A stretch of 64,000 bases of DNA from Cyclonatronum proteinivorum (lineage in GTDB: Bacteria; Bacteroidota; Rhodothermia; Balneolales; Cyclonatronaceae): contig NZ_CP027806.1 in NCBI RefSeq assembly GCF_003353065.1, positions 778,997 through 842,996 of the forward strand. The letters are read 5' to 3'. The notes under the pieces are model-generated. The model saw only the letters and a list, made by a program, of their open reading frames with translations. It was not told where the DNA came from and searched no databases. Every line of letters starts with the position of its first letter. Within the stretch, counting starts at the first letter, position 1. Of this stretch, positions 1 to 64,000 are shown in pieces. A program made the translations under genes and the position numbers.

Positions 1-1113
1 AAGTCGGGCGAAATGAGAGACCTGGAGGTGAAAGCAGTGCTCGTCTTTTATGAAGACAAGCCCGGCTACATGACGATTTCACGGGATATCACCCGGCGTA
101 AAAAAGACGAAAAAAAGCTGCGGAATGCGCTATTGCGAAATCAGGCTATGTTTGCAGCACTGCCTGATATGATGTTTCTGTTCGATAACAAGCTGGAAAT
201 TATTGATTATAATGCAGCTGATGAAGCAGAAATGATCGCCGATCCTGACTTTTTCAGCGGCAAAGGGCTGCATAGTTTTATGCCGTCCCGCATTGCAGAT
301 GAGGCAAATCAGGTGATCCGCCGTGTACTGGATACCGGCAATGCAGACACCTATACCTACTCTGTGGTCATGGGTAAAAAGAGGCGCTATTACGAAGCGC
401 GTTTTGTGGCCTGCGGCACCGATCAGGTGATGGCTGTCGTACGCGACATTACAGATGCCAAAGAGGCGGAGAGGGAGATCCTCAGATTTAGCCGGTTAAT
501 TGAAGGCTCCATCAACGAAATCTATTTATTCACCCCCGGCGACTATCGTTTTCAGGTCATGAATCCGGCTGCACTCAGAAACCTGGGATACGAAGCGGAG
601 GACGTTGAAAACCTGGATGTCATGAAGGTCGCCAACGTAACCCAGCAGCAGCTTAATGAGGCCCTGAAACCTTTGTACACCGGTGAGCAGAGTACGGTTA
701 TCATGGAAGCGAAGCACTTCCGAAAAGATGGTAGCAGCTACGATGTGCAGTCCTACATCCAGCTTATAACCTATGAAGACGAGCAGCTTTTTGCAGGTAT
801 CGTTGTGGATATTACCGAACGGCTGAACTATCTGCGCTACCTTGAAAATCAGAATAAAGTGCTTCGCGATATTTCATGGACCCAAAGCCATCTGGTACGG
901 GCTCCGCTCGCAAGGATGATGAGCCTGATCATGCTGCTTCAGGAAAAAGACTTTGAAACCTTCTCAGAAGAAGACATCCTTCAGTACCTCAGTGATTCAG
1001 CGCGCGAAATTGATGACATGATTCATCAGATCGCCGATAAAACAGAAAACACGGTTTTCAGAAATACAGGGGCTGATGATGCGCCAGATCCTTCAAACCA
1101 TTCCAAAGCATAA
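1..1113 (+). CDS. PAS-domain sensor protein, 5' end outside window
   Basis: The reading frame is open from the first base of the window, so the N-terminus lies upstream. The visible part begins with the tail of one PAS domain (ISRDITRRKK) and continues with two further PAS folds, ending in VRDITDAKEAE and VVDITERLNY. The C-terminal 80 residues contain SHLVRAPLARMMSLIMLL, which resembles a HisKA dimerisation/phosphoacceptor helix. No HATPase domain follows: the protein stops about 60 residues later. It may be a kinase-like sensor that works through a partner, possibly the histidine kinase two genes downstream. It lies 34 bp ahead of the CheB-CheR fusion on the same strand and is probably co-transcribed. 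The ligand is unknown. Confidence 0.85.
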   Translation, partial: KSGEMRDLEVKAVLVFYEDKPGYMTISRDITRRKKDEKKLRNALLRNQAMFAALPDMMFLFDNKLEIIDYNAADEAEMIADPDFFSGKGLHSFMPSRIADEANQVIRRVLDTGNADTYTYSVVMGKKRRYYEARFVACGTDQVMAVVRDITDAKEAEREILRFSRLIEGSINEIYLFTPGDYRFQVMNPAALRNLGYEAEDVENLDVMKVANVTQQQLNEALKPLYTGEQSTVIMEAKHFRKDGSSYDVQSYIQLITYEDEQLFAGIVVDITERLNYLRYLENQNKVLRDISWTQSHLVRAPLARMMSLIMLLQEKDFETFSEEDILQYLSDSAREIDDMIHQIADKTENTVFRNTGADDAPDPSNHSKA

Positions 1114-1147
1114 AGCAAAGCGCTGCAAAAATTCCGATCAATTCATT

Positions 1148-4100
1148 ATGTCTGACACCCAAAAACCAACCCCTCCGGAATCCGCTTCTTCAGAGCCTCA
1201 AGCCGCTGAACAGGATACCAAACATGAATCCGCAACTGAGCTTGTCGTGGTAGGTATCGGCGCTTCCGCTGGCGGACTGGAAGCCCTGCAGGAATTCTTT
1301 ACCAACATGCCGGTGGACTCAGGGCTTGCCTTTGTAGTAGTGCAGCACCTTTCTCCGGATTATAAAAGCCTGATGGATGAACTGCTCGCGCGCCATACCC
1401 GAATTCCGATACACATCGCAAAGGACGGAATGCAGGTAAAACCTAACAACATATACCTGATTCCGCCGCGTAAAAATATCTCCATCTTTCACGACCACCT
1501 TTACCTTGATCTGCAGAATCAGAAAAAGAGCCTGAATCTGCCGGTTGATATTTTCCTGCGCTCTCTTGCCGTTGAGAAACAAAAACATGCCATTGGTATC
1601 ATCTTGTCCGGTACCGGTAGTGATGGTACGCTGGGCGCGCGGGCCATAAAGGAGGTAGGCGGTATGATGATGGTACAGGATGAAAAATCTGCCAAATTTG
1701 ACGGCATGCCGCGAAATGCCATCGCTACCGGACTGGTGGACTTCGTCCTTGAGCCGGCTAAAATGCCGGAAGCCCTGGTTGACTACCACAAGCATCCCTT
1801 TACAAAACCCAATAAGAAAACCGAAAACATTCTCACGCAAAATATCGGGGCGCTCCAGAAAGTAGCGCTCATTCTTCGGGAGCACTGTGGTATTGATTTT
1901 TCATACTACAAAGAAAACACCCTGGTTAGGAGGCTCGAGCGCAGGCTGAGTATCAACCGCTTCGACAACCTGGACGATTATCTGATATTTTTGAATGAGT
2001 CGTACAAAGAAAAAGAAGTCCTGTTCAAGGAGCTGCTGATCGGGGTTACCGGTTTCTTTCGCGACAGACAGGCTTTTGAGTCTCTGCGGGAGAAAGTGCT
2101 GGAAAAAACAGATTTTAGCTCCAAAAAACTGATGCGCATCTGGTCGACGGGCTGCTCAACAGGAGAAGAAGTTTATTCCGTGGCCCTGCTCTTCCTTGAT
2201 TATTTCGAAAAAAACAATATTGAATGCGAGCTTAAAATTTTTGCGACCGATGTGGACCGCGCAGCACTTGAACAGGCAAGCATTGGATTCTACCCCGATG
2301 GCATCATAAGCGACCTCGACCCGGAGCTCCTGCATAAATATTTTCATCGCAGGGACAACGGGTTTCAGGTAAATGAGAATGTGCGTAAAACCATTGTATT
2401 CGCGACCCATAACCTCCTTAAAGATCCGCCTTTTTCCAAACTCGATCTGCTGGTATGCCGCAATCTTTTTATTTATATCAAACCGGAAATGCAGCACCGT
2501 TTACTGATTTCCTTTTTCCACAGCATTAACCCGGGCGGGCATTTGTTCCTGGGCAGCAGTGAAACCCTGGGCAGCTTGAGCGAAGCCTTCGATATTCTTG
2601 ATACCAAGTGGAAGATTTATCAGGCAAAAAGAGGCTACCGGCCGCCCATGCTTCAGAATATTCCGGTCGCAAACTACTTGCCTCAGCACAAACCGCGGCA
2701 GCAGGCAGTTCAGGATCCTAAGGGGGATTTATTCAAAGTTGATAAGGTCACGGAGCAGTTACTGGAACTGCTCGCGCCCGCTTCCATCATTGTGGACCCG
2801 AACGACAACATTGTGCACATCATTAACAATGTCAACCGCTTCATTTCATTCAAATCGGGCCGCTTTTCTAATAACCTGTTCAACAGCCTGAATCCCGAAC
2901 TCGGCATAATTGTCACAACGCTTTTACACCGGCTCCGCAAACAGGATAAATCTGTGGTCAGTATGGAAGGGGTTGCGGATATACCCGGTTTTGAAGGCAA
3001 AAATATATATATGGAGGGCCGGCGGCTTGAAATACACAAAACGCTTTATTCCGTAATCTCTTTCTGGGTGAAGGATGAAACGGATCAAGCCAAAGGTTCA
3101 GATAATGTCACAGCCGGCAAGCGCACAACAGCTGACAGCTACCAAAGGACAGGCACTGACGGTTACCTGGTGCTTCAGAATGAACTCAAGCAGGTAAAAG
3201 AAAATTTGCAGGCTACCGTGGAAGAGCTTGAAACTTCCAACGAAGAACTTCAGTCGAGCAACGAAGAGCTGATCGCTTCCAACGAAGAGTTGCAGAGTAC
3301 CAATGAGGAGCTGCAGTCGGTAAACGAGGAGCTGTTTACGGTGAACTATGAATACCAAAGCAAAATTGATGAGCTCACCAAGATCAACAATGACATCAAC
3401 AACCTGCTTAAAAACACTGAAATCGGTGCACTCTACCTCGACACTAAGCTGTGCATTCGAAAATTCACGCCGCTCGTTGCTGAAATTACCCATATTCTGC
3501 CGACCGATATAGGCCGGCCTATGGCGCATATTTCCGTGCTGAACGTGTATCCGGAAATGCTGGATGACATAAACTATGTCGCGGAAACCCTGCAGCCGCG
3601 GGACCGGGAGATTAAAGCGAGCGACGCACGGGTTTTCCTGGTACGGACACGCCCGTATCGCACCCAAAACAATGCTATAGAAGGTGTGCTGCTCACCTTT
3701 GTAGAAATCACGCGGGTAAAACAAGAACAGGCACGGTACCGCGATGTGGCATTTAAGCTGCAGCGCGCGCTCACTCTGGGACAGATGGCCTGCTGGTATT
3801 GGGACACCGAAGATGACGCATTTAGCTGCGACCCGCTGCTGGTTGAAATGCTGGGATACGAGCCGGACCATTTTCCGGGAACCCTGACCCTTGTGCAGCA
3901 ACTTCTTCATCCCGCTGATGCAGATGTTTTTTTGAAAAACAAAGAACTGCTCACTTCGGGCAAAAAGAGCGAATGGAATCAGGTGCTTCGCCTGAAGCAT
4001 CATGAAGGACAGTACGTCCCCATCCGTATCAGCGCAAGCTTTGCGAGCAAGGGTACCGATGGAGAAGCACAGCTGGTGGACGGCATTGCCGCCAACGTAT

Positions 4101-4513
4101 CGGAATTACAGGAAAAATTACCCTCAGCAAAGCTGAGCAAGCTGGCACTTCGCAAACTACTGGACGGCATGGCCCATCCCGCCGTGATCACAGATGAACT
4201 GCACCATCCTGCCACACCCAATACAGCATATACAGCGCTGACAGAAAGTTTTGAGGTAAGCCCGGCCGCATTTACGGATACCCGCTGGAGGTACGTAAAT
4301 ACGAGCATCGGGGAAGCTCAAAAAAGCTTTGGGGAGTGGCTCAAACAAGTGCAGCACCGGGATGTTGAGGCCGAACTACCATCTCTCTCCGGCATAACCC
4401 TCATGTTTGAAGAAACGAAAGTATTCGAGGGTCGTGTGGTGTATCAGCCATTTGTCGTGAAAGGGATTTTCAAAGGAGGCCTGCTTCAATTTTTTAAATC
4501 GGAGGGAGAATAA
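1148..4513 (+). CDS. CheB-CheR-PAS fusion signalling protein
   Basis: This 1121-aa protein joins a chemotaxis methylesterase and methyltransferase to PAS sensors. Near residue 35 the CheB domain shows GIGASAGG with the catalytic Ser, then VVQHLSP (His) and GTGSDGTLGA (Asp). The CheR part has LLIGVTGFFRD, the SAM-binding STGCSTGEE, FATDVD and CRNLFIYI. A long coiled coil of repeated ETSNEELQSSNEEL-type heptads follows, then PAS domains to the C-terminus. There is no CheB receiver domain, as usual for this fusion family. I start it at ATG 1148 (MSDTQKP); an upstream in-frame ATG at 1076 would overlap the previous gene. No chemoreceptor or CheA is nearby, so it probably acts in a PAS/two-component pathway with the kinase 3 bp downstream rather than in classical chemotaxis. 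Confidence 0.93.
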   Translation: MSDTQKPTPPESASSEPQAAEQDTKHESATELVVVGIGASAGGLEALQEFFTNMPVDSGLAFVVVQHLSPDYKSLMDELLARHTRIPIHIAKDGMQVKPNNIYLIPPRKNISIFHDHLYLDLQNQKKSLNLPVDIFLRSLAVEKQKHAIGIILSGTGSDGTLGARAIKEVGGMMMVQDEKSAKFDGMPRNAIATGLVDFVLEPAKMPEALVDYHKHPFTKPNKKTENILTQNIGALQKVALILREHCGIDFSYYKENTLVRRLERRLSINRFDNLDDYLIFLNESYKEKEVLFKELLIGVTGFFRDRQAFESLREKVLEKTDFSSKKLMRIWSTGCSTGEEVYSVALLFLDYFEKNNIECELKIFATDVDRAALEQASIGFYPDGIISDLDPELLHKYFHRRDNGFQVNENVRKTIVFATHNLLKDPPFSKLDLLVCRNLFIYIKPEMQHRLLISFFHSINPGGHLFLGSSETLGSLSEAFDILDTKWKIYQAKRGYRPPMLQNIPVANYLPQHKPRQQAVQDPKGDLFKVDKVTEQLLELLAPASIIVDPNDNIVHIINNVNRFISFKSGRFSNNLFNSLNPELGIIVTTLLHRLRKQDKSVVSMEGVADIPGFEGKNIYMEGRRLEIHKTLYSVISFWVKDETDQAKGSDNVTAGKRTTADSYQRTGTDGYLVLQNELKQVKENLQATVEELETSNEELQSSNEELIASNEELQSTNEELQSVNEELFTVNYEYQSKIDELTKINNDINNLLKNTEIGALYLDTKLCIRKFTPLVAEITHILPTDIGRPMAHISVLNVYPEMLDDINYVAETLQPRDREIKASDARVFLVRTRPYRTQNNAIEGVLLTFVEITRVKQEQARYRDVAFKLQRALTLGQMACWYWDTEDDAFSCDPLLVEMLGYEPDHFPGTLTLVQQLLHPADADVFLKNKELLTSGKKSEWNQVLRLKHHEGQYVPIRISASFASKGTDGEAQLVDGIAANVSELQEKLPSAKLSKLALRKLLDGMAHPAVITDELHHPATPNTAYTALTESFEVSPAAFTDTRWRYVNTSIGEAQKSFGEWLKQVQHRDVEAELPSLSGITLMFEETKVFEGRVVYQPFVVKGIFKGGLLQFFKSEGE

Positions 4514-4516
4514 GCG

Positions 4517-6226
4517 ATGAAAGAATATACGCAGGATGATCTGAGACAGCTCGTAGACAGTGTCTCTCACATGAAAGGGCTTGATACTGAAAGCCTGAGG
4601 GATAAACCGATAGACCATATACTGGAAACGCTGTCGGTTTACCATCAGGAACTTGAGTTCCAAAACAGAGAGCTGGTGCGTGTTCAGGAATCTTTGCAGG
4701 AATCCGAGCGCAAGTTTGCTGAACTGTTTTATCAGGCACCCGTTGGCTATATCATTATCACGGAAGACCGGACTATTGAAGACGTTAACTATGCCTTCTG
4801 CGTGCTAACAGGCGTGGATAAGCAGGATATACTGGAAAAGCCTGTTACGGATTTTATCCACCCTGATTTTCAGGACCTGTTTTACATGTTCCTTCTGAAG
4901 TTATTCAGGCAAACCCAGGCAAGGCATGAATCCCTTTCCCAGGAAGCAAGCATCACGCTAAGGATACAGGGGAAAACCGCGCATCCTTTCGTAAAACTCA
5001 GCGCTTCTCCTACTTTGCTGGGAAGCGGTAAAACCCCGCAACACTACAAAATTACGGTTACGGATATTGATTCACAGATACGCAAGGAACACGCCCTGAG
5101 CGTAAGTGAGCATAAATTCAGAAGCCTTATCCGTACCGCACCAATTGGTTTTCTGATTGTGGACCACTCCGACAAAATTGTTTCCATGAATGAGCGGTTT
5201 ACGCAGCTCACCGGCTTTACGACAGAGACCATGTCGGACATGGATATATTTAGTGATCATGTAGTTTGTACGTGCAAGGATACGCCGGACAATAAATCAG
5301 ACTGGAAAACACTCAAAAGCCGATTCGGAAACAGCCACAAGTCGGCGCAGGTTTGTTCCTGCACCTTCTGTTGCGCAGACGGCAGCAAGCTCTTTACACA
5401 CCTTACTTTTTTGCGGGTAGATGACCTGCTGATATTGTCACTGATTGATTTTACCAGTCAGCATGCATTAGAAAAAAGTCTGAAGGAAGCGAATAACGAG
5501 CTTCAGCTGCTCAACAGCCAAATGCTGAAACTGCTTTCAGTGATCGGCCACGATCTGCGAAGCCCGATTGCGGCCATTGAAGGCTTTGCCGGATTGCTGC
5601 AGGATGAGCTTGAAGGTGATGAAACCCATGCACCCTCTTTGCAATTTGCCGGATTGATACGGGAATCAGCTCAAAAAGCCCATAACCTGCTCTTCAACCT
5701 TGTAGAGTGGGCTAAGGTACAAAGTGGTAAAGTTGATCTGAAGCAGCTGCCGGTCAATATCTCTAAGCTGGCAAAAGAGAGTGTGGACTTTTTTGAGGAA
5801 GTAGCCGCTCAAAAAAATATCACCGTTTTGCTGGAAGCTGAAGAAGACCTGACCATTACGGGTGATCCGGTATATCTTGCAGCCCTATGCCGAAACCTGC
5901 TCAGTAACGCCTTAAAATTCAGCTACCAGGATTCTGAAGTCCTGATAAAAGTCAGCACCGCGCGGACTGGCGAGACCATAGCGATTGAAGTGCAGGATAA
6001 AGGTATAGGAATTGATAAAATGCACGTGAATAAGCTTTTTGCACCGGGTGAAAAATATAACCGTAGCGGAACAAACGGAGAGTTAAGTTCCGGTATGGGA
6101 CTTTTACTTTGTAAAGAAATCACGGAAAAGCATCAGGGTACAATCAGCGTGCGTTCTGAACCCGGAGCCGGGTCAACATTTGTAGTTAATCTGCCTTTAA
6201 GCGGAACCGAAGACAACTGTAATTGA
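4517..6226 (+). CDS. PAS-domain hybrid-less histidine kinase
   Basis: A 569-aa sensor kinase without transmembrane segments. A short coiled N-terminus leads to two PAS domains (about residues 70-185 and 200-315). The HisKA H-box is VIGHDLRSP with phosphoacceptor His345. The HATPase domain has the N-box CRNLLSNALKFS, the G1 box DKGIGI and the G2 box GMGLLLCKEI, so the catalytic core looks complete. There is no receiver domain. The gene begins 3 bp after the CheB-CheR fusion, which points to one transcript, and a single-domain response regulator follows 113 bp later. The signal sensed cannot be told from the sequence. Confidence 0.93.
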   Translation: MKEYTQDDLRQLVDSVSHMKGLDTESLRDKPIDHILETLSVYHQELEFQNRELVRVQESLQESERKFAELFYQAPVGYIIITEDRTIEDVNYAFCVLTGVDKQDILEKPVTDFIHPDFQDLFYMFLLKLFRQTQARHESLSQEASITLRIQGKTAHPFVKLSASPTLLGSGKTPQHYKITVTDIDSQIRKEHALSVSEHKFRSLIRTAPIGFLIVDHSDKIVSMNERFTQLTGFTTETMSDMDIFSDHVVCTCKDTPDNKSDWKTLKSRFGNSHKSAQVCSCTFCCADGSKLFTHLTFLRVDDLLILSLIDFTSQHALEKSLKEANNELQLLNSQMLKLLSVIGHDLRSPIAAIEGFAGLLQDELEGDETHAPSLQFAGLIRESAQKAHNLLFNLVEWAKVQSGKVDLKQLPVNISKLAKESVDFFEEVAAQKNITVLLEAEEDLTITGDPVYLAALCRNLLSNALKFSYQDSEVLIKVSTARTGETIAIEVQDKGIGIDKMHVNKLFAPGEKYNRSGTNGELSSGMGLLLCKEITEKHQGTISVRSEPGAGSTFVVNLPLSGTEDNCN

Positions 6227-6339
6227 AAATTTTTGTATTTTTGGGGCACATTGGCAATATGGACAATTTACAGGAAACGCTTCATCCTGTTTGGATACAC
6301 ACTTACACATTGGAGTTGAAGTTTTTTAAATAAACATTT

Positions 6340-6750
6340 ATGGAAAAAAAAGAAGTAGAGTTTTTGCTTGTTGATGACGACCGGATTGTGCTTATGCTGC
6401 ATGAAGCGTCTTTAATCAGGAATAAAGTTACCTCGGAACCAAAATCCTTTCTGAATGGTCCCGAGGCACTTGCATACATTCGCGAGCAGTATCCGAAGGG
6501 GAAGCATTTTGTTATACTTCTTGATATTTATATGCCTGAAATGGATGGGTGGGAGTTTATTGAAACCCTCAGGGATGAAGATATGATTGAGCGCTCTCAT
6601 ATCATTATTGTTACCTCATCGGTAGATATCCCTGACCGCCTAAAAGTCGAAGAATACCCCGAAGTAATACACATGGTAATAAAAGCCCTGAAAAAACAGG
6701 ATGTAGAGGAAATCAGGAAGCACCCCAAACTTGCACCGCTGCTGCACTGA
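6340..6750 (+). CDS. Single-domain response regulator
   Basis: A 136-aa CheY-like receiver with no output domain. The acidic pair is in LLVDDDR near the N-terminus, the phosphoacceptor is Asp62 in LLDIYMPEMDGWEF, and the switch Ser/Thr is in IIIVTSS. The conserved Lys-Pro near the end reads Lys-Ala (VIKAL), a mild departure from the family. It is separated from the kinase by 113 bp that includes a TATTTTTG hexamer-like -7 element at 6236-6243, so it may have its own promoter in addition to read-through. It is the likely phosphotransfer partner of the upstream kinase; with no DNA-binding domain it should act by protein contact. The gene converges on smpB. Confidence 0.92.
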   Translation: MEKKEVEFLLVDDDRIVLMLHEASLIRNKVTSEPKSFLNGPEALAYIREQYPKGKHFVILLDIYMPEMDGWEFIETLRDEDMIERSHIIIVTSSVDIPDRLKVEEYPEVIHMVIKALKKQDVEEIRKHPKLAPLLH

Positions 6751-6780
6751 AGCGGTTTTCAATAGCGGCAGAAGGAAACC

Positions 6781-7245
6781 TTAAAGCTGTTGCTTTAGCT
6801 GCCGCTCCGTTTCCCGTTTGACATCTTTGGCGGCAATCGTAGCTCGTTTGTCAAACATCTTTTTCCCTTTAGCAAGGCCGATTTCTACTTTGGCTTTTCC
6901 TTTTTTGAAGTAAATCCGCAGGGGTACAAGGGTAAAGCCTTTTTGTTTGAGCGCGGTGTCAATTTTGCGGATTTCTTCCCGGTTCAGGAGGAGCTTTCTG
7001 TCGCGCCGGGTGTCATGGTTGTTGTAGTTGCCGTGTTCAAACTCTTTAATATACAGATCCTTAAGCCAGATTTCGCCGTGCTGTATGTAGGCGAAGGAAT
7101 CCGTAAAACTCGCATGACCGGCACGGAGTGACTTGACTTCCGTGCCCTGCAGCACAATACCGGCCTCAAAGCTTTTATCAATGTGAAATTCAAAGAATGC
7201 TTTTTTATTTCTAAGCGTCGGAGTTGTTTTCTTGGGGTCGGCCAT
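6781..7245 (-). CDS. smpB: SsrA-binding protein SmpB
   Basis: At 154 aa it has the normal length for SmpB, the tmRNA partner that rescues stalled ribosomes. Family motifs are clear: RNKKAFFEFHIDKSFEAGIVL, GTEVKSLRAG near residue 37, DLYIKEFEHGNYNNH, RDRKLLLNREEI, LVPLRIYFKKGKAKVEIGLA, and a basic C-terminal tail (KKMFDKRATIAAKDVKRETERQ). The start is ATG at 7245. No tmRNA gene was found in this window. The gene is tail-to-tail with the response regulator, and the 187 bp upstream of it hold octamer repeats described separately. Confidence 0.98.
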   Translation of the reverse strand: MADPKKTTPTLRNKKAFFEFHIDKSFEAGIVLQGTEVKSLRAGHASFTDSFAYIQHGEIWLKDLYIKEFEHGNYNNHDTRRDRKLLLNREEIRKIDTALKQKGFTLVPLRIYFKKGKAKVEIGLAKGKKMFDKRATIAAKDVKRETERQLKQQL

Positions 7246-7285
7246 AGCCTCTGATAATCTTAAATGAAGTGAAAATGATGCGGGC

Positions 7286-7430
7286 GGTATTACAGTATTA
7301 CAGTATTTCAGTATGTCATTCAGCTTTATTTATATAAGCACAATTAATGTTTTTAACCAAGTGGGTAAACTGAGTGGTAACGCCCCTCTTGACGTTGCAC
7401 TGACATACTGAAACACTGACATACTGAATT
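7286..7430. repeat. Inverted pair of octamer-iterated repeats
   Basis: On the left, near-octameric units follow each other (TATTACAG twice, TATTTCAG, TATGTCAT). On the right the same motif returns in inverted orientation (CTGACATACTGAAACACTGACATACTG). A 13-bp core, TTTCAGTATGTCA at 7306-7318, is exactly inverted at 7401-7413. The pair encloses about 80 bp of AT-rich sequence between smpB and the upstream lipoprotein gene. It could fold into a hairpin or be the remnant of a small mobile element; no function is assigned. Confidence 0.6.
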
Positions 7431-7432
7431 TG

Positions 7433-7873
7433 CTACTCCGCTACGCCCTGCGGGATCTCCCGGTTCATGGACTGATAGATGTCTTCGATCTGCCGGATGT
7501 TGGCCTGCGCCTGACGGTTTTGCGGGTCAAGTTCGAGCACCCGCCGAAAGTGCGCCAGCGCCATGGGCATGCGCTCGGTCATGTGAATCATCTCGGCATG
7601 ATACATCAGCCAGGTACCGTAGTGCAGGTGCGTATCGCGCAGCATGACCATGATTTCAGGATTGCTGCCGTCTTCTTTGCGGAGCTTGGTAAGGGCTTCC
7701 TCGTAGCGGTCTTCATCTACCAGGAACTGCACCTGAACAGTCAGCGGACCATCAGGTACAGCTTGCAGCTCCCCGTCTCCGGATTGGTTTTGAGAGCCGG
7801 CATCAGAGCAGGCAGTCGTCATCATCATTAAAAAAAATAAAACAGCGGCTGTTGTGGCAGTAAAGCGATACAT
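7433..7873 (-). CDS. TPR-like lipoprotein
   Basis: A 146-aa protein with a lipoprotein signal: basic start, hydrophobic stretch (AAVLFFLMMM) and lipobox TTAC with the acylated Cys at about residue 22. The mature part contains a helical region with a TPR-like motif (ALAHFRRVLELDPQNRQAQANI). It is probably an outer- or inner-membrane-anchored lipoprotein; the role is unknown. I chose ATG 7873 because the longer open frame, which overlaps the upstream gene, would bury the signal peptide. It is the last gene of an arcA-M50-lipoprotein run on the minus strand. Confidence 0.75.
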   Translation of the reverse strand: MYRFTATTAAVLFFLMMMTTACSDAGSQNQSGDGELQAVPDGPLTVQVQFLVDEDRYEEALTKLRKEDGSNPEIMVMLRDTHLHYGTWLMYHAEMIHMTERMPMALAHFRRVLELDPQNRQAQANIRQIEDIYQSMNREIPQGVAE

Positions 7874-7980
7874 GGGAAATGGTAGGTAGCTTTTGGTGTG
7901 AAGGATGATTAGCAGTTGAATGAACACATCTGAAAACCCGCCGCGCTCCGGAATAGTGCGCAGAAATAAATACGGACGAA

Positions 7981-9195
7981 TTAATTCACGTAAATCGGGG
8001 TCGGGCTGATACAAAGGATGAAAATCAGCATGGTGAGCCAGCCCAGAATGCGGCGGCGCGGATCCAGGGGTTTTTCAAAATAGACCGGCGGATGCTCAAT
8101 CTTCACAAAATATACGATGAAAAGCGTGAACATAATCCACACCCCGAAGCCTGAGCCGAAGGCAGATCCCTGCGTAAAGTAGAAGGTAGCGGAGGAAATG
8201 AGGAGGGAAAGGCTCCAGATGCTCATTGTCCAGACCGGATCACCGAAGTAGGCTTTTCGTATGATGAGGAAGGAGAGTCCGGCCCAGAGGAACCAGCCCA
8301 GATTCAGCTCTGCCGGCAGCCATATTCCCGCCAGCTCGTTGAGCAGGGGCAGGGCCGCAAAGCCAGCCAGGGTGATCACGCCCCCAAAAAACAGCCGGGC
8401 TACTTTCTGATGTTTCCGGTACCCGATGAGCGCGTACAGGATGTGACCGCCATCGAGCTGACCAACCGGCATAAGGTTGAGGGCGGTAAAGAACAGGCCC
8501 AGCCAGCCGGCCAGTAAAAAGGGGTAGTGATACATTTCCCACATGGGCGGCGCGTTGTCGAAAAACGAGGCCAGGAAAGTGTAGAGCAGGGTTTCACCGA
8601 AGAAAATGATTTCAGAGCCTTCCGGCGCAACGGGGTCTTCGGGGAAAGTGCCGTGCTCCTGCACATAGGCAACGACTTCTTCGTGCATTTCGAAATTGTT
8701 CAGAAAGTCGGGCTCAGGCAAGGTCGCGAAGCCGTAAATCAGAATGCCAAGCGCAACTACAAAACCAGCCAGCGGTCCCGAAATCCCGATGTCGTACAGC
8801 TTGATGGTATCGTTGATCTGCTCCTTGATTTTTATGACGGCACCGATCGTACCTATGGGCGATATCAGCGGGAGCGGAATGAAGTAGGGCAGGCTTGCCC
8901 GCACCTTGTGATACCGGGCAGCAAAGTAGTGCCCGAACTCGTGCACCCCCAAAAACAGCAGCAGCAGGAAGGCAAAGAGTACCCCTTCCCAAAAGATCAG
9001 GTCGCGTATGCTTTCGGCATGGGCGGTATGGCCCACGAAAAAGATGCCACCCATGGTAGCCACCGAAATAAAGGTGGCCACGAAAAGCAGGCTGTGTTTG
9101 AGGATGGCTTTTTTGCCGGTTTCTTCATTTTCAGGTTGTGTGATGCCCTCGGTGAGGTCGACATACACCACATCTTGGTCGTTGGGCTTACTCAA
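7981..9195 (-). CDS. M50/site-2-protease-type membrane metalloprotease
   Basis: A 404-aa polytopic membrane protein. The zinc-binding HEFGHYFAARY lies about residue 85 in a transmembrane segment, and the second catalytic motif is GQLDGGHILYALIG near residue 245, which supplies the third metal ligand. At least seven hydrophobic segments are visible. This is the architecture of soluble-PDZ-less site-2 proteases that cleave substrates within the membrane; no PDZ domain is evident. Translation probably starts at TTG 9195, which has AGGA about 6 nt upstream. The gene starts 27 bp after arcA ends. Substrates are unknown. Confidence 0.9.
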   Translation of the reverse strand: MSKPNDQDVVYVDLTEGITQPENEETGKKAILKHSLLFVATFISVATMGGIFFVGHTAHAESIRDLIFWEGVLFAFLLLLFLGVHEFGHYFAARYHKVRASLPYFIPLPLISPIGTIGAVIKIKEQINDTIKLYDIGISGPLAGFVVALGILIYGFATLPEPDFLNNFEMHEEVVAYVQEHGTFPEDPVAPEGSEIIFFGETLLYTFLASFFDNAPPMWEMYHYPFLLAGWLGLFFTALNLMPVGQLDGGHILYALIGYRKHQKVARLFFGGVITLAGFAALPLLNELAGIWLPAELNLGWFLWAGLSFLIIRKAYFGDPVWTMSIWSLSLLISSATFYFTQGSAFGSGFGVWIMFTLFIVYFVKIEHPPVYFEKPLDPRRRILGWLTMLIFILCISPTPIYVN

Positions 9196-9222
9196 AAATC
9201 CTGCTTTTCGCGTGTTAAAGGG

Positions 9223-10449
9223 TTAGTCAACCATTCTGGAAAACGGCTGCGTCATACACCGGGCGCCACCGCGGCCCCGGCACAATTCATGGCCTTCAAA
9301 AGTTATCACCATTTTTCCGCATGTGGAAATATCAAAAGAGCCGTCGCTGTAGTTTTTTACGAAGTCTTTGCCGGCCACAATTTTGTACCCGTGCTTTTCC
9401 ATTTCGCGGAAGGTGTTCACGTTGCGCTCATACCCGATGATAACACCCGGCGCAAGCGCGAAGGTGTTGGCGCCGTCGCTCCACTGTTCGCGCTGCTGCG
9501 CCGTAGGATCATCGCCGCCGCACTTGATGAAAGTCACTTCATGCCCCAAAGCTTCTTCGAGGGCATACTTCAGATTAGGCTTAAGCTCTGTGATGATGCT
9601 TCCGTTCGATTTCACCAGGGAAACCACGTTGTCCTTCCGGTCTATGATGGCCGGCGGGAACACGACGCACTCGTTGTAGTTGCTGAACGTAAAAATGGTA
9701 TCGAGGTGCATGGAAGAGCGTTTTTTCGGGATATCAATAATAAGCACCTGATTGATGCCTTTATCCATAAGCTGCCTTGCCGCGTGCATGAGCCCGCTGA
9801 AGGTCGTCCGCTCACTCATGCCGATCAGCACCAGGTCGTCGCGCACTACGAGAATATCGCCGCCTTCAATACTGTCTTCCCCGGAAATAAAAATCGCGTT
9901 CTTGCGGATTTCTTCATACATAGGGTGGAAGGTCACAACCGTATCCATCATCAGAGATTCCCGGATACGCGCGGTTTTGGCCGCCTTGGATACCACAATC
10001 ACGTCATTCACAATGGCGGCAAGGTCACGGGTGAACAGCAGGTTAGGGGTTGGCAGCAGCTCAACAGAAGGGATGGAAGGTGTGCTGCCCTCAATGGCAA
10101 AAGCCGCAAGTTCCTGCGCGTCGAGTTCCGCAATCTGCGCGCGTACGGGAGCAAGGTTGCCGTCGCGCTGATTGCGCACAAGGCTGTCGGCAAGATAGGC
10201 GCGGGCATCCGGATTTTCGAGGGTTTCGGTGATGAGATTCCGTACTTCCAGAATTTGCAGCTCAGGCAGGGCAGTACGCATTACCTGAAGCATGTCGAGG
10301 TGTTCATTCCGGGCATCAAGCTCGTAAATGATGTCATCGAACAGCAGCTGATCTTTGGTTTCGGGAGATACCAGCGAAACTTCAGGGCCGGGGGTATGGG
10401 TGATTACGCCTTTGAGCAGGCCGGTTTCGGAGGAGACGCGTAAATCCAT
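9223..10449 (-). CDS. arcA: Arginine deiminase
   Basis: This 408-aa enzyme hydrolyses arginine to citrulline and ammonia in the cytoplasm. Family landmarks are the N-terminus (VSSETGLLKGVITHTPG), LLFTRDLAA, IEGGDILVV, MHLDTIFTF and the C-terminal GRGGARCMTQP with the nucleophilic Cys. No ornithine carbamoyltransferase or carbamate kinase gene is adjacent, so its product may feed another route or serve ammonia production and acid defence. ATG 10449 matches the usual family N-terminus; an in-frame TTG at 10470 would add seven residues. A near-consensus Bacteroidota promoter lies upstream at 10495-10525. Confidence 0.95.
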   Translation of the reverse strand: MDLRVSSETGLLKGVITHTPGPEVSLVSPETKDQLLFDDIIYELDARNEHLDMLQVMRTALPELQILEVRNLITETLENPDARAYLADSLVRNQRDGNLAPVRAQIAELDAQELAAFAIEGSTPSIPSVELLPTPNLLFTRDLAAIVNDVIVVSKAAKTARIRESLMMDTVVTFHPMYEEIRKNAIFISGEDSIEGGDILVVRDDLVLIGMSERTTFSGLMHAARQLMDKGINQVLIIDIPKKRSSMHLDTIFTFSNYNECVVFPPAIIDRKDNVVSLVKSNGSIITELKPNLKYALEEALGHEVTFIKCGGDDPTAQQREQWSDGANTFALAPGVIIGYERNVNTFREMEKHGYKIVAGKDFVKNYSDGSFDISTCGKMVITFEGHELCRGRGGARCMTQPFSRMVD

Positions 10450-10494
10450 AATCGTATCAAATAGAGTCAAAAAGTGGGTTTTTTATGAGTTGCG

Positions 10495-10525
10495 CAAATA
10501 TAAGAGCATAGGCTGCGGCAACAAA
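10495..10525 (-). promoter_or_regulatory. Bacteroidota-type promoter of arcA
   Basis: On the minus strand TTTG (10522-10525) is followed after exactly 19 nt by TATATTTG (10495-10502). This is the known -33/-7 consensus TTTG-N19-TAnnTTTG of Bacteroidota primary sigma factors. The expected transcript start leaves a leader of about 40 nt before ATG 10449. Confidence 0.75.
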
Positions 10526-10825
10526 CCCGCGAAAACATGGCCTAAGTGATTTAAACTCAAAACGGTTGTCGTTGCGCCTTCAGCGGCGTGTCGCAGGACG
10601 GCATTAACCCGCATCTTTTACCCAAAAACGAGCTTTTTGGACAGCTTTGTTTGTGTCCGGAAAACATCACGGGATGAGGCTGCAGTGCTTCAGCCTGGCA
10701 AAATGAGTGGTCTTTGCAGCTTTGGGGATTTTCAGCGCGAATCATGTTATTTTAAGGACCGTCATAACCAGTCCTTCGCGGGAAAACCGCAGGCCGGTAC
10801 TCACCTATTCCACACCCGTTCATCT
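10526..10825. other. Divergent intergenic region arcA / S9 peptidase
   Basis: Together with the arcA promoter this is about 375 bp between two divergent genes. An open frame runs into the peptidase gene from 10637, but its composition is not protein-like ahead of the signal peptide at 10826. No other element was recognised. Confidence 0.4.
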
Positions 10826-12991
10826 ATGAAAATTACTGATACTGTCCGCCGGGCTAATGTGCTGTTATTGTTGCCTGTGCTTTTTTTATGCTTCAGCCTG
10901 ATATCGCAACCCGCTGAGGCGCGTCAGCAACAGGCTTATGCCGGACTCGACACCCTTCAGCTGCGCACTATTTTTGCTGAGCCTTATCTGCCGGGCGTGC
11001 GTCCCGGACTCATGGGCTTCAGCCCGATCGGAAACCACGTCCATTTTACGTGGAACGACTCCAGCTACATTCAGACAAGTCAGTACCGCGTTGATCTCAC
11101 CGGTGCGCTTGTTGAGCGGGTAGATGATGAGATGACGCATGTTGCTAACAGCGTGGTATCGCCCAACCGTCAGCTTATTGCCTACACCCGGGACCGTGCC
11201 CTGCATATAGCAGGCCTCGACGGCTCGTCGCCAAGAGCGGTGTTTTCGGCCCGGGGTGTCGGGGGGCGTCCGCACTGGTCTTCTGACAGCCGGCGTGTTG
11301 CTTTCACCAACGGTGGGGAGCTGTGGACCATCCATCTCGAAAACGGTGAAGTAGCGCAGCACACCAACCGCGGAGACGGTGAGCCGAACTTTTTTATCAG
11401 GGGATGGGCCGCGGGTGACAGCGTCATTGTGGTACAGCAAACGGATACCTCACACTACCAGGAAATTCTGTTCCCGGAATATGTGCCTGAGTTTGTACAG
11501 GCCGGTGCCTCAAGACGGGGGCAGCCCAACATTACGCTTTCTGCCGTAAACCTGCGCAGCAACGAAATATCGCTGATTTACGAAGGCGAAGCCTATGTGC
11601 TAAACACCGCAATTTCGCCGGACGGACGTTATTTCGTTTATGACGTGACCGATCACGATATGAAGGAGCGCTCCATTATATCCTATGATTTTTCGGTGGA
11701 AGGGGGCGCGAACACAACCATCCATTCCGAAACGACCGAAGGCTGGATTTACGGCCCCTTGCTTCGGGTGGCGTTTGCCCCGGAGAGTAACATGCTTTTC
11801 TTTACTTCTGAGCAGAGCGGTTTTAGCCATATCTACACCGCACGTGGCGACGGAAGCCGGCTCGCGCAGATTACAAGCGGCGATTTCGAAGTGGACTGGG
11901 TTGACTGGATTGGCAGTAACACCCTTGCCTTTTCTTCCACGCAGCAGGATCCGGGCCTCCGGGATTTGTACACCGTGAACATCAACACCCGCTCCCGTAC
12001 GCAGCTGACCCGCACACCGGCATTCCGGTGGGGATGGCAGGTGAGTCCGGACAACCGGCACATCACCTACCTCAAAACAAGCTGGAACAAACCCGCTGAT
12101 GTTTACCTGATCGATATACGCCGCCCGGATGAAGAAGTACAGCTTACGCAAACCGTGCCGGAACGCTTCAACGAGATTGACTGGCAGAAGCCGGAATACT
12201 ACCGCATTCCCAATCGTGACGATCAGCTGATCTCCATGGATGTGCTCAAGCCGCATGATTTTGACCCTTCGCAGCAGTATCCTGTTGTGGTTTTTGCACA
12301 CGGGGCAGGCTCCCTCCAAAACGTGTTTCAGGGCTGGTCGCGCAGCTATCCGCGCGAGTACATGTTTCATCAGCTCCTCAACCGCTCGGGTTATGTTGTG
12401 GTGGAAGTGGATTTCAGGCACAGTACCGGGTACGGCCGCAAATTCCGGGAAGATGTTACCAACTGGATGGGCGACCCCGAGCTGCGGGACATCATTGACG
12501 GCCTCGATTATCTCGATGAGAATTATGGGTACCTGGACCTCGACCGCGTCGGGATTTACGGCGGCAGCTACGGCGGCTTCATGGCACTGTACGCAGTTAC
12601 GCACGCGCCCGATCGCTTCCATGCGGCGGCGGCCCTGCGCGCGGTCACCAACTGGCGCAACTACTTCCACGCCAACCCCGGCTACACCCGCCCGCGCCTC
12701 GGTACCCCGGATGAAAACCCCGAGCACTACGACCGCAGCTCCCCCATCACCTACGCAAATGAACTCCTGCGCCCCGTCATCATCCTGCACGGCCTCATTG
12801 ATGACAACGTAGGTTTTCAGGATGCGGCGCAGTACATCAACATCCTCATCGAAAGCGGTAACACCGATTTCGATATGATGATGTATCCGAGCGAGCGACA
12901 CGGCTTCCAGAACCCGGAAGCCTGGCACGATCAGTACCTGCGCTTCTACAACTTCTTCGACCGCCACATCATGAATGCCGAATCGGACTAA
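10826..12991 (+). CDS. Secreted S9-family prolyl oligopeptidase/dipeptidyl peptidase
   Basis: A 721-aa serine peptidase. From ATG 10826 there is a signal peptide (basic start, VLLLLPVLFLCFSLI, then AEAR), so it acts in the periplasm or outside. The N-terminal half is a beta-propeller of WD40/PD40-type repeats (for example ISPDGRYFVYDV and SPDNRHITYL). The C-terminal alpha/beta hydrolase domain has the nucleophile in GGSYGG (Ser581), the acid in HGLIDDNV and the base in SERHGF, so the triad is complete. The organisation matches DPP-IV/S9 peptidases used in peptide scavenging. The frame continues upstream to 10637, but that would place the signal peptide internally. An imperfect hairpin (AGGAAGC...GCTTCCT, 13090-13123) follows the gene. 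Confidence 0.93.
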   Translation: MKITDTVRRANVLLLLPVLFLCFSLISQPAEARQQQAYAGLDTLQLRTIFAEPYLPGVRPGLMGFSPIGNHVHFTWNDSSYIQTSQYRVDLTGALVERVDDEMTHVANSVVSPNRQLIAYTRDRALHIAGLDGSSPRAVFSARGVGGRPHWSSDSRRVAFTNGGELWTIHLENGEVAQHTNRGDGEPNFFIRGWAAGDSVIVVQQTDTSHYQEILFPEYVPEFVQAGASRRGQPNITLSAVNLRSNEISLIYEGEAYVLNTAISPDGRYFVYDVTDHDMKERSIISYDFSVEGGANTTIHSETTEGWIYGPLLRVAFAPESNMLFFTSEQSGFSHIYTARGDGSRLAQITSGDFEVDWVDWIGSNTLAFSSTQQDPGLRDLYTVNINTRSRTQLTRTPAFRWGWQVSPDNRHITYLKTSWNKPADVYLIDIRRPDEEVQLTQTVPERFNEIDWQKPEYYRIPNRDDQLISMDVLKPHDFDPSQQYPVVVFAHGAGSLQNVFQGWSRSYPREYMFHQLLNRSGYVVVEVDFRHSTGYGRKFREDVTNWMGDPELRDIIDGLDYLDENYGYLDLDRVGIYGGSYGGFMALYAVTHAPDRFHAAAALRAVTNWRNYFHANPGYTRPRLGTPDENPEHYDRSSPITYANELLRPVIILHGLIDDNVGFQDAAQYINILIESGNTDFDMMMYPSERHGFQNPEAWHDQYLRFYNFFDRHIMNAESD

Positions 12992-13132
12992 GCGCGCAAC
13001 GCAAGCTGAATCCCCCGGCGTACAGGCAGTATTGCCCCGACTTGTTTGAGAAGGGATGATCGCAGCTGTCGTACCGTCTGATATAAGGAACAGGAAGCTT
13101 GCCGAATATCCGGCTTGCTTCCTGCCCCAAAC

Positions 13133-13366
13133 TCAGCCCGCATTATTCACCAAGAAATTTTTTTGCTGGCAAGGCGAAGCTGAAAACTCAGCGGAAGAGT
13201 ACCTAAGTACTCTGAGCATGAGTTTTCAGCTTCAACGCCGCCAGCGGGAAAATTTCGCAGCCTTTACACCACACTCAAATTTGGGGTACCAGTGTTTTTC
13301 ACTAAGCCAAACTTAAACTAACACTTAGCTAATAAATTCTTTTTTATTGTGAATAATGCGGGTCAG
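13133..13366. mobile_element. MITE-like element copy 1 with TCAG target duplication
   Basis: The element proper is 13137-13362 (226 bp). Its ends are perfect 14-bp inverted repeats, CCCGCATTATTCAC at 13137-13150 and the complement at 13349-13362. It is bounded by a direct 4-bp duplication, TCAG at 13133-13136 and 13363-13366. No transposase is encoded. The end structure (ends in CC, about 15-bp repeats, 4-bp duplication) is like that of IS1380-family elements, which is inference. A shorter relative is at 51442-51515: the last 59 bp of this copy (13304-13362) align with that copy in inverted orientation. Confidence 0.85.
13151..13297. mobile_element. Nested hairpin element inside the MITE
   Basis: Bases 13154-13256 form a long imperfect palindrome: the arm that begins GAAATTTTTTTGCTGGC and contains GAAGCTGAAAACTCA is repeated inverted as TGAGTTTTCAGCTTC...GCCAGCGGGAAAATTTC. 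At the centre, AGAGTAC-CTAA-GTACTCT is a perfect 7-bp stem. The 74-bp relative at 51442 lacks this segment. Both of its sides here read TTCAC (13146-13150 and 13298-13302), as if a 147-bp element had inserted with a 5-bp duplication. It has no coding capacity. Confidence 0.55.
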
Positions 13367-14553
13367 TACAAAAACCCGAACAGCCAAAGCGGAATGCGGT
13401 TCCCGAAGCCGGTTTCTATGCCGTCAACCGCAAGGTAGGCGTTGGACTCCCCTTTAATTTGTGCAGGGGTTTCGTTTTTGCCGCCGATTTCAAACAGGTA
13501 GTGGTCATCAACCCGAAAATCAGCTTTGTCCGGTTCGGTAACCGTGTGAAGCGGAGCGAGCTGACTCAGAAAAAAAGATTCCCGCTGTGTACCTGCATTG
13601 ACCTGTCCCGGGTTCAGACTGTGCATAAGGTTGGGATGTGCGAGATAAACTTTTTCGGGCTTGGTCAGCAAACTGATGCCTTTTTTCGCACTAAAGAGCG
13701 ATCGGGTAATTCCGGCCATATCGAGATAGCGGAAGTAGGCCTTCAGATTGTTTTTCCCGATCTGCATGCGTTCAGCAAGCTTGTCAATATTCGGCTTGAA
13801 CGGCACGCTGTGGCTGATGATGTACAGCAGCTGTTTTATTTTCTCCATGCTTGACGGGCTGATTCCGGTGGTAATCAGCAAGTCAGATTCAATCACCCGG
13901 ATTACCGTTTCGCGCAGGCGGATGTCGTAGGTTTCCGGGTTTTCAAAAAAGTAGGGATAGCACCCGCCTTTCAGGTAGGCTTCGAAATGCTGAAGTGGCC
14001 TGATCTCCTGCCAGATTTCTTTTGAAAGACGCTGATGGTCGCGCAGGATGTCTTCAAGACTTAGCAGCTCGAAAGATATTCCCGTTTCGAACAGGAGATA
14101 TTCCCGGAATGACAACGCAGGCAGATCATGAATCACGGCACGCCTCGACAGTTCGGGCAGCCCGTCGCTGAGTTGCAGCATGGAAGACCCGGTAAACAGC
14201 ACCTGTAAACCGGGATAGCGGTCATAGATGTTTTTCAGCTCCCGCGCCCATCCTTTGTAGCTGTGTACTTCATCTAAAAGCAGGCACTCGCCCCCAAGTT
14301 TTACAAAAGTGTCGGCAAAATCTGTAAGCCGCTGATCTGCAAAGGCGATGTCATCAAGGCTGATGTATAGCTTTTTTTTATCACGCAGGAATGACTTGGC
14401 AAACTGAAGCAGCAGCGTCGATTTCCCAACACCGCGCGCCCCTTTGAGGCCGATCATCCGCCCGCCCTGTGAGAGCTTCTGCAGTTGCGGGCGCTGAATG
14501 TCGGTAGATGCATGCGCGATCAGCCGCTCCGAAATTTCAAACAGGTAATCCAT
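13363..14553 (-). CDS. AAA_14/DUF4143 ATPase
   Basis: A 396-aa protein of the AAA_14-DUF4143 family. Walker A is KGARGVGKSTLLLQF near residue 40, Walker B is CLLLDEVHSYKGW near 93, and sensor-like VLFTGSSMLQLSDG follows. The C-terminal half is the DUF4143 region, which usually includes a winged helix and a nuclease-like fold; FEIGGKNETPAQIKG near the end fits that. Family members are numerous in Bacteroidota, often horizontally moved, and have no settled function. ATG 14553 has AGGAG just upstream. The stop codon lies within the target duplication of the adjacent MITE, so the insertion left the protein intact. Two palindromes lie directly upstream. Confidence 0.88.
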   Translation of the reverse strand: MDYLFEISERLIAHASTDIQRPQLQKLSQGGRMIGLKGARGVGKSTLLLQFAKSFLRDKKKLYISLDDIAFADQRLTDFADTFVKLGGECLLLDEVHSYKGWARELKNIYDRYPGLQVLFTGSSMLQLSDGLPELSRRAVIHDLPALSFREYLLFETGISFELLSLEDILRDHQRLSKEIWQEIRPLQHFEAYLKGGCYPYFFENPETYDIRLRETVIRVIESDLLITTGISPSSMEKIKQLLYIISHSVPFKPNIDKLAERMQIGKNNLKAYFRYLDMAGITRSLFSAKKGISLLTKPEKVYLAHPNLMHSLNPGQVNAGTQRESFFLSQLAPLHTVTEPDKADFRVDDHYLFEIGGKNETPAQIKGESNAYLAVDGIETGFGNRIPLWLFGFLY

Positions 14554-14564
14554 ACTCCTATTAT

Positions 14565-14617
14565 CGGTTTATCTACAAACCGTTTTGTATTCTAATCGGT
14601 TTGTGCATGAACCGATT
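14565..14617. promoter_or_regulatory. Paired palindromes upstream of the ATPase gene
   Basis: CGGTTT-atctac-AAACCG (14565-14582) and AATCGGTT-tgtgcatg-AACCGATT (14594-14617) are two related palindromes. Their centres are about 32 bp apart, near three helical turns, and the first ends 12 bp from the ATPase start codon. The arrangement suggests a dimeric repressor with two operator sites. Confidence 0.55.
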
Positions 14618-14637
14618 ATACTCATCGCGCTGGCAAA

Positions 14638-14775
14638 TTAAACTGATTCTGACGAATTGGTACGGTTTGTTTCGAGCTTCTGTAGCTCCATGAAGAGCGC
14701 TTGCTCATATTCTTCCCGTTCAGGGCTTCCCGGTGTACCGATGTATTTGTCCTTCAGTTCGGTAAGACTAAGCAT
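14638..14775 (-). CDS. Short antitoxin-like fragment
   Basis: A 45-aa frame from ATG 14775. The segment LKDKYIGTPGSPEREEYEQAL resembles the N-terminal stretch of HTH antitoxins of the HigA/XRE type, which typically carry a DKxIGxxGTPERxxYE motif before the helix-turn-helix. The helix-turn-helix itself is missing, so this is either a remnant or a very small protein. It lies upstream of the ATPase gene on the same strand, between the paired palindromes and the direct repeats. No toxin gene was seen beside it. Confidence 0.4.
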   Translation of the reverse strand: MLSLTELKDKYIGTPGSPEREEYEQALFMELQKLETNRTNSSESV

Positions 14776-14823
14776 GTTTAGTTTATTGTATGTGATAGTA
14801 CTCAAAAAAGTGTCCGCGGTCTC

Positions 14824-15073
14824 GATACCAGTCCTAACCAGAGACCAGCCCCGTAGGAGTGACATCTTCGTAGAAACCGCGTTTCGCCCCCACATATTCC
14901 CGCGAGCGCCCGTTGGACCGGCCGATTAGCGCATGGCAAATTTGCTTTAATCTGACACTATTTGCGAGATGATCGTGCGTTAGATGGCCTTGATGCCGGT
15001 CCTGACCAGAGACCAGCTCCGTAGGGGTGATATCTTAGTAGAAACCCCGTTTCGCCCCCCCCATATTCCCGCG
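14824..15073 (+). repeat. Two direct copies of an approx. 81-bp dispersed repeat
   Basis: Copy A is 14824-14904 and copy B is 14992-15073. They share the order GTCCT.ACCAGAGACCAGC, CCGTAGG.GTGA, ATCTT.GTAGAAACC, CGTTTCGCCCCC and CATATTCCCGCG with about ten differences. The core (AGCTCC-TAGG-AGCG type palindrome followed by ATCTTCGTAGAAA) recurs at 58943-58975 and, inverted, at 59158-59190. No gene is present between 14776 and 15203. Confidence 0.75.
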
Positions 15074-15203
15074 CGGGCCGCAGGCACGCCCGCGGAATCG
15101 GGCGGACAGCCCGTGATAAACCCAGGCAGACAAGCGAAAATATCCCCAAAAAATCCACCCCAATCCCAAACCCCGCGTTCTGCAAGCAGCACCAATACAA
15201 CGC

Positions 15204-17219
15204 TCACCGCACCAGAGTAATCCTTGCCTGTTGTGTTGTGCCCGAGGCCGTTACGCGCACCAGGTACACGCCGCTACTTTGGTGGCTCAGGTTAAGACTG
15301 TGAGGGGTCATGCCTTGCTGAAGCAGCAGGTTGCGGCTGTACACCCGCTGACCCGCAACATTGAACACTTCAATGAATCCATCCGCAGCGGACTCAGCGC
15401 GGATTAAAATCGTGGTAGCCGGATTAAAGGGGTTCGGGTAAACCCGCTCGATCGCGAAGCCGGCGGGAAGCTCAGGCGCGGGCGCAGGAATGCTCACCGG
15501 TTCCGTCTCGTACAGCTGCCAGCTTCCCCCGGCAGGAATCACATGCATAAGCCCGTGACTGACCGCTGCCGAATTCCGCGTGCGGTTGCTTGCGTTCGAG
15601 GCCACAAACGGGCTTGCTGACGTCAGGTATCCTTCGCGGGCATCCATGATGATGGTCGAAACCTGCGTATTATCGAAGCGCAGTTCGCCGCGTTCATAGC
15701 TGAGCTGCGTGAAGCGTGTACCGCTGAGAGCAACATGCGCCTGATAGCTGTGCATCAGCCAGCCGGGCGCACTTGCAAAGTTTTCTGCAAAAGTTTGGTT
15801 AGCGTAAGTGCTGTCCACGCTGATTGTTCCCGGAAGAAAACCTGAACCAGGGCGGACCGTCATTCTCCCGTCATAGGCGATGAAGCCGTTTGCCGTGAGA
15901 TTGGTTGCGTACCCTTCCCCCATGACCGGCAGATGCCGGGTGAGCAGCTCAAGTTCGGTACTTGCGCCGTCGGTTAGCATACGAAAAGGTTCCGAACTAC
16001 TGAGCTGAAGCCACTCTTCCGGGCTTATGTTCAGGAAAAGCCGGTCACCGGCGAACAGGCTCTCCAGCCAAGCCGGATCTTCGGTCAGGGTTTCGTCGAA
16101 CGGGACGACTTCTACCGGTACACTGTGACTGAGCAGGGCGTTGGTGCTCACTTCGCCGCTGTCGAGCAGGATGCGGAGGCTGTCGTCTGCGCGGGCATTG
16201 AGGTAGGTCGAATTCCATGCAGTGCGGCGGAAGTGCATTGTGAGGTCAGGGCCGGTGCCTGTGAAAGCTTCCACCGTTTGCGCATCATCCGGCTGTGCGA
16301 GCAGTTCACCGGTCTCGAGCCCGATCTCGAAGCCGTGCGTGAGCTGATGCGCGGCGAGTCCGGTGAGGCCGAGATCCTGATTGGGCTGCGCGTCAAATAC
16401 GGTCTGCGGTGTGCTGCGGAGCACGTGTACGCCCCCGGTGCCGCTCACGCGCAGGCGTCCGTCCGGGAAAATCATAACCGCGGTTTTGTCATCAATGCCA
16501 ACCCCCGTGATCCCGGAGGCGCCCATTTCGGTAACGATGAACGCCATTTTGCTCAGCAGACGGCCCGGACGCCCCCGCTCAAAATAGTGCGTATCAATGA
16601 TGGTGTTGGGCAGCAGGTCGAGAAAGTTTTCCTGCATGGTATCCTGACCCGCCCAGGGATTGCGTAGCAGCTGTGAAGAGGTCGTGCCGCCCCTGGTAAA
16701 GTACGCTCCGGCAACCATTGCCCCTGCGCTCGTGCCGCCAATTACGCCCCCGCTGTCGAATACGGCGCGAATCGCGGCTTCAACCGCTCCGCCCCGCCAG
16801 GCATCGATGTAGTGCCGCTGATCTCCGCCCTTCAGGAAAACACCGCCCGCGCCGTTGAGTGCGGCCAGAATCTGCGCTTCCGTGTTACCGGTAATGGTGA
16901 GGTTCACAACTTCCGTCGCACCAAGGTTCGTGAAATAGTTTGGCAGCCAAACAGAGGTATCGCTGTTTGAAAGCACGACGATCCGGCCTTCCCCGACCGC
17001 GGTTGCGCGCTGTGCGAACCATCCGTAGGGCTCATTGCTCCAGCTCCCGGACGCCGCACTTTCCGCACCGCCACCGGCCAGCATTACATACCCCTGCCCT
17101 TCGGCCTCCTGTGCCGGAACGAGCAGCGTCACCATCATCCCCAAAAAAAATAAAAACAGCGAAGTACGAACGGAAGCCGGTTGATGGCGGGAAGCGGGAT
17201 GGAGGCCGATAGTCATCAT
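15204..17219 (-). CDS. Exported cyanophycinase-like S51 peptidase with sorting domain
   Basis: A 671-aa protein from ATG 17219. A signal peptide (SLFLFFLGMMVTLLVPAQEAEG) precedes a peptidase S51/cyanophycinase-type domain: MLAGGGAES, GGVFLKGGDQ, the nucleophile in IGGTSAGAM (about residue 164), IIDTHYFERGR and GVGIDDKTAV. The last 80 residues form a beta domain starting with RVYPNPFNPATTI and ending VYLVRVTASG, the pattern of type IX secretion C-terminal sorting domains (or the related FlgD-like fold). It is thus probably an extracellular or surface peptidase acting on beta-aspartyl or related peptides; the substrate is not shown by the sequence. The gene follows era by 20 bp. Confidence 0.88.
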   Translation of the reverse strand: MMTIGLHPASRHQPASVRTSLFLFFLGMMVTLLVPAQEAEGQGYVMLAGGGAESAASGSWSNEPYGWFAQRATAVGEGRIVVLSNSDTSVWLPNYFTNLGATEVVNLTITGNTEAQILAALNGAGGVFLKGGDQRHYIDAWRGGAVEAAIRAVFDSGGVIGGTSAGAMVAGAYFTRGGTTSSQLLRNPWAGQDTMQENFLDLLPNTIIDTHYFERGRPGRLLSKMAFIVTEMGASGITGVGIDDKTAVMIFPDGRLRVSGTGGVHVLRSTPQTVFDAQPNQDLGLTGLAAHQLTHGFEIGLETGELLAQPDDAQTVEAFTGTGPDLTMHFRRTAWNSTYLNARADDSLRILLDSGEVSTNALLSHSVPVEVVPFDETLTEDPAWLESLFAGDRLFLNISPEEWLQLSSSEPFRMLTDGASTELELLTRHLPVMGEGYATNLTANGFIAYDGRMTVRPGSGFLPGTISVDSTYANQTFAENFASAPGWLMHSYQAHVALSGTRFTQLSYERGELRFDNTQVSTIIMDAREGYLTSASPFVASNASNRTRNSAAVSHGLMHVIPAGGSWQLYETEPVSIPAPAPELPAGFAIERVYPNPFNPATTILIRAESAADGFIEVFNVAGQRVYSRNLLLQQGMTPHSLNLSHQSSGVYLVRVTASGTTQQARITLVR

Positions 17220-17239
17220 ACAAAAAGAAAAAAAGGCGG

Positions 17240-18166
17240 TTAGGAATTGTAGCCGTAGCTGCGGAGGAAGGTTTCGTTGTCGCGCCATTTCTCGCGGACC
17301 TTCACAAAAATGTTGAGATACACTTTGGTGTCGAGAAAGCGCTCGATTTCTTTGCGGGCTTCGGTACCGAGCTTTTTGAGCGCCGCGCCGCCCTTGCCAA
17401 TCACGATTCCCTTCTGACTACTCCGGCTCACAACAATTTCGGCGTCGATGCGGGTGATGGCGGGTTCCACATCGAAACTGATGATATTGACCGCGCAGGA
17501 GTAGGGGATTTCGGCCCGGTACTGATAAAAGAGCTGTTCACGGATGAGTTCCGAGACAAAAAAGCGTTCGGGATGCTCGCTGAGCTGATCGGGCGGAAAG
17601 AAGGGCGGGCCTTCAGGAAGCATACCGAAAATCTGATCGATGAGCTCGGGAAGTCCGTCGAGTTTGAGCGCAGAAATTGCGCGGGTTTCACGAACGGCAA
17701 GCAGCGGCTCAATCTGTTCTGCAGCCCGACGCACAGCGGCTTCGTCGTAGCGGTCTGATTTGTTGACCATGAGCAGAACAGGCTTTTTCCGGTAGGTGGC
17801 GAACCAGGCGAGATCTTCTTCGGTGGGCACATCTCCCGGGTCCAGAATAAAGAGGATGAGGTCAGCGTCTTCAACGGAACGGCGCACGGCATGCATCATC
17901 TTTTCGTGAAGTCCGTAGCGGGGCTCCAGAAAACCGGGCGTGTCGAGAAAAACAATCTGCCCGCGCTCATCGCTGTGGATACCGGTGATGCGGTGCCGCG
18001 TCGTTTGCACCTTGGGCGAAATGATGGAAAGCTTGGTGCCGAGAATGGCATTCAGGAAAGTGGATTTGCCCGCGTTGGGCTTGCCCATGATGGTGACGTA
18101 GCCCGATTTGTAGCCTTTTTCTGGCGTCGGGATGAGGCCGGGAATGGTGCCGTCAGTTTCGCTCAT
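17240..18166 (-). CDS. era: GTPase Era
   Basis: A 308-aa GTPase that binds 16S rRNA and helps mature the 30S subunit. G1 is GKPNAGKSTF, G3 is DTPGF, G4 is NKSD, and the switch region PKVQTTRHRITGI is typical. The C-terminal KH domain carries GIVIGKGGAALKKLG. ATG 18166 (MSETDG) is preferred over an upstream in-frame ATG that would overlap pdxJ. The gene begins 10 bp after pdxJ ends, so the two are likely co-transcribed. Confidence 0.97.
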   Translation of the reverse strand: MSETDGTIPGLIPTPEKGYKSGYVTIMGKPNAGKSTFLNAILGTKLSIISPKVQTTRHRITGIHSDERGQIVFLDTPGFLEPRYGLHEKMMHAVRRSVEDADLILFILDPGDVPTEEDLAWFATYRKKPVLLMVNKSDRYDEAAVRRAAEQIEPLLAVRETRAISALKLDGLPELIDQIFGMLPEGPPFFPPDQLSEHPERFFVSELIREQLFYQYRAEIPYSCAVNIISFDVEPAITRIDAEIVVSRSSQKGIVIGKGGAALKKLGTEARKEIERFLDTKVYLNIFVKVREKWRDNETFLRSYGYNS

Positions 18167-18176
18167 AATTTGGGAC

Positions 18177-18905
18177 TCAGGCGTTGTATTCGTTGATGAG
18201 GGCGACCATTTCACTCACCGAGGTCGGGAGGCCGCGCATAAGGGCGTCGGCCATGAGGGCATGACCGATACTGATTTCCGCCAGGTGCGGCACTTCTTCA
18301 AGGAAGGGGCGGATGTTGCTGAATCCGAGTCCGTGGCCGGCGTTGACCTGAATGCCCAGGCTGTGCGCTCGCTCAGCGGCTTCACGCAGGCGGCGGAGTT
18401 CGCGGGGACGGTCCGCTTCGGAGGCGTTGGCGTAGGTGCCGGTGTGCAGCTCAACGACGGGTACGCCGAGTTCGGCGCAAAGCTCCATGTCGCGCACGGA
18501 AGGCTCTACGAACAGGCTCACCGGAACGCCGGCTTCTGCCAGTTTGGGCAGCACACGTGTGCGGTAGTCTTCCATAATGAGCGGCATATTCAGGCCGCCT
18601 TCGGTGGTGATTTCTTCCCGTTTTTCAGGCACGAGGGTGCAGAGATGCGGCTTCATGCGGCAGCAGATACCGAGCATTTCGTCGGTGGCCCCCATTTCAA
18701 AATCGAGCAGCCCCTGAACGGCTTTATGCAGGCCCCATGCGTCGTCGTCTTTGATGTGCCGGCGGTCTTCCCGCAGGTGAAAAACGATGCCCGCTGCGCC
18801 GTTGGCTTCACAAATGCGGGCGGCTTCGACGGGGTCGGGGTAGCCTTCTGAGCGTGCATTCCGGAGGGTTGCTACGTGGTCAACATTTACCAAAAGTTTA
18901 ATCAT
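18177..18905 (-). CDS. pdxJ: Pyridoxine 5'-phosphate synthase PdxJ
   Basis: A 242-aa TIM-barrel enzyme that condenses 1-deoxy-D-xylulose 5-phosphate with 3-amino-2-oxopropyl phosphate in DXP-dependent vitamin B6 synthesis. Diagnostic segments are LLVNVDHVATLRNARS, PDPVEAARICE, GIVFHLREDRRHI, ELHTGTYAN, INAGHGLGF-like VNAGHGLGFSN and EISIGHALMADAL. Length is normal. It heads the pdxJ-era pair. Confidence 0.98.
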   Translation of the reverse strand: MIKLLVNVDHVATLRNARSEGYPDPVEAARICEANGAAGIVFHLREDRRHIKDDDAWGLHKAVQGLLDFEMGATDEMLGICCRMKPHLCTLVPEKREEITTEGGLNMPLIMEDYRTRVLPKLAEAGVPVSLFVEPSVRDMELCAELGVPVVELHTGTYANASEADRPRELRRLREAAERAHSLGIQVNAGHGLGFSNIRPFLEEVPHLAEISIGHALMADALMRGLPTSVSEMVALINEYNA

Positions 18906-19027
18906 AAAAAATCGGAAAGAATTTAAGAGAAGTCTGAACAGTCTTGTAATCGTGAGGGTGCGCCCTGTTTGAAGGCGGAAAGTCTTAAGATACCAAAAAA
19001 CAGGGTGCCGATGGGCCGTGGTTCACT

Positions 19028-19711
19028 TCAGCCGGTCTGATCTGCAAGATGTTCGCGCTGAATGGACTGCACTTTGCGGATGAGTGCCGCGGCGTCGCCG
19101 AAAGTGTCCGTGAGCTGTGTGAGGTTGAGCATGCCGATGAGTACGGGCCCGTCTTTTGTTTTGGAGTAGCTGCGAAGCTTTTCCGTGCGCTCGCCGCCGC
19201 GCTGCCGTACCGCCCGGAAGTATTTCCGGAACAGGTTGTTGAGGCGGTCGGAGGGCTTGTCGAGTTGCTGCGGATCGCGCCCGGCAAGCAGGGTGTCGTC
19301 GCGCAGCCGCTGTTCCGGGTGTTTGCGAATCAGCCAGCGGGCGCGGGCGTAGGATTCAATGACTTCCGTTTGGGAGATAATCCAGGCTTCCATTTCCTGA
19401 ATCATGAAGAAAATCAGGGTGGTATTGAGGCCCTGAAAGCGGCTGAGGCGCTCGGTGCGAAGCTGCGGCGGTCCGTCAAGATCAATCAGCACAAGGGCCG
19501 GTTCGCGGCTCCATGTTGCTTTCCGCAGGTACTTTTTAGCCCGCGTTACGGACCCAATGGGCTGAATAATGAGGTTGAAGCTGTCTTCATCAAGAACCTG
19601 ACTGAACAGCCGGTGGAAGCCTTCCCTGAACAGCGCATTGTTGGAGACGGTTTCTGCCGACTGATCGCCGTCAACCCGGCCGCCTTCCACATAAATGGTG
19701 ATGTTTACCAT
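19028..19711 (-). CDS. DUF4276 (TOPRIM-like) partner of AAA ATPase
   Basis: A 227-aa protein starting at ATG 19711, which overlaps the ATPase stop codon by 7 bp (ATGGTAA). It shows the DUF4276 pattern: an acidic IYVEGG at the N-terminus, a second acidic site in LVLIDLDGP, MIQEMEAWIIS near the middle, and a C-terminal K-x-GPVLIGMLN segment. The spacing of Glu and Asp-x-Asp is like that of TOPRIM/OLD-type nuclease folds. Genes of this family are known to pair with AAA_21 ATPases. The tight translational coupling suggests a complex. A nuclease or effector role in defence is inference by analogy with OLD, PARIS and AbiL-type pairs. Confidence 0.8.
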   Translation of the reverse strand: MVNITIYVEGGRVDGDQSAETVSNNALFREGFHRLFSQVLDEDSFNLIIQPIGSVTRAKKYLRKATWSREPALVLIDLDGPPQLRTERLSRFQGLNTTLIFFMIQEMEAWIISQTEVIESYARARWLIRKHPEQRLRDDTLLAGRDPQQLDKPSDRLNNLFRKYFRAVRQRGGERTEKLRSYSKTKDGPVLIGMLNLTQLTDTFGDAAALIRKVQSIQREHLADQTG

Positions 19712-20913
19712 CGCTTGCCCCCGAGGTAGCCGCTGAGCCACAGCTGACCCGGCAGGCTGAGCCCCGTGATCTCGCTGAGGTCGTCGCCGTTCACGGTTTT
19801 GACAAGGGTCTCATTTTCAGGGCTTTTGTCGAAAACGAGCAGGTCGTCGAGCTCGAACGAGTTGAGCAGCAGGGGCGAATGGGTGGCGATAATGAGCTGA
19901 GTGCCGTCCTGCACGGCATGCGTCATGGCTTCGCTCAGGGTATGGAGCATGTCGGGATGCAGGCCGCTTTCGGGTTCGTCGAGGCAGACCGCGAGCCCGC
20001 GGGCGGGGTTCAGGAAAATGGCGAGATACAGCAGGTAGCGCAGGGTTCCGTCGGAAATGTGGCGTACCGAAACACTGTGATTCAGGTTTTTTTCGAGCAG
20101 GCGAAGGCTGACGCCCCGCTTGCTCTCACTAAAAAGAAGTTCGCGCAGGTTGGGGCTGATGCGCCTGAGAAAGCTTACAAGTTCCTGAAAAACATCCGGA
20201 TGATAGCCCCGAATGCTGTGAAGCACTTGTGACATGTTGCGTCCGTCGAAGGCAAGTCGCTCTCCATAGTGACCGGCAGGCAGTGCGGGCAGGCGCGCGC
20301 GGCTGCTGTAGGAGGTGTTGAAGAAGCCATAGAAACTGAATTGCCGGATGGCCTGCCGGAGACTGACAAGCATAGGATGCATGCTTTCGGGCGGAAGGGC
20401 CCGAAAGCGCAGTTCCATCCGTGCCGGCTCTGCGCGGTTACCGGTTTCCGGCGTGAGGCTGACAAGTCCGCCGCCGGGATTCCGGATCAGACCTTCACCG
20501 GCCCGGGACTCGAAAAAAAGCTCTTCCGTGCCATTGGTCTGCGAAAAGGTGATGCGCTCTGATACGGTAAAGGTTCCGTCGGCCTGCGGCTGAAGCCTGA
20601 TGGCGTAAACCGGACTGTGCCCGTTGTTTTGGGTGCTGTTGTCAAGCCGGGGCCGGAACCGGAAGGTGAGGCTGATAACGCCGGTGCTGCCCGCGCGCGC
20701 ATGCGTGATCTGATCATAACCACCCCACTCAAGCTGGATCAGGTTTCTGAGGCCATCCCCCGAAATACCTTCATACAGCAAGCGCAGCGCCTTGATAAAG
20801 TTGGATTTGCCGCTGCCGTTGATGCCCACAAGCACGTTCATGGCCGGGCTTAGCGGAACGGAAGCTTTGCTGCAAAAGCTGAAAAAGTTTTGGAGGGTTA
20901 CAGAGGTGAGCAT
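19705..20913 (-). CDS. AAA_21/OLD-like ATPase
   Basis: A 402-aa SMC/ABC-like ATPase without an obvious long coiled coil. Walker A is VGINGSGKSNFIKAL near residue 29, an ABC-signature-like region is RHISDGTLRYLLYL, Walker B is LAVCLDEPESGLHP, and the H-loop is IIATHSPLLLNSF. This fits the AAA_21 class found in overcoming-lysogenisation-defect, PARIS and Abi modules. It is the first gene of a two-gene unit with the DUF4276 protein. The pair lies 74 bp after a DUF3553-like gene and about 120 bp before pdxJ, all on the minus strand, so it is embedded among housekeeping genes. Confidence 0.9.
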   Translation of the reverse strand: MLTSVTLQNFFSFCSKASVPLSPAMNVLVGINGSGKSNFIKALRLLYEGISGDGLRNLIQLEWGGYDQITHARAGSTGVISLTFRFRPRLDNSTQNNGHSPVYAIRLQPQADGTFTVSERITFSQTNGTEELFFESRAGEGLIRNPGGGLVSLTPETGNRAEPARMELRFRALPPESMHPMLVSLRQAIRQFSFYGFFNTSYSSRARLPALPAGHYGERLAFDGRNMSQVLHSIRGYHPDVFQELVSFLRRISPNLRELLFSESKRGVSLRLLEKNLNHSVSVRHISDGTLRYLLYLAIFLNPARGLAVCLDEPESGLHPDMLHTLSEAMTHAVQDGTQLIIATHSPLLLNSFELDDLLVFDKSPENETLVKTVNGDDLSEITGLSLPGQLWLSGYLGGKRW

Positions 20914-20987
20914 GGTCAGCCGGGCGCTTCAGCGGTTGGTCGGATCAGGGTTCAGGGTCGTGCCGGCAAACCGGCCACGGGCAGGGA

Positions 20988-21266
20988 CTACACTTCCATC
21001 AGCAAATGCGATAAGTTGAGCTTGTGAATCGGGATGATGTAGCGCTGATCGAAGGCGTCTTTGTGGATTTCGAGTTCTCCGGTGCCACGAAAATCAACGA
21101 TACAGTAGTTTTCCACAATATTGATGATCTCGCCGATACCATAGTATTCGGGGCAGGGCCCGTAATAAACAAGGTCGCCTACAGCGAGGTGGTTGCGTGC
21201 CCGGATGTGATACGGATAGATGACCGGCAGCCGGTCGAAGCGATATGATAGTTTTTTGGTTGGCAT
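20988..21266 (-). CDS. Small DUF3553/CarD-like SH3-fold protein
   Basis: A 92-aa protein. The central part, HLAVGDLVYYGP...GIGEIINIVENYCIVDFRG, resembles the SH3-like barrel of DUF3553 and CarD/KOW-type domains (GDxVxHxxxGxGxV). Basic residues at the N-terminus could contact nucleic acid. The gene is 22 bp downstream of tsaE on the same strand. The match is by eye, and the function is not known. Confidence 0.65.
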   Translation of the reverse strand: MPTKKLSYRFDRLPVIYPYHIRARNHLAVGDLVYYGPCPEYYGIGEIINIVENYCIVDFRGTGELEIHKDAFDQRYIIPIHKLNLSHLLMEV

Positions 21267-21288
21267 GGGCGCTCAAAATACAAAGAAA

Positions 21289-21717
21289 TCAGTATTTGTG
21301 AAGCACCTGAACGCGGCGTTCATTCGGACCGGTATGCGTGAAATGTACTTCGGTGCGCGTATCGGGCAGAATTCCGGCAATGCGCCCGGGCCATTCTATG
21401 AGGCAGATTCCGTCGCCGTAGAAATATTCTTCCATGCCGAGGCGGCGGGCTTCGTCAAGGCTCTCAATGCGATAGGCGTCGAAGTGGTAGAGCGGCAGGC
21501 TTCCTTCGTATTCCTGAATGAGGACGAAAGTAGGGGAGTCTACTTCAGCGGGCGGGATGCCGAGTGCGGAAGCGAAGCCTTTGACGAAGTGGGTTTTACC
21601 GGCGCCAAGGTCTCCGTAAAGGCAGATGACATCGCCGGATGCCGCTTTAAGGGCGAGTTTAGCGCCAAGGGATAGGGTCTCTTCAGGGGATGAACTGGTA
21701 TAAATCTCGTTTTTCAT
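21289..21717 (-). CDS. tsaE: tRNA t6A37 synthesis ATPase TsaE
   Basis: A 142-aa protein of normal length. It has Walker A in YGDLGAGKTHFVKG, the family motif VDSPTFVLIQEY and LYHFDAYRI, then LIEWPGRI. TsaE works with TsaB and TsaD to add the threonylcarbamoyl group to A37 of tRNAs that read ANN codons. TsaB and TsaD are not in this window. It is the first gene of the minus-strand run. Confidence 0.96.
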   Translation of the reverse strand: MKNEIYTSSSPEETLSLGAKLALKAASGDVICLYGDLGAGKTHFVKGFASALGIPPAEVDSPTFVLIQEYEGSLPLYHFDAYRIESLDEARRLGMEEYFYGDGICLIEWPGRIAGILPDTRTEVHFTHTGPNERRVQVLHKY

Positions 21718-21805
21718 GATAAAATATAGACAGGTACAAAGTCCTGTAAAATAGTACTTTCCATGCCAATGAATGCCTGTATTTTCAACTGCTTACCGAA
21801 ATAAT

Positions 21806-21836
21806 TTTGAAGTAGAACAGGAAAAATATATTTTTG
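21806..21836 (+). promoter_or_regulatory. Bacteroidota-type promoter of the mrp operon
   Basis: TTTG at 21806-21809 is followed after exactly 19 nt by TATTTTTG at 21829-21836, a full match to TTTG-N19-TAnnTTTG. It lies about 320 nt ahead of mrpF and is the only good match found in this intergenic region. Confidence 0.7.
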
Positions 21837-22156
21837 CGCTTCATTAAATCAGGCTGATAAGGAAATGGCCGCCAATTCAATACGCAGGTAAAAACGTTTG
21901 AACCAAGCCTTATCGGTCCTATGAATTGGGGCTCGGGTATTTCTGATTCAATCGGGTAATGGCGTGAAATCCGGAGTGCAGTGCAATGCGGCATGACAAC
22001 TGCCTTGCAAAACCTAATGCCAGACAGAAGCGGCAACAGAGGGATGCATCGAAGGGCTACATCAAATTACGGAATCAGAGGCCGATATGAAATAAGCCAT
22101 CAGCGAATCCGATATCGCGTTTTACTCATAAGATACCTGATAACAAGGAGTTGACT
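21837..22156 (+). other. Long untranslated leader of the mrp operon
   Basis: If transcription starts near 21843, the mrp mRNA has about 310 nt of leader. The region contains no plausible gene on either strand. The stretch around 21950-22030 is G/C-rich and purine-rich and may fold, but I could not match it to a known riboswitch family. It ends in AAGGAG at 22145-22150. Confidence 0.45.
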
Positions 22157-22462
22157 TTGCTAAACGGCGAAACTGTAATACTCGACACGGTACTTATCAT
22201 CACATTTGCGGCACTCAGCCTATCCCTGGTAGCGGGCATGATACGCCTGCTGATTGGGCCAAGCCTGCCCGACCGTGTTGTTGCACTTGACCTGATTGCC
22301 TACATCGTAATCGCATTTATTGCGACCTACTGCATCCATACCGGAACGTCGGATTTTATTGATGCGGCGATTGTAGTAGCCCTCATTGCATTTTTGGGCA
22401 CAACGGCTTTCGCCCGCTACGTGCTGAAAGCCGGACGCCCCTCAACCAACGATGAGATATGA
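22157..22462 (+). CDS. mrpF: Mrp antiporter subunit F
   Basis: A 101-aa three-helix membrane subunit of the Mrp Na+/H+ antiporter. The family core IGPSLPDRVVALDLIA is present. The start is TTG: the strong Shine-Dalgarno AAGGAG ends at 22150, which is 6 nt before TTG 22157 but directly abuts an upstream TTG at 22151, so 22157 is chosen. It is the first gene of the operon and overlaps mrpG by 4 bp (ATGA). The order F-G-A-B-C-D-E differs from the common A-to-G order. Confidence 0.93.
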   Translation: MLNGETVILDTVLIITFAALSLSLVAGMIRLLIGPSLPDRVVALDLIAYIVIAFIATYCIHTGTSDFIDAAIVVALIAFLGTTAFARYVLKAGRPSTNDEI

Positions 22463-22866
22463 TTACTGAACTGATAATCGCCTTCTTTCTGCTTGCAGGA
22501 AGCTTTTTTGTGATTGTGGCCTCCATCGGGGTTTTAAGGCTTCCGGATCTGATGATGAAGATGCACGCTTCCACCAAAGCCGGTACCCTCGGGGCAGGCT
22601 TAATTTTGGTGGCTGTGGGCATTTCATTTGATGAGATTTCGGTGCTTACCCGCATTGTCGCAACCATCATCTTCCTGCTGTTAACTGCACCTGTGGCGGC
22701 GCACCTGATCGGCCGCGCAGCCTACTACACCGGCATTGAGCTTTGGGAGGGAACCATTGTGGATGAAATGAACCGCAATGGGGAAATGTCCGAATCTGAA
22801 GCCTCCCGCAATGCAACTGCGGCACAAGATGACGCCAAACTGAACCGTAACGTTTCTGAATCCTGA
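22459..22866 (+). CDS. mrpG: Mrp antiporter subunit G
   Basis: A 135-aa subunit with three membrane helices and the PhaG/MnhG motif VLRLPDLMMKMHASTKAGTLG. The C-terminal 35 residues are an acidic soluble tail (NGEMSESEASRN and on), slightly longer than usual. It overlaps mrpF by 4 bp and mrpA by 1 bp (TGATG), so the three are translationally coupled. Confidence 0.94.
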   Translation: MITELIIAFFLLAGSFFVIVASIGVLRLPDLMMKMHASTKAGTLGAGLILVAVGISFDEISVLTRIVATIIFLLLTAPVAAHLIGRAAYYTGIELWEGTIVDEMNRNGEMSESEASRNATAAQDDAKLNRNVSES

Positions 22867-25202
22867 TGACCATTTTAGCTGCAATACTGCTGATTTTCTC
22901 AGCCGCGTTTTTTGGTCCTTCCGCTGCCAAATATCTGAAAAACAGCTCCGGCTGGATTCTCGCGCTCGTTCCCTTTTCGGTATTTGCCTACCTCCTCACC
23001 TTTATCCCGGTTATTTCCGGCGGGGAAGTAGTCAAAGAATCCTGGGTATGGGTATCCTATCTTGGGGTAAACATGTCGTTCTATCTCGACGGCTTCAGCC
23101 TGATGTTTGGTCTGATTGTGTCAGGGGTAGGTACGTTCATCATGATATACGGCGGGGGGTACCTCGCAACGGACCCGAAACTGGGCCGCTTCTATTTCAG
23201 CATCCTTTTGTTTATGGGTGCGATGATGGGGGTTGTACTCGCCGATAATATTATCGCGCTCTTCATTTTCTGGGAGCTTACTTCTATCAGCTCCTACCTG
23301 CTGATTGGCTACAAGCACGAAAAGGAAGAATCCCGTAAGTCTGCGCTTCAGGCACTGCTCGTAACCGGCTCCGGCGGACTTGCTCTGCTTGCGGGTCTCA
23401 TCATCCTTTCGATGATAACCGGCACCATGGAAATCTCCGAAATGTTCGGACAGGCCGGTGTCGTAAGCGAGCATCCCTGGTACCTCGGTGCCCTGATCCT
23501 GATTCTGATTGGTGCCTTCACCAAGTCAGCGCAGTTCCCCTTCCACTTCTGGCTTCCCGGCGCGATGGCCGCTCCGACGCCTGTTTCGGCTTATCTGCAC
23601 TCTGCAACCATGGTTAAGGCCGGGGTGTATCTGCTTGCGCGCCTCAATCCGGTACTGAGCGGTACCATTGAGTGGACCTACATCGTTACCGGCTTTGGTG
23701 CGGTAACCATGCTCGTTGCTGCATGGCTGGCAATTGCGCACACCGACCTCAAAAAAGTACTCGCCTACACAACGGTGATGGCGCTCGGTACGCTCACCAT
23801 GCTCATCGGTATGGGGCATGAGTACGCTGTGAAAGCCGTCGCAGTGTTTATCCTGAGTCACTCGCTCTACAAAGGGGCTTTGTTTATGGTTGCGGGTACG
23901 GTTGATCACGAAGCCGGCACCCGCGATGTAGCGCTGATCAGCGGTTTGCGCAAAACCATGCCGCTTACGGCAACTTTCGGCTGTATTGCTGCCCTCTCGA
24001 TGGCAGGCGTGGCTCCGCTTCTGGGTTTTATCGGCAAGGAGCTGGTGTATGAGGCGGCGCTATCTTCTGTGAGCTTCCCGACAGTGCTGATTACGATGGC
24101 TGTGCTGGCCAATATTGCGGTTGTGGCTTCAAGCGGTATCGTGGCCATTCGACCGTTTTTTGGCGAATACAAGGAGTACAACAACAAGCACGTACACGAA
24201 GCACCTCTTAGCATGTGGATTGGCCCTGCTGTGCTGTCCGTGCTGAGTATCGTATTCGGGGTACTGCCTTTCCTGATTGATACCTCCATCATTTCCAAAG
24301 CTGCCGGTGCGGTAGCCGGCACACCGGATCTGGTTGTGTCGCTCAAGCTCTGGCACGGGGTCAATGCGGCACTCATACTGAGTATCGTGACGCTGCTGAG
24401 TGGTATCGGCCTGTATCTGATATGGAATAAAGTGCGCGAGTCCGGTGTCGTACAAACCTACGACCGCATTATGGGGCAGGGGCCGGTTAAAGGCTATGAA
24501 GGCTGGCTCAACGGAACCCTCGGGCTGGCAGCTGCGCAGACCAAATTTTTCCAGAATGGCTATTTGCGCTATTACATGCTCTGCGTTGTGGCCTTCTTTG
24601 TAGCTGTTGTGGGATACACCCTGCTCGCGAAAACAGATATGATGATCGCAGCTGATTTCTCCGACATCTACTTCTATGAGTGGACGCTGGCCGGTATAAT
24701 CGTAATTGCTGCCTTCGCCGCAGTGTTTGCCGGATCCGGGCTTGTAGCTATCGCTGCGCTTGGTGTTGTGGGCTACAGTATCGCCCTGCTTTACATCCTG
24801 TTCAGCGCGCCTGACCTTGCGATCACGCAGGTACTGGTGGAAACCCTCACCGTAATTCTGGTCGCCCTTGTGCTCATTCACCTGCCGCAGAGCAAGGTAA
24901 GTGTTTCGATGGGCTCGAAGGTCCGCGACGGTATCCTGGCCGGTGGTGTAGGTCTGATTGTAACCCTCATCATGCTCGCGGTGCTGAACACTGAGTTTGA
25001 TCCTTTCATGACCGACTACTTCGCAGAGAACAGCTACGTCGTAGCCTACGGGCGGAATATCGTAAACGTGATTCTGGTCGATTTCCGGGCGCTTGATACC
25101 TTTGGCGAGATCGTGGTAATCGGTGTAGCCGGTATCGGCGTGTATGCGCTCATCAAACTGGGTAAAAAAATCACCACCAAAAAAGAAGGTACAACAGCAT
25201 GA
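22866..25202 (+). CDS. mrpA: Mrp antiporter subunit A
   Basis: The 778-aa large subunit is related to NuoL of complex I. The NuoL-like core shows [46 protein letters not shown] with the key Lys and His, and [10 protein letters not shown]. The C-terminal MrpA-specific part has [17 protein letters not shown] and [17 protein letters not shown], so the protein is full-length. With mrpD it forms the antiporter modules that exchange cytoplasmic Na+ for external H+. It overlaps mrpB by 4 bp. Confidence 0.96.
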
Positions 25203-25612
25203 ATTCAATGATTCTCAGAACAGCAACCCGGCTGTTGTTTCCGCTGCTGCTGATTTTTTCCGTGTTTTTGTTTTTCAGGGGGCACAATGAGCCCGGTGGC
25301 GGTTTCATAGGCGGTCTTGTTGGCGCGGCGGCTTTTGTGCTGTTCGCCATTGCTTTCGGCACGGAAGTGACCCGCAAGCTGCTGCGCATGGATCCCCGCG
25401 TAATGGTCGGCTGGGGACTGTTCCTGGCGCTCGTAAGCGGCATCATGTCCATGATAGCTGGTGACGCTTTTTTCACAGGACAGTGGGCGCTCCCGGTTGT
25501 TTTCGGGAATGAGCTCCATGTGGGCACCCCTCTCATATTCGACATTGGCGTGTATTTGGTAGTTGTAGGTTTTACCCTCGCCGTAATCTTTGCACTTGAA
25601 GAAGAAGACTAA
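25199..25612 (+). CDS. mrpB: Mrp antiporter subunit B
   Basis: A 137-aa four-helix subunit with the MnhB signature [17 protein letters not shown]. It is a separate gene here, not fused to mrpA. It overlaps mrpA by 4 bp and is 3 bp from mrpC. Confidence 0.95.
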
Positions 25613-25615
25613 CCA

Positions 25616-26017
25616 ATGGAGCCTTTATTAGCTATTGTAATTGGAATACTTGTGGCACTCAGCGTGTATCTCATGCTCCGCCGCAACCTGATACGCGTGG
25701 TAATCGGCATCGTAATTTTGAGCAACGCGGTTAACCTGCTCATCTTTACGCTGGGCCGGCTCGACCGCGGTATCCCGCCGCTCATTGCATCCGGGGAGTA
25801 CGTGCCATCGGGCGCTTTTGCAAACCCGCTGCCGCAGGCGCTTGTGCTTACCGCTATCGTGATTGGCTTCGGTCTGCTGTCATACGCCCTCGTACTTGTT
25901 TACCGGGCCTACACGGAAGTCGGAACCCTGGATGTGGATGACATGCGCGTTGCTGAGCCGCCCTACAAAGGGGAAGAGCTTCCTGCAAGCGCGAAAATCG
26001 GGGGGGACGAAGCGTGA
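25616..26017 (+). CDS. mrpC: Mrp antiporter subunit C
   Basis: A 133-aa NuoK-like subunit with three helices and the family stretch RRNLIRVVIGIVILSNAVNLL and LPQALVLTAIVIGFG. The C-terminal tail is acidic and soluble. It overlaps mrpD by 4 bp, where the GTG start of mrpD lies in GTGA. Confidence 0.95.
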   Translation: MEPLLAIVIGILVALSVYLMLRRNLIRVVIGIVILSNAVNLLIFTLGRLDRGIPPLIASGEYVPSGAFANPLPQALVLTAIVIGFGLLSYALVLVYRAYTEVGTLDVDDMRVAEPPYKGEELPASAKIGGDEA

Positions 26018-27522
26018 ACCACATCGTTATTTATCCCATCCTGATTCCGATTCTCACGGCATCAATCGCCCTCATTGCGTTCAAAAACCGTGATTTACAG
26101 CGCTGGATCAGCGTGATCGGATCTACGCTCACGTTTATTTCGACCTGCGTACTGCTTTATGCGGTACATACCGACGGTATTCAGGTGCTGCAGCCCGGTA
26201 ACTGGGAAGCCCCCTTCGGAATTTCGCTTGTCGCGGACCTGTTCAGCGCACTTATGGTGTGCGTCACCGGCCTCATGGCCATGACCATCAGCATTTACTC
26301 GCTGGGTGATGTGGATGAGCGCCGCGAGTCGTTCGGTTTTCAGCCGCTTTTTCAGATTCTGATTTTCGGCGTAATCGGAGCCTTCCTCACCGGTGACCTC
26401 TTCAACCTTTATGTTTGGTTTGAAGTCATGCTCATCACTTCCTTCGTGCTGCTTGCCATCGGAAACGGCAAAGCGCAGCTCGATGGTGCGGTGAAGTACG
26501 TGATCATCAACCTGCTTTCGTCCCTCATTTTCCTGGCAGCGGTCGGGATTATGTACGGACTGACCGGCACGCTCAACTTCGCGGCTATGGCCGAAGCCCT
26601 TCAGGATACCGAGAACACAGGACTTGTCATCACGGCTTCCATGATGTTCATGGTTTCCTTCGGGATTAAGTCTGCCGTATTCCCGCTCTTTTTCTGGCTG
26701 CCGGCTTCCTACCACACCCCGCCTATCACCATCACGGCGATTTTCGGGGCGCTGCTTACCAAAGTCGGGGTTTACTCGCTTGTACGGGTATTCACCCTGC
26801 TGTTCACCCACGACATCGGCTACACGCACACCATCCTGCTCTGGATTTCGGTGCCCACCATGGTCGTTGGCGTATTGGGTGCGGCCTCACAGTATGATGT
26901 CCGCAAAATTCTTAGCTTCCACATTGTGAGTCAGATCGGCTACATGATTATGGGACTGGCCTTCTTTACCAAAATTGCGCTTGCAGGGGTGATCTACTAC
27001 ATCCTGCATAACATTCTGGCAAAGACCAACCTCTTTTTGGTAGCCGGTATTGCACAGAAGCTGGTTGGCTCGTATCACCTGTCCCGCTTGGGCGGTCTCT
27101 ACAAGAAATATCCGCTGGTTAGCGCCCTGTTTGCCATATCAGCGATTTCGCTTGCGGGACTCCCGCCCCTCACCGGATTCTGGGCCAAGTACACCGTCAT
27201 ATATGCCGGTCTTGAAGTGCAGCAATGGGTGGTGATTGGCTTTGCGCTTGCCGTGGGTCTGATGACGCTCTTCTCCATGACCAAAATCTGGATGGGGGCA
27301 TACTGGAGCCCGCTGCCCGATACCGCGCCTGTGGTAGCCGACAAAAACTTCAAGCCCGTTGCCGGTGCGCAGCTTATCGCACTCATGCTGCCCACAATTG
27401 TGATTGCAGGCTTCATCGTAGTGCTGGGTATTTTCGGAGAGCCGTTTTACATGCTGCTTTTCGACGCTGCCGAACAGCTGCTTGATCCATCCATGTATAT
27501 CAACGCCGTACTGAATCCATGA
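26014..27522 (+). CDS. mrpD: Mrp antiporter subunit D
   Basis: A 502-aa NuoM/N-like subunit, one of the two ion-translocating modules. Motifs include VWFEVMLITSFVLL with the conserved Glu, GIKSAVFPLFFWLPASYHT, ALLTKVGVYSLVRVF and LAGLPPLTGFWAK. The start is GTG 26014 in overlap with mrpC, and the stop overlaps mrpE by 4 bp. Around 13 membrane segments are visible. Confidence 0.96.
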   Translation: MNHIVIYPILIPILTASIALIAFKNRDLQRWISVIGSTLTFISTCVLLYAVHTDGIQVLQPGNWEAPFGISLVADLFSALMVCVTGLMAMTISIYSLGDVDERRESFGFQPLFQILIFGVIGAFLTGDLFNLYVWFEVMLITSFVLLAIGNGKAQLDGAVKYVIINLLSSLIFLAAVGIMYGLTGTLNFAAMAEALQDTENTGLVITASMMFMVSFGIKSAVFPLFFWLPASYHTPPITITAIFGALLTKVGVYSLVRVFTLLFTHDIGYTHTILLWISVPTMVVGVLGAASQYDVRKILSFHIVSQIGYMIMGLAFFTKIALAGVIYYILHNILAKTNLFLVAGIAQKLVGSYHLSRLGGLYKKYPLVSALFAISAISLAGLPPLTGFWAKYTVIYAGLEVQQWVVIGFALAVGLMTLFSMTKIWMGAYWSPLPDTAPVVADKNFKPVAGAQLIALMLPTIVIAGFIVVLGIFGEPFYMLLFDAAEQLLDPSMYINAVLNP

Positions 27523-28010
27523 AACAGTTTATCACCAACATTCTGCTGGCCGTAATTTGGGCCGCTGTTACCGGAACCATCAGCCTGGGTAACCTTGCAA
27601 TTGGCTTTTTCCTGGGCTATCTGGTGATGCTTGTCGCCGCCCCGGCCATAGATTCTGAGCACTACACACGCAGGCTTCGGCTTGCAGTTGGTTTCATCTT
27701 TTACTTTCTGAAAGAACTGGTCGTGTCGAGCATTCGCGTCGCAGTTGATGTGATGAAACCCAGCTTCCGGATGAAGTCCGGCATTGTCGGTATTCCGCTG
27801 GACGCCAAATCGGATCTGGAGAAGACGCTGCTTGCCAACTCCATTTCACTCACGCCGGGTACGCTCAGCCTCGATACCTCCGAAGATGGCAAAACCCTTT
27901 ACATCCATGCCATGTACATCGATAACAACGATGTGGAAGCTGTCCGCAAGGAAATTAAAATGGGAATGGAAAGCCACATTCTCGAGATCACCCGCCCTGA
28001 ATGGCCCTGA
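27519..28010 (+). CDS. mrpE: Mrp antiporter subunit E
   Basis: A 163-aa MnhE-type subunit. It has two N-terminal helices, FYFLKELVVSSIRVAVDVMKP, then a soluble domain with ANSISLTPGTLSLD, the family signature. It ends the operon: a strong intrinsic terminator lies 24 bp downstream. Confidence 0.95.
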   Translation: MKQFITNILLAVIWAAVTGTISLGNLAIGFFLGYLVMLVAAPAIDSEHYTRRLRLAVGFIFYFLKELVVSSIRVAVDVMKPSFRMKSGIVGIPLDAKSDLEKTLLANSISLTPGTLSLDTSEDGKTLYIHAMYIDNNDVEAVRKEIKMGMESHILEITRPEWP

Positions 28011-28033
28011 TGAACCTTATTACGCTTTGAATC

Positions 28034-28068
28034 AAAAAAAGCTCCTGCTACCCGGGAGCTTTTTTTGT
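28034..28068 (+). terminator. Intrinsic terminator after mrpE
   Basis: AAAAAAAGCTCC and GGAGCTTTTTT pair as a 12-bp stem with a 9-nt loop, followed by T residues. It closes the mrp operon and can also act toward the other strand. Confidence 0.85.
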
Positions 28069-28141
28069 TGGATGATGTTTCCGAAGCTTCACTTATTTGC
28101 GTATCCGGAATGAAATCCGGATAAAACCCTGGAAAATTATT

Positions 28142-29329
28142 TTGAGCAAGAAAACAGGCTCCGCACATCAGGCTGATACGCCGGTGCTTCGGAACCGAAA
28201 CCTATACATCATTTTCTGTATCACGCTTACGGCCATCATGGGGGTCTCAAGCATTACCCCGGTGCTGCCGCTCATCGCGGATACCTTCGATATTAGTGTC
28301 GGCCGGGCTGCGCTCCTTATCACAGCCTACACCATTCCCGGTGTGCTGCTGACCCCCGTGCTGGGCGTGCTTGCCGACCGAATCGGACGAAAGCTGGTGC
28401 TGGTGCCTTCCATGCTCCTTTTTGGGGCCGCGGGTTTTGCCTGCGCATTTGCCGGGAGCTATGAAACGCTGCTCCTGCTCAGACTTGTGCAGGGTGTTGG
28501 CTCCGCCGCCATCGGTGCCCTGAATGTCACGATGATAGGGGATATTTTCAGCGGAAATCAGCGCACGGAAGCCATGGGCTACAATGCGGGCGTGCTTAGC
28601 GTTGGCGCAACCCTGTATCCGGCCATTGGCGGTGCCATAGCGGTTCTGGGCTGGTATGCCCCTTTTTACCTGCCGCTGCTCGCATTTCCGACCGCCCTGA
28701 TCATTATTTTTTATCTCGAAAACCCGGAGCCCGAAAGATCGGGAACAGTACGTGCTTACTTTCAGGCTGTGTTTGTGAACATCAGGCAAAACCGGATACT
28801 GCCGATGTTTCTGGCAACTTTGGTATCCTTTATACTGCTCTACGGGCCTCTGCTTACGATTATTCCGTTTCTGATTGAAGCCCGCTTTACGAGCGTTTCG
28901 TTTGTCATCGGGCTGGTGCTTTCAGCCGCTTCTGTCGCGAATGGTCTGGCTTCAGTAAATGCGGGGCGGCTCACCCGGCGCTTCAAAGGCGAAAAAATTG
29001 TAATCGTATCCTTTGCCATTTACGCCTTGTCGCTGCTTGCCATGCCCGCTGCGCCCAACCTGTGGTGGCTGGGGGCAGCCTCGGTACTCTACGGCTTAGC
29101 ACAGGGATTAAATCTGCCGGTGCTTATTTCCCTGATTTCCGGAGAAGCACGACTTGAAAACCGGGGGGCTATCATGTCGCTGAACGGCATGGTGATTAAG
29201 CTGGCACAGTCGGTTTCTCCCATCTTTGCAAGCCTGTTGCTGGGGTTCGGGGGCTTTGCAGGCGTCTACATTTTTTGCGCGCTGATGGCTTTGCTGACCG
29301 GTGCCTGGCTGGCTGTTCGGCTGCGTTAG
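28142..29329 (+). CDS. MFS transporter, DHA1-like
   Basis: About 395 aa with twelve predicted helices. The major-facilitator signature LADRIGRKLVLVPSM lies between helices 2 and 3, with GAAGFACAFAG and LRLVQGVGSAAIGALNV. The layout resembles drug:H+ antiporter family transporters. The start is uncertain: TTG 28142 (LSKKTG) or TTG 28097, with no clear ribosome-binding site for either. The substrate is unknown. It lies downstream of the mrp terminator and is likely transcribed independently. Confidence 0.85.
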   Translation: MSKKTGSAHQADTPVLRNRNLYIIFCITLTAIMGVSSITPVLPLIADTFDISVGRAALLITAYTIPGVLLTPVLGVLADRIGRKLVLVPSMLLFGAAGFACAFAGSYETLLLLRLVQGVGSAAIGALNVTMIGDIFSGNQRTEAMGYNAGVLSVGATLYPAIGGAIAVLGWYAPFYLPLLAFPTALIIIFYLENPEPERSGTVRAYFQAVFVNIRQNRILPMFLATLVSFILLYGPLLTIIPFLIEARFTSVSFVIGLVLSAASVANGLASVNAGRLTRRFKGEKIVIVSFAIYALSLLAMPAAPNLWWLGAASVLYGLAQGLNLPVLISLISGEARLENRGAIMSLNGMVIKLAQSVSPIFASLLLGFGGFAGVYIFCALMALLTGAWLAVRLR

Positions 29330-29344
29330 CTGAGTGGCAGCGGC

Positions 29345-29376
29345 TTTGTACCCCGTTTACAAAAGCGTTATCTTTG
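29345..29376 (+). promoter_or_regulatory. Promoter of yajC-ribBA
   Basis: TTTG at 29345-29348 and TATCTTTG at 29369-29376 are separated by 20 nt, matching the Bacteroidota -33/-7 pattern with one extra spacer base. The predicted leader to yajC is about 115 nt. Confidence 0.65.
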
Positions 29377-29497
29377 GAAGCTGTTTACACCGGCGTATTG
29401 GTGAACTTCAAACGCTAACTCTTCACAGGAAAAAGTGCGGAAGCCCCAACAGGCAAACTCCCGCTTATTTCCGATAAACCAACCTTATTTTTCCAAA

Positions 29498-29803
29498 ATG
29501 GACATTATTCTTCTAATGGCAGACCCTGAAGGGGGAAGCCCGTTTGCCTCTTTCATTTTCTTAGGATTGATTTTCTTCATCTTCTGGTTTTTTATTATCC
29601 GTCCGCAAAGCAAGAAGCAAAAAGAAATTCAACAGAAAGTTACCGAGATGAAGAAAGGTGATAAAATCGTGACATCCGGTGGCATGCTCGGCATTCTTCA
29701 TTCCAACGATGAAGAAACGGTGCTGATTGAAGTGGATAAAGAAGTAAAAATCCGCGTGCTCAAAAATGCAATTGTGGACGTAAATCCGAACAAAAAAGCA
29801 TAG
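29498..29803 (+). CDS. yajC: Preprotein translocase accessory protein YajC
   Basis: A 101-aa protein with one membrane helix (FIFLGLIFFIFWFFII) followed by the YajC motif RPQSKKQKEIQQKVTEMKKGDKIVTSGGMLG. It associates with SecDF and the Sec translocon. ATG 29498 (MDIILLMADPEGG) is preferred to the longer frame because it places the helix at the usual distance from the N-terminus. ribBA follows after 57 bp. Confidence 0.93.
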   Translation: MDIILLMADPEGGSPFASFIFLGLIFFIFWFFIIRPQSKKQKEIQQKVTEMKKGDKIVTSGGMLGILHSNDEETVLIEVDKEVKIRVLKNAIVDVNPNKKA

Positions 29804-29860
29804 TCTGAACGTCCGGAGTCTCCTCTCCGGATGGCAGCCCTCATCCCCTACCTTACTCCC

Positions 29861-31117
29861 ATGGCAGACGACATCACCTTCGATAGCATTGAATCCGCGA
29901 TAGACGATATTCGCAACGGCAAAATCATCATTGTTGTAGATGATGAAGACCGTGAAAACGAAGGTGATTTTGTGATGGCTGCAGAAATGGTTACGCCGGA
30001 AGCGGTAAACCTGATGGCGACACATGGCCGCGGGCTCATTTGTGCGCCCATCACGCGGGAGCGGGCGTATGAGCTCAACCTCGACCGCATGGTTCAGGAT
30101 AACACCGACAGCCTGAAAACGGCTTTTACGGTTTCAATAGACTACAATCAGGGTACTTCGACCGGTATTTCGGCTGCCGACCGGGCCATCACCCTGAAAG
30201 CACTGATCCGAAACACGTCCCGCCCCGGGGACTTCAACCGCCCCGGGCATATTTTCCCGCTTATTTCTGTGGAAGGGGGCACCCTCCGCAGGGCAGGGCA
30301 TACGGAAGCTGCCGTAGATCTCGCCCGGCTTGCCGGTTTATATCCCGCAGGCGTTATTTGCGAGATCATGAACGAAGACGGCACCATGGCGCGCCTGCCT
30401 GATCTGGTGAAAGTGGCTAAAAAGTTCGGTATGAAGCTCATCACCATAAAAGATCTGATCTCTTACCGCATGCATAAAGAGTCGTTGGTTAGAGAAATGG
30501 TGAATGTGAAGCTTCCAACAGTTTACGGCGATTTTCAGCTCTATGCCTTTGAAGAGCGGCTCACCGGCGGCAATCATCTTGCACTTGTAAAAGGGAGCTG
30601 GTCTGAAGACGAGCCTGTTCTCGTGCGCGTGCATTCACTGTGCGTAACCGGCGATATTTTCGGATCCAAGCGCTGCGACTGCGGTGAACAACTTCATCAG
30701 GCGCTCATCAATATCGAACAAAACGGCAGGGGCGTACTCCTGTACATGAATCAGGAAGGCCGGGGAATCGGGCTGGTGAACAAACTCAGGGCCTACAAGC
30801 TACAGGAAGACGGCCTCGATACCGTTGAAGCCAATGTTGCGCTTGGCTTCAAACCGGATCATCGTGATTACGGCGTAGGCGCGCAGATTCTCCGGGAACT
30901 GGGCGTGCGTAAAATGCGGCTGATGACCAATAATCCAACCAAGCGCGTGGGTTTGCAGGGTTACGGCCTTGAAATTGCTGAACAGGTTCCCATTGAAATT
31001 GAAGCCTATCCGGAAAACGAGCACTACCTGAAAACCAAGCGGGATAAGATGGGACACAAGCTTGATCATATCTCCGCACACAAGTCGGATGGATTCCTGA
31101 ATTCGCTTAAAAAGTAA
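29861..31117 (+). CDS. ribBA: Bifunctional DHBP synthase / GTP cyclohydrolase II
   Basis: This 418-aa fusion supplies both precursors of riboflavin. The N-terminal RibB domain has [46 protein letters not shown]-like [15 protein letters not shown] and [16 protein letters not shown]. The C-terminal RibA domain (from about residue 210) has [20 protein letters not shown] with the zinc cysteines, [17 protein letters not shown] and [12 protein letters not shown], so it appears complete. ATG 29861 fits the family N-terminus; ATG 29831 in frame is possible. No FMN riboswitch was seen ahead of it. Confidence 0.96.
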
Positions 31118-31350
31118 TCGTTCCTCCGCAGTTGCTCATTTGACTGCATTTGGTTTTCATTTACGATTCAGGTTGTTTCCGTTAACAATTGACAGGTAAG
31201 GGTAAATGCCCCGAAGGCGGCAGGGAAACCGAAAATGATGGTATAAAAGCCTGATAACTATCTTTTTAAAGGCACAGCTGCATAATTCTCGGCTTGAGAT
31301 GGTGTAATCAGCAACAGGGTGCTGTACGTAAAAAAGAAGCTAAAAATATT

Positions 31351-31453
31351 TTGCTATTACTAAATAGGATTTTATATTAAAGCGCGCTCAAGTAGCGTCT
31401 CTCTTGATGAATAGTTTAAGGCACTGTACGTGATAAATACGGTGCCTTATTTT
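31351..31453 (+). ncRNA. Possible orphan small RNA with promoter and terminator
   Basis: TTGCTA (31351-31356) and TATATT (31373-31378) are 16 nt apart, a plausible sigma-70-type promoter. About 40 nt beyond the expected start, AAGGCAC (31418-31424) pairs with GTGCCTT (31442-31448) ahead of a T-rich run. The transcript would be about 65-70 nt. No gene overlaps it, and 31118-31721 has no other recognisable content. Existence as an RNA is inference. Confidence 0.35.
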
Positions 31454-31721
31454 TTACCTGCCTCCAAAGACTTCACGGATCAAAACTAACGCTTCAGGGC
31501 TCCGTAGGTCAGACATTCATCCCGTCAGCTTTCAGGTAATCCGTCCCCGCCTTTTCTCTCAACAGCTGTTGTAGTTTAAAACCGAATCAAATACATTAAA
31601 TAACAGCTGATTGCACAGACACCCAAAAGGTAAGGAATACGCTGAACGCGGTTCGCTACCCCTCACCCGAGCGCGTGTCAAATAAAGCTGATAACCCGAT
31701 TCCCATATTTTTTTTAATTCC

Positions 31722-32084
31722 ATGAGTACTTTTGATATTACCTCCAGAAGCATACAGTCTGTTGAAATCCTTGATCTTTCCGGCGAACTTGACGCGCATA
31801 CGGCACCCGTTTTGGAAGAAAGCATAACCCGGCTGATTGATGAACAAAAGTACAGCATTGTCGTAAACTTCAGCTCGCTTGACTATATTTCCAGTGCCGG
31901 ACTTGGCGTTTTCATGGCATATATCGAAGAGCTACGCGACTTAGGCGGTGATATAAAACTCACCAACATGAAAGAATCTGTCTTTAATGTTTTTGATCTC
32001 CTTGGCTTTCCGGCACTCTACGATATTCTGGAGGAAGAACAGGAAGCCATCCAAAAATACCTGAATTCAAATCTGCAGGATTAA
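31722..32084 (+). CDS. STAS-domain anti-anti-sigma factor
   Basis: A 120-aa single STAS domain of the SpoIIAA/RsbV type. The switch helix DYISSAGLGVFMAYIEEL contains the phosphorylatable Ser pair. The next two genes encode the matching kinase and phosphatase, so the three form a partner-switching cassette. No sigma factor is adjacent. ATG 31722 starts the gene 2 bp of spacing before the kinase ORF ends its own leader. Confidence 0.93.
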   Translation: MSTFDITSRSIQSVEILDLSGELDAHTAPVLEESITRLIDEQKYSIVVNFSSLDYISSAGLGVFMAYIEELRDLGGDIKLTNMKESVFNVFDLLGFPALYDILEEEQEAIQKYLNSNLQD

Positions 32085-32086
32085 TC

Positions 32087-32503
32087 TTGACCCAACAGCC
32101 CCGTCATATTGAGGTTGCCGCTTCCACTGAAAACCTGATTCAGGTTCGTAATTTTGTGGGAGAGCATGCCCGCAGGCACGGATTTAGTGAGAAGGAAACC
32201 GAACAAATACGGCTTTCTGTAGATGAAGCAATGACCAACGTAATTAAGCATGCGTACGACTTTGATTCCTCGCAGAAAATATACGTGAGTGTCGGAGCGG
32301 AAGACCGCACGTTTTGGGTAGCCATTCAGGACACCGGCCGGGCTTTCGATGTTTCCGCTTATAAGGTGCCAAATGTGCCTGAGCGTATTAAAAAGCGTCA
32401 GAAAGGGGGAGTTGGGGTTTACCTCATCAAACAGCTTATGGACAAAGTAGAATACAGTACAAGCAATCAGCAAAACGAAATCCGGATGATCAAAAACCTG
32501 TAG
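32087..32503 (+). CDS. RsbW-like serine kinase / anti-sigma factor
   Basis: A 138-aa GHKL ATPase of the RsbW/SpoIIAB type (HATPase_c_2). The N-box is SVDEAMTNVIKHAYDF, G1 is IQDTGRAFD, and the lid region is KKRQKGGVGVYLIKQLMD. It should phosphorylate the upstream STAS protein and sequester a sigma factor or other partner. Translation probably starts at TTG 32087, preceded by GCAGGA about 6 nt upstream; the gene is 2 bp after the STAS gene and 7 bp before the phosphatase gene. Confidence 0.92.
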   Translation: MTQQPRHIEVAASTENLIQVRNFVGEHARRHGFSEKETEQIRLSVDEAMTNVIKHAYDFDSSQKIYVSVGAEDRTFWVAIQDTGRAFDVSAYKVPNVPERIKKRQKGGVGVYLIKQLMDKVEYSTSNQQNEIRMIKNL

Positions 32504-32510
32504 CCGCACC

Positions 32511-34241
32511 GTGCCCCTTTCCCAACCCTCCAACGAATCGCTCCGAAGCCGTTTTGAACTTAAAACCCTGCTCGATACCAGCAGGTTGCTGATTGAATCG
32601 CACGATACGGATTTCATTCTCAACAACCTTCTTCTCATTGTTATGGGGAAGCTGTTCACGCCCAAATCAGCCATCGTTTTACGTGATGATGACGGAAAGG
32701 GCTGGCAGCTTATGCGTGCCAAAGGGCGCACAGGCCTAAAGGAAGGCTGTAGATTTTCTCCCGGGCCGCACGAAGACAACCCTGATAAGCCCTGCCTGAC
32801 CCTTCATGAGCTTCCTAAATCCTTTGCGGCCTGTTTTGAAGAAACGGGGCTGCAGTTCTTCTTCCCCATTCGTACAAGCACGGAACTACTGGGATATTTG
32901 TGCGCTGCACCCAAAGTAGGGGGCAAACCTTACAGCAAAACCGAGCTGGAGTTTGTGGAAAATCTGGTCATCATATCCGCGGTTGCCCTGTCCAACTCTA
33001 TGCTGGTTAGCCGGCTCCGGAGCACCAACCGGGAGCTCGATCAAAAAGTGCAGGAACTCAACACCCTGTTTGAAGTCAGCCGCGAATTTAATGCCCTCGT
33101 TGACCGGAGTCAGGTACTGAGCGTGTTCCGCTTCACGCTGATGGGACAGATGATGGTGCGCCGCTTTTTCTTCCTTACGCGGCTGGAAGGTCAGCCGCAG
33201 TTTATTCTGCAACAGGGCCTGAAAGGCAGCATCACCAAAGTCGAAAAGGAGCAGCTGTTGCTAACTGACGCGGAGTGCGTATTCACGCATGAGCTCGCAG
33301 CTGCACCCGCTTACCTCACCGATAATCAGATTGAAGTGCTGGTGATGGTTAAATTACAGGATGAATGTGCCGTGCTGGGACTCGGGGCAAAAGCAAGCGG
33401 TCAGCCGTACTCAAAAAGTGACATCAACCTTCTTATCTCACTTGGAAACCTGGCTTTTCTGTCCATTCAGAAGACTTTTCTTTTGGAAGAGCGCATCGAA
33501 AAAGAGCGGATGGAAGAAGAGCTCACCATTGCGCGAACCATACAGAATACGCTCTTCCCAAGCCCGCTTCCTGCGCCTGAACCCTTCGATATTGCCGCAC
33601 TAAACATTCCGTCCCGGCAGGTCGGAGGCGATTATTTCGACGTGCTCTGCGCCGATGACCGTCATCTCTATATGGTCATTGCCGACGTGACCGGAAAAGG
33701 GATACCCGCTTCCCTCTTAATGGCCAACCTCCAGGCCATGATTCACGTGCTTTCCCCGCTGAAGCTCGACATAGCCGAAACCACCGGAAAAATTAACGAC
33801 ATCATTTTTGCAAACACCCCAAGCGATAAATTCATCAGCTTCTTTTGGGGCCGCGCTGATCTCGAAACGCAGGTATTTGAATACTGCAATGCGGGTCACA
33901 ATCCGCCGGTTTACTGGGACGCCCAAAAAGGAAAAACCGGCCTGCTAACAGAAGGCGGGATGCTGCTCGGTGCCCTGAATACCATGATTCCCTATCAGTC
34001 GGGCAAAGTTCAGCTGTATACCGGCGATGTTGTGGTGATGTTTACGGATGGCATCAGCGAAGCCATGAACGAAGCCGATGAAGAATTCGGGGAAGAACGG
34101 ATTGCCGAAATCGTAGCCGCTCATCATCATAAAACAGCACAGGAAATCAAGCAGCTGATTTTAGACGAAGTAAAGACTTTTTGTAAAGGCAATTACGGGG
34201 ATGATGTGACCATGCTGGTTTTTAAAATGAATCCGCAATAA
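32511..34241 (+). CDS. GAF-domain SpoIIE-type PP2C phosphatase
   Basis: A 576-aa cytoplasmic protein. Two GAF-like regions occupy about residues 20-165 and 190-320, joined by short coiled coils. The C-terminal PPM/SpoIIE domain has VGGDYFDV, IADVTGKGIPASLLMANLQ, MFTDGISEAMN and YGDDVTMLVF with the metal-binding Asp residues. It should dephosphorylate the STAS protein and so activate the partner switch in response to a signal bound by the GAF domains. The start is GTG 32511. Confidence 0.93.
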   Translation: MPLSQPSNESLRSRFELKTLLDTSRLLIESHDTDFILNNLLLIVMGKLFTPKSAIVLRDDDGKGWQLMRAKGRTGLKEGCRFSPGPHEDNPDKPCLTLHELPKSFAACFEETGLQFFFPIRTSTELLGYLCAAPKVGGKPYSKTELEFVENLVIISAVALSNSMLVSRLRSTNRELDQKVQELNTLFEVSREFNALVDRSQVLSVFRFTLMGQMMVRRFFFLTRLEGQPQFILQQGLKGSITKVEKEQLLLTDAECVFTHELAAAPAYLTDNQIEVLVMVKLQDECAVLGLGAKASGQPYSKSDINLLISLGNLAFLSIQKTFLLEERIEKERMEEELTIARTIQNTLFPSPLPAPEPFDIAALNIPSRQVGGDYFDVLCADDRHLYMVIADVTGKGIPASLLMANLQAMIHVLSPLKLDIAETTGKINDIIFANTPSDKFISFFWGRADLETQVFEYCNAGHNPPVYWDAQKGKTGLLTEGGMLLGALNTMIPYQSGKVQLYTGDVVVMFTDGISEAMNEADEEFGEERIAEIVAAHHHKTAQEIKQLILDEVKTFCKGNYGDDVTMLVFKMNPQ

Positions 34242-34293
34242 ACAGCGGTTTTTGTTAGGGTGATGAAGATTATTTCCATCAAAACAGCTTACC

Positions 34294-37185
34294 ATGCCTG
34301 AAGTTTTTACCGACACCCTGCTTCGCCGTCTGTATGCCAATGATGCATCCATGTACGAGGAATTGCCGGAGGGCGTCTGCTTTCCGCAGTCAGCCGATGA
34401 CCTGATCGGGCTGGTACGCCAGGCAGCTCTAAGCGGGAGCAGTATTACGGCCCGGGCGGCGGGTACGAGTCTTGCCGGACAAACAACCGGGGGCGGCATC
34501 ATTGCAGATACCTCGCGCCACATGAACCGCATCCGCGCTATTGATCCCGACCGGAGAGAAGCGGTTGTTGAGCCCGGCGTTATCCGCGATACCCTGAACC
34601 GGAAGGCTGCAGCATTCGGCCTTAAATATGGTCCAGACACCTCAACGACCAACCGCTGCATGTTTGGCGGCATGATCGGAAACAATTCAGCAGGATTGTA
34701 CTCGCTAAAGTACGGATCTGCAAGGGAGCACATCATCCGGATTGAAGCTGTGCTTGACGATGGCAGCCCCGTAATTTTTGGTCCGCTATCCGATGAGGAA
34801 CTTGAAGCCAAAACCCGGCTTGATACCCGGGAAGGCGAAATATACCGGCAAATGCTGGCGCTGCTGAAAACCCACAAGCAGGCCATTCTCGAGCATTATC
34901 CGCATCCGGAAGTTGTGCGCCGAAACACCGGCTATGCCCTGGACCGGTTGTGTGAAATGTCCCCGCTTAGCCCGGGCGGGCGGGCCTTTAACCTTGCAGA
35001 ACTGCTTTGCGGCAGCGAAGGTACCCTCGCGCTCATGCATGCCGCAACGGTCAGGCTCGTGCCCGCTGAACCCTTCCGGGTGTTGCTCATTCCTCATTTT
35101 GCGACGCTCGCTGAAGCCATGCATGCCACCGTCGAGGCTGTTTCACACCGTCCGGCTGCGGTTGAACTGATTGATGACATCATCATTGGCGCTACGGAAG
35201 GTAACCTGGAGCAGCAGCGCAACCGCTTCTTCCTTGAAGGCAAGCCGAAGTGTTTGCTCATTATCGAATTTGAGGGTTATGACCCATCTGTACTTCTGAA
35301 ACAGTCAAATACCTGTGCGCAGGCCATGCAGCAAGCCGGCTACGGCTACGCTTTTCCTGTGATCGCTGAGCCGGATAAAATGCGGCGCGTTTGGGACCTG
35401 CGCAAAGCCGGACTCGGTCTGCTTATGGGGCTTTCAGCCGACGCCCGCACGCCTACGTTCACGGAGGACACAGCCGTTCGCGTGCAGGATCTGCCGGACT
35501 ATGTTGCTGATTTTGAAGCCATGATGCAGCGCTACGGTACAAGTTGCGTGTACTATGCGCATGCCTCAGTAGGGGAGCTGCACCTGCGTCCGGCTATTGA
35601 CATCACCCGGCCGGAGGGCGTTGAGAAGATGAAGCGGATGGCAGAAGAAGTTGCGGGTCTCGTCCGCAAATACCGCGGATCACTTTCGGGAGAACACGGG
35701 GACGGACGCGCGCGAGCGCCCTACATCCGCACGGTTCTTGGGGACGAAATGGTGGGTTTGCTGGAACAAGTTAAGCGTATCTGGGATCCGCACAACAGAT
35801 TCAATCCGGGAAAAGTAGTTAACCCAAAGCCTATTGATACGCAGCTTCGTTACAGTCCTGAGCAAAAAATGCCGGAAGCTGACACCGTTTTTCAGTGGAG
35901 GAAAGAAGGTGGTTTCGGGCAGGCCTTGCAGCTTTGCAATGGTGCAGGCGTGTGCCGGAAGCGTGCAGAAAGCGGCGGGACCATGTGCCCGAGCTATATG
36001 GCTACGCTGGATGAAAAGGACAGTACCCGCGGGCGCGCCAATGTATTCAGGCAGCTGTTCCAGGCTAAGGGAACCGGGGCGTTTAGCAGTGAAGAAATCC
36101 GTGAAGCCCTGCGCTACTGCCTGAGCTGTAAAGCCTGTAAATCTGAGTGTCCTGCCAACGTGGATATGGCACGGATGAAAGCTGAGTTTATGCAAGGATG
36201 GCATGATCAGAACGGCAGCAGCTTCGCGCAAAGATTTTGGGCCAATCCGTTTCCGTGGCTGGAGCTGGGCGCCCGTTTCCCACAGCTTTCAAATGCTATT
36301 GCCGCCAGCAATCCCGGTCATTTTGTGATGGAGCGCCTTATCGGCCTTCATCCGGAACGACAGCTGCCGCGCTTTGCTGAAGTTAGTTTTACGGGATGGC
36401 TTAAAGAAAACTTTTCGCGTTTCCGCCATGCCGGAAAGCGGCCTGCTTCACCAAAGCCGCCGGTACTGCTGCTCGTTGATCCGTTTACAGATTTGCATGA
36501 ACCGGAGCAGGCCATTGCTGCCCTCGAGGTGCTTTATGCTGCAGGAGCTGAAGTGCTTCCTCCTGTTGTTGCCTCCTGCGGCCGTACGCAGATTTCTTCA
36601 GGTTTTCCGCGAGAGGCGGTCAAGGTCATACAAACGCTCCTTCCCCGACTCGGTGCTGCACTTGCACGCGGTGCCGTGATTGCCGGTCTCGAGCCTTCCG
36701 AACTGCTCACCCTGCGCGATGAGCTGCCCGATTTAATCCCTTCCGGCGATACCCATGCGCAAACGGCAGCTGCGCTACAGGAACATGCGCTGCTTTTTGA
36801 AGAGTACATCGCGCGCTATGTCACCCCTGAAGAAGGCCGCCGTCTCTTCAGAAGCCGGCAGGAGCCCGTGCTGGTTCACGGACATTGCTACGTGAAAGCG
36901 CTGACCGGCACAGCGGAACTGATGCAGTCGTTACAGCTTGCCGGCTATGATCCGGAGGAAACCGACAGCGGCTGCTGTGGTATGGCCGGTAGTTTCGGGT
37001 ATAAAGCGGAAACATGGGACCTTTCGCAGCAAATCGGAGCACAACGATTGTTTCCGGCAGTCAGAGCCCAAAGAAAAGACAGCCTGATTTGTGCGCACGG
37101 CTTTTCCTGCCGGCATCAGATAGCGGATGGTACAGGCAGGGAAAGCCTGCACCCGGCACGATTACTTCGGACTGCACTTCGTTAA
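34294..37185 (+). CDS. FAD- and Fe-S-dependent oxidoreductase (GlcD-GlcF/YdiJ type)
   Basis: A 963-aa fusion. The N-terminal half is a PCMH FAD-binding domain (AAGTSLAGQTTGGG) with an FAD-oxidase C domain (SGEHGDGRARAPY). The C-terminal half has two 4Fe-4S clusters, one in CRKRAESGGTMCPS and one in CLSCKACKSECPANV, followed by the cysteine-rich CCG-type motif SGCCGMAGSFGY. The arrangement matches fused D-lactate or 2-hydroxyacid dehydrogenases. The exact substrate (D-lactate, glycolate or D-2-hydroxyglutarate) cannot be told. It is transcribed alone, 52 bp after the phosphatase gene. Confidence 0.92.
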   Translation: MPEVFTDTLLRRLYANDASMYEELPEGVCFPQSADDLIGLVRQAALSGSSITARAAGTSLAGQTTGGGIIADTSRHMNRIRAIDPDRREAVVEPGVIRDTLNRKAAAFGLKYGPDTSTTNRCMFGGMIGNNSAGLYSLKYGSAREHIIRIEAVLDDGSPVIFGPLSDEELEAKTRLDTREGEIYRQMLALLKTHKQAILEHYPHPEVVRRNTGYALDRLCEMSPLSPGGRAFNLAELLCGSEGTLALMHAATVRLVPAEPFRVLLIPHFATLAEAMHATVEAVSHRPAAVELIDDIIIGATEGNLEQQRNRFFLEGKPKCLLIIEFEGYDPSVLLKQSNTCAQAMQQAGYGYAFPVIAEPDKMRRVWDLRKAGLGLLMGLSADARTPTFTEDTAVRVQDLPDYVADFEAMMQRYGTSCVYYAHASVGELHLRPAIDITRPEGVEKMKRMAEEVAGLVRKYRGSLSGEHGDGRARAPYIRTVLGDEMVGLLEQVKRIWDPHNRFNPGKVVNPKPIDTQLRYSPEQKMPEADTVFQWRKEGGFGQALQLCNGAGVCRKRAESGGTMCPSYMATLDEKDSTRGRANVFRQLFQAKGTGAFSSEEIREALRYCLSCKACKSECPANVDMARMKAEFMQGWHDQNGSSFAQRFWANPFPWLELGARFPQLSNAIAASNPGHFVMERLIGLHPERQLPRFAEVSFTGWLKENFSRFRHAGKRPASPKPPVLLLVDPFTDLHEPEQAIAALEVLYAAGAEVLPPVVASCGRTQISSGFPREAVKVIQTLLPRLGAALARGAVIAGLEPSELLTLRDELPDLIPSGDTHAQTAAALQEHALLFEEYIARYVTPEEGRRLFRSRQEPVLVHGHCYVKALTGTAELMQSLQLAGYDPEETDSGCCGMAGSFGYKAETWDLSQQIGAQRLFPAVRAQRKDSLICAHGFSCRHQIADGTGRESLHPARLLRTALR

Positions 37186-37359
37186 ACCGTTTATAATCAG
37201 GCATGAATGAAGTATTAGTAATGCTTTGATATGGTTTGATTTAACACTAAATTCGACTTGCAGATGTACATCAAGTTACGATTCATTCAAAAAAAATAAT
37301 GAGCCCTGTTTGACGTCGCCTGCAATTCGTTAGACGTTTTAATCAATCTCATTACACTT

Positions 37360-37683
37360 ATGACACTTTACGTAGGAAATCTGAATTACCGGGCAGGCGA
37401 ACAGGATCTCAGCGAACTCTTTTCTGCATACGGAGAAGTTAAATCCGTGAGCCTGATCAGCGATAAGTTTACCGGCCGCTCCAAAGGCTTTGCATTTGTA
37501 GAAATGGATGAGGCAGCCGGCAATGAAGCCATTGCGCAGTTGCACGACACTGAATTTATGGAAAGAAGCCTCGTGGTAAATGAAGCGCGTCCCCGTGAAA
37601 ACAGAGATTTCCGTGGCGGAAACCGTGGTGGCGGAGGACAGCGCCGTAACGATCGTGGCGGATACGGCGGTGGTCGCTACTAA
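37360..37683 (+). CDS. RRM-type RNA-binding protein
   Basis: A 107-aa protein with one RRM. RNP2 is LYVGNL at the N-terminus and RNP1 is KGFAFVEM at about residue 43; the tail is rich in Gly, Arg and Asn (RGGNRGGGGQRRNDRGGYGGG). Such proteins are common in Bacteroidota and cyanobacteria and are often linked to cold response. It has its own terminator and no obvious operon partner. ATG 37360 gives the standard N-terminus. Confidence 0.95.
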   Translation: MTLYVGNLNYRAGEQDLSELFSAYGEVKSVSLISDKFTGRSKGFAFVEMDEAAGNEAIAQLHDTEFMERSLVVNEARPRENRDFRGGNRGGGGQRRNDRGGYGGGRY

Positions 37684-37713
37684 TTCACGATTCGACTTTT
37701 TAGCCTTATTTAG

Positions 37714-37740
37714 AAGCCGGTAGCGATACCGGCTTTTTTT
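37714..37740 (+). terminator. Terminator of the RRM gene
   Basis: AAGCCGGTA-GCGA-TACCGGCTT is a perfect 9-bp stem with a tetraloop, followed by a T run. Confidence 0.9.
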
Positions 37741-37954
37741 ATGCGATGCAGGCTCGCTGATAATCTTTGGCCGAATGCAGTAAGCGGCGGGTTCCAAAAC
37801 AGCCTGGGTCTGGCGATTGCTGGTTTTCCTGCGCCCGTTTTGAAGCTGAAACGGCATGGATTTTACTTCAACCTCAAAACGGAAAGCTGTATCATGCCGT
37901 TACCTCATTCACAATCAGAACAAACTGCATGTTTAACTATTCAGCAAAACTTTC

Positions 37955-38878
37955 ATGAAAGTCTATAAAGCAATTATTTTCATCCTTTTCAGCGCCGCCT
38001 TTCTGTTTTCTGCCGCGCAATTATCTTTCGCCGATCCTGAAGAAGCTCCAACAGCCTGGCCCAATCCGGATCTGCTCGTAGAAGCAGAAGACCTGCCGGT
38101 ACTCCTTCTTGAACCTGATGTGGTACTTGTGGATATGCGCGCCGAGGGCTTTGCGGAAGGCCACATCCCCGGCGCAGTCTGGTTTGGCGGCATTCCCGCC
38201 CTTGTAAATTCCACCCATGAAATTGAGCAGTTCCTGGTTGATGCGGATGCCTTTCAGCAGCTCATGCGAACCATTGGCGTGCGCAATGATTCCAGAATAA
38301 TTGTTTATGATGAGGGCAATGGTCTTGGTGCGAGCCGCCTGTTTTACGCGCTCAGTCTGTACGGACACGAGCAGGCCGCAGTCGTCAATGGCGGCATTGC
38401 AGCCTGGAAAGCCCTTGAGTTGCCCCTCGAGAAAGAAGCCGAAATTCCTATCCGCGGTAACTTCACCGTAAATTTTGACGAGTCGCGCTCCTGCGACATT
38501 ACTTTTTTGCTCGGCAATCTTGAGCGCGATGATCTCGTGGTTCTTGATGCGCGTTCGCCTGAGGAGTTTGACGGTTCAGAAGTTCGTTCTGAGCGCGGCG
38601 GGCATATTCCCGGTGCCGTAAATTTGGAATGGCGGAAGTTTGTGCTTGACGGGGAAGATATTCCTTTTTTTCGCTCGCCTGATGAAATTGCCGCACTCCT
38701 GGCAGACAATGGCATTACCCCGGATAAGGAGGTAGTAACGCACTGTCAGAGTAACGTACGCGGCTCGCATGCCTTTTTTACCCTGCGGCTTATGGGCTAC
38801 GACAGCGTTCGCGCATACGAGGGTTCATGGTTTGAGTGGGGTAACCGCGCTGATACGCCGGTTACCGGAAGCGAGTAA
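37955..38878 (+). CDS. Exported tandem-rhodanese sulfurtransferase
   Basis: A 307-aa protein with a signal peptide (IIFILFSAAFLFSAAQLSFA), so probably periplasmic. Two rhodanese domains follow. The first has VVLVDMRAEGFAEGHIPGAV and no catalytic Cys; the second has VLDARSPEEF, HIPGAVNLEW and the active-site loop VVTHCQSNVRGSH. The loop differs from the thiosulfate-type CRKG and mercaptopyruvate-type CGSG signatures, so the substrate is uncertain. The formimidoylglutamase-like gene follows after 26 bp. Confidence 0.9.
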   Translation: MKVYKAIIFILFSAAFLFSAAQLSFADPEEAPTAWPNPDLLVEAEDLPVLLLEPDVVLVDMRAEGFAEGHIPGAVWFGGIPALVNSTHEIEQFLVDADAFQQLMRTIGVRNDSRIIVYDEGNGLGASRLFYALSLYGHEQAAVVNGGIAAWKALELPLEKEAEIPIRGNFTVNFDESRSCDITFLLGNLERDDLVVLDARSPEEFDGSEVRSERGGHIPGAVNLEWRKFVLDGEDIPFFRSPDEIAALLADNGITPDKEVVTHCQSNVRGSHAFFTLRLMGYDSVRAYEGSWFEWGNRADTPVTGSE

Positions 38879-38904
38879 ACTCCACACTGTGAACTAAAAA
38901 ACTC

Positions 38905-39891
38905 ATGTTACGGCCTGTCTCGCTTACCGGACTGGGAATTCCTGAAACCGCCCCCGATGACGTTCGGATCGGTCGTTTGATTTCTCTGAAGGAGGAGGAA
39001 GCTCACCTTACTCCTCCTTCTCTACAAAAGGATGCCTTTAGGGTTTGCATACTTGGGTTTGAGAGTGATGAAGGCGTTCGGCGGAACGGGGGCAGGGTCG
39101 GTGCTTCCCGCGCACCTGATACGATTCGGTCGGCTTTTTACCGGATGACTCCGGACCCCCAGGATAATGATGCGTTCAAAACGCTGATGGCTAAGACGAT
39201 AGACTTTGGTAATTTGCCTGCCAATGCGCTTGAGCTGTCTGATGCGCAGCAAAAATTGGGTATTGTTGCGGCAACGCTACTCCGAAATAACGTTATTCCG
39301 GTGGTCATCGGGGGTGGGCACGAAACTTCGTTTGGTCATTTTTTGGGATACGCCGAAGCCGGAATACCGGTGAGCATTATAAACTGGGATGCACATGCGG
39401 ATGTGCGTCCGCTTAAAAATGGCCTTCCGCACTCCGGCAGCCCGTTTTATCAGGCGCTTGAGCACAAAAGCGGCATGCTGCGGGCGTACACCGTAGCCGG
39501 TTTGAAACGGCAAAGTACGGCCAAATCACACCTCGATTATCTTCATCAGAAAATGACGGAAGGACGGGCGAAGTGGTTTTTTAAAGGAGAGCTAAATAAG
39601 CGGATGATGGGTAACCTCTATGACCGGCAAAAAGGCGCCATAATGGTCACGATGGATATGGATGCGCTCTCACAGCACATCGCGCCCGGCGTAAGTGCAC
39701 CCAACCCTGATGGTATTCCTCTTGATCTGTGGCTGCATGCAGCGTACTGTGCGGGAAAACACCCGCGGGTCCGGTCTTTTGACCTTACGGAACTGAACCC
39801 TGCGTTTGATACCGACGGGCACACTGCGAGGGTCGCAGCGCTTACGCTCTGGACCTTTTTTAAGGGCTTGAGTGAGCGCTCAACTGCATAA
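38905..39891 (+). CDS. hutG: Arginase-family protein, formimidoylglutamase-like
   Basis: A 328-aa ureohydrolase. The manganese-binding motifs are VIGGGHETS, INWDAHADVRP and MVTMDMDAL, each complete. Similarity of the N-terminal region (SDEGVRRNGGRVGASRAPDTIR) to HutG suggests formimidoyl-glutamate hydrolysis to glutamate and formamide in histidine degradation, but no other hut gene is near; agmatinase or arginase activity remains possible. It is convergent with the ROK kinase gene. Confidence 0.85.
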   Translation: MLRPVSLTGLGIPETAPDDVRIGRLISLKEEEAHLTPPSLQKDAFRVCILGFESDEGVRRNGGRVGASRAPDTIRSAFYRMTPDPQDNDAFKTLMAKTIDFGNLPANALELSDAQQKLGIVAATLLRNNVIPVVIGGGHETSFGHFLGYAEAGIPVSIINWDAHADVRPLKNGLPHSGSPFYQALEHKSGMLRAYTVAGLKRQSTAKSHLDYLHQKMTEGRAKWFFKGELNKRMMGNLYDRQKGAIMVTMDMDALSQHIAPGVSAPNPDGIPLDLWLHAAYCAGKHPRVRSFDLTELNPAFDTDGHTARVAALTLWTFFKGLSERSTA

Positions 39892-39910
39892 CTTTACATG
39901 CGGATATATT

Positions 39911-40672
39911 TCAGCTGTGCGTTTCCGGTAAGGGGATTGAGTTGCCGGCGTGCAGGGCCGCTCCTAAAATGCCCGCATTGTTAAGGAAATGTGCCGGTTT
40001 CAGGGGTGTCCGAATATCAATGTACTGAAACGTTTTCCCGGCTTTATGGCTCAGGCTCCCGCTGATTACGAATAAATCAGGGTGAAAAATTTCCTCATAT
40101 TTCTGAAGCACATCTTCGAGTCGCTTCGCCCACTTCTTGCGCTTGAGGCCTTCATCGTGTTTGGTTTTTACGGAGGCGAGTTCGGCAGCGGTCAGGCCCT
40201 CCTCCATCGGAATGAAACCGAGTTCTGTGTTAGGCAGAAGCTGACCGTTTACAAAAACAGCGGAGCCAATTCCCGTCCCGACGGTGAGCAAAATAACAAT
40301 GCCCGGCACATTTCGCGCACATCCGAACTGAACCTCTGCAAGGCCGGCGGCGTCTGCGTCGTTGATGACGGCAACGGGGCAGTCGGTCATTTCTTCGAAC
40401 AAGGCGGCAGCGTTCACATCTGCCCATTGCGGGCTGAAATGCAGGCTTCGCACTACTACGCCGTTTCTCACCGGTTCGGGCAGGCAAAAGCCCACAGGGC
40501 CCTGCCATTTGAAATGGGAAACAAGCTTGTAAACCTTAGCTAACAGCTTGTGCGGGCTTGTGTCAGCGGGCGTGGGAATCCGGAAGTGCCCGCCTGTGAG
40601 CACTCCCGTTTTGCAATCTGCAACGCAGCCTTTAATCGCCGAACTGCCAATGTCGATTCCCAGTATTTGCAT
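39911..40672 (-). CDS. ROK-family kinase, polyphosphate glucokinase-like
   Basis: A 253-aa protein with the ROK ATP-phosphate site LGIDIGSSAIKG at the N-terminus, NDADAAGLAEVQFG with the catalytic Asp, and LTVGTGIGSAVFVNG. Length and sequence match strictly polyphosphate-dependent glucokinases (PpgK), which phosphorylate glucose with polyP. The usual zinc-binding CxCGxxGCxE motif of many ROK proteins is absent, as expected for PpgK. It converges with the ureohydrolase gene. Confidence 0.85.
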   Translation of the reverse strand: MQILGIDIGSSAIKGCVADCKTGVLTGGHFRIPTPADTSPHKLLAKVYKLVSHFKWQGPVGFCLPEPVRNGVVVRSLHFSPQWADVNAAALFEEMTDCPVAVINDADAAGLAEVQFGCARNVPGIVILLTVGTGIGSAVFVNGQLLPNTELGFIPMEEGLTAAELASVKTKHDEGLKRKKWAKRLEDVLQKYEEIFHPDLFVISGSLSHKAGKTFQYIDIRTPLKPAHFLNNAGILGAALHAGNSIPLPETHS

Positions 40673-40742
40673 GCGGCTGCGATAAATGTTTTGGTTTATT
40701 CAGGTCTTAGTGAATCCGGTTTAGCTTCACCCTAACATTTAA

Positions 40743-43700
40743 TTATGAGACGGCTTCCTGACCAATTTTCGTACAGGTTTTTGAGCCGGAGCGACCACAG
40801 CAATGCTTGAATTTCTTCCTGGGATCGAGCGGACAGGGCTCATTCCTGCCGAACTTCTTGCCAATCACAACCGGTTTCTGCGGTGCGTCTTCCGAGCGGT
40901 TGGTGGAAAGCTGCTGATCGCCCGAACTGCTGCTCGTGTAGTTGCCGGCGCCGTAAGAGCTTGCGCTTGAATGCTGTTCCTTCATACGGGCACGGTCATA
41001 GCGGCTTTGTGTTGGTGCGGCACCCATGCGAACGCCCTGCTGCTGATCCGGGGTAACCTGTGGCGCGGCCTTCCAAACCAGTGAAAGGGTTTCGGCATTC
41101 AGGTCTTCCATGAGCTTCATGAAGGCTTCGTAGGCTTCCCGCTTAAACTCACGCAAAGGATCCCGCTGTCCAAATGAGCGCAGTCCGACAGCTTCCTTGA
41201 GCTGATCCAGCTCGCGGAGATGCTCCATCCATTTTACGTCCACAATGGAAAGAACTGAAGCCCGCTGCAGCGCGATAATTAATTCGCGCCCTTTGCTTTC
41301 GAGCGTGCGTTCTACATTCAGCACTACGCGCAGCAAGCGGGCGCCGTCCGTGAACACCATGGTAACATCTGAAGAAAGATTGGTTACATTTTTATCATTT
41401 ACAATACGCTGCAGGGTTTCATAGATGCGGTCGCAAAGCATGTCATTTTTGGCCCGGAAATGCTTCACAGCCTCATCAAAGAGAAAATCCGCAACACCGT
41501 CAACGCCAAAGGCTGCCCACTTCTCGCGGTCGATTTCAACATTCACGCCAAGACTGCGCAGCATGCGCTCCTGAATATTTTCATATTCGGCACTTCCGTA
41601 ATGCTCCTCTGCAATTTTATAGACGTGATCTTCAAGCATGTCGAGGATATCACTCGTGAGCTTGTCACCGAGCAAAGCGTTGCGGCGGCGTGAGTACACC
41701 ACTTTTCGCTGATTGTTCAGCACGTCGTCAAACTCGAGCTGACGTTTCCGCATGCTGTAGTTGTTCTGTTCAACTTTGCTCTGCGCCCGCTCTAACTGCT
41801 TGGTAAGGAAGCGGTTCTGAATAACCTCCCCTTCCTCATGCTTGAACTTTTCCAGCGTATTGGCTATACGGTCAGATCCGAACAGCTTCATCAGATCATC
41901 TTCAAGCGACACATAGAACTGCGAAATACCGGGATCGCCCTGACGTCCGGCTCTACCGCGAAGCTGAAGGTCAATCCGGCGTGATTCGTGTCGTTCGGAA
42001 CCAATAATTGCAAGACCGCCAAGACCGAGAATTTCTTCACTCAGCTTGATGTCCGTTCCGCGACCCGCCATGTTGGTTGCGATGGTTACAGAGCCTTTCT
42101 GACCTGCAAGGGCTACAATCTCGCTCTCGCGGGCGTGCTGCTTGGCATTAAGGACTTCATGCTTGATGCCTGAGCGTTGTAGCATGCGGCTCAGCGTTTC
42201 GGAAACCTCAACGCTTGTTGTACCCACAAGGGTTGGCTGACCTTTCTGCTGATTTTCGCGCACCTTATTTATAATGGCATTGTACTTCTCCCGCTTGGTA
42301 TAGTACAGCAAATCATCAAGATCCTTCCGCTGAATCGGGCGGTTGGTCGGGATTTCTACCACGTCGAGATCATAAATTTCGTGGAACTCGGTATCCTCCG
42401 TTGCCGCAGTTCCGGTCATGCCCGAAAGCTTGTGGTACATCCGGAAATAGTTCTGCAGGGTAATGGTCGCATAAGTTTGGGTAGCGGCTTCGACCTTTAC
42501 GTTTTCTTTGGCTTCAATTGCCTGATGCAAGCCATCGGAGTAGCGGCGCCCGGCCAAAACACGACCGGTATGCACATCCACAATTTGTACCTTGTCATCC
42601 TGAATGATGTATTCCACGTCTTTTTCAAACAGGGTGTAGGCGCGTAAAAGCTGATTTACCGTGTGAATGCGCTCACTGCGCTCGGTGAATTTGAGATAGA
42701 GTTTTTGTTTCTCCTCCGCCATGGTTGCGCGCATGTCTTCAATGCGACGGGCGATTTCCCGCTCCCTTGCTTCTGCGTCAAGGCTGCTGTCAGCACGAAC
42801 TTCTTTTTCAACGGCTGCTTTTTGCTGCTCAAATGCTTCCTGTGCCTTGGATGTCTCGGTCCCGATGTCAGGAATTACAAAGAAGTCTTCATCTTCACCT
42901 GATTTGGTGATGAACTCCCGGCCCATGTCGGTCATTTCAAGGGAGTTCTGCTTCAGGTTAACAGCATAGTACATGGCCTCATCCACAAACGGCATGTTTT
43001 TGCCCTGCTCCTGCAGGTACAAATATTCGGTCTGCTGAATAAGTTTCTGAATGTGCGGCTCCTGCTGCAGCTTTTGAAGCTTGCGGTTACGGGGGAAACC
43101 GCGTGTTGCCCGGAACAGCTGAAGACCTGCCTTTTCCTCATCGCCGTTTTTGAGAGCCTGCTCAGCTTCGTTCACAAATTTGGTGATGAGCTTTTTCTGT
43201 GCCTCAACAAGGGCCGCGATACGGGGCTTGAATTCCTTGTACTTGGCGCCGGCGTCGTCCTGCGGAACGGGGCCGGAAATGATGAGCGGGGTACGGGCTT
43301 CGTCAATCAGGACGGAGTCCACCTCATCCACAATGGTGAAGTGATGCCCGCGCTGTACAAGCTCGTCTGCGCGGTGTGACATATTGTCGCGCAGGTAGTC
43401 GAAGCCGAACTCATTGTTCGTGCCGTAGGTGACGTCGGCGCGGTAAGCCTGCCGGCGGTCGGGCGTATTCGGCTGATAGCGGTCAATGCAGTCGACCTTC
43501 AGGCCGTGAAACTCAAAGATGGGGGCGTTCCACTCGGCGTCGCGCTGCGCGAGATAGGTATTAACGGTAACGACGTGCACACCGCGACCTACGAGCGCGT
43601 TCAGGTAGGTGGGGAAAACGGATACCAGGGTTTTTCCTTCACCAGTTTTCATTTCTGCGATTTTACCCTGATGCAGCACCATACCGCCAATCAGCTGCAC

Positions 43701-44141
43701 ATCATAAGGGACCATCTTCCACTCGGTCATGTTGCCGGCAACCATCCAGCTCTTGCCAACAAATCTGCGGCAGGTTTCTTTCAGGACGGCATAGGCCTTG
43801 GGCAGGATGTCATCGAGTACGCCTTCCACAATTTCAAGCCATTCGGTATCAAGCTTTTCAAGCTCTTCGGCCAGCGTGCGGCGCTCTTCAATCGTAATGC
43901 TCTCTTCATCGCTGTTGAGCCTCTTTTTAAGATTTTCAATGTCGGCGTCAACTTCGGTTGTAGCTTTTTTGATTTCCTGCCGGAACTCATCGGTGTAAGC
44001 TTTCAGGGCGTCATCACTGACGGATCTGAGCTCATCTTCATAGCTTTTAATTTCTTCAAGAACGGGCTGCAGCTTTTTGATATCGCGGTCGCTGCTTGTA
44101 CCAAAAATTTTGGAAATGCTTTTGATGATGGAATCAATCAT
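40743..44141 (-). CDS. secA: Preprotein translocase ATPase SecA
   Basis: A 1132-aa SecA, longer than the about 900-aa enterobacterial form, as in other FCB bacteria. It has Walker A MKTGEGKTLVS, DEVDSVLIDEARTPLIISG, and NMAGRGTDIKL. The C-terminus is a linker followed by a SecB/lipid-binding zinc motif, but the expected C-x-C reads CPL, leaving one Cys and then HCC. The second zinc ligand is therefore missing. The start is ATG 44141. It is alone on the minus strand, divergent from rpmH. Confidence 0.96.
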   Translation of the reverse strand: MIDSIIKSISKIFGTSSDRDIKKLQPVLEEIKSYEDELRSVSDDALKAYTDEFRQEIKKATTEVDADIENLKKRLNSDEESITIEERRTLAEELEKLDTEWLEIVEGVLDDILPKAYAVLKETCRRFVGKSWMVAGNMTEWKMVPYDVQLIGGMVLHQGKIAEMKTGEGKTLVSVFPTYLNALVGRGVHVVTVNTYLAQRDAEWNAPIFEFHGLKVDCIDRYQPNTPDRRQAYRADVTYGTNNEFGFDYLRDNMSHRADELVQRGHHFTIVDEVDSVLIDEARTPLIISGPVPQDDAGAKYKEFKPRIAALVEAQKKLITKFVNEAEQALKNGDEEKAGLQLFRATRGFPRNRKLQKLQQEPHIQKLIQQTEYLYLQEQGKNMPFVDEAMYYAVNLKQNSLEMTDMGREFITKSGEDEDFFVIPDIGTETSKAQEAFEQQKAAVEKEVRADSSLDAEAREREIARRIEDMRATMAEEKQKLYLKFTERSERIHTVNQLLRAYTLFEKDVEYIIQDDKVQIVDVHTGRVLAGRRYSDGLHQAIEAKENVKVEAATQTYATITLQNYFRMYHKLSGMTGTAATEDTEFHEIYDLDVVEIPTNRPIQRKDLDDLLYYTKREKYNAIINKVRENQQKGQPTLVGTTSVEVSETLSRMLQRSGIKHEVLNAKQHARESEIVALAGQKGSVTIATNMAGRGTDIKLSEEILGLGGLAIIGSERHESRRIDLQLRGRAGRQGDPGISQFYVSLEDDLMKLFGSDRIANTLEKFKHEEGEVIQNRFLTKQLERAQSKVEQNNYSMRKRQLEFDDVLNNQRKVVYSRRRNALLGDKLTSDILDMLEDHVYKIAEEHYGSAEYENIQERMLRSLGVNVEIDREKWAAFGVDGVADFLFDEAVKHFRAKNDMLCDRIYETLQRIVNDKNVTNLSSDVTMVFTDGARLLRVVLNVERTLESKGRELIIALQRASVLSIVDVKWMEHLRELDQLKEAVGLRSFGQRDPLREFKREAYEAFMKLMEDLNAETLSLVWKAAPQVTPDQQQGVRMGAAPTQSRYDRARMKEQHSSASSYGAGNYTSSSSGDQQLSTNRSEDAPQKPVVIGKKFGRNEPCPLDPRKKFKHCCGRSGSKTCTKIGQEAVS

Positions 44142-44888
44142 ATCGAAAAATAGGGTGTTGGGTTGGATGCTAATCCGGAACAGGAAGGCTTTCCGGAATG
44201 AAGGGCTTCATAGGCCTCAATCATTCAAAAGCCTGAAAAAAAACAGATTAGTAAGGTACGGTTTCTCAGGGCAGGGTTCAATGTGTTTATAATAAGGTCA
44301 TGCGAACCGGAACAGGCACTGTGATGGCTTAAAATCAGCGAAAAGGGCCGGCGCAGCCAAACAAGCGCATAACACAGTCGCCAATAAGTATTCGGCGTAT
44401 CACTGTGCAAAAAACGAGCCGGAATACGCCCATGAAGCAGAACTTCAGAAACACGTTTCATCAAACCCGGTTGGTGTGTAAGAACGCGGGTTATTTCCTG
44501 TCGGCTTCAAAATAGAAATATCGCGGAAAATGGGCCTAACCCCGTTGCGGGCTAACCTCTTTGGTTGCCTCAGGGGGAATGAAGGCGCCCGTGTACTACC
44601 GGCTCCGTCCGCTGTTTATTGCCTGTGGTTTAGAAGCCATGAACGTTTCCTGAGTGAAAATACGGGCCGAACCCGGGCTGACAGAAAAACGGAAAGTACG
44701 GTTTCGGTTTCATTGAAATTACCCTTATTTTTAGGGTCTTTTATTTTTGCAGTAATGTAATGCGTGAAATGCGTCTGTGCCGAATGCAGGCTGACGCATT
44801 TTTTTATGAAGCGGACACACTACTGTAAGCAATTCAATTCACTATCACACAGTTTCAAGTAACCCTATAGAATAGTCAGGAATTTTCC
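44142..44888. other. Intergenic region secA / rpmH
   Basis: About 750 bp between divergent genes with no convincing coding frame. It holds a TATTTTTG element (44742-44749) and a hairpin with T run (44769-44805), both ahead of rpmH. No cluster of DnaA boxes was found, so there is no sign of an origin here. Otherwise nothing was recognised. Confidence 0.5.
44769..44805 (+). terminator. Terminator or attenuator in the rpmH leader
   Basis: ATGCGTC (44769-44775) pairs with GACGCAT (44793-44799) and is followed by seven T residues. It lies 84 bp before rpmH, downstream of a TATTTTTG element, so it could attenuate rpmH-rnpA-yidD-yidC transcription. Confidence 0.5.
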
Positions 44889-45044
44889 ATGAAACGTACG
44901 TATCAGCCAAGTCGTCGCAAACGCGCTAACAAGCACGGTTTTCGCAGCAGAATGGAAACCGCCAACGGACGCAAAGTCCTTAAGCGCCGCCGTGCCAAAG
45001 GCCGTCACAGGCTAACGGTAAGCGATGCACGACCCTCTAAATAA
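44889..45044 (+). CDS. rpmH: Ribosomal protein bL34
   Basis: A 51-aa basic protein with the invariant pattern [38 protein letters not shown]. It is part of the 50S subunit. The last 20 bp overlap the start of rnpA in another frame, a layout known from Thermus. The gene opens the conserved rpmH-rnpA-yidD-yidC cluster. Confidence 0.98.
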
Positions 45045-45468
45045 TTCTGATTCGCAAAAACGCAACAAGCTTCCAAGAAGCCGGATTCTGCGCGGTCGTG
45101 GCGCATTTGACCGGGTATTCAGGAACGGCACAAGGCTTTCAGGCGCCGTTGTTGATGCCCGCTATCTCGTGACCGGCCTGCCAGGTACCATGGTAAAAAC
45201 AGGCTTTGCTGCGGGACGAAAATCAGGAGGGGCACCGCAGCGAAACCGGCTCAAACGCCTGATGCGCGAAGCATGGCGCCTGAATCAGCACCCGGTTAAT
45301 GAAGCCAACGCGCGCAGGCAGCCGCCTGCCGAACTTCATATCGTACTGATCGCCAAAAAAAAGGCACCTCTTTTTGAACAGGTTGTTCAGGATGTTCAGG
45401 CTCATGCTTACGCCATCGCAGGTCTTTCAGGCGCAGACACGCAGACCGCGCAACACACGCACACGTAA
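45025..45468 (+). CDS. rnpA: Ribonuclease P protein component
   Basis: A 147-aa protein that assists the RNase P RNA in tRNA 5' processing. [15 protein letters not shown] is the N-terminal motif and the RNR motif is in [17 protein letters not shown]. The only reasonable start is ATG 45025 inside rpmH, so the two genes overlap by 20 bp out of frame. The C-terminal tail (TQTAQHTHT) is low-complexity. yidD follows after 6 bp. Confidence 0.93.
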
Positions 45469-45474
45469 AAGCTG

Positions 45475-45720
45475 ATGAAGCGGATCATGGTTTTTTTTAT
45501 TGATATCTACCGGGTCGGAATTTCACCCTACTTTCCGCCATCCTGCCGCTATAGCCCGACTTGCAGCGCCTATGCACGGGAAGCCATCATGCTTCACGGA
45601 GCGCTTAAAGGAAGCTGGCTCGCACTGAAAAGAATAGGAAGCTGTCACCCGTGGAGCAAGGGCGGATTTGATCCGGTACCCGGCAGTGAAGCGGCCAAAA
45701 AGTCAGATCAGCACCCATGA
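45475..45720 (+). CDS. yidD: Membrane protein insertion efficiency factor YidD
   Basis: An 81-aa protein with the YidD signature: [28 protein letters not shown] and the second motif [19 protein letters not shown]. It has conserved cysteines and an amphipathic N-terminus, and acts with YidC. It lies between rnpA and yidC. Confidence 0.96.
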
Positions 45721-45784
45721 CCCGCGCTATGCAATGCAACGCATTACTCCTCCTGCAAACGCTTAATTAAAATGCTTACTACCT

Positions 45785-47605
45785 TTGGATCGTAATCAAA
45801 TCATCGGCATCATCCTCATCACGGTTGTGATGCTGGCATGGATGTTCTACATGGCTCCCACCGAGGAGCAGCTTGAGAGACAACAGCGCGAGCGGGAAAT
45901 GCGTGACAGCCTCAATGCCATTGAGCGCATTGACCGTGACGCGGCAGAGCAAAGCATTGGCGAGCTTCGCGAACTTGATGAGCCGCTGACAGCACGCGGC
46001 GTTTTCGGAAATATCGCCGTAACCGATACGGTTCTCACTACGGTCGAAACCCCGTTTCACCGCATTACCTTCTCCAACGCAGGGGGCGGCCCCGTTCAGT
46101 TTGAGCTGATGAACCACATTAAATATGACGGTTCACAGGTAACCTTGCTTGCGGATACCACCCGTTCCGCCTACAACCTCGGCTTCCTCTCCACCGAAAA
46201 CTACAACATCGACACGCAGGATTTGCTGTTCGTGCCCCGAACAACAGCATCCGAAATCAGTGTCGGTGCCGGAGAATCCGTTACCATAGCCTACGATCTG
46301 GTCCTTGATGACGGACGCACCCTCACCTTCGAGTACCTCATTACGGGCGACGGCTACGAGCTCGGGCTCAGCATTTTGTTCGACGGCGTGCGTGAGCTTA
46401 TCAGTGGCTCCTACTTTGAATTCGGCTGGCAGCCGCGCCTCCGCACCACCGAGCGCTCGCGCAGTCAGGAAGCCACATACTCCGCAGCCTTTGTATATGC
46501 CGGCGGCGCCCTCGATGATATCAACCTGACCTCCGCCGGAACCGAACGCCGCTCCATTACCGGAAACATTGGCTGGGTAGCCACCAAGAGCAAATTCTTC
46601 ACGCAGATTATTCAGCCGGTAGGCGAAACCGATGGTGCCATTCTCATGGCCGATGTCACCGGTCGTGATGACGATATCCGCACGCACTACCGCTCCATCA
46701 TGCGCTCTATGGTGCCCGCCGACGGCGAAAGTCAGTTCCGTTTGTTTGTCGGCCCCCTCGATCACCGGCACCTCAACGAATTTCATCCTGCCGCTTACGA
46801 TATGGTCGATACCGGCTTCCGCTTTTTACGCTGGTTCTCTGATCCCTTCGTAAACTGGATTGTGCTGCCCTTCTTCGGCTTCTTCGGCAACCTCCTCGGC
46901 AATTACGGCCTCGTCATTATCCTTTTTGCGTTCGTCGTCAAAATTGTGCTCTACCCGCTCACGAAGAAAAGCTTCGAGAGTATGGCTGCCATGCGCGAGC
47001 TGCAGCCGGAGATGAAAGCCATTCAGGAAAAATACAAGGAAGACCCGCAGGCCCAGCAGCAGGCCACCATGAAGCTCTTCAAAAAGGCCAAAGTAAACCC
47101 GCTCGGCGGCTGTTTACCAAACTTGCTTCAGGCTCCGGTACTGATTACGCTGTGGCGCTACTTCCAGAATTCAATCGAAATCCGTCAGGAAAGCTTCCTC
47201 TGGGCAAGCGACCTCTCCGCACCTGACGTCATTATACAGCTGCCCTTCAGTATCCCCCTACTTGGCGATTTTATCGCAGGATTTGTGTTGCTGATGTCGG
47301 CCACGATGGTACTGCAAATGAAGATCAGCGGTCAGGGTGCCGCCGCCAACCCGCAGATGAAGATTTTTACCTACATCCTGCCGGTCGTGCTCTTCTTCTT
47401 CTTCAATCAGTTCGCATCGGGCCTCTCGCTCTACTACCTCGTCTATAACCTCCTGTCCATCGGTCAGCAGATGATGATCAACAAGCAAATCGATCACGTC
47501 AAAATGATGGAAACCGTCGACAAAAAGAAAGCCCGTCAGATGGCAAAGGAGCAGAAGATGGAAGAGCGAAAAAAAATCAAGGAGTCACGCAATAAAGGCG
47601 AGTAA
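45785..47605 (+). CDS. yidC: Membrane protein insertase YidC
   Basis: A 606-aa insertase with an N-terminal helix (QIIGIILITVVMLAWMFY), a large periplasmic beta-sandwich (about residues 60-340) and the five-helix 60KD_IMP core. The core shows NYGLVIILFAFVVKIVLYPL, the coiled C1 loop, NPLGGCLPNLLQAPVLITL and FNQFASGLSLYYLVYN. The C-terminus is basic (ARQMAKEQKMEERKK). The start is TTG 45785. A terminator follows. Confidence 0.96.
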   Translation: MDRNQIIGIILITVVMLAWMFYMAPTEEQLERQQREREMRDSLNAIERIDRDAAEQSIGELRELDEPLTARGVFGNIAVTDTVLTTVETPFHRITFSNAGGGPVQFELMNHIKYDGSQVTLLADTTRSAYNLGFLSTENYNIDTQDLLFVPRTTASEISVGAGESVTIAYDLVLDDGRTLTFEYLITGDGYELGLSILFDGVRELISGSYFEFGWQPRLRTTERSRSQEATYSAAFVYAGGALDDINLTSAGTERRSITGNIGWVATKSKFFTQIIQPVGETDGAILMADVTGRDDDIRTHYRSIMRSMVPADGESQFRLFVGPLDHRHLNEFHPAAYDMVDTGFRFLRWFSDPFVNWIVLPFFGFFGNLLGNYGLVIILFAFVVKIVLYPLTKKSFESMAAMRELQPEMKAIQEKYKEDPQAQQQATMKLFKKAKVNPLGGCLPNLLQAPVLITLWRYFQNSIEIRQESFLWASDLSAPDVIIQLPFSIPLLGDFIAGFVLLMSATMVLQMKISGQGAAANPQMKIFTYILPVVLFFFFNQFASGLSLYYLVYNLLSIGQQMMINKQIDHVKMMETVDKKKARQMAKEQKMEERKKIKESRNKGE

Positions 47606-47650
47606 TCCCTGTTTAATAGACATCATACAACAAATACCCCCTCATTATTT

Positions 47651-47688
47651 AAGGGAGCTTTCCTGACAGGAAGCTCCCTTATTTTTTT
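47651..47688 (+). terminator. Terminator after yidC
   Basis: AAGGGAGCTTTCCTG and CAGGAAGCTCCCTT form a long stem with one-base loop and one mismatch, followed by ATTTTTTT. Confidence 0.9.
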
Positions 47689-47732
47689 GCACGAAGTTTT
47701 TCCGGCACCCCGACCAGATTCACCGCCCCCCC

Positions 47733-47897
47733 TTATTGCTCAGCCGCCGGCTTCCCATTCCCCGTATACCTGCCGACAAAATATCCGCCCAAAATAAAAA
47801 CAAAGGGATAGTTCTGATACAAACGTTCAAGCCCGGCAAGATTCAGAAGAATAAGCAGCCCGGCGAGACCGGCAATAAAAATAAGGTCGGTTTTCAT
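47733..47897 (-). CDS. Small two-helix membrane protein
   Basis: A 54-aa protein from ATG 47897. It has two hydrophobic segments (LIFIAGLAGLLILLNLAG and YPFVFILGGYFVGRY) separated by a short polar loop. No family was recognised, and a ribosome-binding site is not clear. It converges with yidC and lies beside a tandem duplication. Confidence 0.5.
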   Translation of the reverse strand: MKTDLIFIAGLAGLLILLNLAGLERLYQNYPFVFILGGYFVGRYTGNGKPAAEQ

Positions 47898-47951
47898 AGC
47901 ATGTAATTTAGGATTCTTCGGATTTCGCATGTATCGCAGATTTCTGCACAC

Positions 47952-48395
47952 AGCTGCACCCAAAGTAAGAAACAACACCCTCAGCCTGAAGCGCACGCCC
48001 GTATTGTTCCGGCCTTTGTTTTTTTGGGTAAAACTCAGAGAGCATCAATGCCTCCGTGGCAGATTGCGGGCTCCCAAACCAAAGATGGGTCCCTTGCTTT
48101 TTTTCTTCATACGCGCGGACGGTTCTCCGGACCCGCATCAGCCGTCCGGTACCTGTCGATGTACTCCCTGTTCAGCAGCACCCAAAGTAAGAAACAACAC
48201 CCTCAGCCTGAAGCCCGCGTCCGTATTGTTCCGGCCTTTGTTTTTTTGGGTAAAACTCAGAGAGCATCAATGCCTCCGTGACAGATTGCGGGCTCCCAAA
48301 CCAAAGATGGGTCCCTTGCTTTTTTTCTTCATACGCGCGGACGGTTCTCCGGACCCGCATCAGCCGTTCCATACCTGTCGATGTACTCTTTGGTG
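47952..48395. repeat. 222-bp tandem duplication covering the 3' end of a gene
   Basis: Copy 1 (47952-48173) and copy 2 (48174-48395) are adjacent, offset by 222 bp and differ at only about 15 to 20 positions. Copy 2 includes the last codons (KEYIDRY to the stop) of the membrane-protein gene at 48329, and copy 1 carries a broken version of that 3' end. No other gene is seen between 47898 and 48328. Confidence 0.9.
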
Positions 48396-48820
48396 AGCAG
48401 CACCAACCGCTCGGTTTGCATAAGCAGCCAAATCAGGCAGGTACCTTGAATCAGCATCCAGGCTTCGCGGCCCTCAAAGCCAAGGAAGCCGATGTTATAG
48501 GAAGGCGTCATGAGCAGCAGTGCGATACCGGCTGCGAGTCCGATCAAAAAGAAAAACCACGACAGCCTGACCGAAGCTACCCGCATCCGACGCAGCTCTG
48601 CCGTAACATCGGCCAGCTCAGCCGTCACATCCGCGGAAGACTGACCGCCTGCAGCAACGGTCTGCGGTGCATGTGCTTCGGCCTCCAAAGCCGCTACAGC
48701 CCGCATCACATCATCCTCAAAATCAGGGAAGGGCATGGAAGTTTCCGACTTACGCATCACTTCCGTCATAAAGTGATCGTCTTCGGGTCGGGGGGGAACA
48801 GGTGCAGGGTTAGGTTTCAT
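48329..48820 (-). CDS. Membrane protein coupled to ECF sigma factor (possible anti-sigma)
   Basis: A 163-aa protein with an N-terminal cytoplasmic part (Pro-rich start, then FPDFEDDVMRAVAALEAE) and two membrane helices in the C-terminal half (LSWFFFLIGLAAGIALLLM and MLIQGTCLIWLLM). Its ATG at 48820 overlaps the stop codon of the sigma gene as TGATG, the usual coupling of ECF sigma and anti-sigma genes. No zinc-finger motif is present, so the anti-sigma role is by position and topology only. Its 3' end lies in the tandem duplication. Confidence 0.8.
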   Translation of the reverse strand: MKPNPAPVPPRPEDDHFMTEVMRKSETSMPFPDFEDDVMRAVAALEAEAHAPQTVAAGGQSSADVTAELADVTAELRRMRVASVRLSWFFFLIGLAAGIALLLMTPSYNIGFLGFEGREAWMLIQGTCLIWLLMQTERLVLLTKEYIDRYGTADAGPENRPRV

Positions 48821-49383
48821 CACAAAAACAGGTCTTCGGGTTTAAGGCTGAAGGTCTTTTCGAGCAGGACACGCATGTTTTGGCGCGCCCGGTAAAGCAG
48901 CACTTTTACATGCGATTCACTCCAGGACGTAAGCCCGGTAATTTCGCGCACCGTGTAGCTTTCCAGATAAAAGAGCCTGAGCACCAGACTCTCACGCGCA
49001 TCAAGCCGGGCAAGGGCCTGATTGATGTAGTGCCGCTGATGGGCATCACGTATATCCCGGTCAGCGTCTGCCGGAACAGGCACAGCTGCCTCGGTTTCGG
49101 AAGTCAGAGCCGGGTTTTGGGAGTGCTGACGGGCCAGCGCAAGTGCCTCACGGATCACAATCCGGTGCAGCCAGGTCCGGAAAGCGGCTTCCCGGCGGAA
49201 ACTGCCCAAGTGCAGCCATGCCTGAACAAACGCCTGTTGAACGGCATCGCGGGCAGCATGGGGCTCCTTCAGCACCGACAGCGCCAGGCCCCAGGCGCTG
49301 TCCTTGTGGAGACGCACCAGGTGCCTGAACGCTTGCTGATCACCGGCAAGAACCGCATCAATATAGGCTTCCGAATCGGACAT
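48820..49383 (-). CDS. ECF-type RNA polymerase sigma factor
   Basis: A 187-aa sigma-70 family protein with regions 2 (DAVQQAFVQAWLHLGSFRREAAFRTWLHRI) and 4 (LVLRLFYLESYTVREITGLTSWSESHVKVLLYRAR). No C-terminal sensing domain is present. It lies between a DUF6249-like membrane gene upstream and a coupled membrane partner downstream on the same strand. Regulation by the downstream protein and autoregulation are likely but not shown. No recognisable target promoter was assigned. Confidence 0.93.
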   Translation of the reverse strand: MSDSEAYIDAVLAGDQQAFRHLVRLHKDSAWGLALSVLKEPHAARDAVQQAFVQAWLHLGSFRREAAFRTWLHRIVIREALALARQHSQNPALTSETEAAVPVPADADRDIRDAHQRHYINQALARLDARESLVLRLFYLESYTVREITGLTSWSESHVKVLLYRARQNMRVLLEKTFSLKPEDLFL

Positions 49384-49416
49384 GAACTGTTCAGCTTACT
49401 GGTTGGTAAACCATCA

Positions 49417-49965
49417 TCAGGATTTAGTCGTGGGTCCGGTTGGTGTACCAAACTGTGCTGAACGCGGTGCATCCGACTCCGCTTCTGCAGCTTTTCCTGC
49501 GTCAGGACTTTCGGCAGGCTGTTCGGGTGCTTCCTGCACGGGAGCCGACGGATTACTTACAGATTGGGAATCCGCAGGTGCTGTTCCCGCAGAAGTATCT
49601 CCGGTAAACGGCAGTTTTTCATCCGGACTCACTGGCTGCGTAGCTATCCGGATGGGATCGCTTGCGGTCTCTATCGGAAAAACGAGATAGGAGACCAGCA
49701 ACCCCAGTCCTGCAAGGGAGCCCCCAAGCCAAATGGTAAAAGCACTCATGAAATGCTCTTCAATAAATATGCCCAGGAAAAGCCCGAACGCGACAAAGCC
49801 AAGCCGCGCCCAGACATAACTTTTTCCGCCTTTGGGCACATCCGGAAAAACAATGCCTTTTTCCAGCATGGCAAGCCGCTCCTTATGTTTGAGAATGCGG
49901 TTTACAAGAAAAATAGCAAGCAGACTGAGAATCAAAAGAAAGGGGATGATTTCATCGAGATACAT
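49417..49965 (-). CDS. DUF6249-like membrane protein
   Basis: A 182-aa protein. The N-terminus is a helix (IIPFLLILSLLAIFLVNRIL) followed by KHKERLAMLEKGI, the motif seen in DUF6249 proteins that accompany ECF sigma genes in Bacteroidota. Two more helices follow, then a low-complexity Pro/Ala/Ser-rich tail of about 75 residues. It is 33 bp upstream of the sigma gene and may be part of the same signalling unit. Confidence 0.75.
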   Translation of the reverse strand: MYLDEIIPFLLILSLLAIFLVNRILKHKERLAMLEKGIVFPDVPKGGKSYVWARLGFVAFGLFLGIFIEEHFMSAFTIWLGGSLAGLGLLVSYLVFPIETASDPIRIATQPVSPDEKLPFTGDTSAGTAPADSQSVSNPSAPVQEAPEQPAESPDAGKAAEAESDAPRSAQFGTPTGPTTKS

Positions 49966-50126
49966 GGTCGTAAATGATTTAGGATGAAGGGAAAGTGTAT
50001 TGCTTAGAGCGCCCGGGCGGGGAACAGGTTACAAAAAAAGCTACAGACTTTTCTGCCTGTAGGTATTGCGACCATGCCGTATCTTAGAGCAAAAATGATG
50101 ACCTCCCGTTATTTTCAATTCAGCCC

Positions 50127-50678
50127 ATGATTTATCAGTTTCTTGACAGCAAACCTTTCTACGGTCCCTCCAACTTTATAGCTCCGAGTGCCGATATCAT
50201 CGGTGATGTACACCTCGGCGAAGAAAGCAGCGTATGGTTCAACTGCACCATACGCGGGGATGTAAACTTCATCCGCATCGGCAAGCGCTCCAACGTGCAG
50301 GATAACACCTGCATCCACGTGATGAACCAAACCGGCCCGACCATCATTGGCGATCAGGTCACCATCGGACATCAGGCCATGCTGCACGGCTGTACCGTGC
50401 GCGACCGCGTGCTGATTGGCATGAGCGTGACCGTGCTCGATAAGGCCGTAATCGAAAGCGACTGCATCATCGGGGCCGGCAGCCTGGTCACACCCGGCAA
50501 AGTAATGCCCTCAGGCTGGCTCTGCATGGGCCGCCCGGCCAAGCCTGTCCGCAAACTAACTGATGAAGAACGGACCTCCGTCATAGAATACTCCGATAAC
50601 TACGTAAAATACAGCCGCACCTACCTGCGCCTCGATACGTACGACACCAACCCTTTCTACAAAAAACAAACGGAATAA
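50127..50678 (+). CDS. Gamma-class carbonic anhydrase-like hexapeptide protein
   Basis: A 183-aa left-handed beta-helix protein (repeats such as IIGDVHLGEESSVWFNCTI). Metal-ligand histidines are in TCIHVMNQ, IGHQAMLHG. The catalytic Arg-type motif RGDVNFIRIG is present. The family includes gamma carbonic anhydrases and PaaY/YrdA; activity is not certain. It is monocistronic, with an upstream region lacking a strict promoter match. Confidence 0.9.
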   Translation: MIYQFLDSKPFYGPSNFIAPSADIIGDVHLGEESSVWFNCTIRGDVNFIRIGKRSNVQDNTCIHVMNQTGPTIIGDQVTIGHQAMLHGCTVRDRVLIGMSVTVLDKAVIESDCIIGAGSLVTPGKVMPSGWLCMGRPAKPVRKLTDEERTSVIEYSDNYVKYSRTYLRLDTYDTNPFYKKQTE

Positions 50679-50819
50679 ACGCCGGATCATCAGCCGGGAT
50701 GAAATCAGAATATCTGCCCTGAGATGGTAAGCATCTGCAGGCCAACCGGATACTAAGCCTGGTTTATCTTCGTTTGTGGCGAAATGTTCCCATTACCGTT
50801 AACCTATTCAAAAAAAGCA

Positions 50820-51296
50820 ATGATTACTAAGGAAGAAGTCAACACCGCTCAGCTAAACTGGGGTAATGCCATTGTTGAAATCGGCAAGCTTAAGGACAAG
50901 CCCGTTCAGGAACTTAAAGACAAGACGTCCGCGATGATTCGCGAACTCTATCATTTTGAAGGCGGTCCCATCATGTTTAAACCTACCCGCGCAAAGGATA
51001 ACCCCTTCAGGGGCGACTTTGACGCTGCGCTCTCGTACTTCATCGGCCACAACGAAAACTTCGCCGAAGACGATGGGTTTGCCCTTCAGCCCTGGACGGC
51101 TGTCCGTTTTGAAAACTTCCACGTACAGCTCGAGAGCAAGCGGGCTATCGCCATGGGCGAGTACTTCTTCACCACGGAAGACGGGGAAGAGAAAAAAGTA
51201 GAGTACACCTTCGGCTATGTGAAAGTACCCTCCGGAGCGCTAAAAATTGACCTGCACCACTCCTCTGTACCTTTTGCGCCAACCCTCGGCAAGTAA
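50820..51296 (+). CDS. NTF2/SnoaL-like protein
   Basis: A 158-aa protein with a probable cone-shaped NTF2-like fold. Notable features are AQLNWGNAIVEIG, FEGGPIMFKPTRA, FALQPWTAVRFENFH, MGEYFFTTEDGEEKKVEYTFGY and KIDLHHSSVPF. Close relatives exist in marine and alkaliphilic bacteria and are often mis-annotated as phosphoribosyl-AMP cyclohydrolase; no such motif is visible here. ATG 50820 is preferred over an upstream ATG. A terminator follows. Confidence 0.8.
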   Translation: MITKEEVNTAQLNWGNAIVEIGKLKDKPVQELKDKTSAMIRELYHFEGGPIMFKPTRAKDNPFRGDFDAALSYFIGHNENFAEDDGFALQPWTAVRFENFHVQLESKRAIAMGEYFFTTEDGEEKKVEYTFGYVKVPSGALKIDLHHSSVPFAPTLGK

Positions 51297-51335
51297 AAGA
51301 CGCGCAAGCGGGCAGCACAAATAAGACCTGTTTTC

Positions 51336-51379
51336 AAACCCTCAGCACGCCCATACGGATTGGGTGCTGGGGGTTTTTT
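51336..51379 (+). terminator. Terminator after the NTF2-like gene
   Basis: AAACCCTCAGCAC (51336-51348) pairs with GTGCTGGGGGTTT (51364-51376), leaving a 15-nt loop and a T run. Confidence 0.85.
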
Positions 51380-51437
51380 ATGGATGTAAGTCCGCATCCT
51401 TCAACGGCTAAAAAAAACAGCATCCATATTTTGATGG

Positions 51438-51519
51438 TTAACCCGCATTATTCACGATTAAACGGGCTTTATTTGCTTAGTGTGAGTTAAAATTTGGCTT
51501 CGTGAATAATGCGGTTTAA
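51438..51519. mobile_element. MITE-like element copy 2 (74 bp) with TTAA target duplication
   Basis: The element is 51442-51515, with ends CCCGCATTATTCACG and (inverted) ACCGCATTATTCACG, 14 of 15 matching. TTAA occurs directly on both sides (51438-51441 and 51516-51519). Its interior aligns, in inverted orientation, with the last 59 bp of the 226-bp copy at 13137-13362 (shared AAGCCAAA, TTAACT, ACACT and AATAAA blocks). It lies 80 bp upstream of the acetoacetyl-CoA synthetase gene. Confidence 0.8.
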
Positions 51520-51598
51520 GCGGTATCGTGCTGATTCTGTATATTCGGCAAAAGCCCGGCACGGGCTGCGCAACTGATTCGACTCTAACTATTTTCTG

Positions 51599-53578
51599 AT
51601 GAAGACTACTGTCCCCGAAGGCACCCTGTTGTGGGAACCTGCCCCTGAGCAAATCGAACAAACCAACCTCACCCGATACCGGCACTGGCTGACGGAAACA
51701 CGCGGGCTCCGGTTCGACGACTATCACGCGCTCTGGCAATGGTCGGTCGATGAAACCGAAGCCTTCTGGGCGTCTCTTTGGGATTATTTCGATATCCGCA
51801 GCCATGCCCCGTACACAGCCGTACTTGGTAAACGCGATATGCCCGGCGCGGACTGGTTCCCCGGCAGCACCCTCAATTTTGCCGAACACCTGTTCCGCAT
51901 GGCCTCAGCGGAACATCCTGCACTGATTTTCCGCACCGAAACCCTGCCCATGACGGAACTCAGCTGGGCAGAACTTCGCGCACAGGTTGCCGCGCTGGCT
52001 GCGCACCTGCGCGATAGCGGCGTGAAGCCCGGTGACCGGGTCGCAGCTTTCCTCCCCAACAGCCCGCACGCCTTTATTGGCATGCTGGCAGCGGCAAGTC
52101 TGGGCGCGGTTTGGTCTTCCTGCTCGCCGGATTTCGGCGCAGACAGCGTCACGGAGCGCTTCAGTCAGATCGCGCCGGTCGTGCTTATTGCTGTGAACGG
52201 CTACACCTACAACGGCAAAAAGATGGACCGCAGCCCGCAGGTGAGCCGGCTTGTTTCGCAGCTAACAAGTCTGCGGGAAGTAATCACCATCAGCTGGCTG
52301 CCTGACGGACCGGCCATCCCGCCACAGTCCGGCCTCCGTTTTACGGACTGGCAGCAGGCGGTTTCCCGAAAAGAAGCCGAACTCACGTTTGAGCCGGTGC
52401 CATTTGCGCATCCGCTGTGGGTGCTGTATTCATCCGGTACAACCGGACTCCCGAAACCCATCGTGCACGGACACGGGGGCATGCTTCTTGAGCACCTCAA
52501 GTACATGGAGTTCCATGCTGATGTGCGTCCCGGCGACCGCTTCTTCTGGTATTCCACGACCGGCTGGATGATGTGGAATGTCGTGCTGGCTGCCTTGCTT
52601 CGGGGCGCAACGGCTGTGCTTTACGACGGCAGCCCTGCCTGGCCGCGGGCAGATGTTCTGTGGAAATATGCCGCTCAAGCCCGCATGACAACCTTCGGCA
52701 CAAGTGCGACCTATCTGGTGAACTGCCTCAAAACCGGCATGCGGCCCGCTCAATCGCATGATCTGAGCAGTCTCCGCTCCGTAGGATCGACTGGCTCCCC
52801 GCTTCCGCCGGAAGGTTTCAACTGGGTCTATCAGGAAGTTGGCCGGCACATACAGCTGAATTCGACAAGCGGCGGTACCGACATTTGCAGCAGCTTTGTG
52901 GGCGGAAACCCGACCCTGCCCGTACATGCCGGTGAAATACAGTGCCGGGTGCTTGGTGCCGCAGTTGAAGCCTGGAACGAAGCGGGTCAGGCGGTAACGG
53001 AAGAAGTCGGGGAGATGGTCATTACAAGGCCTATGCCGTGCATGCCGGTAATGTTTTGGGGTGATGAAGGCATGAAGCGCTACCGGGAAAGCTATTTTGA
53101 GATGTTTCCCGGGGTTTGGCGGCACGGCGACTGGCTCAAAGTTACCTCCCGCGGCAGCTGCGTGATTTACGGCCGGTCAGACGCTACCCTCAATAAAATG
53201 GGTGTCCGAATCGGAACCGCCGAAATCTACCGGGCCGTAGAAGCGGAAGCGGCTGTGCGGGACAGCCTGATTGTGAGTCTGGAGCGGGCCGACGGCAGCT
53301 GGTACATGCCGCTGTTTGTAGTCATGCAGCAAGGCGCAACGCTTGATGACGACCTCCGCCGCCGGATTGGGGCAAACATCCGCGATCGCATCGCGCCGCG
53401 CTTTGTACCCGACGCCATCATCCAAATTCCCGAAATTCCCTACACCCTCAGCGGAAAAAAAATGGAGAAGCCCGTGAAACGTATCCTCGAAGGTACGCCG
53501 GTTGCAAAAGCCGCAAGCCCCGACTCCATGCGCAACCCGGATTCCCTGTCCCTTTTTGAAAAACTCCGCTTAGGGTAA
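51599..53578 (+). CDS. Acetoacetyl-CoA synthetase
   Basis: A 659-aa ANL-superfamily ligase that activates acetoacetate (or a related short-chain acid) with CoA and ATP. The P-loop-like core is WVLYSSGTTGLPKPIVHGHGG; further motifs are TTGWMMWNVV, STGSPLPPEGFNWVYQ, SGGTDICSSFVGG, GRSDATLNKMGVRIG and PYTLSGKKMEKPVKRIL with the catalytic Lys. The N-terminal region (NLTRYRHWLTETRGL) fits acetoacetate-CoA ligases. It stands alone. The family subdivision is by eye. Confidence 0.93.
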   Translation: MKTTVPEGTLLWEPAPEQIEQTNLTRYRHWLTETRGLRFDDYHALWQWSVDETEAFWASLWDYFDIRSHAPYTAVLGKRDMPGADWFPGSTLNFAEHLFRMASAEHPALIFRTETLPMTELSWAELRAQVAALAAHLRDSGVKPGDRVAAFLPNSPHAFIGMLAAASLGAVWSSCSPDFGADSVTERFSQIAPVVLIAVNGYTYNGKKMDRSPQVSRLVSQLTSLREVITISWLPDGPAIPPQSGLRFTDWQQAVSRKEAELTFEPVPFAHPLWVLYSSGTTGLPKPIVHGHGGMLLEHLKYMEFHADVRPGDRFFWYSTTGWMMWNVVLAALLRGATAVLYDGSPAWPRADVLWKYAAQARMTTFGTSATYLVNCLKTGMRPAQSHDLSSLRSVGSTGSPLPPEGFNWVYQEVGRHIQLNSTSGGTDICSSFVGGNPTLPVHAGEIQCRVLGAAVEAWNEAGQAVTEEVGEMVITRPMPCMPVMFWGDEGMKRYRESYFEMFPGVWRHGDWLKVTSRGSCVIYGRSDATLNKMGVRIGTAEIYRAVEAEAAVRDSLIVSLERADGSWYMPLFVVMQQGATLDDDLRRRIGANIRDRIAPRFVPDAIIQIPEIPYTLSGKKMEKPVKRILEGTPVAKAASPDSMRNPDSLSLFEKLRLG

Positions 53579-53997
53579 TACGCGATAGGATGGAACGCAG
53601 ATTTTCGGGATGGGGAAGGATTTTCGCGGATTATTCACTTTCAGACCCCAAAAAAAACCTGAAAGGGTGACATACCAAAGCACAGGGTGCAACCCTGTGA
53701 TCGTGATGTTTCTCATTTGAAGCCCTGAAAGGGCGGCATATTTCCGATGTCTGAAATTCACATTAACCCGGATTTAACCGACCGAAGTATGCCGCTCATT
53801 CAGAGCTCTGATTATCCGGGCGTACGGTCGTACCAGGGTTTACACCCCGAGCTTTGATCTGTCGTCCCGTTGGGACTTTCCATCGGCAGAGAAGCGAATT
53901 TCAGGCCGCAAAGCCGAAATCAAAAAAAATAAGGACGCATAAGACCGGTTTGGTACGCCGGGAACCAGCATTGCTCCCCGGGTTTCCCCAAAAAGCA
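53579..53997. repeat. Repeat-rich intergenic region
   Basis: No gene was found. At about 53660-53745 related units appear: CCTGAAAGGGTGACATA, CAGGGTGCAACCCTG and CCCTGAAAGGGCGGCATA, and an inverted relative (TATGCCGCTCATTCAG) at 53789-53804. At 53864-53876 TCCCGTTGGGAC is a small palindrome. The pattern is of short palindromic dispersed repeats. Confidence 0.55.
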
Positions 53998-55326
53998 TCA
54001 ATCGCCAATTATCGCCTCGATTTCTTCAGGCTTCTTGGGGACATTGGTGAGATTTTCATAGCTCGTTTCGGTAATCACGAGATTGTCTTCTATGCGAATC
54101 CCTCCGAAATTCAGCAGGTTGCGCAGCTTCGATTCGTTCAGGAAAGGCGCCTGTTTGGGATCGCTGAAGGCAGGTTCGAGCAGCGCCGGGATGATGTATA
54201 ATCCGGGTTCGATGGTGATCACCATGCCTTTTTCCAACGTCCGGCGTGCGCGCAGGAAACGCAGGCCCGGGCGGTCAATGGGCTCTACGCCTTTCAGGTA
54301 GCCGCCCACATCGTGCGTGTCGAGTCCGAGAAAGTGACCAAGGCCGTGCGGGAAGAACAGCGCAAACAGGTTCACCTGCATCATGTCATCGATGCTACCG
54401 TGCAGGTATCCCAAATCTTTCAGTCCGCGCAAAATGACCTGACAGGCGTGCAGGTGCAGGTCTTCCATTTTTACGCCCGGCCGGGCACTACTCGTGGTTT
54501 CAACCAGCGCCTGAAGCACAAGGCGGTATAAATCCCCGAAAACACCGTCGAACTTTCCGTTTACGGGGAAGGTGCGGGTGATGTCAGACGCGTAGCCTTT
54601 GTATTCAGCTCCGGCGTCAATCAAAAACTGAGCGCCTTTGGGAATGCGGCGCGAATTATCGACATAGTGCAGGATCGCGCTGTTTTTGCCGGAAGCAAAT
54701 ATGCCGCTGTAGGGATGGTGCAGCATGCCCTGTTGCACAAGATGATGTTCAAAATCGGCCTTGACTTCATACTCCCAGCTTGCGGTTTGTGCGCGTTTCA
54801 TCGCAATGATATGGGCCTCGCTTGCCGCTTTGGACGCCCGCCGCATCAGTTCCAGTTCGTGGTCCGTTTTAATGCTCCGGCAGTATGCAAGGGCCTCCGG
54901 AAGCGTAACCGTATCGGTTTCAAGTCCATGACCGGTTACAAAATCGGCATCAGACTGCGTGTTGCAGTACACCATTGACGGCTTGCGTTTTCTGAATACG
55001 ACTTCGAGTTTGTCATCATAAAAAACACTGTCGGGCTTAAACGCTTCCTTATAATAATCCGGACTGTTCACATATCCCATCCAAACCGCAAACTTGCTGT
55101 CCCGCTTGGGCAGCACCAGGTGCCAGGTCTGATCCTGAAGATCAAACAGCACATGGAAGTCGGGCTCATCAATGCCCGTGAGATACAGGAAGTTGGACTC
55201 CTGACGAAATGAGTACTCAAAGTCGGTATTGTAGCGGTGAGAAACGCGGCCCCCGCTCATATAAATCAGGGCATCTGTATCGGGCTTAAAAACATCAAAA
55301 AGCTTGGCGCGGTTGGTCTGTTCCAT
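53998..55326 (-). CDS. pepP: Xaa-Pro aminopeptidase, M24B family
   Basis: A 442-aa metallopeptidase that removes N-terminal residues before proline. The N-terminal domain precedes the pita-bread domain with ligands in FLIDAGAEYKGYASDITRTFP (Asp pair), HGLGHFLGLDTHD (His), TIEPGLYI (Glu) and GGIRIEDNLVIT (Glu). ATG 55326 (MEQTNR) is chosen; the upstream in-frame codons would overlap the intergenic region and lack a signal. It follows the HsdR_N-like gene by 76 bp on the same strand. Confidence 0.93.
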   Translation of the reverse strand: MEQTNRAKLFDVFKPDTDALIYMSGGRVSHRYNTDFEYSFRQESNFLYLTGIDEPDFHVLFDLQDQTWHLVLPKRDSKFAVWMGYVNSPDYYKEAFKPDSVFYDDKLEVVFRKRKPSMVYCNTQSDADFVTGHGLETDTVTLPEALAYCRSIKTDHELELMRRASKAASEAHIIAMKRAQTASWEYEVKADFEHHLVQQGMLHHPYSGIFASGKNSAILHYVDNSRRIPKGAQFLIDAGAEYKGYASDITRTFPVNGKFDGVFGDLYRLVLQALVETTSSARPGVKMEDLHLHACQVILRGLKDLGYLHGSIDDMMQVNLFALFFPHGLGHFLGLDTHDVGGYLKGVEPIDRPGLRFLRARRTLEKGMVITIEPGLYIIPALLEPAFSDPKQAPFLNESKLRNLLNFGGIRIEDNLVITETSYENLTNVPKKPEEIEAIIGD

Positions 55327-55402
55327 AGTTGGCGTTATATCAGAATTTAAAATCGAATCAATTTTGTAAAGTAATAAATTCTGAATGGCATAGCACCAAA
55401 AA

Positions 55403-56422
55403 TCAGCGGAAGATCGAATCAAATTCTGCCGCCCAAATCCGGATTATATTTGCAGCGGAAGTCTCAGGTTTTGCGGCATTCAGCAGGTCGTAGCACTGCG
55501 CAGCATCCAGGTTTCGGCTGCCTTTGCTGTCGGTGAGTTGCACGGCAGTTTCCGGCACGGATTCTTGGTGAGAAGGCAGCAGCCTTACGCGCAGATGTCC
55601 CGAAATTTGCCCGTTTTGATGATGAAGGACATCAAGCATAGTCCCGCCTGCGTGATGAGCGGAAAGACTGATGAGGTAGGGCTCGCGCAGAAAAAAGTAG
55701 TGGTTCAGTGCCGCGTTCTCAGCGGAGGCCGGAAGCTGAATGAGGTGAATCTCCGCCCCCGCCTGTTGGTGAAGCGTGCGCAGGATTTCTGAGAACACAG
55801 GTTTGAGCGTCTCCGGCAGGGCCTGACCCATAAATCCGCGCCGCTGCCAGTAGGTCGTATCGCGCGTTACTGCAGAGCCGGTTTCCAGATCGGAGAGCAA
55901 TCGGGGCGTGATACCATCATCCGAAACATCAAAAAAAATATCGCGCCTGCCGTTGGTCAGCAGTACAAGCGGTGCCCCGATTTCCAGGTTGTATCGCGAA
56001 GCCTGCATGGCTGTTTGCCGGGTGAGGCGGATATCCGGTGCTTTGCACTCTGCAAGCAGCCAGGGCCGGTGCTGTTTATCGAAGCAAAGCAGGTCGGTTC
56101 GCAGGGTCTGCCCCGTAATACGGGGTTTAACGGGCAGCTCCGTCGTAAACCGGCTTACAGGCAAGGCGCAGCTCAGGCGAAGCCATTCCACAAGCTGAAG
56201 CCGAACCCGCTCTTCCGGCCGGTCGGCAAGCACATTCTTCCGCACCGGATTCCAAAGCCGACGCTGCCCCTGTTCATAACGGATTTCCGGGAAATGACCG
56301 GTGAGCACGGAGACCGGCGATGGCTGTGGGGATGTATCCAAGGGACGTCCTTTTTTTGTGCGCAATTTACAAAATTGATGTCCCGAATGCTTTGATGGCG
56401 TACATGTGCCCAAATAAATCAT
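55403..56422 (-). CDS. HsdR N-terminal-like (PD-(D/E)XK-type) protein
   Basis: A 339-aa protein. The region LRTDLLCFDKQHRPWLLAECKAPDIRLTRQTAMQASRYN has the acidic and ECK residues of the HSDR_N_2 fold seen in type I restriction subunits, here without motor or specificity domains. Such stand-alone proteins are common in Bacteroidota, role unclear. The Phe-rich start and tail are not recognised. ATG 56422 is chosen among several; the true start could be a downstream GTG near VLTGHFPEIRY. Confidence 0.8.
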   Translation of the reverse strand: MIYLGTCTPSKHSGHQFCKLRTKKGRPLDTSPQPSPVSVLTGHFPEIRYEQGQRRLWNPVRKNVLADRPEERVRLQLVEWLRLSCALPVSRFTTELPVKPRITGQTLRTDLLCFDKQHRPWLLAECKAPDIRLTRQTAMQASRYNLEIGAPLVLLTNGRRDIFFDVSDDGITPRLLSDLETGSAVTRDTTYWQRRGFMGQALPETLKPVFSEILRTLHQQAGAEIHLIQLPASAENAALNHYFFLREPYLISLSAHHAGGTMLDVLHHQNGQISGHLRVRLLPSHQESVPETAVQLTDSKGSRNLDAAQCYDLLNAAKPETSAANIIRIWAAEFDSIFR

Positions 56423-56613
56423 AAGCCGATTAGCTGGTAGTAAGGGAAGTCTGCAGGGAAATGATTTCCCGAGTGCAGGGTATAGTTTATTATCCGGAAA
56501 AATCGTAGGATTGACAGACACCCCCAGCCCATACCGGGCGCGTGCGCAGGAATTGTGAAAAAGGATGGCGCATTTACCCTGCATTCACCAAATAACCGAA
56601 TCAAACGCAACGT

Positions 56614-57135
56614 ATGACAAGCCGTAAAGACCGCATTATCCGTGCCCTGCACCTGAGTCCGCACCCGGAAGGCGGATATTTCCGTGAAACCTACCGCAGC
56701 CCGCTGAATCTGCCGGTTCATCAGCAAACAGAAGCCTTCGAGGGTCCCCGCGCAGCCTGTACCGGCATTTATTACCTTCTCGGAGCCGGAGATTTCTCTG
56801 CCTTTCACCGCATTAAATCCGATGAAATGTGGCACCATTATGAAGGCGTACCCCTTACCATTCACCTGATTCACCCCGATGGCCTGTATCAGGCGGTGAC
56901 AATCGGCGGGGATGTCGGTGCCGGTGGCCGGCCGCAATTTGTCGTGCCCGCCAATACCTGGTTTGCGGTAACGGTCGAGGCCAACCCGGAAACGCAACGC
57001 GACGCCTTCGCACTTACCGGCTGCACGGTCTCTCCCGGATTTGATTTCAAGGATTTTGAAATGGCAAACGGCTACATGCTCAAAAATGCCTTCCCCGAAC
57101 ATGCTGACCTTATCTCGGAATTGGTGAGAGAATAA
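56614..57135 (+). CDS. DUF985 cupin-fold protein
   Basis: A 173-aa cupin of the DUF985/YML079 type: LSPHPEGGYFRETYRS, SAFHRIKSDEMWHHYEG and VPANTWFAVTVEAN, with GCTVSPGFDFKDFEMA near the end. The metal-site residues (His and Glu in the conserved barrel) are present. Substrate and activity are unknown. The gene is divergent from the HsdR_N-like gene. Confidence 0.92.
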   Translation: MTSRKDRIIRALHLSPHPEGGYFRETYRSPLNLPVHQQTEAFEGPRAACTGIYYLLGAGDFSAFHRIKSDEMWHHYEGVPLTIHLIHPDGLYQAVTIGGDVGAGGRPQFVVPANTWFAVTVEANPETQRDAFALTGCTVSPGFDFKDFEMANGYMLKNAFPEHADLISELVRE

Positions 57136-57342
57136 CCGGTGATGCGGAATGCTGAATGTTGATGGATGAGTCCGGGTGCGAACAGGGACGCGATCAATCA
57201 GACAATATGAGTCGGGTTCCTACGGTTGCTCATAAGCCGGTCGCCCACATTGCGGGGTAATATTGAGGTAACATTGCGGTAATACAAGCTTCATATCAGA
57301 AGGGTAATTCAGTACTTCATCTTTCTGATACCAATTTTTTGT

Positions 57343-58800
57343 ATGAAATCCTGCCAATTTACCCGTTCAGGCCTGTTTACGCTTTTTCTTAGCTTGCTGA
57401 TATGCGGGCTTTTTTCATTTTCTGCACCTGTGCACGCCGTCGCTGCGGAATCGGCTGACAGCACCGCATCGGTTCAGCGGGACTTACTGCAAACCCTTCG
57501 CGACAACGGAGTGATTACTGCGGAGCAGTTTGAACGCCTTATGCGGCAGTCCGCCGGAGAAGCTGTCCGCACCCGCGATTTGCTGGATGATGACGATGAT
57601 TTCGGCTACACCCAAACAGATACCAGAACCCGGCGCTTCCGGGTGCGTTCTGAGGATGGCCGCGACCTGTTCAGACTCCGGGGGAGGCTTTATATTGATG
57701 GGGCGGGGAATTTCCTGGATGACCGTAAGAACACGGTGGATGACAACCGCGAAAACCGCGGGAATCTGGCGCGGTATGGCACGATCATCCGCAGTGCGCG
57801 CCTCGGTGCGGAAGGGGTGATGTATGAGGATTTCCTCTGGCGGATGGAGGTGGATTTCCGGGATGAAGAAGTCCGGATTCGAGGCGCGTATGTGGAATAC
57901 ATCCGGCTGAATCCGCTGCGGATCAAAATCGGGAATATTAAGGAGCCGTTCGGGCTGGAATGGATGAATTCGCGCAACCGCGCGACCTTCCTGGAGCGCG
58001 CCGCCAGTGTGGATGCATACAAGCCCGACTGGAATCTCGGTATGGCGCTTGGCTGGCAGGGTAGCCGGTACAGCCTGAGCACCGCGCTGATGAGCGGGGG
58101 CGGGCTTATCAATGAGCGGCAGCAAACGGGCGGATATGCGTTTGCGGGTCGGGCGACTTTCGCGCCTTACATGGGCTTTGATTCGTACACGCATCTCGGG
58201 TTTTCATCGAGCTACCGGGTGAATGCGTTCACAGAGCGCATTGACGGGAATTTTGATCAGCAGTATGTGGATGTGCGGATGCGCACCCGAACGGGCACCC
58301 GCGCTATTGATGGCCGCTTCATTGGGGCCGATGATATTGATGATGTGGTGGATATCACCCGTTATCACGCGGAGGCGGCTTTCGGCATTGGCCCCGTACA
58401 CATGCAGGGTGAATACACGATTGTGGATGTTCGCCGCGATTTCCTCAAGCCGGACCTCAGCCTCGGCGGCTGGTACGTGCAGGCGGGCTGGTTCCTGACC
58501 GGTGAGCGGCGGGTGTACCGTCCGGACCGCGGCAACTTTGGCGCGATTGTGCCTAACCGCAATTTCCAGCCGGGCTTTGGGCCCGGTGCCTGGGAGCTTG
58601 CTTTCCGCTATGCGCATGTGGACTCCAACGATCAGGACTACGACGGCGGCGAGATGCGCCATTTCACGGCGGGCCTGAACTGGTACCTCAACCGCGAAAC
58701 CCGTTTGATGCTGAACTACATCTACCTCGATGCCGAACGCCTGAACGGCAAGCGTACCAAAGGCAGCCTGATTGCAGCGCGGGTGCAGTTTGAGTTTTGA
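57343..58800 (+). CDS. Phosphate-selective porin O/P-like outer-membrane protein
   Basis: A 485-aa protein with signal peptide (LFTLFLSLLICGLFSFSAPVHA). A short coiled region (LLQTLRDNGVITAEQFERL) precedes the beta-barrel, which has alternating strand patterns, IKIGNIKEPFGLEWMNS (family signature), and a C-terminal aromatic (FEF) suited to BAM insertion. It is probably an anion channel in the outer membrane. An Asp-rich stretch (DDDDDFG) at about 80 is unusual. No phosphate regulon genes are nearby. Confidence 0.9.
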   Translation: MKSCQFTRSGLFTLFLSLLICGLFSFSAPVHAVAAESADSTASVQRDLLQTLRDNGVITAEQFERLMRQSAGEAVRTRDLLDDDDDFGYTQTDTRTRRFRVRSEDGRDLFRLRGRLYIDGAGNFLDDRKNTVDDNRENRGNLARYGTIIRSARLGAEGVMYEDFLWRMEVDFRDEEVRIRGAYVEYIRLNPLRIKIGNIKEPFGLEWMNSRNRATFLERAASVDAYKPDWNLGMALGWQGSRYSLSTALMSGGGLINERQQTGGYAFAGRATFAPYMGFDSYTHLGFSSSYRVNAFTERIDGNFDQQYVDVRMRTRTGTRAIDGRFIGADDIDDVVDITRYHAEAAFGIGPVHMQGEYTIVDVRRDFLKPDLSLGGWYVQAGWFLTGERRVYRPDRGNFGAIVPNRNFQPGFGPGAWELAFRYAHVDSNDQDYDGGEMRHFTAGLNWYLNRETRLMLNYIYLDAERLNGKRTKGSLIAARVQFEF

Positions 58801-59385
58801 GAAATTTGTGGTTAAGGGGTAGGGCAACAGCGGTTTAATGGTACCGCCTTGGCAGGCAACGGGAGGGCGGGATGTCATGGGGCTTGGTTGCTGGTAGGAA
58901 GTTATCCGTCTCGGGTGTTGTGAAGCTTCCACGTCAAAGCCTGCCCTGTAGGGGCAGCATGTGGGTAGAAAAAACGGTCACCGCGAAAAAAACAGCGTGC
59001 CGTAGGTACGCCCTGTGCATGCCGTTGTTTGGGAATAGCACGAAGCGCAAAACAGGGGGCTCAGATAGATGATTGCACCGTGCCGGGTTTGTCACGGGCT
59101 GTACGCCCGGCCCGCGGTCGTGCCTTCGGCGCGCGAGGGGTAATTGGGGGGTGTCGATTTTTCTACGAAGATGGCGCTCCTAGGAGCTGGGGATTGGGCA
59201 GGTCCGGCGTCAAGCGTTGATGAAGGTACGGTCATTTCGGGGATAGTGCGGGATTGCATTACGTGGCCCGTGGCCCGCGAACCGCGTGCCATCTACGGCG
59301 CGAAAGCTGCCGGGTTTTTGGTTAACTTGGGAGGTATCATCCCAAATCCATCCGGAAAAATATCCTCCGTTTAGCACAAACCGCA
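58801..59385. repeat. Intergenic region with dispersed GTAGAAA repeats
   Basis: No gene is supported. 58943-58975 (CCCTGTAGGGGCAGCAT, GGGTAGAAAA) and 59158-59190 (inverted: TTTTTCTACGAAGATGG, CGCTCCTAGGAGCTGG) are relatives of the direct repeats at 14824-15073. The two copies here are in opposite orientation, about 215 bp apart. Confidence 0.6.
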
Positions 59386-60321
59386 ATGAAACAACAAATC
59401 CGTAAGCTGATGCTGATTTCGGCTTTCGCCCTTTCGTTTCTGATTCTCATCATCATTATCAATCAGCTCGTGCAGTTCTCGGCTGTTATAGCGCGGCTGA
59501 ACGAAACGGCCGGACTTGTTTTCCTCATCCTGAGCCTTTCAGTGCTGCTGCTCTCGGTGAGTTTGCCGGTTCTTGCCTTCCTGAAATTACCGGGTGCACT
59601 GATTCCGCCGCCCGTTTCCGAAGGTCCGGCCTATGAGGCGCATCTGAAGAAGCTGGCCCGCCGGCTGAATCAGAACCCCTCTGTACAGGCGCACATGGGA
59701 CTGATTGAAGGCGAGGAGCAGATACAGGGCGCACTCGTGTACCTGAACGGCGAGGCGACCGAAAAGGTGAAACAGGCAAGCAGGCGGGCGTTTTTTACGA
59801 CCGCGATCTCTCAAAACGGTGCGCTTGATGCGCTGTTTATCCTCGGCCTGCAGTTCCGGCTGATTTGGGACATCGCGCATGTGTACAGTCAGCGGCCTTC
59901 CCTGAAAGACCTCGGATTTCTGTACAGCAATGTTTTCGTGACCGCGCTGGTCGCCTCCCAACTCGATGAAGCCGAGTATTTCGAGATGATCGAATCGGTC
60001 ATCACTACGAGCATCGGTTCGGCGGTTACTTTCGTGCCGGGCACCGCGCTCATCGTGAATTCTGCCCTCAACGGCACCTCAAACGCTTTCCTGACTCTGC
60101 GTATCGGCATGATCGCGCAGGAATACTGCAGCGCTATCGTTCGTCCTGAGCGCCGTCTGCTGCGCAACTCCGCAACGGTAAAAGCCGCCCGCATGCTCGG
60201 CGTAATCGCCCGCGACGCAACCGCCGACCTGATTGCCATGACCGGCAAAGCTGGCATGAACAAAGCGGGTCAGGCGGGAACTGCGGTTGGCGATTGGTTT
60301 AAAGGGTTGTTTAGGGGATGA
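59386..60321 (+). CDS. DUF697-type membrane protein
   Basis: A 311-aa protein with two N-terminal helices (ISAFALSFLILIIIINQLV and LVFLILSLSVLLLSVSLPV) and a C-terminal region resembling DUF697 (QFRLIWDIAHVYSQRPS, VTSIGSAVTFVPGTAL-type glycine-rich helices, YCSAIVRPERR). DUF697 proteins often accompany GTPases, but none is next to it. Function is not known. The stop codon overlaps the start of a heptanucleotide repeat. Confidence 0.75.
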   Translation: MKQQIRKLMLISAFALSFLILIIIINQLVQFSAVIARLNETAGLVFLILSLSVLLLSVSLPVLAFLKLPGALIPPPVSEGPAYEAHLKKLARRLNQNPSVQAHMGLIEGEEQIQGALVYLNGEATEKVKQASRRAFFTTAISQNGALDALFILGLQFRLIWDIAHVYSQRPSLKDLGFLYSNVFVTALVASQLDEAEYFEMIESVITTSIGSAVTFVPGTALIVNSALNGTSNAFLTLRIGMIAQEYCSAIVRPERRLLRNSATVKAARMLGVIARDATADLIAMTGKAGMNKAGQAGTAVGDWFKGLFRG

Positions 60322-60410
60322 GTTCAGAGTTCAGAGTTCAGAGTTCAGAGTTCAGAGTTTGGAGTTCAGAGTTCGGAGTGGAAAGTGGAAAGTGGAAAGT
60401 GGAAAGTGAA
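60320..60410 (+). repeat. Tandem heptanucleotide repeat, thirteen units
   Basis: Units are GAGTTCA (five times), GAGTTTG, GAGTTCA, GAGTTCG, then GAGTGGA, AAGTGGA (three times) and AAGTGAA, all in the same 7-bp register. It begins inside the stop codon of the DUF697 gene. Two sequence variants occur in blocks, which suggests sequential expansion. Confidence 0.9.
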
Positions 60411-60503
60411 ACGTTGTTATCTGACTATTCTTCAACTTTTGCCGTCCGCCGTCTGCGGTCCATATTTTCTCCCCCGTCATCCTAAAAAAGCCGAAATAAA
60501 GTC

Positions 60504-60535
60504 TTGACACGCGCGGCGTTTTCAGCGTATATTTG
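60504..60535 (+). promoter_or_regulatory. Promoter of tRNA-Val
   Basis: TTGACA at 60504-60509 is followed after 18 nt by TATATTTG at 60528-60535. The -35 is of the general sigma-70 type, the -7 is of the Bacteroidota TAnnTTTG type, so the promoter is a hybrid of the two. It lies 16 nt before the tRNA. Confidence 0.75.
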
Positions 60536-60551
60536 AGTCTTCCAAAAACGC

Positions 60552-60626
60552 GGGATGTTAGCTCAGTTGGTTCAGAGCACCTGCCTTACAAGCAGGGGGT
60601 CGGGGGTTCGAATCCCTCACATCCCA
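60552..60626 (+). tRNA. tRNA-Val (anticodon TAC)
   Basis: The acceptor arms GGGATGT (60552-60558) and ACATCCC (60619-60625) pair. The D-arm contains AGCTCAGTTGGTT, the anticodon stem-loop is CCTGC-CTTACAA-GCAGG, giving TAC, and the T-arm is GGGGGTTCGAATCCC. CCA is not encoded. A strong terminator follows. Confidence 0.97.
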
Positions 60627-61139
60627 CAAAAATTAGAAAGCCGTTCAGATTCAGTTCTGATCGGCTTTTTTTATGGGATGGATTTACCCGGAAGAGTCGC
60701 ATGGCACAGCTTAGATTCACCGTCGGTGAGAAGTTGCCGGTGGGGGATTTCCGCAGCTGTGAGAATGATGATGAAACTGAGGCGTTAGACCGGACTTGGG
60801 TGTAATTAGTTTTGGAAGTCGGGAGAGTGCGAATTGCTGCTACAAATTGCGCGGAAAGGTGAAACAAGGTCAACCAAATGTTGCTGCCGACCGTAGAACA
60901 AAAGGTGACTTTCAGCAAACCCCGGAAGGCAAAAAAGAAATACCGACGATATGCGTGCTAAACCCTTCCCCAAAATGCTGCTTCTTTATCCTTCAACGGT
61001 GAACCCGGGTAGAAGAGCTTTGATGCGCACAGCCAATATGGGGCAAAAAGCGCCCGCGTGATAAGGTTTCACCTCAACATTGTATCAGCAGCCTTCAGGT
61101 ATCCTTCAAACCCAAAAAAACTCAAACCAGAACACTGCG
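60627..61139. other. Intergenic region after tRNA-Val
   Basis: Apart from the terminator at 60637-60672, no gene was recognised. A 34-codon frame at 60702 (MAQLRFTVGEK) has no known relatives by eye and is not annotated. Confidence 0.4.
60637..60672 (+). terminator. Terminator of tRNA-Val
   Basis: AAAGCCG and TCAGA pair with TCTGA and CGGCTTT around a small loop, followed by T residues. Confidence 0.9.
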
Positions 61140-61412
61140 ATGAGAGCCCTCTTCAAAAATCACCCCCTTTGGTGGGGCCTGCTGCTCACCGGCACCCTGC
61201 TTGTTTCCCTGATTACCACAAAATCCGGTCTGAGCTTTTTCAACCTCCTCAACAGCATGGCCGGACATCTCCTTTTCGCGACCATCATCGCGGTAGTCCC
61301 GGCTCTCATTTTTTGGCTCCTCAAACGTCCGCTGAGTACCCAATGGATCATGGTACTTTTTACCGTTGGATGGACGATTTTAGCCGCAGCTAATTTATGG
61401 GCGATGCCGTAG
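61140..61412 (+). CDS. Small three-helix membrane protein
   Basis: A 90-aa protein with three hydrophobic segments (WWGLLLTGTLLVSLI, GHLLFATIIAVVPALIFWLL, IMVLFTVGWTILAAANLW). ATG 61140 gives a basic start (MRALFKNHPLWW). No family was recognised. The pattern of helices supports a real gene more than chance, but no homology evidence is available. Confidence 0.55.
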   Translation: MRALFKNHPLWWGLLLTGTLLVSLITTKSGLSFFNLLNSMAGHLLFATIIAVVPALIFWLLKRPLSTQWIMVLFTVGWTILAAANLWAMP

Positions 61413-61548
61413 GTCGCTCAGCAGACCCGGGGCCATAACGATTGGCGTAAAAGCTGACCTCTTTGCCTAAAAAACCAAGCGTGACGCGCTTCAACGCAAA
61501 AAAGACAGAGCGAGCCGGAAACCTGCTGATCAGTCCGCTACACCAATC

Positions 61549-62112
61549 TTAGGCGGTTCCCCGCCAAAACCGTTTCTCAATCCGCCGCACATCCTCCGCA
61601 TTTTTCAGCGTTTGCAGGTAGGCGTGCAGCTCCAGGAGCACATCATCCGGCTGACCCATAAACGGTGGTACATAAATCGCATTCCCGTAACAGTTCATGA
61701 CCTTTAGCGGGGTGTCCTCCACAATCAGAATCCGCTCCTTCCGGTAGCCGATGCGGATGATCTTTTTTAACTGCTTGGTGTACTCGTAATCCGGCAGCAA
61801 CTCGCCGAAGCGTGAATTTGCCCGCTCGCGCTTGTAGGTGCAGCGGCTGCGCCCCCAAACAAAATGGAACAGCGACCGGTGCGTGGGCAGCGCATCAACC
61901 ATGGCCTCTACATAATCATCCGTGCCTGATGACCAAATCGCAAGCTCAAAATCTTCCGCGCACTTCCGGAGAAAGTCCGCGACATGCGGCCTGAAATATA
62001 CCTGAAACCCCAGCACTTCTGCATCAGGCACCCTGCCGTCAACGCGCGTATCGGCGGCATGAAGGAGGGTTTCATCGAGGTCGAGGATGAGGAGGATGGG
62101 GTGGGATGCCAA
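61549..62112 (-). CDS. HAD-family phosphatase, NLI-interacting/FCP1-like
   Basis: A 187-aa HAD hydrolase. The nucleophile motif is LILDLDETLLH (Asp pair), motif II is LAIWSSGTDDYV and the final acidic motif is ILIVEDTP. The insert FQVYFRPHVADFLRK is typical of the FCP1/NIF class. The substrate is unknown; phosphoprotein or metabolite phosphatase is possible. The start is TTG 62112. The upstream side holds a 12-bp palindrome. Confidence 0.85.
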   Translation of the reverse strand: MASHPILLILDLDETLLHAADTRVDGRVPDAEVLGFQVYFRPHVADFLRKCAEDFELAIWSSGTDDYVEAMVDALPTHRSLFHFVWGRSRCTYKRERANSRFGELLPDYEYTKQLKKIIRIGYRKERILIVEDTPLKVMNCYGNAIYVPPFMGQPDDVLLELHAYLQTLKNAEDVRRIEKRFWRGTA

Positions 62113-62150
62113 ATGAATTAGGTGTTATTCAATAAAGTATGAAGACTAGC

Positions 62151-62179
62151 CGGAATTTGATCTATGGGATCAAATTCCG
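62151..62179. promoter_or_regulatory. Perfect 12-bp palindrome in divergent promoter region
   Basis: CGGAATTTGATC (62151-62162), a 5-nt loop and GATCAAATTCCG (62168-62179) form an exact inverted repeat. It is 38 bp ahead of the HAD gene and 116 bp ahead of the unknown gene at 62296, so it could be an operator for either. Confidence 0.5.
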
Positions 62180-62295
62180 ATGTTGATATTTTGAATTGTA
62201 ATGAATTATGCGGAATAAACAGAATTGGAATTTAAAATTGATTACTTATATTAAGGGCGCATCTGAGTTTGTAAATTTAAAACAAGTTAGGGAAG

Positions 62296-63288
62296 ATGAA
62301 TACAAAAACGGCTCTGCTTCGCATTTTATCAAACAGTACTGATGTTGCTGCAACCAAATGGTTATACGAACTTGCCGTCAATATTGGAGTTGTCTACATT
62401 AGACATAGGGTGAGAAAAGGCTCAATAGATCTGGATTTTCTTCATAGCGACGAGATGTATGTTGCACAAACAAGTGTTGCAGAGCTATTTGCCAGGGATG
62501 ATGAAAACAAATTTAAGTGTTTGTGCGGATGTGAGTTGTTGCAAAATATAGAGCAGTCTGCTTTGCAAGATGTGGAGATTCAATTTAAAAGAGTTGTTGT
62601 TACGAAAGTTAGGGATGGCATATATCTGTTGTATAAACAACACGATGCCCAACTAAATAGGATACTAAGAAATCTAAAAACATCTTTTGCTAACTTTTCT
62701 GATTTAAATATTTCTGATACAGGGATTGTGCATTTCGCAAATTCAAATGAAAATAAGGAAACGATACCTGAGCAAATTTTGGAAAGAATTATCGTTAATG
62801 CTGCAAATAGTACAGTAAATACTCCTCAGCTGCTTGCGAAGCTTGTTGAATCTTTTAATAGGTATCAAGAATATAATATTTCGATCAACCTTACTGAGCT
62901 TGCAATACTCATACGTTCAGCTGCATATAGTATTGGTAATGTATCAAATAATTTTAGCATTGGAACAGAAGAAATTGCTGAGGCTGAGTGTTTAAAAGCT
63001 GTTATCGAAAAAGCAATCAAAAAAATAAAAAAACGATATAAACCAGGATATGTAGAGAAAAAAAAGATGCCGGATTGGCTGTTTGAGAGTTATCTAAGCT
63101 CGATAAAGAATTTATACCTGGCAAAACTCACCAATGGAGATTCGGCAGAAGGGTCTATTTTTTACTATCTTAAAGAGGAAATTCCGAATCTTAAAAATGA
63201 AGAATATCGGGATGGACACCGGGTTACTGTAGAATATCTCATTAAGCTTTCAAGAGAACAGATATTAGCGGATTATCGGAAAATTTGA
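62296..63288 (+). CDS. Unrecognised protein, AT-rich
   Basis: A 330-aa protein with no family recognised by eye. The N-terminal half contains a pair of Cys in LCGC and a helical region (LRNLKTSFANFSDLN); the C-terminal half has KAIKKIKKRYKPGYVEKKK and DGHRVTVEYLIKLSREQI. It is visibly AT-richer than the rest of the window and uses many A-ending codons, suggesting horizontal acquisition. ATG 62296 is preceded by GGGAAG. A zinc-finger gene follows after 39 bp. Confidence 0.75.
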   Translation: MNTKTALLRILSNSTDVAATKWLYELAVNIGVVYIRHRVRKGSIDLDFLHSDEMYVAQTSVAELFARDDENKFKCLCGCELLQNIEQSALQDVEIQFKRVVVTKVRDGIYLLYKQHDAQLNRILRNLKTSFANFSDLNISDTGIVHFANSNENKETIPEQILERIIVNAANSTVNTPQLLAKLVESFNRYQEYNISINLTELAILIRSAAYSIGNVSNNFSIGTEEIAEAECLKAVIEKAIKKIKKRYKPGYVEKKKMPDWLFESYLSSIKNLYLAKLTNGDSAEGSIFYYLKEEIPNLKNEEYRDGHRVTVEYLIKLSREQILADYRKI

Positions 63289-63327
63289 TTTTATGCATTT
63301 GGACTAAACTGCGAGGAATAGGTTAAA

Positions 63328-64000
63328 ATGGAACATCTTACTTTTCACGAAGTGGAGACTCTCGTGTTTCGCAGGGAGACTCTGACCAATTCGACTATAT
63401 CGAGTATGCTAAGTCATATCCAAATTTGTGAGGTTTGTCGAAACATAGCAGAAATGGAACAACTTTTGTACGCTGAATTCCGCAAGAATACGCAGGCGGA
63501 GGTTAGGCCACCTTACAGAATGATTTTAAAGCACAAAAATTTTTCCAAAAAGAGAATGCCAGGTAAAATCCGGCTTGCTGCCGATACAGCCGTTGTGTCA
63601 TCTGCGGGCTTTAGTAATGTCGGAACGTATATTTCAACTGAATATGGGTTGCTGATTCGGTTCAGTTTAGATAATAACAATGGAAGACTCTCTGTCACGG
63701 CGCTTACAGCCCACGAGGATGTTGATTTATCATACCTGTTACTTCGATTGGAAGGGCAAGAAACCTTTATTCAACTAAACAAAGATGCGAAAGGTGTCAT
63801 TCCTGCAGAATTGGTTTCAACCTCAAACCGAAGCTTTATGTCAGACATCGAAATTATATTTCCAATGATAAAGTTTGATTTGAGACCGGCCGAAATGGAA
63901 TATTCAAATGGCGATTTAAGTGTGCAGGTTGTGGTTGAAGATAGTCGAACCACCTTCATTTGGAAAAAAATGTTTGCGTACCTGCCGGATGTTAAGCGGG
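63328..64000 (+). CDS. Zinc-finger anti-sigma-like protein, partial at 3' end
   Basis: An open frame from ATG 63328 to the window edge (224 codons and continuing). Near the N-terminus is HIQICEVCRNIAEME, an H-x3-C-x2-C pattern like the zinc-associated anti-sigma (zf-HC2) motif. No membrane helix is visible in the part available; after the finger the chain is mixed beta-type (for example SVTALTAHEDVDLSYLLLRL). It has GAGGAA about 11 nt upstream and likely belongs with the preceding gene. The partner sigma or other regulator is not in the window. Confidence 0.65.
   Translation, partial: MEHLTFHEVETLVFRRETLTNSTISSMLSHIQICEVCRNIAEMEQLLYAEFRKNTQAEVRPPYRMILKHKNFSKKRMPGKIRLAADTAVVSSAGFSNVGTYISTEYGLLIRFSLDNNNGRLSVTALTAHEDVDLSYLLLRLEGQETFIQLNKDAKGVIPAELVSTSNRSFMSDIEIIFPMIKFDLRPAEMEYSNGDLSVQVVVEDSRTTFIWKKMFAYLPDVKR

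Follow-up and report, generated by a model that had tools for sequence, protein, structure and literature searches.

Two short repeats in a 64,000-nucleotide stretch of the complete, single-contig genome of Cyclonatronum proteinivorum (4,294,247 bases; the whole stretch analyzed, host contig positions 778,997–842,996, is hereafter the window) are members of a transposed, high-copy family of non-autonomous MITEs. The family is very probably moved in trans by an IS1380-family DDE transposase, which would act on its 14-bp ends and leave a 4-bp YTAR duplication, and its main type carries a long hairpin that is conserved in related bacteria. A new bacterial MITE family is ordinary by itself; what deserves pursuit is the hairpin, which is conserved throughout an order, covaries and favors one strand. 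MITEs are usually dismissed as degenerate remnants confined to a single genome. In the MITE described here, size, hairpin and the match between the two ends have been retained in different genera of one order, and both covariation and a strand preference can be measured. The analysis also links end sequences that occur in many bacterial phyla with IS1380 elements.

The window copies and the host family

Copy 1 (13137–13362, + strand) is a 226-bp element of the main type, flanked by TCAG at 13133–13136 and 13363–13366. Its terminal inverted repeats, CCCGCATTATTCAC at 13137–13150 (+) and its counterpart at 13349–13362 (−), are 14 bp long and match each other perfectly. Between them lie the long conserved hairpin (13154–13256, +; element positions 18–120), which covaries between species and is more stable on the + strand, and a variable right half (13257–13348, +). 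Neither a sigma-70 promoter nor a terminator was seen in copy 1. Read on the minus strand, the right target duplication supplies the TGA stop codon of an ATPase-like open reading frame (ORF; 13363–14553, −), so that this MITE was inserted exactly at the end of the gene. Copy 2 (51442–51515, −) is a 74-bp form that consists of the right half and both ends, without the hairpin half, and is flanked by TTAA at 51438–51441 and 51516–51519; its ends show a single mismatch, located in the right end. All of these ends and flanks agree with the initial annotation, which had also called the two interiors related. Aligned in reversed orientation, copy 2 and the right half of copy 1 share 81% identity over 68 bp; copy 2 is a 74-bp derivative of the right half of the main type. 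The window contains five end matches at up to two mismatches, with 0.47 expected. An end-like sequence at 53625–53638 (+), CGCGGATTATTCAC, has two mismatches and no partner end, and is probably a chance match.

A search of the host genome with the end sequence, which the initial annotation had proposed, gave 217 matches to CCCGCATTATTCAC at up to one mismatch and none to a reversed-pattern control, and with copy 1 as the query 133 candidates were returned, the best 40 of which are all full-length or nearly so, at 86–100% identity. The host family amounts to about 100 copies, both window repeats included, and relatives carry it as well, so the prospect that no further copies would be found has been disposed of. 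The 82 elements with paired ends that were analyzed, taken from fetched host stretches, range from 74 to 282 bp: besides the 226-bp main type there are elements of approximately 254 bp, 280 bp and 74–194 bp, the short forms being internal deletions, and no long ORF is confined to the element. Among 40 host copies, divergence from the consensus was 0.9% of sites in the ends and 7.2% in the interior, and the left half is far more conserved than the right half. By a rough ORF call, which is not an annotation, insertions are mainly intergenic (3 of 42 within an ORF of at least 120 amino acids) and frequently lie between convergent genes, with no clear orientation bias in the neighboring genes. Those unpaired host ends that were examined belong to damaged or truncated MITEs or to halves split by an IS, and no full-length IS was found behind them. 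Searches of plasmid and viral contigs gave no match to the element.

Target duplications and transposition

An exact 4-bp duplication flanks 56 of the 82 paired elements (TTAA 23, TTAG 13, CTAA 12 and a few others), and in 49 of these it conforms to the consensus YTAR. The initial annotation had taken the differing duplications of the two window copies as strong evidence of transposition. Transposition stands, although part of the reasoning needs correcting: because the family favors YTAR targets, matching TTAA flanks are by themselves weak evidence, and flanks drawn from unrelated left and right elements agree in 19% of pairs, so that 15.5 of 82 matches are expected from target preference alone. 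It is the genome-wide excess (56 observed) that proves the duplication real, together with the sharpness of its position, as at shifted offsets at most 3 flank pairs match, compared with 56 at offset zero.

Many copies combine terminal inverted repeats with target duplications. The element does fold nearly entirely on itself, as REP and BIME sequences do, but that the repeats are REP-like or due to chance, and not transposons, has virtually no likelihood in our view, as it is already refuted by the duplication statistics and further opposed by the conserved, paired ends, by the patchy occurrence of the family among species of one genus, and by a nested insertion. In the latter, the host element at 1703146–1703371 sits within another MITE at TTAG, and once it is taken out together with one TTAG the outer MITE is continuous again, which makes this a paralogous empty site. 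In relatives, where the initial annotation had proposed to compare empty sites, flank matches were only partial and a syntenic empty site was not found.

Ends and targets of the IS1380 type

The initial annotation had likened the CC(C/G) starts and the 4-bp duplication to IS1380-type elements, and this likeness holds up against IS1380 elements (NF033539, PF13701) of other genomes. Those measured, full-length and partial, end in YTAR|CC(C/T)G(A/G/C)AT(A/T)ATTCA(C/T), that is, in CC(C/T)GNATWATTCAY-type ends adjoining the duplication, and the MITE has both features. Planctomycetes bacterium Poly30 harbors three copies of a 1708-bp IS1380 element, CTAG|CCCGGATTATTCACGA...CGTGAATAGTCCAGG|CTAG, whose transposase scores 339.7 bits against NF033539 (cut-off 180). 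Ends of this type preceded by YTAR also lie beside IS1380 genes in Arenibacter, in a Chromatiales bacterium, in a Mariprofundaceae bacterium and in several members of the host's phylum. The end forms include CCCGGATTATTCAC in the Poly30 element and CCTGCATTATTCAT in another IS1380; at best the MITE ends differ from the measured IS1380 ends by 1–2 positions, and no IS1380 element examined ends in exactly CCCGCATTATTCAC. A putative C-terminal transposase fragment beside an Arenibacter end was considered and rejected, having no Pfam match and no useful plasmid match. A scan of all genome contigs with the bare 14-mer returned mainly chance matches and became informative once filtered for YTAR: 22 of 120 exact matches across bacterial genomes are preceded by YTAR, where approximately 2 are expected, several of these matches are accompanied by a partner end flanked by identical 4 bp, and some of these genomes hold dozens of ends. 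Judged by sequence, the end and target type of the MITE are those of IS1380. A literature search yielded nothing linking IS1380 with YTAR and nothing relevant on the end sequence.

The MITE differs from IS1380 elements in its 226-bp length and in encoding no transposase, and no IS1380 bearing its ends was found in the host. A full-length IS with the same ends, which the initial annotation had suggested looking for, was not found in the complete host genome; the six resident IS1380 copies (PF13701; NF033539, 291 bits) end in CCT(A/G)AATCCGTGA and have duplications of 5–7 bp where these are present. With no matching transposase gene found in the host, the MITEs look orphaned. We suggest that an IS1380-family DDE transposase would recognize the 14-bp ends in trans, excise (or copy) the MITE and insert it at a YTAR tetranucleotide, duplicating the 4 bp, and that the element supplying this transposase has disappeared from the host or never resided there.

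YTAR duplications of 4 bp are also typical of IS701, and another DDE family that makes 4-bp duplications, such as IS701, might move the MITE, with the likeness to IS1380 ends being superficial. The host does carry an IS701-like element (NF049999, 172.8 bits, cut-off 170), and several end-rich genomes have no PF13701 match. That element, however, ends in CTGGAGTTTGGCT, sharing no ends with the MITE, and lies within palindromes, where its duplications are longer; a resident IS4-type element ends in ACTCAACTTTCGCACTTC, and elements with IS1380 transposases, in several phyla, do combine matching ends with YTAR duplications. We consider a transposase of another family quite improbable and retain IS1380 as the probable source.

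The end-rich genomes without a PF13701 match are apparently draft MAGs (G062, G063, the Armatimonadetes genome G064, G065 and G067), with 26–146 CCCGCATTATTCAC-type ends each. Orphan MITEs may be common, or the ends may be used by a transposase of another kind. The IS701-like element of the host is approximately 1.76 kb long; its sites are palindromes, with long direct repeats. Copies of it at 326.0–327.8 kb and 383.9–385.6 kb of the host genome, inverted relative to each other, each hold half of one MITE, split at the apex of the hairpin, along with halves of a further palindrome. This points to an inversion of the approximately 58 kb between the two copies.

Outside bacteria, the piggyBac group, for which IS1380 has been used as an outgroup, has CCC-starting ends and TTAA duplications like those of the host MITE, but is eukaryotic (PMC10813416).

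The hairpin and its conservation among relatives

Further searches showed conservation of the left half of the element (the terminal repeat and the approximately 104-nt hairpin) beyond the host, in four more species of its family and in another family of the same order. Within the host's genus the distribution is patchy: a few copies occur in G001 and G002, G003 gives 13 matches, and there are none in G004 and G005, while the MITE is abundant in G006, G008 and G009, of the host's taxonomic family, and in G057, of another family of the order. The elements in these relatives are of approximately 226 bp and have YTAR-like duplications. Some seemed to have no nearby right end, and proved to be truncated at contig ends or to have the end after all.

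The predicted fold of copy 1 has an energy of −94.6 kcal/mol (z = −10.75), with element positions 18–120 forming one long hairpin. In 48 elements from seven genomes, 29 of the 51 predicted pairs of the hairpin and ends stay paired through two-sided changes. For the 36 pairs of the hairpin, 96.4% of cells pair, and changes on both sides were seen at 22 pairs and in 158 cells, compared with 14.1 pairs and 36.8 cells in shuffled controls; none of 500 shuffles reached the observed values, although shuffles ignore relatedness and so do not give probabilities. Slid controls, which retain relatedness, gave 21–57 cells. In some G057 copies the main stem differs in sequence but not in shape, and GCGGAA and TGAGCA, the internal-loop motifs, are preserved. 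No match above the gathering score was found in Rfam 15, and those below it were to eukaryotic hairpin families only. That the hairpin has been kept by matched base changes in related bacteria suggests that it does something.

In bacteria, template switching or repair within a palindrome can maintain complementarity between the arms of a quasi-palindrome, which would yield paired changes without selection. On such an account the hairpin would be functionless, and the 74-bp forms, which lack it and still carry target duplications, agree with this, indicating as they do that the hairpin may be dispensable for movement. Repair is expected to be strand-neutral, yet the hairpin has 113 G-T cells as against 10 A-C cells, in 47 of the 48 elements the + strand gives the more stable fold, as it also does on average in each of the seven genomes, and the loop motifs remain mismatched and conserved as the stems change. 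Since double-stranded palindrome repair would not give these asymmetries in pairing and stability, selection on RNA, or on one specific strand of DNA, is favored, and we think a functionless hairpin rather unlikely. The comparisons of predicted structures point to selection on a single-stranded structure, probably RNA, with a candidate function; rather than having persisted by chance, the hairpin would then be under selection as an RNA, such as a transcript of the element that is processed or has a protective role. Going further, we tentatively propose, with some doubt, that a mobile, strand-specific RNA hairpin of approximately 104 nt with fixed internal-loop motifs has the MITE as its vehicle. 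Such an RNA gene would owe its spread to IS1380-type transposition and would be under selection in at least two families of one order while the ends and the right half change; it would serve either the element or the host. Covariation and strand preference together make the question of functional RNA in MITE hairpins directly testable.

Bacterial MITEs are known to fold, to vary in size and to be targets of IS elements (PMC10969869). Among these, Chunjie of Geobacter and QMITE1 and QMITE2 of Coxiella resemble the host family in their length of approximately 200 bp, their tens of copies, their terminal repeats and duplications, their self-folding and their size variants, and the palindromes of QMITE2, like the host MITE, are also IS targets (PMC10969869). 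The host MITE differs from them in a hairpin with demonstrated interspecies covariation and a preference for one strand, and in its IS1380-type ends.

While the hairpin has been retained, the two ends have changed together, to CCCGGATTATTCAC in G003, G006, G008 and G009 and, likewise in concert, to CCCGCATTTCTCAC, CCCGGATTTCTCAC and CCTGCATTATTCAC in G057. The family looks like a persistent MITE lineage that followed changing transposase specificities. In G057 several MITE subfamilies are found, in which left and right ends vary together (TTTCTCAC, TATTCAC, ATCTCAC), as if tracking different transposases.
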